Below, piece by piece: positions 1 to 33,356 of a stretch of 33,356 nt of DNA (position 1 is its first letter; each line of letters starts with the position of its first letter). Below the pieces are notes generated by a model. The model had not been told where the DNA came from. It did not search any database and was given only the letters and a program-made list of their open reading frames with translations. The position numbers and the translations under genes are program-made. The stretch lies in IMG/VR virus record IMGVR_UViG_3300029319_000024, positions 1 to 33,356 of that record, one strand, 5' to 3'. The stretch is from a virus.

Positions 1-339
1 CAGTATCGTATAGACAATATAACAGTTGCTTTACGTATGGTTTCCATAGCTACAGGAGAAGTATTAATTGATGTTTTAGTAAATAAACAAATTTATAGTT
101 ATGGACAATCACAAGATGTTTTTAGGTTTATTGAAGCAGGTACGGAACTTGTAGAAATAGAAACAGGAGATGCAGAAAACGAGCCTACAACTTTAGCTTT
201 ACAAAAAGCTATAGAAGAAGCAGTTTTGCAAATAGTAAAAATAGGTTATAACAAAGGTTTTTGGGAGAAAAAAAATGAAGCAATTAAAATTGATGAGCCT
301 GATTGTGATGCTGACTGCATTGACAATATACGGGGCTGA
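1..339 (+). CDS. csgG: CsgG curli secretion channel, C-terminal part (5' end outside window)
   Basis: The open frame runs in from base 1, so the internal ATG at 37 is not the true start. The visible 112 residues follow the C-terminal end of E. coli CsgG closely: QYRIDNITVALRMVSIATGE corresponds to the QYQLDQIAVNLRVVNVSTGE stretch, then come SYGQSQDVFRFI, a NEP triplet, an AIE motif and GFW near the end. CsgG is an outer-membrane lipoprotein that forms the nonameric pore through which unfolded curli subunits leave the periplasm (type VIII secretion). The lipobox and most of the periplasmic vestibule lie outside the window. The last 65 bases overlap the next gene, a curlin-like protein and the natural cargo. 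The tail after the family core is a short acidic extension. The identification is firm; whether the whole gene is intact cannot be seen. Confidence 0.9.
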   Translation, partial: QYRIDNITVALRMVSIATGEVLIDVLVNKQIYSYGQSQDVFRFIEAGTELVEIETGDAENEPTTLALQKAIEEAVLQIVKIGYNKGFWEKKNEAIKIDEPDCDADCIDNIRG

Positions 340-991
340 TAACGAAATTTATGTTGACCAATCAGGTGCAACAGCAAATATAGATTTAGAACAACTTGGT
401 TCTGGAAATATTATTGGTGGTCTAAATTCTGTAGCAGGAACTCTTACTGCTTTAGATTTAGATGGTATTACTATGACATTAGATATAAACCAAATAGGTG
501 ATACAAACAAATTTCTTGGTGATATATTAGGAGATTCTGTAACAGGCTTTTTTGAATTTGATGGCGATAGTAATACTTTTACTATTCAAGGCGACCCAAC
601 AAATACTTATGGTATTGATAGTTCAAACTATAATGTTGATGTTACAGGTAGTTCTAATACATTTACTTTAGACCATGGCACAAGTGCATTAGCTGCTACA
701 TTAGATTTAGATTGGATTATACAGGGTGAAAGTAATACATTTGACTTTGATATTAATTATGATGGTGGCACTTCTTATGTTGATGTTGATGGTGATAGCA
801 ACACAATAAACTTTACAGGTTCTGGTTATGCTGGTGGTTATTTTTATTTAGACCAAACAGGCAACAGCAGAACATTTAATATTACACAAGCAAGTACCCA
901 AGATAATGACTGGCTTAAAATTCTATCTATTGGCAATAGTGGTACTGTGTGCGTTATTCAAAACGACCAAGGTACAAGCACAAGCTGCTGA
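275..991 (+). CDS. Secreted curlin-like repeat protein (probable amyloid fibre subunit)
   Basis: A 238-residue protein with a signal peptide (Lys at 2 and 5, hydrophobic core 6-19, cleavage likely after Gly20). The mature part is built of imperfect repeats of 22-28 residues, each with a Gly-x-Ser-Asn-Thr-Phe-like core: GDSNTF 97-102, GSSNTF 125-130, GESNTF 151-156, GDSNTI 173-178, GNSRTF 196-201 and GNSGTV 220-225. The first repeats have Gln-x-Gly-x-x-Asn spacing as in CsgA and CsgB. It is rich in Asp, Asn, Gly and Thr and poor in Lys and Arg. Cys226 and Cys238 sit in the last repeat. The start is supported by GGGAG about 8 bases upstream, inside the csgG frame. Being co-encoded with CsgG, it is the likely cargo. 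CsgA-like and CsgB-like roles cannot be told apart; a strict curlin profile might score it weakly because the repeats are divergent. Confidence 0.8.
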   Translation: MKQLKLMSLIVMLTALTIYGADNEIYVDQSGATANIDLEQLGSGNIIGGLNSVAGTLTALDLDGITMTLDINQIGDTNKFLGDILGDSVTGFFEFDGDSNTFTIQGDPTNTYGIDSSNYNVDVTGSSNTFTLDHGTSALAATLDLDWIIQGESNTFDFDINYDGGTSYVDVDGDSNTINFTGSGYAGGYFYLDQTGNSRTFNITQASTQDNDWLKILSIGNSGTVCVIQNDQGTSTSC

Positions 992-2021
992 TATTGGAGA
1001 TATATCTGAACTAAATGGTTCAGCACAAATTGTAAGAGATAAACCTTACGAAGCTAATTTAAAGTTTGCTATACAAAGCAACGATGAAGCTATAACTAAA
1101 AATGGTCGTATGGCTATTACTTTTTTAGATGATTCAACTGTAAAGCTAACTGAACATTCACAGCTTTTAATAGATGAATATATCTATGACCCTGACCCAA
1201 GTAAAGCAAAGATGGCTCTTACCTTTGGACTTGGTACAGCAAGGTTTATTACTGGCAATTTAAACCGCATAGATAAGCAAAACATATCTTTAAAAACACC
1301 TACAGCTAATATAGCTATTCGTGGAACTGATTTTACGGCTACAGTTGATGAACTAGGGCGTAGTCTTATAATATTGCTGCCAGATGCTTTAGGGCTTTCT
1401 AGTGGCGAAATAGAGGTAGTTACAGCAACTGGTAGTGTTTTATTAAATAAACCATATGAAGCTACTACTGTAAATGTATTTGAAAGTTCGCCTACTAAAC
1501 CTGTAATATTAGATTTAACATTAGATATTATTGATAATATGTTAATTGTTACGCCACCTAAAGAAGAGGATATTGCACAAGAAGAAACGGCAACAACTAA
1601 AACAGTTAATTTATTAGACTTTAATGATTTAGATGTAGATTATTTAGCTGAGGATTTGCTAGAAGATAATAGTTTAGAGTTTACAGAATTAGATATAAAT
1701 TATTTAGATGTAAACTTTCTTGAAGATTTATTAAATGTTTTAGATGCTTTAGCAATAGAAAAAGAAGAAGATCAATTAGCTTTAGCTACAGGTGTAAACA
1801 TTTCTGGTACTTTAATTGGTCAAGACTCAAACACTCAAATAACTACAATAGTAGCAGGACAAGTTATAAGTTTACGTAGAAAAATTAGTGAATCCGTACA
1901 AGTAGATTTAAACTCAGGGAACGGCTATACAGTGATCTTAATCCAAGATGGAGTATCTAATATAGTAAAAATAAATGGCGGAGGAGATTCTGTTATAACC
2001 ATTAATCAAAGTAGCGGATGA
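906..2021 (+). CDS. FecR-domain periplasmic protein with C-terminal curlin-like repeats
   Basis: A 371-residue protein. Residues 1-27 form a signal peptide ending VQAQA. A FecR domain covers roughly 55-147, with the signature TPTANIAIRGTDF at 131-143. An acidic linker (about 218-292) contains a duplicated Leu/Asp-rich block: FNDLDVDYLAEDLLEDN at 239-255, then a related copy at 259-277. The tail at 299-370 resembles curlin repeats: IQDGVSNIVKING then GGDSVITINQSSG, close to the CsgB pattern QEGSSNRAKIDQTGDYN. FecR domains usually transmit signals in the periplasm, and in bacteria they are often found beside CHASE2 cyclases, as here. The signal peptide is coded in +1 frame over the last 86 bases of the curlin gene; no other start retains it. 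There is no clear SD, so translation may be coupled. The 3' end overlaps the cyclase by ATGA. Confidence 0.85.
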   Translation: MTGLKFYLLAIVVLCALFKTTKVQAQAADIGDISELNGSAQIVRDKPYEANLKFAIQSNDEAITKNGRMAITFLDDSTVKLTEHSQLLIDEYIYDPDPSKAKMALTFGLGTARFITGNLNRIDKQNISLKTPTANIAIRGTDFTATVDELGRSLIILLPDALGLSSGEIEVVTATGSVLLNKPYEATTVNVFESSPTKPVILDLTLDIIDNMLIVTPPKEEDIAQEETATTKTVNLLDFNDLDVDYLAEDLLEDNSLEFTELDINYLDVNFLEDLLNVLDALAIEKEEDQLALATGVNISGTLIGQDSNTQITTIVAGQVISLRRKISESVQVDLNSGNGYTVILIQDGVSNIVKINGGGDSVITINQSSG

Positions 2022-3781
2022 AGAAACTATTATTGCCTATACTTATAATACTAGCACTACCTCTAGTATTCCAAAGCACGCCTACAGAAATATTAAAACT
2101 TAAAGTGTATGACACTTTTATAAAAATACCAGAAGAATCAGGCAATTTTGTCATACTTAATATTACTGAAGAAGATGTAGAACGAGAAGGTGGTTATCCA
2201 TTACCAAGACAAAGATTAGCTGAAATACAAATAGATTTACTTAATAAAGGTGCAGTAGGTATTGGTTGGGTTATATCTTTTCCACAAGCTGACAGAATGG
2301 GTGGTGATGAAGTATTTGCTGCAGCATTAGAATATGCACCGTCTGTAATAGCTATGTTTGAAGACGGCAAAGGTAATTATCCTGCCTCACCTGGAACTGT
2401 TGTGCTTGGCGAAGATAATGGTGGTATAATAAGTTTGGGAGTGAAGGCGAACCATCCTCTCTTGTCAAATAAAACACTTCAAGGGTTAGCCATTGCTCCC
2501 ACAGATGTAGATCAACTTGTAAGAAGAATACCTCTTTTAGTAAAAACACCTAATAATGAATGGATACCTAGTTTTGGAACACAGATATATAAGGCTTTGT
2601 TTAATGTAAAAACATACATTATAAAAACTAATGATAATGGCATATCAGAAATATCAATTAGAGGAATACCACCTGTAAAAACAGATAGCTTGGGCAGAAA
2701 GTGGATAAGTTGGATCAATACACCACAAACGACATTACAAGAAATGGATGTTGCAGGTAAGTTTGTTTTTATAGGCGTTACTGCAAATGGTGTTATGCCA
2801 CAAATAGCAACACCAGTTGGTTTATTAGAGCCACATAAGATTCAAGCTGCACTTGCAGAGTCTATATTGGTGCAAGATAGTCCATATATTCCTGATTGGT
2901 CTTTAGCTGCTGAATTGGTAATGCTTGTCAGTTTTGTAACATTAGTTTGGTTTGCTTTACATTTACTTGGAATTACTTGGGGTATTACTATTGCTACATT
3001 TTTAATGTTTATAACTGGTGGTTTAGGGTATTACTTTATAAGCAAAGGGTTATTAGTAGATGTATCTTGGACGTTAATATCAGAGTTTATTACAGGATCT
3101 GTAGCATTTTATTTAAGATTTAGACAGCAATATAAACTACGTCAACAAATTAAAAAACAGTTTGAACACTACCTTGATCCACGCCAAGTTAAAAAGTTAC
3201 AAGATAATCCAGATTCTTTAGTTTTAGGTGGTGAGCGTAGGTATTGCACCTTTCTTTTTACTGACGTAAGAGGCTTTACTGCTATGTCTGAAAAATTAGA
3301 ACCAGAAGAAGTTACAGAAATAATGAATAAAGCACTTACTATACAAGCAGATGCAGTAAAAGAGTATGACGGTATGGTTGATAAATACATAGGCGATGCA
3401 ATGATGGCCATATTTAATGCACCTATAGATTTACCAGATCATGAAACTGCTGCTGTATTATGTGCAAAAGAGATACAAGATCAAATAAAACAAGCCAATC
3501 TTGGTGTAGAGATAGGTATAGGAGTTAATAGTGGATATGCTGTTGTAGGCAATATGGGAAGTGAAACTAGGTTTGATTATACTGCTATAGGTGATGCAGT
3601 AAACCTTGCTGCTAGGCTTGAAAGTTCTACTAAGGAAGTTGGAGAAGATATTGTTATAGGTTATGATACTATTCATGTAAAAAACTTTAGTGATCAAATT
3701 ATATTGAGAGAGCTAAAAAGCATATATGTTAAAGGTAAAGAAAAACCAATAAATATTTATACAATAGTAGCAGATGGTTAA
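2018..3781 (+). CDS. CHASE2-domain membrane adenylate cyclase (class III)
   Basis: A 587-residue protein. An N-terminal membrane anchor (4-19) is followed by an extracytoplasmic CHASE2 domain (about 25-290), three membrane helices (about 295-316, 320-340, 344-366), a short linker, and a class III nucleotide cyclase domain (about 405-560). All catalytic positions look intact: metal-binding Asp416 (FTDVRGFT) and Asp460 (YIGDAMMA), base-reading Lys456 and Thr522, and transition-state Asn529 and Arg533 (DAVNLAAR). Lys with Thr is the class IIIb pair and indicates ATP, so cAMP is the expected product. CHASE2 sensors bind unknown extracytoplasmic signals. The ATGA overlap with the FecR gene suggests one signalling unit, with FecR possibly contacting CHASE2. 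The full length fits bacterial CHASE2 cyclases. The 3' end overlaps the lysis region by 8 bases. Identity is firm; the ligand is unknown. Confidence 0.93.
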   Translation: MKKLLLPILIILALPLVFQSTPTEILKLKVYDTFIKIPEESGNFVILNITEEDVEREGGYPLPRQRLAEIQIDLLNKGAVGIGWVISFPQADRMGGDEVFAAALEYAPSVIAMFEDGKGNYPASPGTVVLGEDNGGIISLGVKANHPLLSNKTLQGLAIAPTDVDQLVRRIPLLVKTPNNEWIPSFGTQIYKALFNVKTYIIKTNDNGISEISIRGIPPVKTDSLGRKWISWINTPQTTLQEMDVAGKFVFIGVTANGVMPQIATPVGLLEPHKIQAALAESILVQDSPYIPDWSLAAELVMLVSFVTLVWFALHLLGITWGITIATFLMFITGGLGYYFISKGLLVDVSWTLISEFITGSVAFYLRFRQQYKLRQQIKKQFEHYLDPRQVKKLQDNPDSLVLGGERRYCTFLFTDVRGFTAMSEKLEPEEVTEIMNKALTIQADAVKEYDGMVDKYIGDAMMAIFNAPIDLPDHETAAVLCAKEIQDQIKQANLGVEIGIGVNSGYAVVGNMGSETRFDYTAIGDAVNLAARLESSTKEVGEDIVIGYDTIHVKNFSDQIILRELKSIYVKGKEKPINIYTIVADG

Positions 3782-3989
3782 TAAAAAAATGACAGTAAAC
3801 GATGTAGCAGAAAGGCTTACAAAGTTAGAAACAATATCACATGAGCGTTGGAAAACTGCTTTTAACGAGTTTTCTGATATAAAAGAAGAAATTACCTATA
3901 TTAATTCAACTATGAAAGCAGCAACTTTTGGGGTGTTTGGCTTTCTTGGTGCGATTGGTATAGCTGTATTAACGAGTATATTAGTATGA
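3774..3989 (+). CDS. Small coiled-coil protein with C-terminal membrane helix (XhlA-like lysis accessory?)
   Basis: A 71-residue protein with a charged helical N-terminal part (about 7-46) and one strong membrane helix at the end (about 50-70). This layout matches XhlA-type haemolysin or holin-accessory proteins that sit next to holins. It overlaps the cyclase by 8 bases and the next gene by ATGA, so it is translated with the lysis cassette. An alternative ATG at 3789 would remove five residues; neither start has a strong SD. The family call rests on topology and context, not on a clear motif. Confidence 0.6.
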   Translation: MVNKKMTVNDVAERLTKLETISHERWKTAFNEFSDIKEEITYINSTMKAATFGVFGFLGAIGIAVLTSILV

Positions 3990-4465
3990 AAGGATTATTA
4001 AAAAATATAGTTGGAGCTGTAGCTCCAACATTAGGTTCTGCTATGGGAGGCCCTTTAGGTGGAATGGCTATGGGTAAAATAGCTGAAGTGTTAGGCGTAT
4101 CTAACGATCAAAAATCCATACAACAAGCTATGCAAAATGCAACACCAGAGCAAATGTTAGAACTTAAAAAAGCTGAACAAGAGTTTGAAGTGCAAATGAA
4201 AGAACTTGATGTAGATGTATTTAAGTTAGAAGTAGCAGATAAACAAAATGCTAGAGGTATGTTTAGCAAAGACTGGACTGCAAGAATTATAGGTTTATTT
4301 ACCATAGGTGGTTTCTTAGGCTACATATTTTTAGTAACCCTTCAACCACCAGAACAAAACAGCGAAGCATTAATTAATTTAGTGCTTGGTTATCTTGGAG
4401 GATTAGCAAGTGCGATTATTTCGTTCTATTTTGGAGCATCTCACACCAACGATAAAGGAGAGTAA
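3986..4465 (+). CDS. Holin (3TM holin / gene-transfer-agent holin type)
   Basis: A 159-residue protein. A Gly/Ala/Met-rich N-terminal segment (about 8-30) is amphipathic to hydrophobic, a charged helix spans 50-90, and two clear membrane helices lie at about 101-120 and 129-150. The block DKQNARGMFSKDWTARIIGL (85-104) before the first helix and the FYFGASHTNDKGE end are typical of the 3TM holin family found in gene transfer agents and marine phages. Holins accumulate in the inner membrane and open it at a set time so that endolysin reaches the cell wall. The ATGA overlap with the upstream gene and the endolysin start two bases after the stop support a lysis-cassette role. Confidence 0.8.
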   Translation: MKGLLKNIVGAVAPTLGSAMGGPLGGMAMGKIAEVLGVSNDQKSIQQAMQNATPEQMLELKKAEQEFEVQMKELDVDVFKLEVADKQNARGMFSKDWTARIIGLFTIGGFLGYIFLVTLQPPEQNSEALINLVLGYLGGLASAIISFYFGASHTNDKGE

Positions 4466-4466
4466 T

Positions 4467-4916
4467 ATGAAGATATCACAAGAGGGTTTATCCCTAATTA
4501 AAAAGTTTGAGGGTTGTGAGCTTGAAGCTTACAAATGTGCAGCAGGAGTTTGGACAATAGGCTATGGATCTACCAAAGGTGTAAAAGAGGGTGATACCAT
4601 TACCCAAGAAGAAGCCGATGAATTGTTATTACACGAAATGGAAGAATACGAAGGTTATATAAATGATTTAGTTGAAACTGATTTAAAACAAAATGAATTT
4701 GACGCTATGGTTTCATGGGTATTTAATCTTGGGCCAGCTAATTTAAAAAGTTCAACTTTATTAAAAGTATTAAATACCTCACACCCAGATTGGAATGATG
4801 TACCAGCACAAATAAAAAGATGGAACAAAGCTGGTGGAAAGGTTTTACAAGGTTTGGTAAGAAGAAGAGAGGCTGAGGCTTTATTATTTGAAGGTAAAGA
4901 ATGGCATGAGGTCTAA
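4467..4916 (+). CDS. Endolysin, T4/P22-type lysozyme (muramidase)
   Basis: A 149-residue glycoside hydrolase family 24 lysozyme that cuts peptidoglycan at lysis. The motif KKFEGCELEAYKCAAGVWTI places the catalytic Glu at 15 and Thr at 30; TIGYGST follows. The usual catalytic Asp position (T4 Asp20) is Cys24 here. T4 lysozyme with Cys at that position is known to stay active, and many phage lysozymes of this subtype carry Cys, so activity is expected. FNLGP at 86-90 and a GLVRRREAEALL end complete the fold. There is no signal peptide, so release depends on the holin. The start at 4467 is chosen over an upstream codon because AAAGGAGAG lies 7 bases before it and the protein then begins at the conserved MKISQEG. 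Confidence 0.93.
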   Translation: MKISQEGLSLIKKFEGCELEAYKCAAGVWTIGYGSTKGVKEGDTITQEEADELLLHEMEEYEGYINDLVETDLKQNEFDAMVSWVFNLGPANLKSSTLLKVLNTSHPDWNDVPAQIKRWNKAGGKVLQGLVRRREAEALLFEGKEWHEV

Positions 4917-4918
4917 AA

Positions 4919-6805
4919 ATGCCTTTAAGTAAATTACAATTTACACCAGGTATCAATAAAGAGATGACTGATCTTATGAATGAAGGTGGTTGGTCAGATG
5001 GTAATTTAGTTAGGTTTAGAAAAGGATTACCAGAAAAAATAGGTGGCTGGGAAAAAGAAACTACTAATTCTTATTTAGGAACAGGCAGAGCACTTTTAGG
5101 TTGGGTTGCTTTAGATTCAACTAAATATTTAGGTCTTGGAACTACATTCAAATATTACATAAAACAAGGACTTAGCTTTGATGATGTTACTCCAATAAGA
5201 TCAACCACAAGTGCAGGTGATGTAACCTTTGCTAAAGTAGAGGATGGTGACGCAACTATTACTGTTACAGATACGGCTCATGGTGCTGTGCAAAACGATT
5301 TTGTAACATTTAGTGGTGCATCTAGTTTGGGTGGTAACATTACTGCTGCCGTATTAAATCAAGAATATCAAATAGCAACCGTAGTAAATGCAAATAGTTA
5401 TACCATAGAAGCTAAAGATACATCTGGTACAACTGTTTTAGCTAACTCATCTGATAGTGGCAACGGAGGAAGTTCAGTTGTAGGAACATATCAAATCAGT
5501 GTAGGACTAGATGTTTATGTAGCATCAACTGGTTGGGGATCAGGCACATGGGGTGCTGGAACATGGGGGTCAAGCACAGCACTAACAGAAACTGGACAAT
5601 TAAGATTGTGGTCACATGATGCTTTTGGAGAAGATTTAATTATTAATCCAAGAGCAGGTAGTATTTATTATTGGGATGAAACTAATGGAACAAGCACTAG
5701 AGCAGTAGAGTTAAGCAGTTTAAGTGGTGCAAATCTTACACCAACTAAAGGTCTACAAGTTATTGTAAGTGATATTGATAGACACGTTATAGTTTTAGGT
5801 GCTGATCCTATTAGTGGTAGTTCAAGAACAGGAACTATAGATCCCATGCTCATAGCTTTTTCAGATCAAGAGAGTGCAACTAATTGGGAGCCAACTGCTA
5901 CCAACACAGCAGGATCGCTAAGACTATCATCTGGATCACAAATAGTAGGTGGTTTAAGATCAAGACAAGAAATACTTATTTGGACTGATACATCTTTATA
6001 TAGTATGCAGTTTGTAGGTGCACCTTTTACTTTTGGTGTAAATCTTATAAATGAAAACGTAGGACTTATATCTCCTAATGCAGCTATAAACGCACCAGAT
6101 AGCGTGTATTGGATGGCAAGAGATGGATTTTATGCTTATTCAGGATCAGTAAAAAGATTGGTATGTAGTGTGCTAAATTACGTGTTAGATGATTTTAATT
6201 CATCACAATCATTTAAAACTATAGCTTTTACAAATAAAGAGTTTAACGAAGTTGGTTGGTTTTATTGTTCATCTTCTTCAACTGAAATAGATAGATATGT
6301 AACTTATAATTATTTAGAAGGTGCTTGGAGTATAGGTAATTTATCCAGAACAGCTTGGTTAGATGAGGGTGTATTTGAAAAACCAAGAGCAACAGGTAAA
6401 GACAATAGCACAGGATATTTATATATTCATGAAAATTCCGATGATGCTGATGGCTTGCCTATGGACAATGTTTATATAGAATCAGGAGATATAGATATAG
6501 ATGACGGAGATAATTTTGGTTTTGTTAGCAGAATTATTCCTGATGTAAAGTTTTTTGGCTCGTCTGCATCTGGTGGCCAAATAAACTTTGTTCTTAAAAC
6601 TCGTAACTTTCCGGGCGATACTTTAACCACTAACTCAACAAACGATGTTACTAGCTCTACCCAACAAAACTTTACACGTGCTAGAGGTAGACAGTTGGTT
6701 CTTAGAGTTCAGTCTGATGATGACGCAGCTATAGGAGTTAGAACAGGTTTTAAATGGAGACTAGGCTCTAGTAGAATAGATGTTAAAAACGATGGTAGAA
6801 GATAG
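4919..6805 (+). CDS. Phage structural protein, probable tail or head-tail accessory
   Basis: A 628-residue protein. The opening (FTPGINKE, then GGWSDGNLVRFRKGLPEKIGGW at 24-45) is a recurrent start of large structural proteins in marine podovirus-like phages. Residues about 103-200 form an inserted beta-rich domain with the pattern TAHGAVQNDFVTFSGASSLG and GGNITAAVLNQEY, which recurs in viral particle proteins of metagenomic phages. The rest is beta-rich with regularly spaced Trp-Gly and Tyr residues, consistent with a propeller or tail-tube fold. There is no enzyme motif. It starts two bases after the lysozyme stop and ends in a TAGTG overlap with the next gene, so it opens the rightward virion block. 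The exact role (tail tube, DNA stabilisation) is inferred. Confidence 0.65.
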   Translation: MPLSKLQFTPGINKEMTDLMNEGGWSDGNLVRFRKGLPEKIGGWEKETTNSYLGTGRALLGWVALDSTKYLGLGTTFKYYIKQGLSFDDVTPIRSTTSAGDVTFAKVEDGDATITVTDTAHGAVQNDFVTFSGASSLGGNITAAVLNQEYQIATVVNANSYTIEAKDTSGTTVLANSSDSGNGGSSVVGTYQISVGLDVYVASTGWGSGTWGAGTWGSSTALTETGQLRLWSHDAFGEDLIINPRAGSIYYWDETNGTSTRAVELSSLSGANLTPTKGLQVIVSDIDRHVIVLGADPISGSSRTGTIDPMLIAFSDQESATNWEPTATNTAGSLRLSSGSQIVGGLRSRQEILIWTDTSLYSMQFVGAPFTFGVNLINENVGLISPNAAINAPDSVYWMARDGFYAYSGSVKRLVCSVLNYVLDDFNSSQSFKTIAFTNKEFNEVGWFYCSSSSTEIDRYVTYNYLEGAWSIGNLSRTAWLDEGVFEKPRATGKDNSTGYLYIHENSDDADGLPMDNVYIESGDIDIDDGDNFGFVSRIIPDVKFFGSSASGGQINFVLKTRNFPGDTLTTNSTNDVTSSTQQNFTRARGRQLVLRVQSDDDAAIGVRTGFKWRLGSSRIDVKNDGRR

Positions 6806-7140
6806 TGGCTAAACTTCTTGAAACAAGATTGCCTCAAGCGAATGGTCAAGTTGAACCAAATACTTTTAACAGATTAATTAGAATACTTGAAATAAACTTA
6901 GGTAGTTTTGATCCAAACTCTACACCACAATTTAACGATTCTCAAATATCATCTTTAAATTTTAACGCTGGTGATGTAATATGGAATACATCTATTGATG
7001 TTTTACAGGTTTATACTGGCAATCAATGGATACAGTTACATACTCCAAGCAGTTCACAAGGCTTTGAGATGGCTGCATCAGTAGGATCACTTTCTGTTAA
7101 AACTAATGGAAACATATCCATCAATATAACTGCAAATTAA
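6805..7140 (+). CDS. Hypothetical protein of the virion operon
   Basis: A 111-residue protein starting at GTG, where the codon overlaps the previous stop (TAGTG). The N-terminal half is helical (LPQANGQVEPNTFNRLIRIL). The middle has a VIWNTSIDVLQVYTGNQWIQL stretch like the short beta domains found in many phage tail and fibre proteins. The end is Ser/Asn/Ile-rich. No family is recognised with confidence. Its place between two virion genes, with no gaps, suggests a small structural or assembly protein. Confidence 0.6.
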   Translation: MAKLLETRLPQANGQVEPNTFNRLIRILEINLGSFDPNSTPQFNDSQISSLNFNAGDVIWNTSIDVLQVYTGNQWIQLHTPSSSQGFEMAASVGSLSVKTNGNISINITAN

Positions 7141-7142
7141 AT

Positions 7143-8414
7143 ATGAAGAAAATATCAGAAGGTAATAAAGGAATACAGGCACTAGCAAAAGATGGTGGTA
7201 CGCTTATGTACTATCAAAACGGTGGAATGCCTTTTAATACAGAAGCCCTTATGAATCTTGGCAACATAATGCCTCAACCTGGGCCAATGTCACCTGGTTC
7301 TTCTATAGGTTCTGCAAACATAAATGTACCAGATAATATACCAGGCAATCCTAGAGGTTTAGAATCAATTTTATTAGGAGATATGATAGGCGAAGATCTA
7401 TATAATGTAATGGATCCAAACTTTAAGTTTGAGCCAGACTTATCAGTAAAATACGATAAAGACAACCCTTATGATATGGATAAATCTGCTTTTGATAATT
7501 ATATGGAAAACACAAGAACAGTAGAAGATGATGCTAGAGATGACTTAGAACAATCAGTAGAGACAGCTAAACAAGAGGCCAAACAAGACAAAAGAAATAG
7601 AATAATGCAAGGCTTAGGTGCTTTAGGAGATATAGAAAGTATGATGGGCGGTACTCCACAAATGACAGAAGATTTTTCTGGAACTAAAGGTGTTATAGGC
7701 GGAACTAAAGCAACAAAAGTTGGTATACAAAGATTTCAAAGAGGTGGCATGTTAGGTTTTGGTGGAAGATTTATGCAAGATGAATTTATTTTTGATGACT
7801 TTGATATTGATGATTACATAAATGATGTTTTGGGTGGTAAAGTAGGCAAAGGTGGAATAGCAAGTTATGTTCCACCAACAGAAGAAGAAATTGCAGAACA
7901 ACAAGCAAAACTTGCATTGGCTAGATTGGCAAGAGGTTACGGAGGTATTGGTGCAATAGGTCGTAGCAGCTATGGTTCACAAACTCCTGGAGCATCTATA
8001 TCTATTGATGCTAGAGACGAAACACCAGATGCTTACAGATTTTATCCTAGTGAGGTATCAAAACTTTATTCACAAATGAAAGGCACGCCTTTTTCACCAT
8101 TAGTAGCACCTCCTAAAGAAGCTACTTATGTAGATGATCTACAGCCAAGAAGAATAACAAGTCAGCTATACGCAGCTGATGGTGAGTTTGTAGATAGAAG
8201 CAAATTAATTACAGGCCCTGGTGGAGAGCGAGGCGACAAAATACCAGCCATGTTAAGTGATGGTGAATTTGTTGTTAATGCTAAAGCAGTTAGAGGTATG
8301 GGTTTAGCAGCAGGTGCTAACCCACAAGATGAATATGAACAACGCCTAGAGGGTGCACGTCAAATGTATGCTCTACAAAAAGAAGGCGAACAAATGATGA
8401 GGAAATACGGATAA
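7143..8414 (+). CDS. Hypothetical virion-associated protein, acidic, Gly/Met-rich
   Basis: A 423-residue protein without a recognised fold. The N-terminal third is rich in Gly, Met and Pro, followed by an acidic helical part (about 108-155, many Asp, Glu and Lys), Gly-rich segments around RFQRGGMLGFGGRF (about 198-211), and a C-terminal motif DKIPAMLSDGEFVVNAKAVR (about 363-382) that recurs in large marine-phage virion genes. It overlaps the next gene by TAATG. The SDGEFVVNAKAVRGMG pattern is also seen in tape-measure-like and internal proteins, so a particle role is likely, but the function is unknown. Confidence 0.6.
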   Translation: MKKISEGNKGIQALAKDGGTLMYYQNGGMPFNTEALMNLGNIMPQPGPMSPGSSIGSANINVPDNIPGNPRGLESILLGDMIGEDLYNVMDPNFKFEPDLSVKYDKDNPYDMDKSAFDNYMENTRTVEDDARDDLEQSVETAKQEAKQDKRNRIMQGLGALGDIESMMGGTPQMTEDFSGTKGVIGGTKATKVGIQRFQRGGMLGFGGRFMQDEFIFDDFDIDDYINDVLGGKVGKGGIASYVPPTEEEIAEQQAKLALARLARGYGGIGAIGRSSYGSQTPGASISIDARDETPDAYRFYPSEVSKLYSQMKGTPFSPLVAPPKEATYVDDLQPRRITSQLYAADGEFVDRSKLITGPGGERGDKIPAMLSDGEFVVNAKAVRGMGLAAGANPQDEYEQRLEGARQMYALQKEGEQMMRKYG

Positions 8415-9676
8415 TGGGAATATTTAGCAGTAAAACTAAACAAGCACCTCCAGCAGATGTAATAACAACTCCAGAAACAGGTTACTCTTTTATATCTCCT
8501 TATATGGAGGACTACTCAAGAAGACTTCTTGCTTCTTACTTTGGCTCTCCTGGTGAATATGAGGGTTTAATATCCAGACCTAGAGATATACCAATAGAAC
8601 AAACAGCAGGCCTTACACCATTACAAATACAAGCAAGACAAGCTTCACAAGGTTTAGGTCAATTTATGCCTTTTGTAGATCAAGCTAGAGGCATGATAGA
8701 AGAAGGTGCTGGAACTGTATCAAGTGGTTTAGGTGCGTTACAAAGAGCAGAACAAAGTGGTATAGGTGCAACTCAAGCGTTTGATCCTAGTAGCGTATCA
8801 TTATTTTATGATCCATACGAAGATCAAGTGGTGCAACAAACATTAGAAGATATAAACAGAGCATCAGCACAACAAGACATAGGGCTACGTGATAGAGCTA
8901 TCAGTCAAGGTGCGTTTGGTGGATCAAGAGGTAGAATAGCCCAAGAAGAATTAGCAAGACAAACAGGCAGAGGTGCAGCAGAGGCTGTAGGTGCTATTAG
9001 AAGTCAAGGTTTTGGTAGAGCACAAGATGCTGCAAGACAATCATTTGAAGCACAACAAGGTAGACAAGCTGGACTTGCAAGCTTACAAGCAGGTTTAGGT
9101 GGGCAACAGGCAGCTTTAGGCGGACAACAAGCAGCATTAGGTCAAGGCATTGCAGGTCTAGGACAGCAAGGACAAGGAATGCTAGGTAATCAAATTAATC
9201 TGTTAAATCAACTTGGTCAACAAGGTCAAGCAACTCAACAAGCTGCACTATCAAGACAGTTTGGTGCAGCACAACAGCTTGCTCAAGAACCATTACAAAG
9301 ATTACAAGTTGGTCAAGCGTTACTTGCTGGATCACCAATGGGAGGAATCTCTGGTGGTACTGGTACAAGTGCTTATCAACGTGGTTCTTATCAAGATCCA
9401 AGCACCTTCTCCAAAGCGGCAGGTGCTGCAGGTACTATAGGAACTTTGATTGGTATGTTCTCTGACTCAGAGTTAAAAACTAATATTACTAAAGTAACAG
9501 ACATTGAGCCTAACATTGGTTGGTATACATGGGATTGGAATGACAAAGCTAAAGAGCTTGGTATAGATTCAGAGCCAACAGAAGGTGTACTAGCTCAAGA
9601 GGTATTAGAAGTTAAACCAGATGCAGTAATAGTTAAAGACGGTTACTACGCTGTTGACTACGCTAAGGTATTGTAA
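8414..9676 (+). CDS. Virion protein with C-terminal S74 intramolecular chaperone domain
   Basis: A 420-residue protein. Residues 1-190 are a helical, Gln/Ala-rich particle-protein region; 200-300 is Gly/Gln-rich with near-repeats (GGQQAALGGQQAALGQ). The end (350-420) is a peptidase S74 (chaperone of endosialidase) domain: SDSELKTNI, WYTWDW, GVLAQEV and a VDYAKVL finish. This domain folds a trimeric fibre or needle and then cuts itself off; the self-cleaving Ser and Lys would be Ser350 and Lys355, in the known spacing of five. Such domains usually end tail fibres or spikes, but the body here looks like an internal or adhesin-tip protein and not a beta-helix. It overlaps its neighbours on both sides by TAATG. 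Confidence 0.75.
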   Translation: MGIFSSKTKQAPPADVITTPETGYSFISPYMEDYSRRLLASYFGSPGEYEGLISRPRDIPIEQTAGLTPLQIQARQASQGLGQFMPFVDQARGMIEEGAGTVSSGLGALQRAEQSGIGATQAFDPSSVSLFYDPYEDQVVQQTLEDINRASAQQDIGLRDRAISQGAFGGSRGRIAQEELARQTGRGAAEAVGAIRSQGFGRAQDAARQSFEAQQGRQAGLASLQAGLGGQQAALGGQQAALGQGIAGLGQQGQGMLGNQINLLNQLGQQGQATQQAALSRQFGAAQQLAQEPLQRLQVGQALLAGSPMGGISGGTGTSAYQRGSYQDPSTFSKAAGAAGTIGTLIGMFSDSELKTNITKVTDIEPNIGWYTWDWNDKAKELGIDSEPTEGVLAQEVLEVKPDAVIVKDGYYAVDYAKVL

Positions 9677-11718
9677 TGCAAGGAATAATGTCAGGTATGG
9701 AGCCTGTAAGATTAAAAAAAGGTGGCTTTCCTGATCTAACAGGTGACGGCAAAGTAACTCAAAAAGATATTCTTAGAGGACGTGGCATAGAAGGATTTGC
9801 TAACGGTGGCGATGCTGATAAAAGATTTATGAATCTTCAAAGAACTGCTGAAGGATCAGGTGCAAACCTTAGAGACTTTACTGATCTTGTATTTGATCCA
9901 ACCGATCCTGTTGATTATGCAATAGCAGGTCTTATGGTTTTTCCTCCAGCAGCAATAGCAGCTAAACTTATTAAGTTAGGTGTTAAAGGAAATAAACTTA
10001 AAGATAAAATGAAAAAAGTTGAGACCATAAAAAATGCTCAACGATCAATGGGTACAAAAGCAAAAGATTTATTCACCACTAATCCAATAGATAATATGGC
10101 AGCTGCTAATGGGTTAATTCTTGGTGGTACAAGAGCAACAGCCTTAGGTGCAACAGGACAACTAGCATTAAGAAATGAATTGGCTGACATGGCAACTACA
10201 AACGAAAGAACAATATCAAGAATTGGGCCTGCGGAACTTTATAGCTATGAAGCTAGAGATCAAATTAGAGAAGATCCTTCTCTAGTTAAGAAAGGTGGCA
10301 TAGGTGAATATGTTGAAATAGCTAAAATGGTTCCAGAGTTTTATGATATTGCAAAAGATCCTGAAGGAAGAGAAGCAATGGCTGAGGTAATAAAAGAATC
10401 TTTACCTTCTATGCCTAATGTATTTGGAACAGTTGATAGTGAAATACTTAGTAAAAAAGATGGAGGCATAATTGGATTTGCAAAAGGTGGTGCTGTAAAA
10501 AAAGGTGGTAAAACTTTCCTAGATAAGACTAAAAAGAAAATTAAACTAAAAAAAGATGGCACACCAGATAAAAGATATAAAGTTGAAACTAAAACTCCAG
10601 ACAAACCTAAGTCTAGTGGCACAAAAATTAATGAAAAACTAAAACCAAAAAAACAAACTCCAGCACAAAAGAAAGCAGCGGCAGAAAGAAAAAGAAAAGC
10701 AAATCTTAAAAAAGCTGAGAAGAAAAGACAAGCTGATATAGATGCTAAAGCTAAAGCTGATGCAGCAGCTAGAAGAAAAGCAGATGCAGATGAGTTTAAT
10801 CAAAGCAGACAACAAACTCCTGCTACTAAGTTAGATGATACAACCACAGGTGGTACTCCCAAAACAGGTGGAGGAGTTCCAGAAGGTGATCTACCCAAAC
10901 AAGGATTTTTTCAAAATCCTGTACCTTATCTCAGTCCAAACATATTTAATCCTGCTACAAAAGCCAAGGGAACTAAAGCAATACTTGCTGGTGCTGCTTT
11001 AATACCCGGTATGTTAAGAGATTCTGATGGCTCTGAACAAGATAGACCTATAAAAGATGATGTAATCATAACAGATGATAACATCTTCGACAGCGATACA
11101 GACGCAGTTATTCCTGACAGAGATCCTAGTGCATGGGCAGACATTATGAAAAATAGATTGATTACTGATCAAGGTTTTCAATTAGATGATAAAGGTAATT
11201 TTGTAGACAAACCTAAGTTTAGAAACTATTTAAAATCATTACCTGGTGCATACGCTGACAAAGTACAAAGAGATCCTGACTTTGCTAAGAAGATGATGGC
11301 AGGTTTCTTAAACATGATGAAACCAGTAGAAGGATATGTACCTATTAATCCAGCCGTTGCATTTGGTGAGGGATACTTAGGCGAAGAAACAAGACAAGCT
11401 GACATGCTACCTGCTGATGCTAAGATGCTTCAATTCTTACAAGCTAATCCAGATCTTTATGATAAGTATTTAGAATCTGAATCAGCTAAAGCTGGGGTGT
11501 TATTAGCAGATATAAAAGCAGAACAAGGGACAGCACTCTATAATCAATTAGTAGATACAGCAGCAGTCCTACAAAATATTCCATTAGATCAAATAGCTGC
11601 AGGAAATTATCAGCTTACATACAGAGGAATACCTATTGGGCCTTCTCAAATAACAGCTTTACTTGGTCAAGGTGTAAGCATTGTCGGTAATTCTGACTTT
11701 AAATTAGAAATAAAATAA
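9676..11718 (+). CDS. Large virion protein, Lys-rich centre, dockerin-like calcium loop at N terminus
   Basis: A 680-residue protein of the structural block. Near the N terminus, FPDLTGDGKVTQKDIL (about 18-33) is an EF-hand/dockerin-type loop with Asp and Gly at calcium-binding positions. A hydrophobic segment follows at about 78-98 (YAIAGLMVFPPAAIAAKLI). A very basic part (about 265-370, dense in Lys, with Ala/Lys helices) could bind packaged DNA. The C-terminal third is acidic and helical. There is no enzyme motif. It starts and ends in TAATG overlaps with its neighbours. By place and composition it is probably an internal or ejected virion protein. The single dockerin-like loop does not imply a cellulosome. 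Confidence 0.6.
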   Translation: MQGIMSGMEPVRLKKGGFPDLTGDGKVTQKDILRGRGIEGFANGGDADKRFMNLQRTAEGSGANLRDFTDLVFDPTDPVDYAIAGLMVFPPAAIAAKLIKLGVKGNKLKDKMKKVETIKNAQRSMGTKAKDLFTTNPIDNMAAANGLILGGTRATALGATGQLALRNELADMATTNERTISRIGPAELYSYEARDQIREDPSLVKKGGIGEYVEIAKMVPEFYDIAKDPEGREAMAEVIKESLPSMPNVFGTVDSEILSKKDGGIIGFAKGGAVKKGGKTFLDKTKKKIKLKKDGTPDKRYKVETKTPDKPKSSGTKINEKLKPKKQTPAQKKAAAERKRKANLKKAEKKRQADIDAKAKADAAARRKADADEFNQSRQQTPATKLDDTTTGGTPKTGGGVPEGDLPKQGFFQNPVPYLSPNIFNPATKAKGTKAILAGAALIPGMLRDSDGSEQDRPIKDDVIITDDNIFDSDTDAVIPDRDPSAWADIMKNRLITDQGFQLDDKGNFVDKPKFRNYLKSLPGAYADKVQRDPDFAKKMMAGFLNMMKPVEGYVPINPAVAFGEGYLGEETRQADMLPADAKMLQFLQANPDLYDKYLESESAKAGVLLADIKAEQGTALYNQLVDTAAVLQNIPLDQIAAGNYQLTYRGIPIGPSQITALLGQGVSIVGNSDFKLEIK

Positions 11719-14700
11719 TGCCTACCATTACTTTTGCTGATGGTTCTTCCTCTTACATACCTGATAAAAAACCAGAGACTATAGCTGAAGCTAAAAGACG
11801 TTACGAACTAAGCAAGAAAGGAGAAGTTAGTGTTTTAGGGGATGTAGCTCGTCAAGGTGTAAGAGGTTTACAAAAGATTGGAGAAGGCCTAGCTACTACA
11901 GTAACATCAGGCATTGATCTATTTGCTGACACTGACTTAACTAAAGATGTTACAGAATACTATCAAAGCATTGATCCGGGAGAGGCTGAAACTACAGCAG
12001 GTGAAGTAACAAGATACATGGTGCAGTTTGGATTACCTGGCTTTGGTGTTGCAGGAGTCCTATCAAGATACGGTAAAATGGGCAAAATTAATTCAGCACT
12101 AGCTGGTGGATTAGTTGACGGAGCTGTAGCTACAGATGATGTAGTGACTCTTGCTGATACATTCATAACTAAAAGCGAATCAGATCAAGATAGATTAGCT
12201 AGGCTTGAAGGTGCTGAAGCGGCTCAAGCTAGATTATTAGATAGACTAGAAGTAGCAGGAGAAGGTGCCGCATTTATATTAGGGCTACCACTTGCAGGTA
12301 AACTAGCATTAAGTATAGGAGGCACCGCAATAGATTCATTAGCACCAGCGGCTTCTTATGCAACTAAAGCATTAACATCTGGTAAAAGTGGAGAGCTACA
12401 AAAGACTGCCTTTGATTCTAATACTGGCATGGCTAGTAATCTTAAAAAGTATTTTACCTTTGCATCAGAAAGACCAGATAATTTTACAGCACAAACAATG
12501 GCTACCAAAACATTTCAAGTTAAAGCTGCTCAAGAAGCTGTAGATGCTACCTTTGATACTGTGATCAACACAACTCAAAAAGCTGTTAATCAAGGCACAA
12601 TAAACCAAACCAATGCTTTAGCTCTGTCAAGAAACATAGAAGACTTTATGTTTCCTAGAATAAGAGTTGACTTTCAATCTCCTAACATGAAAACAGCAGA
12701 TAAAATTAAAGAAGCAAGAAAGTTACAGAAACAAGCTGAGCAAAACATTAAAGACTTAGAGAACAGATATATTAATTACAAATCTATGGGTCTTGGAGAA
12801 GGTCTAAAAATATCTACGCTACTAAAAAACAACAGAGATGTGTTTGATACCTACTCTCAAAATGTTTTAAATTACAGTGACGAAGGTGCAGATGGTTTTA
12901 TGCACTTATTTATACCAGAAGAAGTTAGAAATACAATAGTAGCAAATGCAGGTTTGTATGGAACAAGAGCATATAAGGCTATGCTTGATAATACTTTTAC
13001 AATTAATCCAGAGTTTCAAGCTAAGGCTATAAAAGAAATACAAGAAACATTTGACATTAGTAAAGGAGAAGCAGAGAACGCTTTTAGTGGACTATTAAAT
13101 CCTGGGCCTAAAAATAAAAATAGTTTTGCTTTTGAAACAGATCAAATGTTTTTACAAGGATTAAATTCAGACAGTGGTATATTAAAAGGTAGAACTTTAA
13201 CTAATCTCCCAGAAACAAGAAGGGCTTTGGGAGAATCTGCTGGTTACTTAGAGGGTGATTGGAAGTCTGCCTTAAACAATACCAAACTTACTGCTAGTGT
13301 TACATCTCAAAGATTGTCTGCTTTAACAGCCAAGGCAGAAATGTTTAACAGTTTAAAACAATTAGATGATATTGCAGATAAAACAGGTGGAGTTAAATTT
13401 TTAAAACCAAAAGAGTTTGGTATGTCTCAAGATGGAAAGTTTTTAAATGAAGTTCCTGTATCAAATCCTAACAATCCAAAAGAGCAAATAATATTTAAAA
13501 GATTTAACGAAGATGCAGGTGCACTCGCAGGATCTTATGCAAGGGCAGATGTGCACGATGCTTTGATGGACGCTGTATCAGATCAAGTTGGTAATTCAAG
13601 TATTTTAAGAAGATATTACACAGGGTTTTTAGGCATAAAAGCAGCGTCACAGTATGGTAAAACAGTTTTATCTCCAGGTGCACAGGTAAGAAACTTTACG
13701 AGTATTCCATTTTTCTCTTTATTAAATGGTAATCTTGGTAGCACAGGTAGATTTGTAGATGCTGTAGGAACAAGTTTTTCTGGACTGTTTGATCCTAAAA
13801 AAAGAATATTAAAAGCAGATAAGATTAACGAGGTCATAGAAGAGGGCATATTACAAAGAGGTGGTGCAAATCTTGGAGAGATAAAAGAGATAGCAAAATT
13901 AGCAAGTAATGAATTTAAGTTAGCATCACAAATAGGAAAAGCTAAAGACGCTAGCAGTATGAAACTGTTTGAAAAAGCATACGGCATGACTGATGATGCT
14001 GGTCGTGTGTTCGGATACTTAAATGAAAAAGAAAGGTTTTTACAAGCTGTTTTAAAAGAACCAGATTCATTTATTCCCATAGACGCTTCAAAAAATTTAG
14101 TAAAGTTTTCAGATTTAGTTGAAGCTGGTAAAGGTGGAGCAAGAATAAAACCATCTGCGATTATAAATAAATATGGCGAAGAAGGTTTAGAGTCTTTTGT
14201 TAGAGGTGAGATGGGAGAGGTAGCTGCTAACACCATACAGAACTATAAAAGAGTTGTGCCTGGAGTTGGCTCTGTTATAAGAAACTCACCCTTTGGTAAC
14301 TTTGTTGCGTTCCCTGCTGAAATAATAAGAAACACTGGCAATGCTGTATCAAGAAGTATAAGAGAGTTAGCCAGCGACAGCAAAGAATTACAAAAAATAG
14401 GCATGAGAAGACTGACTGGTGCTGTAGCCACAACCACTGCTTTGCCAACTGGATTAGTTGCTCTTGGATCAGCACTAACAGGTGTAACAAAAGAAAAGAT
14501 AGATGCTTATAAAAGATCATTCGCTGCACCTTGGGATAGAACAGCATCGCTTATACCAATAGCATCTGATAAGGACGGCAATCCTACACAGTTTATAAAC
14601 TTTAGTTACATGAACCCATACGACTATCTTAAAAGACCTGTAACAAGAGTAATGCAAGAAGTGGCTAACGGTAATCGTGATGAAGAATCTTTAACAAAAA

Positions 14701-15593
14701 TCATGTTCGATGGAACTAGCGGTATTGTACAAGAAATGTTCCAACCCTTTGTAGAACCAGCGTTTTCTCTACAAGCTTTTAATGATGCCGCAAGAGGAGA
14801 AACATCTACAGGTAAAAAAATATGGGGAGTATCAGATACTTTAGGAGATAAAGTTGCTAAAGGTATGTATCATATTTCAGATCAAGTTTTGCCAACTGTT
14901 ACGCCATTTAGAATACAACCTGATATAACTGGTAAAGGAGCACTTGGAGTATCACCGCCACAGATGGTATCTAAAAACTTTCCACGTGCAGTTTTTGGTA
15001 GCACCAATAAAAAAGGCGAAGATAAAATAATAGATAGAATGGGTAATGTTATAGACGTAGAAGAAACTTTAATGCAAGCCTTTACTGGATTAAAAGTAGT
15101 TAAACCACAAGTAGATAGATCATTACGATACAGAGGCTTTGAGGCTAACGATGCTATAAGAGATGCAACTAATACTTTTAATAGATTACTTAGAAGTAAT
15201 GATCCCAAAACATCAGAACAATTATTGCAAGGATATATGGGACAAAATGAAAATAGATTTAGAGCCTTAAGAGAGTTATACACTGCAATAGAAGATGCAA
15301 GAGCATTAGGAATGTCTGAACAACAGATAAAAGAAAAACTAAAAGATGCTAAGGTTGCTAACTATGAAATGGTTATGAGAGGAATATTTAAACCAATTAC
15401 AGTAAGCCCAGACTTATTAAGAGAAGCACGTATAAAAGGAACACAAGTTAATCCAGCTGTCTTCCCTGTCGCTGAACAAAGACTAAGACAGGATCTTGAA
15501 GGTGCTTTTATAAACCCACTACAAATAGATAGATCAAGAGCAGCTCAAGTTTTAAGGGAAGAAGAAGAAAAAAAACTTACAGGTAGTCCCTAA
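11718..15593 (+). CDS. Very large internal virion / DNA-ejection protein (probable)
   Basis: A 1291-residue, mostly helical protein, the largest in the window and the last of the rightward virion block. The N terminus (FADGSSSYIPDKKPETIAEA) is a motif shared by internal virion proteins of marine podovirus-like phages. Gly/Ala-rich hydrophobic stretches at about 110-125, 186-205 and 897-922 could insert in a membrane, as expected for T7 gp16-like ejectosome proteins. No lytic transglycosylase motif was found, so if wall cutting occurs it is by another protein. It follows its neighbour by TAATG, and its stop overlaps the stop of the opposite-strand nuclease gene by three bases. The role is inferred from size, position and composition. 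Confidence 0.6.
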   Translation: MPTITFADGSSSYIPDKKPETIAEAKRRYELSKKGEVSVLGDVARQGVRGLQKIGEGLATTVTSGIDLFADTDLTKDVTEYYQSIDPGEAETTAGEVTRYMVQFGLPGFGVAGVLSRYGKMGKINSALAGGLVDGAVATDDVVTLADTFITKSESDQDRLARLEGAEAAQARLLDRLEVAGEGAAFILGLPLAGKLALSIGGTAIDSLAPAASYATKALTSGKSGELQKTAFDSNTGMASNLKKYFTFASERPDNFTAQTMATKTFQVKAAQEAVDATFDTVINTTQKAVNQGTINQTNALALSRNIEDFMFPRIRVDFQSPNMKTADKIKEARKLQKQAEQNIKDLENRYINYKSMGLGEGLKISTLLKNNRDVFDTYSQNVLNYSDEGADGFMHLFIPEEVRNTIVANAGLYGTRAYKAMLDNTFTINPEFQAKAIKEIQETFDISKGEAENAFSGLLNPGPKNKNSFAFETDQMFLQGLNSDSGILKGRTLTNLPETRRALGESAGYLEGDWKSALNNTKLTASVTSQRLSALTAKAEMFNSLKQLDDIADKTGGVKFLKPKEFGMSQDGKFLNEVPVSNPNNPKEQIIFKRFNEDAGALAGSYARADVHDALMDAVSDQVGNSSILRRYYTGFLGIKAASQYGKTVLSPGAQVRNFTSIPFFSLLNGNLGSTGRFVDAVGTSFSGLFDPKKRILKADKINEVIEEGILQRGGANLGEIKEIAKLASNEFKLASQIGKAKDASSMKLFEKAYGMTDDAGRVFGYLNEKERFLQAVLKEPDSFIPIDASKNLVKFSDLVEAGKGGARIKPSAIINKYGEEGLESFVRGEMGEVAANTIQNYKRVVPGVGSVIRNSPFGNFVAFPAEIIRNTGNAVSRSIRELASDSKELQKIGMRRLTGAVATTTALPTGLVALGSALTGVTKEKIDAYKRSFAAPWDRTASLIPIASDKDGNPTQFINFSYMNPYDYLKRPVTRVMQEVANGNRDEESLTKIMFDGTSGIVQEMFQPFVEPAFSLQAFNDAARGETSTGKKIWGVSDTLGDKVAKGMYHISDQVLPTVTPFRIQPDITGKGALGVSPPQMVSKNFPRAVFGSTNKKGEDKIIDRMGNVIDVEETLMQAFTGLKVVKPQVDRSLRYRGFEANDAIRDATNTFNRLLRSNDPKTSEQLLQGYMGQNENRFRALRELYTAIEDARALGMSEQQIKEKLKDAKVANYEMVMRGIFKPITVSPDLLREARIKGTQVNPAVFPVAEQRLRQDLEGAFINPLQIDRSRAAQVLREEEEKKLTGSP

Positions 15594-16669
15594 AAAGGCA
15601 CGCCTGTTTCAACCCAAGGTCTTATACTAGATATTGTTCCATTCAAAAGCTTTCTAACATTCTCACACTGAACGATCAGTTCTTTTGGAAAGTTGCTGTT
15701 GACAATCTCTATCAGCTCCTTGCTAGAATAAAAATTATCTCCTGTAGATTGTTTGTCTTTGGCTACATTAACAAACCTAAAATCATCTTTCTCATAGACT
15801 ACAAAGGTATCATCAACTTGTAATACTTTAGCTGGTATTAGTTCAGGTATGTAGTTGTGGTTTGCACAACCTGTGATTTGTTTTTCCTTGCTTATCACTT
15901 TGTTCTGCGTGGAACAAATCCATTCGCCTGTTTCAATATCTGGATTAGAAAAACGACAAGACCTACAGTGTAGTTTTTCAGGCAAAGATCTACCAAGATA
16001 TGCGGCCTGTTGTTTCTTTGACATATAGCTACGTATTCTATAGTCAGTCAGTGGTATGTTATTCTCTGGTGGTGTCTTGGTCTTCAATATGTTTTCAGCT
16101 TTGTCCATAAACATTTCAAACTTTAAGTAATCAAAGTCTATGATCTCTGTGTATAGAGCAGAGTTGTTCTTGTTATAAACAATAGCTATGCAGTGATCTA
16201 ATTTAAACAAGCCCATATACAAATGGATTTGTGCGTCATACTCCTCTGACCAATTACAATAGCTACCTAGTTTTTCTAGCTTGTTAAAACGATTGTCGTT
16301 AGCTGTCTTGAACTCTAGTAAGTATGGCTTGTTTGGTTTGAGTCCAGGTAAGTTCTTAGCCACACCGTCTATGTGTCCTTTTAAATGGCCACCGAATGCT
16401 TTGGTTTCAAACTGTCTGCCGTCCTTTTGCACATCGTAGATAGTCGCACCTGGTATCTTGCGTAGCTTTTCGATCAAGTGATCTTCTACTACATTACCTA
16501 AGTCTAGCAACCTAAGAACTCTTGGCTCCCATTCATTAGGCATGAGCCAGCGGTATCGCATCCAAAGGAGCCTTTGATTAGGATTACCGATACCACTGAT
16601 ACCCAAATAAAATCTTCGTGGTTGTTTGTTGTTTGTTTCTACTTCATCAAGTAGATGATTGATTGTCAT
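15590..16669 (-). CDS. PD-(D/E)XK exonuclease with four-cysteine cluster
   Basis: A 359-residue nuclease of the RecB/Cas4-like superfamily. Visible motifs are a GNVVEDHLIEKL helix (about 58-69), Asp101 in GHIDG, and Glu119 with Lys121 in LLEFKTAN, forming the D-ExK core, then a QIHLYMG helix (about 147-153). A later cluster Cys235, Cys238, Cys252 and Cys268 could hold zinc or an Fe-S centre, as in Cas4/AddB-type nucleases, but the spacing differs from Cas4. Such phage enzymes resect DNA ends for recombination or degrade host DNA. It is the last gene of the leftward replication operon, together with a helicase, an SSB-like protein and a Sak4-like ATPase. The stop overlaps the convergent virion gene. 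Confidence 0.82.
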   Translation of the reverse strand: MTINHLLDEVETNNKQPRRFYLGISGIGNPNQRLLWMRYRWLMPNEWEPRVLRLLDLGNVVEDHLIEKLRKIPGATIYDVQKDGRQFETKAFGGHLKGHIDGVAKNLPGLKPNKPYLLEFKTANDNRFNKLEKLGSYCNWSEEYDAQIHLYMGLFKLDHCIAIVYNKNNSALYTEIIDFDYLKFEMFMDKAENILKTKTPPENNIPLTDYRIRSYMSKKQQAAYLGRSLPEKLHCRSCRFSNPDIETGEWICSTQNKVISKEKQITGCANHNYIPELIPAKVLQVDDTFVVYEKDDFRFVNVAKDKQSTGDNFYSSKELIEIVNSNFPKELIVQCENVRKLLNGTISSIRPWVETGVPF

Positions 16670-16672
16670 TAT

Positions 16673-16825
16673 TTACCTGCCTTGTCCTTTATATGCTTTG
16701 TATGATCTTTTTTTTGATTTGTTCATGTGGGATGTAGAAATTTTAATTCTACGGCCTCGCCCACCTGTTCCTTGTGAGGTGCATTTTTTAATATGCTCTA
16801 TGCCTGTAAGTGTTCTAGTTTTCAT
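16673..16825 (-). CDS. Small basic protein, 50 residues
   Basis: A 50-residue protein very rich in Lys, Arg, Gly, Ser and Thr, with the core CTSQGTGGRGRRIKISTS and a C-terminal SKKRSYKAYKGQGR. The ATG at 16825 is preferred over a further-upstream start because GGAG lies about 8 bases before it, inside the end of the preceding gene (11-base overlap). It ends three bases before the nuclease start, so it is coupled to it. The charge suggests binding to nucleic acid. No family is recognised with certainty; similar tiny basic proteins are common in phage replication operons. Confidence 0.6.
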   Translation of the reverse strand: MKTRTLTGIEHIKKCTSQGTGGRGRRIKISTSHMNKSKKRSYKAYKGQGR

Positions 16826-17087
16826 TTTGTTTCTCCAATATATTTTCTTGCATTTGTAACCAATCAGAATCAATTTGTTTCTCTAATATTTTTTCTGCTG
16901 TTTCTACAGATTTTTTAATACTTTTAAAATTTTGATTTGCTAATTTTTGTAATGCTTCCCAATAACAATCGTATTTGTTAGCTAAATATCTACAGGTAGC
17001 AATTTCACCTATACCTTGACTTGTATAAGATTTTATTTCTTCTGCAATAATCTCTCTTGCTTTTTTTATATCGTTAGCATCAATCAC
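16815..17087 (-). CDS. Hypothetical helical protein, 90 residues, GTG start
   Basis: A helical 90-residue protein starting at GTG, which overlaps the helicase stop (GTGA) and has AAGGAG about 9 bases upstream, inside the helicase gene. The segment SQGIGEIATCRYLANKYDCY (33-52) resembles a short helix-turn-helix-like pattern; the rest is charged helix (KSVETAEKILEKQ). No family is recognised. The tight coupling to the helicase suggests it acts in the same replication or recombination pathway. Confidence 0.65.
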   Translation of the reverse strand: MIDANDIKKAREIIAEEIKSYTSQGIGEIATCRYLANKYDCYWEALQKLANQNFKSIKKSVETAEKILEKQIDSDWLQMQENILEKQNEN

Positions 17088-18754
17088 AACATTATCTCCT
17101 TGTTTTGTTTTGTCTTGATCCCTATAACATTCTCATACTTGCCCTGCTTTTGTAAGACAATCTCTGATATGTTTTCAAAGGCACCACTATTAATTAATTC
17201 AGCAGCCATCCAGGGTTGCTTAGGAGCACCCCACTTCTCTGCTATCTTTTTCCATCTACGAACAGCCATGTGGTGTGCTTTAGGATGTCCGAACATTAAG
17301 GGCATTTTCTTTGGAAAGAACTCATCCTTAACTGTAAAGATCACTTGACAATACTCACTGCCGTTCATGGATTTGGTCACGGTTGCATAGATGTCAGTAA
17401 CAGGTTTGTATCTTGGCTTGGCTTTCTTTCTCTCATCAGATAAGACAGCTTGCCTTTCTGCTTTAGTTCTTCTAGCAACTTCTTTTTCTTTTTTGGTTTG
17501 TAGTTCTTGAAACTTTTTAGATCCCTCAAACTCTTGTCCACACTCTACACATTTTCTAGCAGAGGGTAAATTGATCGCATTACAACTAGCACATATCTTA
17601 GGATGATATCTGCCCGGTGCTGTACGATCTGGTTGCACCTCATCAAGACAGCCATGCCTTGCTACATTCTCTCCATAGTCTAGTAGCAAACAGTTTTCTT
17701 TATCATCATGCAGTCTCATACCTCTACCACACATTTGCACAAACAAGCCAACGCTTTGTGTTGGTCTAAGCAAAGCTATGCAGTCTGCTCTTGGAGCATC
17801 CCAACCCTCGGTCAAGACACCAACATTACATATAGCATGCACTGAGCCGTTATTAAATTTTTCTAGTATGTCCTCTCGTTTTTCTTTTGGTGTCTCACCT
17901 GTCACACACTCAGCCATGATCCCATAGTTCTGCAAGCATTGAGTCATCTTCTCTGCGTGTAGCACTGACACACAAAAGAATACTGTAGCTGTTCTGCCTT
18001 TGGTGTAGGCGTTGTCAATCCAATCGTTTATAACTTGTAAGATCGTATCATCTACCATAGCTACCTTTTCTAACTCACTCTCTTTGAAGTCTCCGTTCTT
18101 AAACTTTAGTGCTACAGCTCCTGCATCAATGACAGCGTTATCATTTACAGCATAAGCAGATAGCCTGGATAAGAAACCATTACGGATCAGTTCAGGTATT
18201 GATACTGAATAAGCCAAGCCTTTGAAGAAATGATCTTTACGGTTGCCATAGATATAACCTTGTCCCATACGATATGGTGTTGCAGTACAACCCATAACAC
18301 GCATAGGCTTTCTATCAGACAAAGTGCTTATAATTTTTTTGTATCTAGTGTGTGAACTTGGTGGCACATTATGTGCTTCATCTATAATCATGTAATCAAA
18401 ACTACCTACAGCCTCTAATCTTTTGGGTGATGCTAAAGTATCACGACTGGCTATAAGTATTTGTGAATCTATCTCAAAACGTTTCATACCTGCTGCTAAC
18501 ACCCCAACAGGTGCTTCAGGCCATACTGTTTTTAATTTTGTTTCTGCTTGCTCTACCAATTCTTTTCTGTGTGCTAAGACAAGAAACCTGGCATTAGGAT
18601 CTTTAGCAAATATCTCTTTAATAAAATGTGAAAAGATAATAGTCTTACCTGCTGCTGTAGGCAATGCAATTAAAGCGTGATCCTCTGCTGGTTTGGTATC
18701 AAACCATTTGTGCAGAGAATCTATTGCATCTCTTTGGTAGTAGCGTAGTTTCAA
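17084..18754 (-). CDS. DEAH-box superfamily 2 DNA/RNA helicase with zinc ribbon
   Basis: A 556-residue SF2 helicase. Motifs in order: Walker A LPTAAGKT at 31-38, DEAH at 125-128, TAT at 157-159, GVLTEGWDAP at 312-321, and QMCGRGMR at 340-347. After the helicase core, Cys388, Cys391, Cys402 and Cys405 form a zinc ribbon, followed by a basic helix (420-450) and a C-terminal domain with repeated Trp that probably binds DNA. Phage members of this group unwind DNA for replication or recombination, like UvsW and other RecG-like remodelers. The start is TTG at 18754, overlapping the upstream stop (TTGA); no ATG is available before a stop in frame, and the second residue fits the family start (LRYYQRDAI). 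Expression is probably coupled to the small gene upstream. Confidence 0.9.
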   Translation of the reverse strand: MKLRYYQRDAIDSLHKWFDTKPAEDHALIALPTAAGKTIIFSHFIKEIFAKDPNARFLVLAHRKELVEQAETKLKTVWPEAPVGVLAAGMKRFEIDSQILIASRDTLASPKRLEAVGSFDYMIIDEAHNVPPSSHTRYKKIISTLSDRKPMRVMGCTATPYRMGQGYIYGNRKDHFFKGLAYSVSIPELIRNGFLSRLSAYAVNDNAVIDAGAVALKFKNGDFKESELEKVAMVDDTILQVINDWIDNAYTKGRTATVFFCVSVLHAEKMTQCLQNYGIMAECVTGETPKEKREDILEKFNNGSVHAICNVGVLTEGWDAPRADCIALLRPTQSVGLFVQMCGRGMRLHDDKENCLLLDYGENVARHGCLDEVQPDRTAPGRYHPKICASCNAINLPSARKCVECGQEFEGSKKFQELQTKKEKEVARRTKAERQAVLSDERKKAKPRYKPVTDIYATVTKSMNGSEYCQVIFTVKDEFFPKKMPLMFGHPKAHHMAVRRWKKIAEKWGAPKQPWMAAELINSGAFENISEIVLQKQGKYENVIGIKTKQNKEIML

Positions 18755-18945
18755 TTTAATCCAAGTATTCTATAAATTTTTCTATGTCGATCGGTTCTCG
18801 TATCTACATTTAACAATAACATTTTAGCTTCTTTTACTTTATCGTTTAAATCAGTAGGTAAACTGTCAAAGTTTTGATCTAAAGAGTTTAATAAAGATGT
18901 CATTGATTTAACTAAGGCTCTAGCCTCTCTCTTATCTATATTCAT
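18751..18945 (-). CDS. Hypothetical helical protein, 64 residues
   Basis: A 64-residue charged, helical protein with no recognised motif. The start has GGAG about 7 bases upstream. Its TGA stop overlaps the TTG start of the helicase by four bases. It is separated from the SSB-like gene by about 120 bases holding hairpins, so it may open a separately controlled segment of the operon. Confidence 0.65.
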   Translation of the reverse strand: MNIDKREARALVKSMTSLLNSLDQNFDSLPTDLNDKVKEAKMLLLNVDTRTDRHRKIYRILGLN

Positions 18946-18966
18946 AATTTCTCCAAAAATTATTTT

Positions 18967-19069
18967 AGGGTTATACTACCCTTAGGTGCGAGGAGTAGCT
19001 TTATAATATAAACTAGAGGTATAAAGCCACTCACTCGATTTATTTATTTACTCTCTCCTGTAAATAAAT
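18967..19069 (-). promoter_or_regulatory. Non-coding gap with two inverted repeats (possible attenuator or promoter)
   Basis: The gap between the SSB-like gene and the next leftward gene holds a perfect 10-bp inverted repeat (19042-19051 with 19060-19069, 8-base loop) that starts at the SSB stop codon; read leftward, its loop is AGGAGAGA, an SD-like sequence with no start codon in useful range. A second small one is AGGGT/ACCCT (18967-18971 with 18978-18982). TATA-rich sequence lies around 18992-19000. No U-tract follows, so a classical terminator is not supported; an mRNA processing or stabilising hairpin, or an internal promoter, is possible. Confidence 0.35.
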
Positions 19070-19563
19070 TATTTGTCCCAGTCAAAATCATCATCATTAG
19101 AATCAGATTCTGTACTAGAACTTTGCGAAGGAGCTGACACGCCATTGGTCTCGCTTGGAATGAATTTTGCAATTCGATTCTTGTCATCCCACTTCGTTCC
19201 GTCCCCTTTATCTTTACCAACTTCAACATTGACCTTGGCAGTCAAGGGAACATTCAACATGCCTTCAAGCTGTTCTATGCCAAAGGCTTCGACATCAGGA
19301 TCCATCCCCATAGATCTTCTCCAGTCTCTTAACCTGGCAACAGACACATTCAACCCTGCTCCTTCAAGCATAAAAGTTTCCCATATCTTACGACCAGCAT
19401 GTGTAGGCCCAGTAACATCAAAGGTAACAGATAAATACTTATCGCCTTTACCACTGGTTTTATTTTCCCAGCCTGATGCTACAAACTCATAGTCACCGAC
19501 TGGTAACAGATCAAACGATCCACTTTCCTCAACTTCCGTCAAGTTAATTTCAAAATCAGACAT
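19069..19563 (-). CDS. Single-stranded DNA-binding-like protein (DUF669 type)
   Basis: A 164-residue protein with an N-terminal beta-rich domain (LLPVGDYEFVASGWENKTSG at 19-38, then KYLSVTFDVTG) typical of DUF669 and related phage SSB-like proteins. A Ser/Thr-rich linker follows, and the acidic tail ends DDDFDWDK (157-164). The acidic tail with an aromatic residue resembles the SSB tip that recruits partner enzymes. It would coat single-stranded DNA in replication and recombination. It overlaps the Sak4-like ATPase by 8 bases, a pairing frequent in phages that carry Sak4. The DUF number is recalled from the pattern, not checked. Confidence 0.78.
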   Translation of the reverse strand: MSDFEINLTEVEESGSFDLLPVGDYEFVASGWENKTSGKGDKYLSVTFDVTGPTHAGRKIWETFMLEGAGLNVSVARLRDWRRSMGMDPDVEAFGIEQLEGMLNVPLTAKVNVEVGKDKGDGTKWDDKNRIAKFIPSETNGVSAPSQSSSTESDSNDDDFDWDK

Positions 19564-20326
19564 TTTTTTCTCCTTCTTTTTTAGATTTTAAAGATTGTTT
19601 AAATGCAGTCATGAAAGCTGTCCAATCAAGATCCAAAGGTGCTACCCCCAAATCAACACGACTCTTAGCATCAAATGCTGCGGTATATTTATGAAACAAC
19701 TTACGCTTGCCATAAGACACTGCCCGAGTTGTTTCCTTGAAACCCTGTCCACTTGTACGAGTTGATACCTCGTAGTTTGCAAACAAGTTAAAGTCCACCC
19801 ATTCACGGATCATCGCTGACACTTTTTTATGTGTGGACATCTCCCAACGATCATAGGGCTCTCGCTCTGGATCATTAAAAGTTCTAATGCCTACATGTGA
19901 AAGTAAAATGACGTGCATTTTCTTTTTCTGTAGAGCATCAAACATGCGTAGTAATCTGCCAAACAATTCAGCAGACTCTGTAAAACCTTTACCGTATCCT
20001 AATGATTCAATAGATTTAATTGAGTGATTCATACAAACTTTTTGTTGCACTAACTTCTCAGCCCAATCTGTTGTATCAAAGACTACGGTTTTGTAATCAT
20101 GCTTTTCATCATGCAATGTTCTGATCTGATTAACTATATCATCGTAGCTTTCACATAATGGAAAGGATGATGTGTCTACATAGTTAGTCCCGGCTTCTGT
20201 CTTAATAAAGATAGGCTTGGGTGCTTTACTAGCAAAGGTAGTTTTACCTATGCCGTCAGTTCCTGATACGTTTATCTTGATCGCAGGGATTTGTATTCCT
20301 GTGGTCACTTCATTTAATAGACTCAT
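19556..20326 (-). CDS. Sak4-like RecA-fold ATPase (phage recombinase, AAA_24)
   Basis: A 256-residue ATPase. Walker A is SGTDGIGKTT at 21-30 (Lys28); Walker B is KTVVFDTTDW at 79-88 (Asp84); a later strand ends LLSHVG (about 141-146), the sensor position. Size, the short RecA-like core and the neighbour SSB match Sak4/AAA_24 phage proteins, which anneal or exchange single strands with help from SSB. A family alternative is a packaging or transport ATPase, made unlikely by the SSB, nuclease and helicase neighbours. It overlaps the upstream 66-residue gene by 17 bases. Confidence 0.82.
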   Translation of the reverse strand: MSLLNEVTTGIQIPAIKINVSGTDGIGKTTFASKAPKPIFIKTEAGTNYVDTSSFPLCESYDDIVNQIRTLHDEKHDYKTVVFDTTDWAEKLVQQKVCMNHSIKSIESLGYGKGFTESAELFGRLLRMFDALQKKKMHVILLSHVGIRTFNDPEREPYDRWEMSTHKKVSAMIREWVDFNLFANYEVSTRTSGQGFKETTRAVSYGKRKLFHKYTAAFDAKSRVDLGVAPLDLDWTAFMTAFKQSLKSKKEGEKNV

Positions 20327-20510
20327 TGTTGTCTACCTCCATATCATTCATAGATATTAAACCTTGAGAAGTCATTTCATCTGCAACTGTTTCTACATCA
20401 TCTATTATGGTTAATATTTTATTAACCCAACTAGGATGTAATCCAGGTGCTACCTCTCTTTTTATAGTATCTTTGATTTGCATTATGACTGCACTGTAAT
20501 GTATGTTCAT
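20310..20510 (-). CDS. Hypothetical acidic helical protein, 66 residues
   Basis: A 66-residue acidic helical protein with no recognised motif. The ATG overlaps the previous stop by one base (TAATG), and AAGGGG lies about 9 bases upstream. It overlaps the Sak4-like gene by 17 bases at its 3' end. Tight packing argues that it is real. Confidence 0.6.
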   Translation of the reverse strand: MNIHYSAVIMQIKDTIKREVAPGLHPSWVNKILTIIDDVETVADEMTSQGLISMNDMEVDNNESIK

Positions 20511-20953
20511 TATTGTGTCCCCTTTAATGGATCAACAAAAGACACATAAGGCCTTTCGTTAATCTTAGTTTGTAAACCCTCTTGAAACTTATCAAATACA
20601 TCAGGATAGTTTTGCTCTATCATTTTAGATAGTGCAGAGTCCTCAACATACTTAGTTTTAAAAGGAAATAAGTTTTCAGGTATGTCTTGTTTTACTTGTG
20701 ATAAAAAGTTTTGATCCCATGATCTAGTAACTTTATATTGCACTCGTAAATCTTTAGGTATGATACCATTGAGTTGAACCCGAGTAGATCCACCTGAATT
20801 AGAAAGCCGATTGACTTGTCCATGCACCTCAGGATGTGCAGTAATAGCATAGTCAAGCAGTGAGCTTTGTTCTTTAAGTTCAGCTTGCTTTGCTAGATTC
20901 TTTTTCTTTTCTACCAAAAGTTGTGGCAGAGTAAGTTTTGAATAGTCTTTCAT
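20510..20953 (-). CDS. Hypothetical protein, first gene of the leftward replication operon
   Basis: A 147-residue protein: a charged helical N-terminal half (KKKNLAKQAELKEQ, about 16-29), then a compact domain with VTRSWDQNFLSQVK (about 75-88) and PYVSFVDPLKG near the end. No catalytic motif is seen. Similar unassigned proteins occur ahead of Sak4/SSB genes in phages. The ATG at 20953 is preferred over one at 20965 because GGAG lies 6 bases before it, whereas the earlier ATG has none. It follows a near-consensus leftward promoter. Confidence 0.65.
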   Translation of the reverse strand: MKDYSKLTLPQLLVEKKKNLAKQAELKEQSSLLDYAITAHPEVHGQVNRLSNSGGSTRVQLNGIIPKDLRVQYKVTRSWDQNFLSQVKQDIPENLFPFKTKYVEDSALSKMIEQNYPDVFDKFQEGLQTKINERPYVSFVDPLKGTQ

Positions 20954-20983
20954 TAGTTGCTCCATTTAATAAATACATTGTTT

Positions 20984-21011
20984 ATATTACTCCTATCAAT
21001 TACATTGTCAA
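20984..21011 (-). promoter_or_regulatory. Leftward sigma70-type promoter for the replication operon
   Basis: On the minus strand, TTGACA (21006-21011) is followed after 16 bases by TAATAT (20984-20989). The predicted start of transcription, near 20977, is about 24 bases before the ATG at 20953. The -35 is perfect and the -10 matches four of six bases. The place between divergent operons fits a phage early promoter recognised by host RNA polymerase. Confidence 0.7.
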
Positions 21012-21057
21012 TAGTTTTGTAAAAAAAAAACTTTACTTATTGTATATAGTCAATTAA

Positions 21058-21063
21058 TATAAT
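21058..21063 (+). promoter_or_regulatory. Rightward -10 element (TATAAT)
   Basis: A perfect TATAAT lies about 95 bases before the Cro-like gene. No good -35 at 16-18 bases was found, so it may need an activator, or the start may lie closer to the gene near TATAAA at 21095-21100. It overlaps the leftward promoter region, which would allow mutual control. Confidence 0.4.
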
Positions 21064-21067
21064 ATTT

Positions 21068-21139
21068 GGTGTGGGTAACCCCCTTTATTAATATATAAAA
21101 ATACTCTACTCCCCCTAGCGTATTTAACAAACCCACACC
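21068..21139. promoter_or_regulatory. Inverted repeat, candidate operator pair
   Basis: GGTGTGGGT (21068-21076) and ACCCACACC (21131-21139) form a perfect 9-bp inverted repeat, 54 bases apart. It lies just after the rightward -10 and directly before the SD of the Cro-like gene. G-rich operator-like sequence stands out in an AT-rich gap. A protein bound at both sites could loop or block rightward transcription; the HTH protein coded next door is the obvious candidate. Function is inferred. Confidence 0.45.
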
Positions 21140-21157
21140 TTTCTATTTAGGAGAACT

Positions 21158-21355
21158 ATGGAACTTAAAGACTACATAAAAAAACGAGGTGAAGAAAACC
21201 TAGCAAAAGATTTAGGAGTTTCAGTTGATACTGTTAAAGCATGGAGATATGGCAACAGGCAACCCTCAGTTAATCAAGCTAAAAAATTAATCAAGATGAC
21301 AGGCTATGCTTTAGGTTGGGAAAACATTTATGGATCAGTAGACGAATGCCAATAG
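21158..21355 (+). CDS. Cro/CI-type helix-turn-helix regulator
   Basis: A 65-residue protein almost wholly made of a lambda-repressor-like DNA-binding domain; the helix-turn-helix lies in about 12-46 (ENLAKDLGVSVDTVKAWRYG, then QPSVNQAKKLIKM). It has no oligomerisation or protease domain, so it resembles Cro more than CI. It probably binds the divergent region on which it sits and adjusts the leftward replication operon and its own operon. AGGAG lies 6 bases before the ATG. The stop overlaps the primase start. Confidence 0.85.
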   Translation: MELKDYIKKRGEENLAKDLGVSVDTVKAWRYGNRQPSVNQAKKLIKMTGYALGWENIYGSVDECQ

Positions 21356-23352
21356 AAATAAAACCAAATTTTGTCGGTCAAGACATTCAAAATGATGAAC
21401 GCAAAGATATGCTCATCTCATATCATGAAAACTTTTTTCACTTAATACCATGTGGATCTACCACAGACATTATTCCAGAATACTTTAAAAGCAGACATCC
21501 ATTTGAAGATGATATTGTTTTACAAAAGCGTTGGTCAAAAACACCAAGAGTTAAGTGGGCTGACTACACAAAGAAACAACCTACACTTAATGAAGTAAAG
21601 CAATGGTATCTACAATACCCAGAATGTAATTGGGCCGCTATCACAGGCATAACATTTGTGGTGCTTGATGCTGACACACAAGAAGCCTGTGAGTTTTGTG
21701 AGTCAGGAAAAATAACAAGAACAATACTAAAACAAAAAACACCTAGAGGTGGCTATCATTATTTCTATGCAATCAATGATGATCTAAAGATTAGAAACAC
21801 CACAGGTAAACTAGATATAAGAGGAGAGGGTGGTTATGTTATGGTCAGCCCTTCTTTTAATTATAAATTTGAAGTAGTTGATGGAGCTGTATTAGATTCG
21901 CTTGACGATTTGCCAACGCTAACAAGTCAAGACATGAATGTTATCTATGACTATAACAACACAGGTAAGATCAATGTAGATAGCAAGACACCACTAACAA
22001 CAGATGGTGTTCAAACAGGAATGCGTAATGATACTCTCGCCAGGCTAGTAGGCAAATGGATACTAGAGGGTTGGGGTATGCGTGAGGTTGTTATTAAAGC
22101 ACTTGATTGGAATCAAACGAATACTCCACCTATGAGTGTGCAAGAAGTCTTAAACACAACCCAAAGTATATGCACAGGACATCTGAAAAGAAATCCTAAC
22201 GAAGAAAGTGGTATACAAAAATGGAATACAAGCCAATGGCAGATACAACTAACAGATGATTTAAAAGAAATCATGGATCAAGAAGATCCTATTGAACAAG
22301 CAAAGAAAGAAAATGTAGTTGACAGTGATCCACTAGGGCTTAGGCCTTTCAATGATCCTTTTTGGGATGCTATGGATTCAGAGAGGATTGAGCAGTATTG
22401 GGGAGATGCTTTTGTATTTGAACAGTCAAGAGTATTGTTGCTTGGTAAACCAAAGATAGGTAAGTCGCATTGGTTGGGTGCTTTTGCAGCAGCAGCCACG
22501 ACAGGCACAGAGTTTATGGGTAGATCTTTCTCAAGACCACTCAAAGTTATGTGGCTACAAGCAGAGATTATCCATGAGTTCTTAAAGAAAAGAATAGAAA
22601 TGTATTATCAACCCTTTCATCATGATCCAGAACTATACAACATAGGCAAGTCAAACCTTATAGCATCAGGTAGATTAAGAAAGAACTTGATGAGGGACAG
22701 TGACATAGATGCTATCGCAGAGAGTATTGAATATCATAAGCCTGACTTGGTTATGATTGATCCTATTATTAATTTTTTTAGTGGCGAAGAAAACTCTAAC
22801 TCAGAGATACACGAAATGTTATCAAGGGTAGATAAACTCATTGAACTATACAAGGTGGCAGTTATCATTGCACACCACACAGGCAAAGAAAGAGCAGATG
22901 ATTTGTCGTTCATGTCAGCTAGAGGTGGTAGTGCCTTTGCAGGTTGGATGGATTCAGGCATCAAGCTGTCAGGCAAAAAGCCAAACATAACTTTATTCTA
23001 TGAAGCTCGTAATGCAAGAGAGCCTGAGCAACACTTAGCATACTTTGATTTTGAAAGAGGACACTTCAGAGTGGTAGATGCACAAGATAGTCCAGACGAA
23101 GTAGAGATTGCAAGAGTAGTAGCATCAGCTATGAGCAAACAAAAATTCTACTCAAGAAAAGAACTAGAACTATTAGCAAGACAAGCACTCAAAGAAAACG
23201 AACTAGCATCAGGCGAAAGGGCTGCTCGTTATGCAGTCAGCTATGTGCAAAAGTATTTAGGCGAGAGGGTCAAGAGTCACAATGTTCCAGGTAAGAACAC
23301 ATGGTATTACTTAGCAGACAATGAAATGAAGAGGCCGTGGGATGAAGATTGA
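21346..23352 (+). CDS. Bifunctional primase-polymerase / RepA-like helicase
   Basis: A 668-residue fusion. The N-terminal prim-pol domain (about 30-200) shows VLDAD (106-110, metal-binding Asp), TPRGGYHYF (132-140, with the catalytic His) and LDIRGEGGYVMVSPS (156-170). A linker leads to a RecA-like ATPase of the RepA/AAA_25 type: Walker A GKPKIGKS at 367-374, Walker B LVMID ending at Asp472, and a later IIAHHTG strand (about 529-535). It would lay primers and unwind DNA at the replication fork; no family A or B DNA polymerase is in the window. The ATG at 21346 overlaps the regulator by 10 bases; a TTG 30 bases upstream is possible but less likely. Confidence 0.88.
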   Translation: MPIEIKPNFVGQDIQNDERKDMLISYHENFFHLIPCGSTTDIIPEYFKSRHPFEDDIVLQKRWSKTPRVKWADYTKKQPTLNEVKQWYLQYPECNWAAITGITFVVLDADTQEACEFCESGKITRTILKQKTPRGGYHYFYAINDDLKIRNTTGKLDIRGEGGYVMVSPSFNYKFEVVDGAVLDSLDDLPTLTSQDMNVIYDYNNTGKINVDSKTPLTTDGVQTGMRNDTLARLVGKWILEGWGMREVVIKALDWNQTNTPPMSVQEVLNTTQSICTGHLKRNPNEESGIQKWNTSQWQIQLTDDLKEIMDQEDPIEQAKKENVVDSDPLGLRPFNDPFWDAMDSERIEQYWGDAFVFEQSRVLLLGKPKIGKSHWLGAFAAAATTGTEFMGRSFSRPLKVMWLQAEIIHEFLKKRIEMYYQPFHHDPELYNIGKSNLIASGRLRKNLMRDSDIDAIAESIEYHKPDLVMIDPIINFFSGEENSNSEIHEMLSRVDKLIELYKVAVIIAHHTGKERADDLSFMSARGGSAFAGWMDSGIKLSGKKPNITLFYEARNAREPEQHLAYFDFERGHFRVVDAQDSPDEVEIARVVASAMSKQKFYSRKELELLARQALKENELASGERAARYAVSYVQKYLGERVKSHNVPGKNTWYYLADNEMKRPWDED

Positions 23353-23554
23353 TAAAGACTCTATGGAAGAAGCAGTCAATGATGTTGGCATTGGATTAGT
23401 ATTATCTTTTCCAATCAGCTATGGTTTGCTTAGGTTGTGTAGCTATCTTGAGGTTAGTCTTGTAGCTACATCTGTAATACAAGTATCAGTGTTTACTTTG
23501 GTAGCAGTTGTAAGAAAGTATATGGTAAGAGTTTATTATAAGGAGAGAGGATGA
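23342..23554 (+). CDS. Small membrane protein, 70 residues
   Basis: A 70-residue protein with a charged N-terminal helix and two hydrophobic segments (about 16-34 and 38-56), then a basic end (RKYMVRVYYKERG). It overlaps the primase by 11 bases and the methyltransferase by ATGA. Small two-helix membrane proteins in phage replication operons are conserved but unassigned; no function is proposed. Confidence 0.65.
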   Translation: MKIDKDSMEEAVNDVGIGLVLSFPISYGLLRLCSYLEVSLVATSVIQVSVFTLVAVVRKYMVRVYYKERG

Positions 23555-24732
23555 AGATAGACATATACGCAGGAGATTGTCTTGATTCATTAAAACAGCT
23601 AGAGGATCAAAGCATAAATACTTGTATAACAAGTCCGCCATACTTTGCACTAAGAGATTATGGTGTTGAAGGACAGCTTGGTTTAGAAGAAACTCCTAAA
23701 GAATTTGTAGATAACTTGGTTAATGTTTTCAAAGAAGTAAAGCGTGTCCTTCGTGATGATGGCACAGTATGGTTGAACATAGGCGATAGTTACGGAGCTC
23801 AAAACGGCAAAGGGTTTAACACCAACGCAAATGTTGGATCAACAAATAGATCAACAGAGATGCAAAAAAAGTATGGCGACATATCAAGTCATAGCACAAT
23901 AAAAGAAAGAACAGGGTTGCCACCTAAAAGTTTACTCGGTATGCCTTGGCGTGTGGCCTTTGCTATGCAAGACGATGGTTGGATACTAAGACAAGATATT
24001 ATTTGGCAAAAACCAAACCCTATGCCTGAAAGTGTAAAAGATAGATGCACTAAAGCACATGAGTATATATTTTTATTTAGTAAAAGCCCTAAGTATTACT
24101 TTGATAATGAAGCAATTAAAGAAGAATCAGTGACAGTCAACTCCAAAGGAGAAAGAGGTAAGCCTAACAGTGCAAAGAATGTAGGTAAATCTGTTGAAGG
24201 CATAGATGGATTTGATGTAAGGGGTGGCTTTAAAAACATGGGTGCTTATGAAAAAAGAAACAAAAGATCAGTATGGACTGTTAATACTAAACCTTTTAAA
24301 GAGGCACACTTTGCTACCTTTCCCCCAGACTTAATAAAGCCATGCGTATTAGCTGGTTGTCCTGAAAAGATATGTGTTGAGTGTGGCAAACCCTATGAAC
24401 GAGTTATGCAAAAGCCAAAGCAATTAGAGGTAGAGAGAAACAAAAGAAGTGGTTTAGATGATAGAAAGGTTGGTGGAGTATTAGATAAATATAATAGAGA
24501 AAATCCACCAATAGATTTAGGCCCACAAAAAAAATGCGATTGCAAAACTGATGAAACAAAACCTGGCACAGTTTTAGATCCGTTTGCTGGTAGTGGCACA
24601 ACAGCAAAGGTATCCGATTCTCATGAAAGGGATACAGTTCTTTGTGAGCTTAGTGATGATTACATAAAGATAGCAGTTAGGAGATTGACAAATGTGTTTA
24701 CAAATATAAATATAATTAGGGAGAAACAATGA
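23551..24732 (+). CDS. DNA methyltransferase, SPPY type (N4-cytosine or N6-adenine)
   Basis: A 393-residue amino-group methyltransferase. The catalytic motif TSPPY is at 27-31, near the N terminus; the SAM-binding motif DPFAGSGTT is at 343-351, near the end, so the order is that of the beta class. The target-recognition region lies between. A cysteine-rich part (CPEKICVECGKPYE at about 271-284, then CDCKTD at about 329-334) could bind zinc, a known feature of this subgroup. No restriction gene is near, so it is an orphan enzyme, likely protecting phage DNA from host restriction. Motif TSPPY occurs in both N4C and N6A enzymes, so the base cannot be told. It ends by ATGA into the C5 enzyme. Confidence 0.9.
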   Translation: MKIDIYAGDCLDSLKQLEDQSINTCITSPPYFALRDYGVEGQLGLEETPKEFVDNLVNVFKEVKRVLRDDGTVWLNIGDSYGAQNGKGFNTNANVGSTNRSTEMQKKYGDISSHSTIKERTGLPPKSLLGMPWRVAFAMQDDGWILRQDIIWQKPNPMPESVKDRCTKAHEYIFLFSKSPKYYFDNEAIKEESVTVNSKGERGKPNSAKNVGKSVEGIDGFDVRGGFKNMGAYEKRNKRSVWTVNTKPFKEAHFATFPPDLIKPCVLAGCPEKICVECGKPYERVMQKPKQLEVERNKRSGLDDRKVGGVLDKYNRENPPIDLGPQKKCDCKTDETKPGTVLDPFAGSGTTAKVSDSHERDTVLCELSDDYIKIAVRRLTNVFTNINIIREKQ

Positions 24733-26222
24733 AAGTATTAAGTTTATTTGATGGTATGAGTTGTGGCCGTATCGCCCTTGATCAGCTTGGCATACCTGTA
24801 GAGAAGTATTACGCAAGTGAGATAGATAAGTATGCTATGCAAGTCAGTGCAGCAAACTATCCAGACATAGAACAAGTGGGCGATATATGTAATTTAGATC
24901 CTAAAGATTATAAAGATGTAGACCTCATGCTTGCAGGCAGTCCATGTCAGGGGTTTAGTTTTGCAGGTAAACAGTTGGCCTTTGACGATCCTAGATCAGC
25001 ATTGTTCTTTGAGTTCATACGCTTACTCAAAGCGATTAAACCAAAGTATTTCTTACTAGAGAATGTCAGAATGAAGAAAGAGTTTTTAGAGATCATAACC
25101 CAACAAGTATCAGATTGTTATGAAGCAGATGATGTTGCACCTGAGTTTAAAGACATACTTGATAATGTCATGATTAATCCTCATTTTATAAATAGCTCTT
25201 TACTATCAGCACAGTCAAGGCAAAGATACTATTGGACTAACATACCCGGAATCAAACAGCCAGAAGATAGAGGTATTGTACTTAGGGATATATTGGAAAC
25301 CGAAACAGATGAACGCCCTGTAAAAGATACTGAAAGAAATCAAAGGCACTACAAAAATGAAGATGAAAAGTCTTTGTGTATGACAGCGACTATGTATAAG
25401 GGTGCAGGCAATAATGGTATGACCTTAGTTCCACAGAAACCTATAAACAAAGAGCAGATGATAGAAACTATGACAACAAAAGAAGGTAAATCATTTTGTT
25501 TAACAGCACAATATGATGCAGCTAGACCTAACAGGAGTAGAGATAGAAAAGAAAAAACTATGATACCTGTTGATGATATGAATAATTTACCTGAAGGAAC
25601 AAGATATGTTTATGATGAGAATGATAAGTCCCATAAAATAGAAACAAAGCCCAAACAAGTAGGCGTTGCAGTAGACATCAACGGACATGACATACTCAAA
25701 CGAGTTTATAGTCCAGATGGTAAGTCGCCTACAGTCAACACTTGTCAAGGTGGTAATCGTGAGCCGAAGGTGGCCGTTCAGTCTTACAGAGAGGTGAGAA
25801 CAGATGAGGCTAAAGCAATGCGTAAGATGGTAAGGCAACAAACAGGTAAAGATCATACACCTTTCAGAGCAAAGAAATTAGAGCCTAGAAAGGATGGCAA
25901 GGTCGGAACAGTCACACCTAGTCTTAATAAAGATCATGAGATAAGTATTAAAAACTTACCTGATAAATCACAAACAATTAAGTCGCAGTATTACAAATCA
26001 TCAAGAGCAAACTTTGAAAGGCAAGGCACATTTCATGCTACAGGAGTGCAACAAGAAGACCTTACCTGGAGAAAGCTCACTCCCCTAGAATGTGAACGCT
26101 TGCAGACAGTCCCAGACAATTACACAGATCATGTGAGCAACACTCAAAGATATAAGATGCTTGGCAACGGCTGGACTGTAGAAGTTATAAAGCATATCTT
26201 TCAAAACATGGAGATAGAATGA
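24729..26222 (+). CDS. DNA (cytosine-5) methyltransferase, DNMT3-like
   Basis: A 497-residue C5-cytosine methyltransferase. Motif I FDGMSCGRIAL at 7-17, motif IV SPCQGFSFAGK (nucleophile Cys73), motif VI ENVRM (Glu111), motif VIII QSRQRYYW (162-169), and a C-terminal GNGWTVEVIKHI with motif X. The GMSCGRIALDQLG and LLENVRM wording is like eukaryotic DNMT3 and related phage enzymes. Between motifs VIII and IX lies a long insert (about 190-440) with repeated stretches rich in Lys, Thr and Asn (SLCMTATMYKGAGNNG, SFCLTAQYDAARPN), probably target recognition. The SD is GGGAG 7 bases upstream. With the other methyltransferase it probably guards phage DNA from host restriction; no partner nuclease is seen. 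Confidence 0.92.
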   Translation: MKVLSLFDGMSCGRIALDQLGIPVEKYYASEIDKYAMQVSAANYPDIEQVGDICNLDPKDYKDVDLMLAGSPCQGFSFAGKQLAFDDPRSALFFEFIRLLKAIKPKYFLLENVRMKKEFLEIITQQVSDCYEADDVAPEFKDILDNVMINPHFINSSLLSAQSRQRYYWTNIPGIKQPEDRGIVLRDILETETDERPVKDTERNQRHYKNEDEKSLCMTATMYKGAGNNGMTLVPQKPINKEQMIETMTTKEGKSFCLTAQYDAARPNRSRDRKEKTMIPVDDMNNLPEGTRYVYDENDKSHKIETKPKQVGVAVDINGHDILKRVYSPDGKSPTVNTCQGGNREPKVAVQSYREVRTDEAKAMRKMVRQQTGKDHTPFRAKKLEPRKDGKVGTVTPSLNKDHEISIKNLPDKSQTIKSQYYKSSRANFERQGTFHATGVQQEDLTWRKLTPLECERLQTVPDNYTDHVSNTQRYKMLGNGWTVEVIKHIFQNMEIE

Positions 26223-26335
26223 ACATACTACAAATGATCAAAGATTATTTAGAAGAATGCGAAAGCAGAAACGAGCTAGTAGATCCTGAGGCATTACTAG
26301 AACAAATAGAGGCATGGCAAAGTGAAGATGACTGA
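26219..26335 (+). CDS. Small acidic protein, 38 residues
   Basis: A 38-codon frame that starts in an ATGA overlap with the methyltransferase stop and ends TGA at 26335. The product is acidic and helical (DYLEECESRNELVDPEALLEQ). It overlaps the next gene by 8 bases. Stop-start coupling on both sides makes it a credible gene. No function is known. Confidence 0.5.
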   Translation: MNILQMIKDYLEECESRNELVDPEALLEQIEAWQSEDD

Positions 26336-26744
26336 GTGGCATGGTGGCAAAGGCAGTCGTGATCGCACAAAAGATCGTAATAAATTCAATGAAAGTTTTG
26401 AGAAAATATTTGGTAAAAAAAGACACAAAGGAGAGAAAGTGACAACAACAAAACGCAAGGGTGATTGTGCAAAAATTATACAAAAACGGCTGTGCAATGC
26501 AGAAAAGCCCGATTGCACATGCCCTTCTGTATCACGCATTCTTACAGGGTTTAGGTGGTTGTGCAGTTGTGCAGTTGCACATGCCTGCACATACGCACAG
26601 GCACGCTTGAAACCCCCATTCCTACAGGTATGTGCAGTTGTGCGGTTGTGCATCTCTATAGAGAACTATAGAAAGGTGTGTATTAACATACACCTTTACT
26701 TAGGAGAGATAGGTTTCTCTAAGAGAAATATAGTGAGAATTTAG
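26328..26744 (+). CDS. Conserved small phage protein with doubtful Cys-rich extension
   Basis: The first 33 residues (MTEWHGGKGSRDRTKDRNKF, then NESFEKIFGKKRH) match a small family common in phages, in which proteins are usually about 40-50 residues long. The frame stays open to 26744 (138 residues), but residues beyond about 45 are Cys-rich and unlike the family, and are coded by the 8-bp repeat array. Either the reading frame runs on by chance through a non-coding site or the gene has lost its stop. ATG at 26328 is chosen over GTG at 26322. Function unknown. Confidence 0.45.
   Translation: MTEWHGGKGSRDRTKDRNKFNESFEKIFGKKRHKGEKVTTTKRKGDCAKIIQKRLCNAEKPDCTCPSVSRILTGFRWLCSCAVAHACTYAQARLKPPFLQVCAVVRLCISIENYRKVCINIHLYLGEIGFSKRNIVRI
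26559..26653. repeat. Two triplets of 8-bp direct repeats (TTGTGCAG type) upstream of the terminase gene
   Basis: First array: TTGTGCAG (26559-26566), TTGTGCAG (26567-26574), then TTGCACAT (26575-26582). Second: ATGTGCAG (26630-26637), TTGTGCGG (26638-26645), TTGTGCAT (26646-26653). Single copies of TTGTGCA or its complement TGCACA occur near 26465, 26491, 26513 and 26586. The stretch is richer in G and C than its surroundings. Regular, phased repeats just before a terminase small-subunit gene suggest a binding array, perhaps the packaging (pac) site; an origin or operator is also possible. Confidence 0.6.
26672..26697. repeat. Hairpin-forming inverted repeat
   Basis: AAAGGTGT (26672-26679) and ACACCTTT (26690-26697) form an 8-bp stem around a 10-base loop, extendable by two inner pairs with one G-T. 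It lies between the 8-bp repeat array and the terminase gene. No U-tract follows, so a terminator is only possible. A 10-bp palindrome CTCTATAGAG sits just upstream at 26654-26663. Confidence 0.45.
26714..26728. repeat. Small perfect inverted repeat before the terminase gene
   Basis: TTTCTC (26714-26719), TAA, GAGAAA (26723-26728) form a 6-bp stem with a 3-base loop, about 18 bases before the terminase ATG. It may affect terminase translation or be a protein site; nothing decisive is seen. Confidence 0.35.
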
Positions 26745-26746
26745 AC

Positions 26747-27235
26747 ATGGCAGGAAAGAAAAAAATAACAAAGAAACAGGAGAAATTTATTGATCTCATG
26801 GTGTATCAGGATTACAACCAAACGAAGTGTGCTCATCTTGCAGGCTATGAGAATCCGGGAGTTGCTGCGACTAGGTTATTGAGTGAGCCGGGTTATGAAC
26901 ACGTGCAAGAAAAGATTAGAGATTTGAAAGCTATTCAAAGGAAGAAGAATGAAATTACTTTTGAGGGCATAGCGAATAAGTTAGCAGAGATAAGAGATGT
27001 GTCTTTAGCAGATGGGAGTTATGGGCCTGCGGTCACGGCAGAGATTGCGAGGGCAAAACTTGCAGGCCTTATGGTGGATAGAAAGGAGCTGAAGATACAC
27101 AAGATAGATAACATGAGCAGAGAGCAGTTAGAAAGTAGATTGCAAGAGTTAGTCTTGCAGAATCAGATCATACTTGGCACGGCTGAGGAAGTTAAAGATG
27201 ATAAGACTATTGAGGATCAGTCTGATCCAGAATAG
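26747..27235 (+). CDS. terS: Terminase small subunit
   Basis: A 162-residue protein. The N-terminal part (KKITKKQEKFIDLMVYQDYN, 4-23, then QTKCAHLAGYENPGVAATRL) is the helix-turn-helix region of the Terminase_2-type small subunit, which binds the packaging start site on phage DNA. A central helical section (about 60-115) would form the oligomer ring, and the acidic tail (150-162) would contact the large subunit. The repeat array directly upstream is the natural binding candidate. The large subunit is not next to it: the following genes run in the opposite direction. There is a weak SD (GTGAG, about 12 bases). The 3' end overlaps the XseB-like gene by 29 bases. Confidence 0.82.
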   Translation: MAGKKKITKKQEKFIDLMVYQDYNQTKCAHLAGYENPGVAATRLLSEPGYEHVQEKIRDLKAIQRKKNEITFEGIANKLAEIRDVSLADGSYGPAVTAEIARAKLAGLMVDRKELKIHKIDNMSREQLESRLQELVLQNQIILGTAEEVKDDKTIEDQSDPE

Positions 27236-27395
27236 CCTTAACCTTATCTTCTGCGTCCTTTAACTTGCGTTCACAATATTTTGCGACCTTGATACCTTTC
27301 TCAAAGTTTTCTACTGATTGTTCAAGTGATATGTCGTTGCGTTCTAGTTCTTGCACTAGCTTTTGCAACTCCGATAAACCTTTCTCAAACGACAT
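27207..27395 (-). CDS. xseB: Exonuclease VII small subunit-like protein
   Basis: A 62-residue protein that follows E. coli XseB over its whole length: SFEKGLSELQKLVQELERND, then a Leu-Glu-x-Ser/Ala helix, then ENFEKGIKVAKYCERKLKDA. XseB subunits wrap the large subunit XseA to make exonuclease VII, which degrades single-stranded DNA. No XseA is present here. The ATG at 27395 overlaps the stop of the preceding micro-gene (TAATG). It is the last leftward gene and overlaps the terminase 3' end. The identity by sequence pattern is good; a role with host XseA is inference. Confidence 0.85.
   Translation of the reverse strand: MSFEKGLSELQKLVQELERNDISLEQSVENFEKGIKVAKYCERKLKDAEDKVKAILDQTDPQ
27214..27228. 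terminator. Inverted repeat at the convergent gene ends, possible bidirectional terminator
   Basis: GGATCA (27214-27219), GTC, TGATCC (27223-27228) is a perfect inverted repeat lying where terS and the XseB-like gene converge. Its position fits a two-way transcription stop, but no U-tract follows on either strand and the stem is only six pairs. Confidence 0.3.
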
Positions 27396-27466
27396 TACAT
27401 TTCCTGGAACATGGCATAGACCATGAGTAGCACTATACCTACGACTGCGAATAAACTCATGTCCAT
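27395..27466 (-). CDS. 23-residue membrane micro-protein
   Basis: A 24-codon frame linking two genes: its ATG at 27466 overlaps the stop of the upstream gene (TAATG) and its TAA overlaps the XseB-like ATG (TAATG). AAAGGAG lies about 9 bases before the ATG. The product is one hydrophobic helix (FAVVGIVLLMVYAMF) with an acidic residue at each end. Double stop-start coupling with a good SD strongly suggests translation. Function unknown. Confidence 0.55.
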   Translation of the reverse strand: MDMSLFAVVGIVLLMVYAMFQEM

Positions 27467-27714
27467 TAGTCTTGCTCCTTTTTTTGTTGTGTCAAAGAAT
27501 CTTTAATTACATTCTCTGTAAAATCATCATCTAATATTTGTATTAACAGTTCAAAACCACAAGCCATACCTGTAATATTATTTTGGTTATAAGAATCAAA
27601 TTTTTTACAATCTTCTATAACTTGATCTGACATCATTTCTAAATAGTTAATTAAATATTTATGTAATACCACATAATTAATTTTTATTGTTTCTTGTTCT
27701 TGAGGTATTGCCAT
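27466..27714 (-). CDS. Hypothetical protein, 82 residues
   Basis: An 82-residue acidic helical protein with no recognised motif (LHKYLINYLEMMSDQVIEDC in the first half). Its start and stop overlap neighbouring genes by one base each. It belongs to the leftward small-gene operon. Confidence 0.65.
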   Translation of the reverse strand: MAIPQEQETIKINYVVLHKYLINYLEMMSDQVIEDCKKFDSYNQNNITGMACGFELLIQILDDDFTENVIKDSLTQQKKEQD

Positions 27715-27947
27715 TATGCTGTCCTCTGAACTGTGTATTTTTTACTGATAGGATCTCTCCAAAAACAGAACTTGCGTTCTTTGAAGTTCTTGGTATAGAA
27801 ATTCATTCGGTACTTGTAGGCCTCTTTTTTAGTAAGACCTGTTATAGCATCTCCGATCTCCAGGCTATTGAGTGCTTGGGTAAATGCGTTCCTGTATTTT
27901 TTCCTGTCGCTTACGATAGGAACATCTTTAGTTATTTTGTAGTTCAT
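27714..27947 (-). CDS. Hypothetical basic protein, 77 residues
   Basis: A 77-residue basic protein with an Arg/Lys-rich centre (KKEAYKYRMNFYTKNFKERK) and a KKYTVQRT end, suggesting contact with nucleic acid. AAGGAGAGAG lies a few bases before the ATG. No family is recognised. The stop overlaps the next start by one base. Confidence 0.65.
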   Translation of the reverse strand: MNYKITKDVPIVSDRKKYRNAFTQALNSLEIGDAITGLTKKEAYKYRMNFYTKNFKERKFCFWRDPISKKYTVQRTA

Positions 27948-27956
27948 TCTCTCTCC

Positions 27957-28142
27957 TTATGATAAATATTGTTCTAAAATTTCACGATTGTCTGATCGTT
28001 TTATTAACACTTCAAAGAGTGTATGTAATGGTGTTAATTGATTGCTAAATACATCATCTTTAATGGTATCTAGTAATTCATATATCAATTCCTGATCAGA
28101 CATTTCTTTTGGTAATATTATTTTTGCTATTTCTCTACTCAT
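27957..28142 (-). CDS. Hypothetical acidic protein, 61 residues
   Basis: A 61-residue helical, acidic protein (SDQELIYELLDTIKDDVF). The start at 28142 is chosen because AAAGGAGAGA immediately precedes it, inside the previous gene; a longer frame to 28190 lacks an SD. It overlaps the previous gene by 8 bases. Function unknown. Confidence 0.6.
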   Translation of the reverse strand: MSREIAKIILPKEMSDQELIYELLDTIKDDVFSNQLTPLHTLFEVLIKRSDNREILEQYLS

Positions 28143-28422
28143 TCTCTCTCCTTTTTTTATCAAATAGTTTCCTTTGGTATTCGTGTTCATCTAATTCCAT
28201 CATGTCCAATAGTTTTTCTGTCGTGTGTGGACTTGGAATCTTTTGTTCATGGTTGGTGTTAGACCATTGGATTAGTTCGCTGTCATCATTGTATTTGACA
28301 TGAAATTTCCAAGGCCGATCCTCGCTTTTGCGTTCATGCAGTATCATCTTAATATCCTTTCTCCACTTCTCCAAGCGAATAAGTTTGCGTTGGTATTCAA
28401 CTTTATCTTTATACTGTGTCAT
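28135..28422 (-). CDS. Hypothetical charged protein, 95 residues
   Basis: A 95-residue highly charged protein: a basic N-terminal helix (YQRKLIRLEKWRKDIKMILH), a centre with two Trp residues, and a charged C-terminal helix. GAGGAG lies about 8 bases upstream, and it overlaps the gene before it by 14 bases. No family is recognised. Confidence 0.65.
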   Translation of the reverse strand: MTQYKDKVEYQRKLIRLEKWRKDIKMILHERKSEDRPWKFHVKYNDDSELIQWSNTNHEQKIPSPHTTEKLLDMMELDEHEYQRKLFDKKRRENE

Positions 28423-28753
28423 TGTTCAGCTCCTCTTCATATTCTTTGCGTTCTTCTTCTGTTAAATTACTGAGCCATAGTTCATAGTATTCATCACTAT
28501 ACTCATCATAGATAGGCACACCCATTTTGAATTGTATGTGTGCGATCATATCCTCAACATCATTTCGGCCATACCTAGTAAAGCCACACACTTTGTTATT
28601 GACTTCGTAAAAGTGTAGCCAATTTCCATCTTTGTGTATGATCTCTCCCCATTTGTTGCATGAGTGTTCATTCTTCACAAATTCAATATCTGTGCATACC
28701 CTTTTCATCTTTTTATAAGATAAATCTTTTAATGGCTCATAATTTGTTGACAT
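28409..28753 (-). CDS. Hypothetical acidic protein, paralogue of the 28876-29250 product
   Basis: A 114-residue protein. Residues about 44-91 (NWLHF, FTRYGRN, then EYSDEYYE) align with the 124-residue product two genes upstream (NCLHF, LFRYGGN, EYEDEYAD), at nearly identical spacing, so the two are diverged copies. The C terminus is acidic. AAAAGGAGAG precedes the ATG. No named domain is seen; an acidic protein that mimics DNA or inhibits a host protein is conceivable but not shown. Confidence 0.65.
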   Translation of the reverse strand: MSTNYEPLKDLSYKKMKRVCTDIEFVKNEHSCNKWGEIIHKDGNWLHFYEVNNKVCGFTRYGRNDVEDMIAHIQFKMGVPIYDEYSDEYYELWLSNLTEEERKEYEEELNNDTV

Positions 28754-28892
28754 TTTTTCTCTCCTTTTGTTGATCTTTTTCTGCTTTAAGTAGAAATAGA
28801 TGTTGTTGTATTCGGTTTAAATTTTCTTTTGCGAACTCTAGCTCTTGTTCTGCTAGTTTGATTCGCCACTCCAAGTTATTTGGTTTTATCAT
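28737..28892 (-). CDS. Hypothetical coiled-coil protein, 51 residues
   Basis: A 51-residue helix, probably coiled coil (RIKLAEQELEFAKENLNRIQ) with a basic tail (KDQQKERKNVNK). The ATG at 28892 is chosen because GAGG lies about 9 bases upstream and it falls inside the end of the preceding gene; the longer frame to 28934 has no SD. It overlaps its downstream neighbour by 17 bases. Confidence 0.55.
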   Translation of the reverse strand: MIKPNNLEWRIKLAEQELEFAKENLNRIQQHLFLLKAEKDQQKERKNVNKL

Positions 28893-29250
28893 TTTTAATA
28901 TCCTCGCTGTTTGCTGTATCAAATAAATCTCCAACTGCTATGCTTATAACAGGAGTATCAGGATGATCATAGTCTGCATACTCATCCTCGTATTCTGAAA
29001 TGAAAGCTACATTAAATTCTTCTGCAAGAGGATCTAAAATGTAGTCTTCATTGTTGCCACCATAACGGAATAGATCAATGACATTGTCTTGCTTGTCTGT
29101 AGCAAAGTGCAAACAATTTTCTTCACAAATAAAATATCTAGTTCTTTTGCGATCTTTTTCTACAACAGTAAATCCTTGCTCTTGTAAAGATTTATTGTTC
29201 TTTATATCTGCCAAAGGTATTGGCCTTGTTGGTCTGTAATATGTTGACAT
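28876..29250 (-). CDS. Hypothetical acidic protein, paralogue of the 28409-28753 product
   Basis: A 124-residue protein with a basic N-terminal half (KDRKRTRYFICEENCLHFAT), a RYG motif at 62-64 and a strongly acidic run (EYEDEYADYDH) at about 86-96. The central 45 residues match the smaller gene downstream. Two copies of one fold two genes apart in a phage early region suggest duplication then divergence. Function unknown. Confidence 0.65.
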   Translation of the reverse strand: MSTYYRPTRPIPLADIKNNKSLQEQGFTVVEKDRKRTRYFICEENCLHFATDKQDNVIDLFRYGGNNEDYILDPLAEEFNVAFISEYEDEYADYDHPDTPVISIAVGDLFDTANSEDIKNDKTK

Positions 29251-29252
29251 AG

Positions 29253-29345
29253 TTATTTCCCCCTTATGTTTGTTTCATTTTTATAAATTGTGTATAGCAT
29301 AACTGCACTTATTATTGTGTAGCTAATTATTTCTATTATTGTCAT
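29253..29345 (-). CDS. 30-residue membrane micro-protein
   Basis: A 31-codon frame: IIEIISYTIISAVMLYTIY forms a membrane helix and KNETNIRGK a basic tail. AGGGGG lies 6 bases before the ATG at 29345, inside the preceding gene (23-base overlap). The stop is two bases before the next ATG. SD, overlap and a clean helix support expression. Function unknown. Confidence 0.5.
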   Translation of the reverse strand: MTIIEIISYTIISAVMLYTIYKNETNIRGK

Positions 29346-29493
29346 CTGACACCCCCTCTATTACTTCTTCAAATTCAAAACAACTAATATCTCCAAATTT
29401 AACATCAGATGCTAATTGCCTTCGTAATATTTTATAAGCCTCATCTTCTGTTTCAGCTTCTATTTCATCATAATAAGTTATTTTAAATATCAT
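29323..29493 (-). CDS. Small acidic protein, 56 residues
   Basis: A 56-residue acidic protein (ITYYDEIEAETEDEAYKILR) whose ATG at 29493 lies inside the end of the zinc-ribbon gene (11-base overlap), preceded by AGGGGG. Its last codons share the sequence for GVSDD with the end of that gene through a 16-bp direct repeat. Pattern YxDEIEAETEDEAY resembles small phage proteins of unknown role. Function unknown. Confidence 0.55.
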   Translation of the reverse strand: MIFKITYYDEIEAETEDEAYKILRRQLASDVKFGDISCFEFEEVIEGVSDDNNRNN

Positions 29494-29505
29494 CTGACAC
29501 CCCCT
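29342..29505. repeat. 16-bp direct repeat carrying SD and start codon
   Basis: TCATCTGACACCCCCT occurs at 29342-29357 and 29490-29505, same strand. Read leftward, each copy carries AGGGGG, the end of one gene (Gly-Val-Ser-Asp) and the ATG of the next. It is a duplicated translation-coupling signal, 148 bases apart. Confidence 0.75.
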
Positions 29506-29818
29506 TTATTTGTGCGAAGTCATTACAGTTAAAACAAAAACCATTCCGATTTGCGAAGTCTGTTATTGGACTACCACTTTGATCATGTGTAGCTACATTT
29601 AAAGACTTACACTCCAGGCAATATGGTTTTTGGTTTTTGCGATACATTTCTTTGCGAAAGTATTTTGCGTTCTCATAGTCTTGTTGTGCGTATGCGACTA
29701 TGCTATCAAGCATAGATTCAATTTTTATTTTGTTATTGAGCAGATCAAGTAGCAAATCTATTTCTGCTTCGCTATCAAATTTTTCTACCCAAGATTTAAG
29801 ATCCTCAATGCTAATCAT
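29483..29818 (-). CDS. Hypothetical zinc-ribbon protein, 111 residues
   Basis: A 111-residue protein. The N-terminal part is acidic and helical (KFDSEAEIDLLLDLLNNK). The C-terminal part has two CxxC pairs, Cys67/Cys70 and Cys95/Cys98, the layout of a zinc ribbon. AAAGGAG lies about 9 bases before the ATG. Zinc ribbons of phage early proteins often bind nucleic acid or RNA polymerase; the target here is unknown. Confidence 0.65.
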   Translation of the reverse strand: MISIEDLKSWVEKFDSEAEIDLLLDLLNNKIKIESMLDSIVAYAQQDYENAKYFRKEMYRKNQKPYCLECKSLNVATHDQSGSPITDFANRNGFCFNCNDFAQIKGVSDDI

Positions 29819-29830
29819 TTGCTTTCTCCT

Positions 29831-30361
29831 TTAAAATAAATTTCCGTTTTCATCAAACTCCCATTTGTTTGATTCAACATAGTTTAAAAATGTTTCTTTA
29901 GAAAAGTAGTCTTGATTATCTGCAAACCACATTTCAAACATTTTATTTTGTATATCTTGTGCAAAGTCGTTTATTGAATAGTTTTTAGGCCATTCAGATA
30001 TTAATTTATCTGCATAAACTTTTAGATCAGCACAAAAACAATATCCATTACCTTGATAATTTTCTAGTAATAAAGATATATGTTCTGCTCTTTTGTTAGG
30101 TGAAATATAATGATAATTAGAAGTATCTAATTTTATATAACAACTTCTATCTGAATATTCTCCATTAGATAACGAGCAATTAAATTTCATGTTTAAAGTA
30201 TCTGCAAATAATTTAAAACTATCTAGGTTTTCATCTGCCCAAGTATTTATATTATCTCCGTTATCAATCCAGAATTTTTGATATATTTTGTCGCATAGTT
30301 CATCATCTTGTTTTAAATCTTCAAGATCATAAACTGTATATTCTTTAGTTATTGTTTTCAT
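29831..30361 (-). CDS. Hypothetical phage protein, 176 residues
   Basis: A 176-residue protein. The opening (MKTITKEYTVYDLEDLKQDD) resembles phage proteins sometimes labelled antitoxin of a toxin-antitoxin stability system, but no toxin gene is seen and the label is weak. It is rich in Tyr, Asn and Asp. The ATG at 30361 is chosen because GAGGAGAAAG lies just upstream; it overlaps the preceding gene by 17 bases. A frame to 30394 has no SD. Confidence 0.6.
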   Translation of the reverse strand: MKTITKEYTVYDLEDLKQDDELCDKIYQKFWIDNGDNINTWADENLDSFKLFADTLNMKFNCSLSNGEYSDRSCYIKLDTSNYHYISPNKRAEHISLLLENYQGNGYCFCADLKVYADKLISEWPKNYSINDFAQDIQNKMFEMWFADNQDYFSKETFLNYVESNKWEFDENGNLF

Positions 30362-30764
30362 TTGCTTTCTCCTCATAACCAAAGACTTCATCATTTACAC
30401 TTCTAATATCTGCGACCATATAGTTGAAGTCATACTCTTGTTGTTCGTATTCAGGAGCAAACTCTCTATCAACTATCTCCCAATTTTCTACGACATAAAC
30501 TCCGTTATCAAAGTTATCAGTATCAAGCTGTTTATAAGTGCCTACTCCAATAGATAGTGTTCCACCGATATAATTTCCCATGATCTGCGATAGCCTTGCG
30601 ATCGCATAACTTGGATCATTTTGACACCTAACTCCATATAATTTGGCTACATGGAGTAAAGGCTCTACTGAATCTCTGCCACCATTCCAATGAAGATATA
30701 GCGACTGCCAATCTTCTTGCGGTGTGTCATTTTCTTTTATTGTTATTACTGCTCTATTACCCAT
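30345..30764 (-). CDS. Conserved phage/plasmid hypothetical protein (MGNRAVI family)
   Basis: A 139-residue protein with the hallmark opening MGNRAVITIK and then LYLHWNGGRDSVEPLL (22-37), found in many phage and plasmid proteins of unknown function. The middle is Gly-rich and the tail acidic. AAAGGAG precedes the ATG. The conserved HWNGG motif suggests a binding pocket, but no reaction is known to me. Confidence 0.75.
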   Translation of the reverse strand: MGNRAVITIKENDTPQEDWQSLYLHWNGGRDSVEPLLHVAKLYGVRCQNDPSYAIARLSQIMGNYIGGTLSIGVGTYKQLDTDNFDNGVYVVENWEIVDREFAPEYEQQEYDFNYMVADIRSVNDEVFGYEEKANENNN

Positions 30765-30933
30765 TTTTATTCTCCTTTATAAATTGGTTAAGTTCTTTAT
30801 CTTCATACAAACCCTCACAAGATACACAAACATTTAAGTCTGCTTGTTCTTGTATGGCTCTCTCATCTTCTTTCTTGCCACATAATTGACAAGATATTTT
30901 TCCGTTCTCCCATGTGGATTTTAATATTTTCAT
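30757..30933 (-). CDS. Small zinc-finger protein, 58 residues
   Basis: A 58-residue protein with Cys15/Cys18 (CQLC) and Cys36/Cys39 (CVSC) in zinc-ribbon spacing, and a charged helical end. The ATG at 30933 follows GGGGGGAGA by three bases and overlaps the previous stop (ATGA). The longer frame starting at 30945 is less likely. Nucleic-acid binding or host-factor binding is plausible. Confidence 0.65.
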   Translation of the reverse strand: MKILKSTWENGKISCQLCGKKEDERAIQEQADLNVCVSCEGLYEDKELNQFIKENKNG

Positions 30934-31169
30934 TTCTCCCCCCAAACTTCATCTTCAGGTATTTCAATAGTTTTACCACCATCTAATGCCCATTCAAAAA
31001 GTCTGTCTCCCAACAACTCTTTCATTTTTGGCATATCTTCTGCAATAATTTGACACCAAAAATATTCTGTTGTTGTATATCTAATACCACCCATATTGAT
31101 ATCAGTTCTGTCAAAAGTGACCATACTATAATCTTCAAATGTTTTTACTTTAGTAGATTTTGTATTCAT
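30930..31169 (-). CDS. Hypothetical protein, 79 residues
   Basis: A 79-residue protein, beta-rich at the start (SMVTFDRTDINMGGIRYTTT) and helical and acidic at the end. The start follows GGGGGAGA and overlaps the upstream gene by ATGA; the stop overlaps the next gene likewise. No family is recognised. Confidence 0.65.
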   Translation of the reverse strand: MNTKSTKVKTFEDYSMVTFDRTDINMGGIRYTTTEYFWCQIIAEDMPKMKELLGDRLFEWALDGGKTIEIPEDEVWGEK

Positions 31170-31606
31170 TTCTCCCCCTTAATAAGTGTTTCTATTTCTT
31201 TAGTTATTGCTTTCATTTTTGGCACACCATTTTTAAGTGTGTCGTAAATGTATATATGTCCTTGATCAAAATATTTTTCTTCATTATTTTGTTTATGGAT
31301 TTCTGCTATCTTATCTATGATAGGATCAGAACATTGTTCGTAATACAGATAGAAAGAACATTTTTCATTTTCTTTTATTGGCAATTGTCTTTTTTCTGAC
31401 ATGGAATTTATATACCAAAAAAGATTATCTCCCCATGTATCAGCAATATTTAGATCAAAAACAAAGTGCCTAAAACCACCACCACTATGATAAAAATAAA
31501 TATCATAATCTTGGGTTAGTTTTTCTTGGTTTTTTGTAAGACCATAAATCCTATCTAAATATGCTTGTTCTTGTGGTGTTGCTTTTCTTGTTGTTATGTT
31601 GTTCAT
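31166..31606 (-). CDS. Hypothetical protein, 146 residues
   Basis: A 146-residue protein with many aromatic residues (YDIYFYHSGGGFRHFVFDL, 34-52, then CSFYLYYEQCSD). No catalytic motif is clear. ATGA overlaps on both sides and a GGGGGAGA SD place it in the chain of coupled genes. Confidence 0.65.
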   Translation of the reverse strand: MNNITTRKATPQEQAYLDRIYGLTKNQEKLTQDYDIYFYHSGGGFRHFVFDLNIADTWGDNLFWYINSMSEKRQLPIKENEKCSFYLYYEQCSDPIIDKIAEIHKQNNEEKYFDQGHIYIYDTLKNGVPKMKAITKEIETLIKGEK

Positions 31607-31818
31607 TTCTCCCCCTTATTAATTTCTCTTTGTTCAACTCTATCCCAAATATCGCCAAACCTTTCCAACCATTCTTTTTGTTCTTCCGTGTTGTAGTTTC
31701 CACCTATTCTGCTTTCTAAAGCACAACAATGCTCTAGTTCGTTTCTTTCGTAAAAGTCATAAAGAATATCGCACATATAGTTAAACAAACTAAATTTTCT
31801 TTCTTTAAAATGTTTCAT
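31603..31818 (-). CDS. Hypothetical protein, 71 residues
   Basis: A 71-residue charged helical protein (DILYDFYERNELEHCCALES). The start follows GGGGGAAGA, the stop overlaps the next start by ATGA. No family is recognised. Confidence 0.6.
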   Translation of the reverse strand: MKHFKERKFSLFNYMCDILYDFYERNELEHCCALESRIGGNYNTEEQKEWLERFGDIWDRVEQREINKGEK

Positions 31819-32033
31819 TCTTCCCCCACTTGGTTAAAAAAATCTTCAACTTTGTATCGCAAATTAACGAAATCTTTTTGTGTTACTACAAAATCTATAG
31901 CTGATTCATAACATTCTAAATTGTCATTAATTTGGTTTTTAATTGGATTGTGCATTTTCTTGGCTTGAAAATACTCATGGTTTAAGTCTATTAGTTTGCT
32001 AACGATAGCAAGTTCTTTTGTTGATAAGTTCAT
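31815..32033 (-). CDS. Hypothetical helical protein, 72 residues
   Basis: A 72-residue helical protein (LIDLNHEYFQAKKMHNPIKN) with no motif. The start overlaps the upstream stop by one base (TAATG) and has GGGGG upstream; it passes to the next gene by ATGA. Confidence 0.6.
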   Translation of the reverse strand: MNLSTKELAIVSKLIDLNHEYFQAKKMHNPIKNQINDNLECYESAIDFVVTQKDFVNLRYKVEDFFNQVGEE

Positions 32034-32344
32034 TATTTAACCCCCATTTTGATACAAAACTCTATTAGTTTGCTTTCTAGTTTAAGTATGGTTTTATTAT
32101 TAATGTTGTAATGGTTTAGTGCCTTGATAATATAATCGTGCATTACTTCTTTAATATCAGGCATATCTAACCATTCGTTAAATTCTAACTCCATGTCTTT
32201 TTTGATTTCTTGTAGTATCAACTTTTGATATTCTTGTTGATAGCGTTTTAGTTCAGATTTGTATGTGGATATATTTCGTTCTAGTTCATTAATCCTTTTT
32301 GCTGTTCTTGAATCTTCTGTTGATTCAGTAAATGTTGTATTCAT
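32033..32344 (-). CDS. Hypothetical coiled-coil protein, 103 residues
   Basis: A 103-residue protein with a long N-terminal coiled coil (RINELERNISTYKSELKRYQ, 17-36, continuing to about 50) and a second helical part ending LIEFCIKMGVK. The SD is GGGGGAAGA. It overlaps its upstream neighbour by ATGA and its downstream one by one base. Probably oligomeric; role unknown. Confidence 0.65.
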   Translation of the reverse strand: MNTTFTESTEDSRTAKRINELERNISTYKSELKRYQQEYQKLILQEIKKDMELEFNEWLDMPDIKEVMHDYIIKALNHYNINNKTILKLESKLIEFCIKMGVK

Positions 32345-32655
32345 TCTTCCCCCTTATAAATTCTATCTTCTGTAAATTGAACTAACTCTTTTGTTTGTAT
32401 TAATTCTTCTTTTGTATCTTCATACATTAACGGAAAGTTAATACCAAATTCTTTTTTAAGATATTCAATATCTCCTATAGAAAAATGTTCAAAGAGTTCT
32501 ACAACACCCCATTCATTATTTCCTGTTCCTCTAAAATCATTATATTCTAGGATAGGTTCAGTCCATTTGTTGTTAAATTTACATTTGGTTAATCTCCAAT
32601 CACACCAATCGTTGCCAACAACTTTGGTTAATACTATTTCTTTTTTTGTATTCAT
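32341..32655 (-). CDS. Hypothetical protein, first gene of the leftward small-gene operon
   Basis: A 104-residue protein with Trp-rich N-terminal half (GNDWCDWRLTKCKFNNKWTE) and an acidic helical end. The ATG at 32655 is chosen over 32682 because AAAAGGAG lies about 7 bases before it. It is the first gene after the leftward promoter. First genes of phage early operons often act on the host, but nothing in the sequence shows its target. Confidence 0.65.
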   Translation of the reverse strand: MNTKKEIVLTKVVGNDWCDWRLTKCKFNNKWTEPILEYNDFRGTGNNEWGVVELFEHFSIGDIEYLKKEFGINFPLMYEDTKEELIQTKELVQFTEDRIYKGEE

Positions 32656-32686
32656 ATTTGTTCTCCTTTTAATTAAATACAAGGTA

Positions 32687-32716
32687 ATTATACTATACTT
32701 TTATACACTTCTCCAA
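32687..32716 (-). promoter_or_regulatory. Probable leftward promoter of the small-gene operon
   Basis: On the minus strand a perfect TATAAT (32687-32692) lies about 32 bases before the ATG at 32655. A weak -35, TTGGAG (32711-32716), is 18 bases upstream. It is the only clear -10 before the first leftward gene. Confidence 0.5.
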
Positions 32717-32842
32717 CAAATAATAGACAAACTTTAATGATAAGCATAGATAAAACAAACACTCAATAAACACTCTTTTATTGTCTTGATCCACCTCGCC
32801 CACCCAAGACCAAAAATTTTTGAACTATAAAATGTTCGGATT

Positions 32843-32979
32843 TTGCGACCTTTTGCATTTTTTTTTGATCAAAACAAGCACTAGAGTTAATTAAGATCCC
32901 AAACTTGCGACCTTTTGCGTTCTAAATAAAATTTGCGAGCCGTTGCGTTCTAAAAATGTGCGACCCTTTGCGTTTTAAA
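32843..32979 (+). repeat. Four imperfect 22-bp direct repeats (iterons)
   Basis: Units share TTGCGACC, a T-rich spacer and TTGCGTT, then TTCTAAA. Copies: 32843-32860 (shorter, ends TTGCATTT), 32905-32926, 32933-32954 and 32958-32979. The last three start 28 and 25 bases apart. They lie in one orientation next to AT-rich DNA. They may bind a replication initiator or a regulator. Confidence 0.75.
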
Positions 32980-33015
32980 AATATATAAAATAAAAAATTC
33001 CTGGAGTTATTAAAC

Positions 33016-33033
33016 TTGTTATAGATATAACAA
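33016..33033. promoter_or_regulatory. Inverted repeat, possible operator
   Basis: TTGTTAT (33016-33022), AGAT, ATAACAA (33027-33033): a perfect 7-bp inverted repeat 36 bases before the rightward -10. It could be a repressor site for the gene at 33110. Confidence 0.4.
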
Positions 33034-33068
33034 TTAAAAAAACAGATCAAACATGACCTAAAAAATGT

Positions 33069-33074
33069 TATAAT
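33069..33074 (+). promoter_or_regulatory. Rightward -10 element (TATAAT)
   Basis: A perfect TATAAT lies 36 bases before the ATG at 33110. No clear -35 was found at 16-18 bases upstream. It is the likely promoter of the last gene. Confidence 0.45.
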
Positions 33075-33109
33075 TGCTGCTGTAATTAATTAAAAAGGAG
33101 AACTTAATT

Positions 33110-33356
33110 ATGACAATAAAAACAATATGTATTACAGACTTAAATCGTGGTGGATTGTTTTTCTATAAAGTAGAAATTTCAGACCAACAGGATATTTCTG
33201 AAGTGGTAGCAAATCTTATGATTTTAAAAAACCACAAAGAAAGTGAATGCGATTGGGCTAATTTAGAAATTAAAGATATTGTAGATAATACAGAAACAAT
33301 AATATCTCTTGAACAACTTAACCAAGATGATTATCTTAACCAAGATGATTATCATG
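33110..33356 (+). CDS. Hypothetical protein, 3' end outside window
   Basis: The first 82 codons of a gene that continues past the window. The product starts MTIKTICITDLNRGG, followed by an acidic helical part (ISDQQDISEVVANLMIL). The last visible codons are an exact 18-bp tandem repeat (33317-33334 and 33335-33352) giving LNQDDY twice. AAGGAG lies about 10 bases before the ATG. No family is recognised. Confidence 0.65.
   Translation, partial: MTIKTICITDLNRGGLFFYKVEISDQQDISEVVANLMILKNHKESECDWANLEIKDIVDNTETIISLEQLNQDDYLNQDDYH
33317..33352 (+). repeat. 18-bp tandem repeat within the last gene
   Basis: CTTAACCAAGATGATTAT occurs twice in tandem without mismatch, in frame, encoding two LNQDDY units. 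More copies may follow beyond the window. An exact in-frame repeat suggests recent slippage. Confidence 0.75.

Follow-up and report, generated by a model that had tools for sequence, protein, structure and literature searches.

The inverted repeat between two divergent genes of an uncultured marine phage is, as judged by comparison with its relatives, the outer stem (P1) of an RNA leader on the mRNA of a Cro-like gene and a primase gene, formed in the rightward strand. A preliminary description had read it as part of a DNA-level genetic switch. The perfect 9-bp repeat itself stands (arms 21068-21076 and 21131-21139, 54 nt apart), as an RNA stem and not as a DNA dyad: its arms covary, its mismatches on the rightward strand include G·U but no A·C, and its spacing from the −10 element hardly varies, at the start of the transcript. 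Our preferred reading, to which we give about even odds (roughly 50%), is a structured 5' leader of an early mRNA, whose 5'-terminal stem-loop would block 5'-end-dependent decay, together with autoregulation by the Cro-like protein. A strongly covarying RNA element is thereby newly described for a group of uncultured marine phages.

The phage and its divergent locus

The window, which is the whole stretch of 33,356 nucleotides analysed here, comprises bases 1-33356 of a source record of 73,876 bases. It belongs to a tailed phage, in which genes for terminase, portal and capsid are present. The closest terminases are those of phage 023Pt_psg01 (62.0%), DSL-LC04 (60.8%) and the Pelagibacter phages HTVC023P (58.9%) and HTVC027P (58.8%); the phage is one of a group of uncultured marine phages, and its own terminase is about 59-62% identical to those of HTVC023P-type pelagiphages and their kin. 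About 190 bp separate the leftward gene from the rightward Cro-like gene, and the features of the locus are as follows.

20510-20965, minus strand: divergent gene of unassigned function, 151 aa, likelier start at 20953; its homologue has the stem leader in L276-L281
20984-21011, minus strand: leftward promoter, −35 TTGACA (21011-21006), −10 TAATAT (20989-20984), 16-bp spacer; conserved
21032-21060, plus strand: rightward promoter, −35 TTTACT (21032-21037), −10 TAATAT (21055-21060), 17-bp spacer; conserved
21032-21046, no strand assigned: candidate Cro-like operator TTTAC-TTATT-GTATA, over the rightward −35; dyad TTTAC-N5-GTAAA in relatives
21068-21076, plus strand: 5' arm of leader stem P1, from inverted repeat, covariation and distance to the −10; G21068 is the presumed +1
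21099-21125, plus strand: inner hairpin of the MFE fold, apical loop CTCCCCC, C-run at 21111-21115
21131-21139, plus strand: 3' arm of P1, from inverted repeat and covariation
21149-21153, plus strand: Shine-Dalgarno (SD) sequence AGGAG, read from the sequence, outside P1
21158-21355, plus strand: Cro-like, putative helix-turn-helix (HTH) protein, 65 aa, from the ORF and from profile and structure comparisons
21346-23352, plus strand: primase-polymerase/AAA gene, whose start overlaps the end of the Cro-like gene
29248-32353, minus strand: block of small leftward genes, eight with GGGGG SD sites complementary to the C-run (speculative partner)

Among 50,697 phage records we found no close DNA record for 20500-23400 and no relatives of either the Cro-like protein or that of 151 aa; primase identity was at most 32.2% in the best 20 of 49 matching phage records. 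Relatives of the locus came from three IMG/VR scans (the best 80 of 114, the best 80 of 314 and the best 80 of 81), which yielded at least 219 Cro-like loci, counting overlapping loci of the same contigs and after removal of four with less than 130 nt upstream. These loci have 69 distinct 130-nt upstream regions; counts by sequence are inflated by relatedness. One relative is on a GTDB contig assigned to a Neomarinimicrobiota bin.

The phage also carries a FecR-domain gene and a CHASE2-adenylate/guanylate cyclase gene (906-3781 in the window; 7975-11583 in L142). A second copy of this region, 74-87% identical, lies near 61-65 kb of the record and reflects either a duplication or a chimeric assembly. 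A second divergent intergenic region, at 32683-33109, contains several TTGCGACCTTTTGCGTT-like repeats, perhaps iterons or binding sites.

Divergent promoters

The preliminary description had placed divergent promoters next to a single Cro-like regulator, an arrangement that our analysis supports for a Cro/HTH_3-like protein. The near-consensus leftward promoter that it reported, TTGACA-16-TAATAT at 21011-20984, is conserved in all 64 distinct relatives with enough sequence, in a search left free over spacings of 15-18. The rightward TATAAT that it proposed is present at 21058-21063 but is not conserved, relatives having TATTGT, GATGAT or other hexamers there; the conserved −10, TAATAT, lies 3 bp to its left. 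A rightward promoter of the form TTTACW-like, N17/18, TAnnnT is found in 65 of 66 relatives, the remaining one being truncated, with a spacer of 17 in 22 and of 18 in 4 of 26 distinct combinations. As bare patterns, such elements do not exceed chance: positions 20000-22500 contain 8 promoter-like sites against 10.3 ± 3.5 in shuffles, and 901 bases contain 22 inverted pairs of at least 8 nt, one of them a perfect pair of 11 nt. It is because of their conservation in relatives that we count the promoters and the repeat as real.

Covariation of the inverted repeat

A stem occurs at the equivalent place in 66 of the 69 distinct upstream regions, reduced in L226 to only 6 uninterrupted base pairs. 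Its 27 distinct 9-bp arm pairs (for example GGTGTGGGT/ACCCACACC, GATGCGCTT/AAGCGCATC, GACACACTT/AAGTGTGTC and GACGCGACT/GGTCGCGTC) were trimmed to begin with a G-C pair; the arms of L043, L245 and L248, for which the automatic search preferred another stem, were set by hand. Arms match their own partner at 8.85 of 9 positions, compared to 6.86 for swapped partners and a maximum of 7.89 in 5000 permutations of the 27 pairs. Among the relatives that show these concerted changes, the Cro-like proteins share 75-97% identity. Read on the rightward strand, the 243 pair cells comprise 213 Watson-Crick pairs, 26 G·U, no A·C and 4 others, i.e. 239 of 243 are paired. Since a constraint on DNA would make no difference between G·T and A·C, and the bias would be reversed in an RNA of the opposite strand, this points to selection of the stem in the rightward RNA.

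Given two alignments, A2 (22 sequences, 21 distinct) and A3 (22 sequences), which together cover 44 of the 66 regions, RNAalifold returned P1 unprompted in each, with no other covarying helix; in A2 it added a 4-bp helix without any double change. In A3, 97.5% of the cells are paired, 8 of 11 pairs show double changes and the covariation score is 0.597 (shuffled 0.295), while the corresponding values for A2 are 98.9%, 4 of 9 and 0.327 (shuffled 0.212). None of 500 shuffles of either alignment reached its score, and versions slid along the sequence reached at most 0.204 (A3) and 0.160 (A2). Changes in ten pairs were also reconstructed by parsimony, using a tree built from 64 downstream coding sequences and leaving out two regions whose downstream part was too short. 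This gave roughly 25 double changes, 24 gains or losses of a G·U pair and 7 breaks, with tied ancestral states resolved arbitrarily. Rfam gave no match at the gathering score for 20900-21400 (best E 0.8) and none up to E 0.5 for 12 relatives, and we found no description of the leader element in literature searches.

Position at the transcript start

In 26 distinct combinations of promoter and stem, the stem follows the −10 at a distance of 7 nt in 21 cases, 8 nt in 3, 9 nt in 1 and 22 nt in 1. Usual distances from −10 to +1 place the start of transcription at the first stem base. This base is a G in all 27 arm pairs, a constancy that is partly by construction, as the arms were trimmed to a G-C start. 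The +1 of the rightward mRNA is thus likely to be the first stem base, G21068 in the window, and since the stem lies 7 nt past the −10, the transcript would open with it. The 22-nt gap is confined to L066 and L070, where a further small hairpin, GCTTTGTGGAAAGC, separates P1 from the −10, so that here the 5' end would be either free or closed off by this other hairpin.

The leader interior

P1 has 9-15 bp, and its loop, about 30-70 nt long, contains C (23.6%) about twice as often as G (12.0%). Runs of at least four C occur in 39 of the 66 loops, against 6.05 expected from shuffles (maximum 14 in 300), and in 26 of 26 loops of the window's clade; in predicted folds of the 39 loops the run is 95% unpaired. 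The inner hairpin that presents it in the window is missing in L240 and is not part of the RNAalifold consensus. When folded alone, all ten leaders tried form P1; once 40 nt of the coding sequence are included, the predicted P1 yields to other folds in L075, L080, L226 and L228. In most of alignment A3 (the L067-L264 clade), the sequence CCUCCUU, which matches the 16S anti-Shine-Dalgarno core exactly, is kept directly ahead of P1's 3' arm.

Several other roles for the leader were rejected. An AUGGU after the 5' arm in one clade is either out of frame or followed by stops that differ among relatives, as read from the sequences, which speaks against a leader peptide. The GC stem and T run of an intrinsic terminator or attenuator are absent. 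Sequestration of the SD, including by an anti-SD pseudoknot, was not supported, as pairing between loop and SD does not go beyond that of shuffled loops.

A stem on the opposite gene

Three of the 69 distinct upstream regions (L276-L281), as well as L282, have no stem before the Cro-like gene. In L276-L281 the same two genes adjoin and the Cro-like gene has almost no leader; here it is the homologue of the leftward 151-aa gene that carries a 13-bp stem (GTTGAGGGTTGTA/TACAACCCTCAAC), 7 nt after its −10 and before AAGGAG. L282 has the stem before neither gene. By our reading of the sequences, the Cro-like mRNA seems almost leaderless in both L276-L281 and L282, with the ATG about 7-10 nt past the predicted −10. 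The stem on the opposite gene in this sister group amounts to a natural experiment on its role.

A descriptor combining promoter, G-starting stem, SD and start codon, built after the examples were known, was run on both strands of about 1.4 Mb of overlapping loci. It gave 215 matches, of which 209 precede the Cro-like gene, 6 the leftward homologue and none any other place. A looser scan of the phage's own record returned nothing but this leader and a single other stem, which lies within an ORF (9069-9169).

The Cro-like protein and its candidate operator

The Cro-like gene of the preliminary description is confirmed at 21158-21355 and encodes a putative HTH protein of 65 aa, with an HTH_3 score (22.6 bits) just under the cut-off of 23. 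The Cro profile PF09048 scored 15.0 against a cut-off of 32.7, whereas a profile search of the PDB found 'Regulatory protein cro' (2a63, E 0.0022). The predicted structure is all-helical (pLDDT 76.7, pTM 0.57), and its Foldseek matches are mostly HTH regulators, with probabilities up to 1.00 and a best E of 0.094. Because the score falls just short of the HTH_3 cut-off and model confidence is moderate, 'Cro-like' is used as a working name and not as proven membership.

As an operator, the dyad TTTAC-N5-GTAWA over the rightward −35 is a better candidate than the inverted repeat, but its signal, from 17 distinct sites, is weak: its arms match their own partner at 3.53 of 5 positions, compared to 3.34 when permuted (fraction 0.036). 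The Cro-like protein probably acts through this candidate dyad as a repressor of both back-to-back promoters.

A search of the whole record agrees with the earlier remark that no repressor or integrase was seen: the 73,876 bases, which may be incomplete, contain no integrase (PF00589), resolvase (PF00239), S24 repressor (PF00717) or second HTH_3 protein. This makes a timing role outside lysogeny reasonable.

Proposed function and alternative explanations

In the mechanism we propose, a sigma70-type promoter, TTTACT-N17-TAATAT, would start transcription at the first G of the repeat or right beside it, and the mRNA would begin with P1, leaving the ribosome-binding site downstream and outside the stem. 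The blunt 5'-terminal stem would deny a single-stranded 5' end to RNA pyrophosphohydrolase and RNase E, and the early mRNA would live longer yet stay translatable, while the Cro-like protein would set transcription from both back-to-back promoters. According to the accessible part of PMC3997798, RppH and RNase E depend on single-stranded 5' ends, which accounts for stabilisation by 5' structure. We favour such a shield because the stem sits at the presumed +1, its sequence is free while its pairing is fixed, its interior tolerates insertions and deletions, and the SD lies outside it. What the comparisons show is the stem at the RNA level, its strand, its almost constant spacing from the −10 and its separation from the SD; we infer the precise +1, a gain in stability, the operator and which enzymes of the host take part. 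A mere shield needs neither the C-run nor CCUCCUU, so that a further function of the leader is likely.

An alternative explanation is a translational switch, in which the leader, alone or with a protein or ligand, hides or reveals the ribosome-binding site, for instance through an H-type pseudoknot between CUCC(U) and AGGAG. CTCCT is found in 30 of the 66 loops, the place of CCUCCUU before the 3' arm is kept in most of A3, and L016 and L035 could form 7 bp between loop and SD. Yet over all loops this pairing has a mean z of 0.006 against 200 shuffled loops each (p<0.05 in 2 of 66; z +0.41 in the window), changes of the SD from AAGGAG to TTAGGAG are not matched in the loop, P1 leaves the SD outside, and there is no Rfam riboswitch match, which makes a switch of this kind rather unlikely. 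Another possibility is that the C-run loop acts in trans as an anti-SD, pairing with the GGGGG SDs of the small leftward block and lowering or timing their translation. The window's loop CUCCCCCU complements AGGGGGAG at every position (−17.3 kcal/mol, compared to −5.8 for its own SD). Four phages of the subclade have 8, 8, 8 and 10 GGGGG sites, which their own loops would bind with −14.5 to −16.4 kcal/mol, compared to −9.2 to −10.7 for shuffled loops, and the enrichment and unpaired state of the C-run fit such a role. Against this, the 4.5 kb examined in L016-type phages, which have the C-run, contain no GGGGG-SD genes, L240 lacks the hairpin that bears the C-run, and it would be unusual for a messenger leader to act in trans. 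The association of C-run and GGGGG is also phylogenetically confounded, as coverage outside the subclade is poor: the pattern occurs in 14 of 36 records searched, mostly fragments. In four related named phages it has 0-4 matches each. We therefore regard pairing in trans as doubtful, and equally so a dual-purpose leader, whose stem would guard the Cro-like/primase mRNA while its C-run silences the GGGGG-SD genes. If it were true, turning on the Cro/primase operon would turn off the small-gene block by RNA pairing, and the mRNA of an early gene would be a regulator of another operon. The GGGGG SD (AAGGGGGAGAAATG type) is in itself a repeated start-associated motif of the subclade, seen also in records G002, G008 and G009.

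Two further explanations are still harder to reconcile with the comparisons. The leader might be an antitermination RNA like HK022 put, which in nascent form would bind RNA polymerase and carry it through the terminators of the early operon; as with putL in the accessible text of PMC9378689, a structured RNA opens the early transcript. Here, though, only P1 is kept, with free sequence and an interior that can be deleted (L240), and the stem is on only one of the two divergent transcripts, which renders antitermination very improbable. The DNA-level dyad operator for the Cro-like protein, as originally proposed, draws on the location of the repeat beside the Cro-like gene and between divergent genes. 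It is scarcely tenable in view of arms that differ among phages with near-identical HTH proteins, a spacing between them that varies over tens of bases, the imbalance of G·U over A·C, the place of the repeat downstream of the presumed start and not over the promoter, and its absence from L276-L281 and L282, which nonetheless have a Cro-like gene and a TTTAC-type −35.

Comparison with known systems

In the lambda-type cro/PR switch, a Cro-like HTH gene is the first of the rightward early operon and the promoters lie back to back. Both features recur in our phage, which differs in that CI and integrase were not found in the record and no operator triplet was seen. The ompA and papA leaders of E. 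coli reportedly stabilise mRNA by a 5'-terminal stem-loop (Emory, Bouvet and Belasco 1992, as referenced in PMC3997798). With these the phage leader shares a stem at the 5' end of the transcript, a free ribosome-binding site downstream and a primary sequence of little importance. It differs in belonging to an early mRNA, in its long C-rich interior with a recurrent C-run and in its occurrence on either divergent gene, and here stabilisation is our inference.

The leader pseudoknot of T4 gene 32 is likewise a structured leader before the ribosome-binding site of a phage replication gene; that pseudoknot is bound by the gene product, according to the available portion of PMC3014915, whereas a loop-SD pseudoknot signal is absent from our leader. 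HK022 putRNA, as far as the accessible sections of PMC9378689 describe it, is also a structured RNA at the start of phage early transcripts, but it consists of two stem-loops of conserved sequence and is present on both early transcripts, and at our locus no put-like element with a shared sequence was found on the two. The ESAS of Cluster K mycobacteriophages resemble the leader in being imperfect inverted repeats with a variable spacer, located before the ribosome-binding sites of phage genes (PMC3203893 and PMC11373665, in the text available). In the same text, ESAS repeats keep one consensus per subcluster and include the promoter hexamers, and the authors, in the accessible part of PMC3203893, see little support for mRNA hairpins. 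The arms of our leader, in contrast, covary and are placed after the promoter, and a pattern that is easily taken for a DNA operator can thus be the leader of an mRNA.
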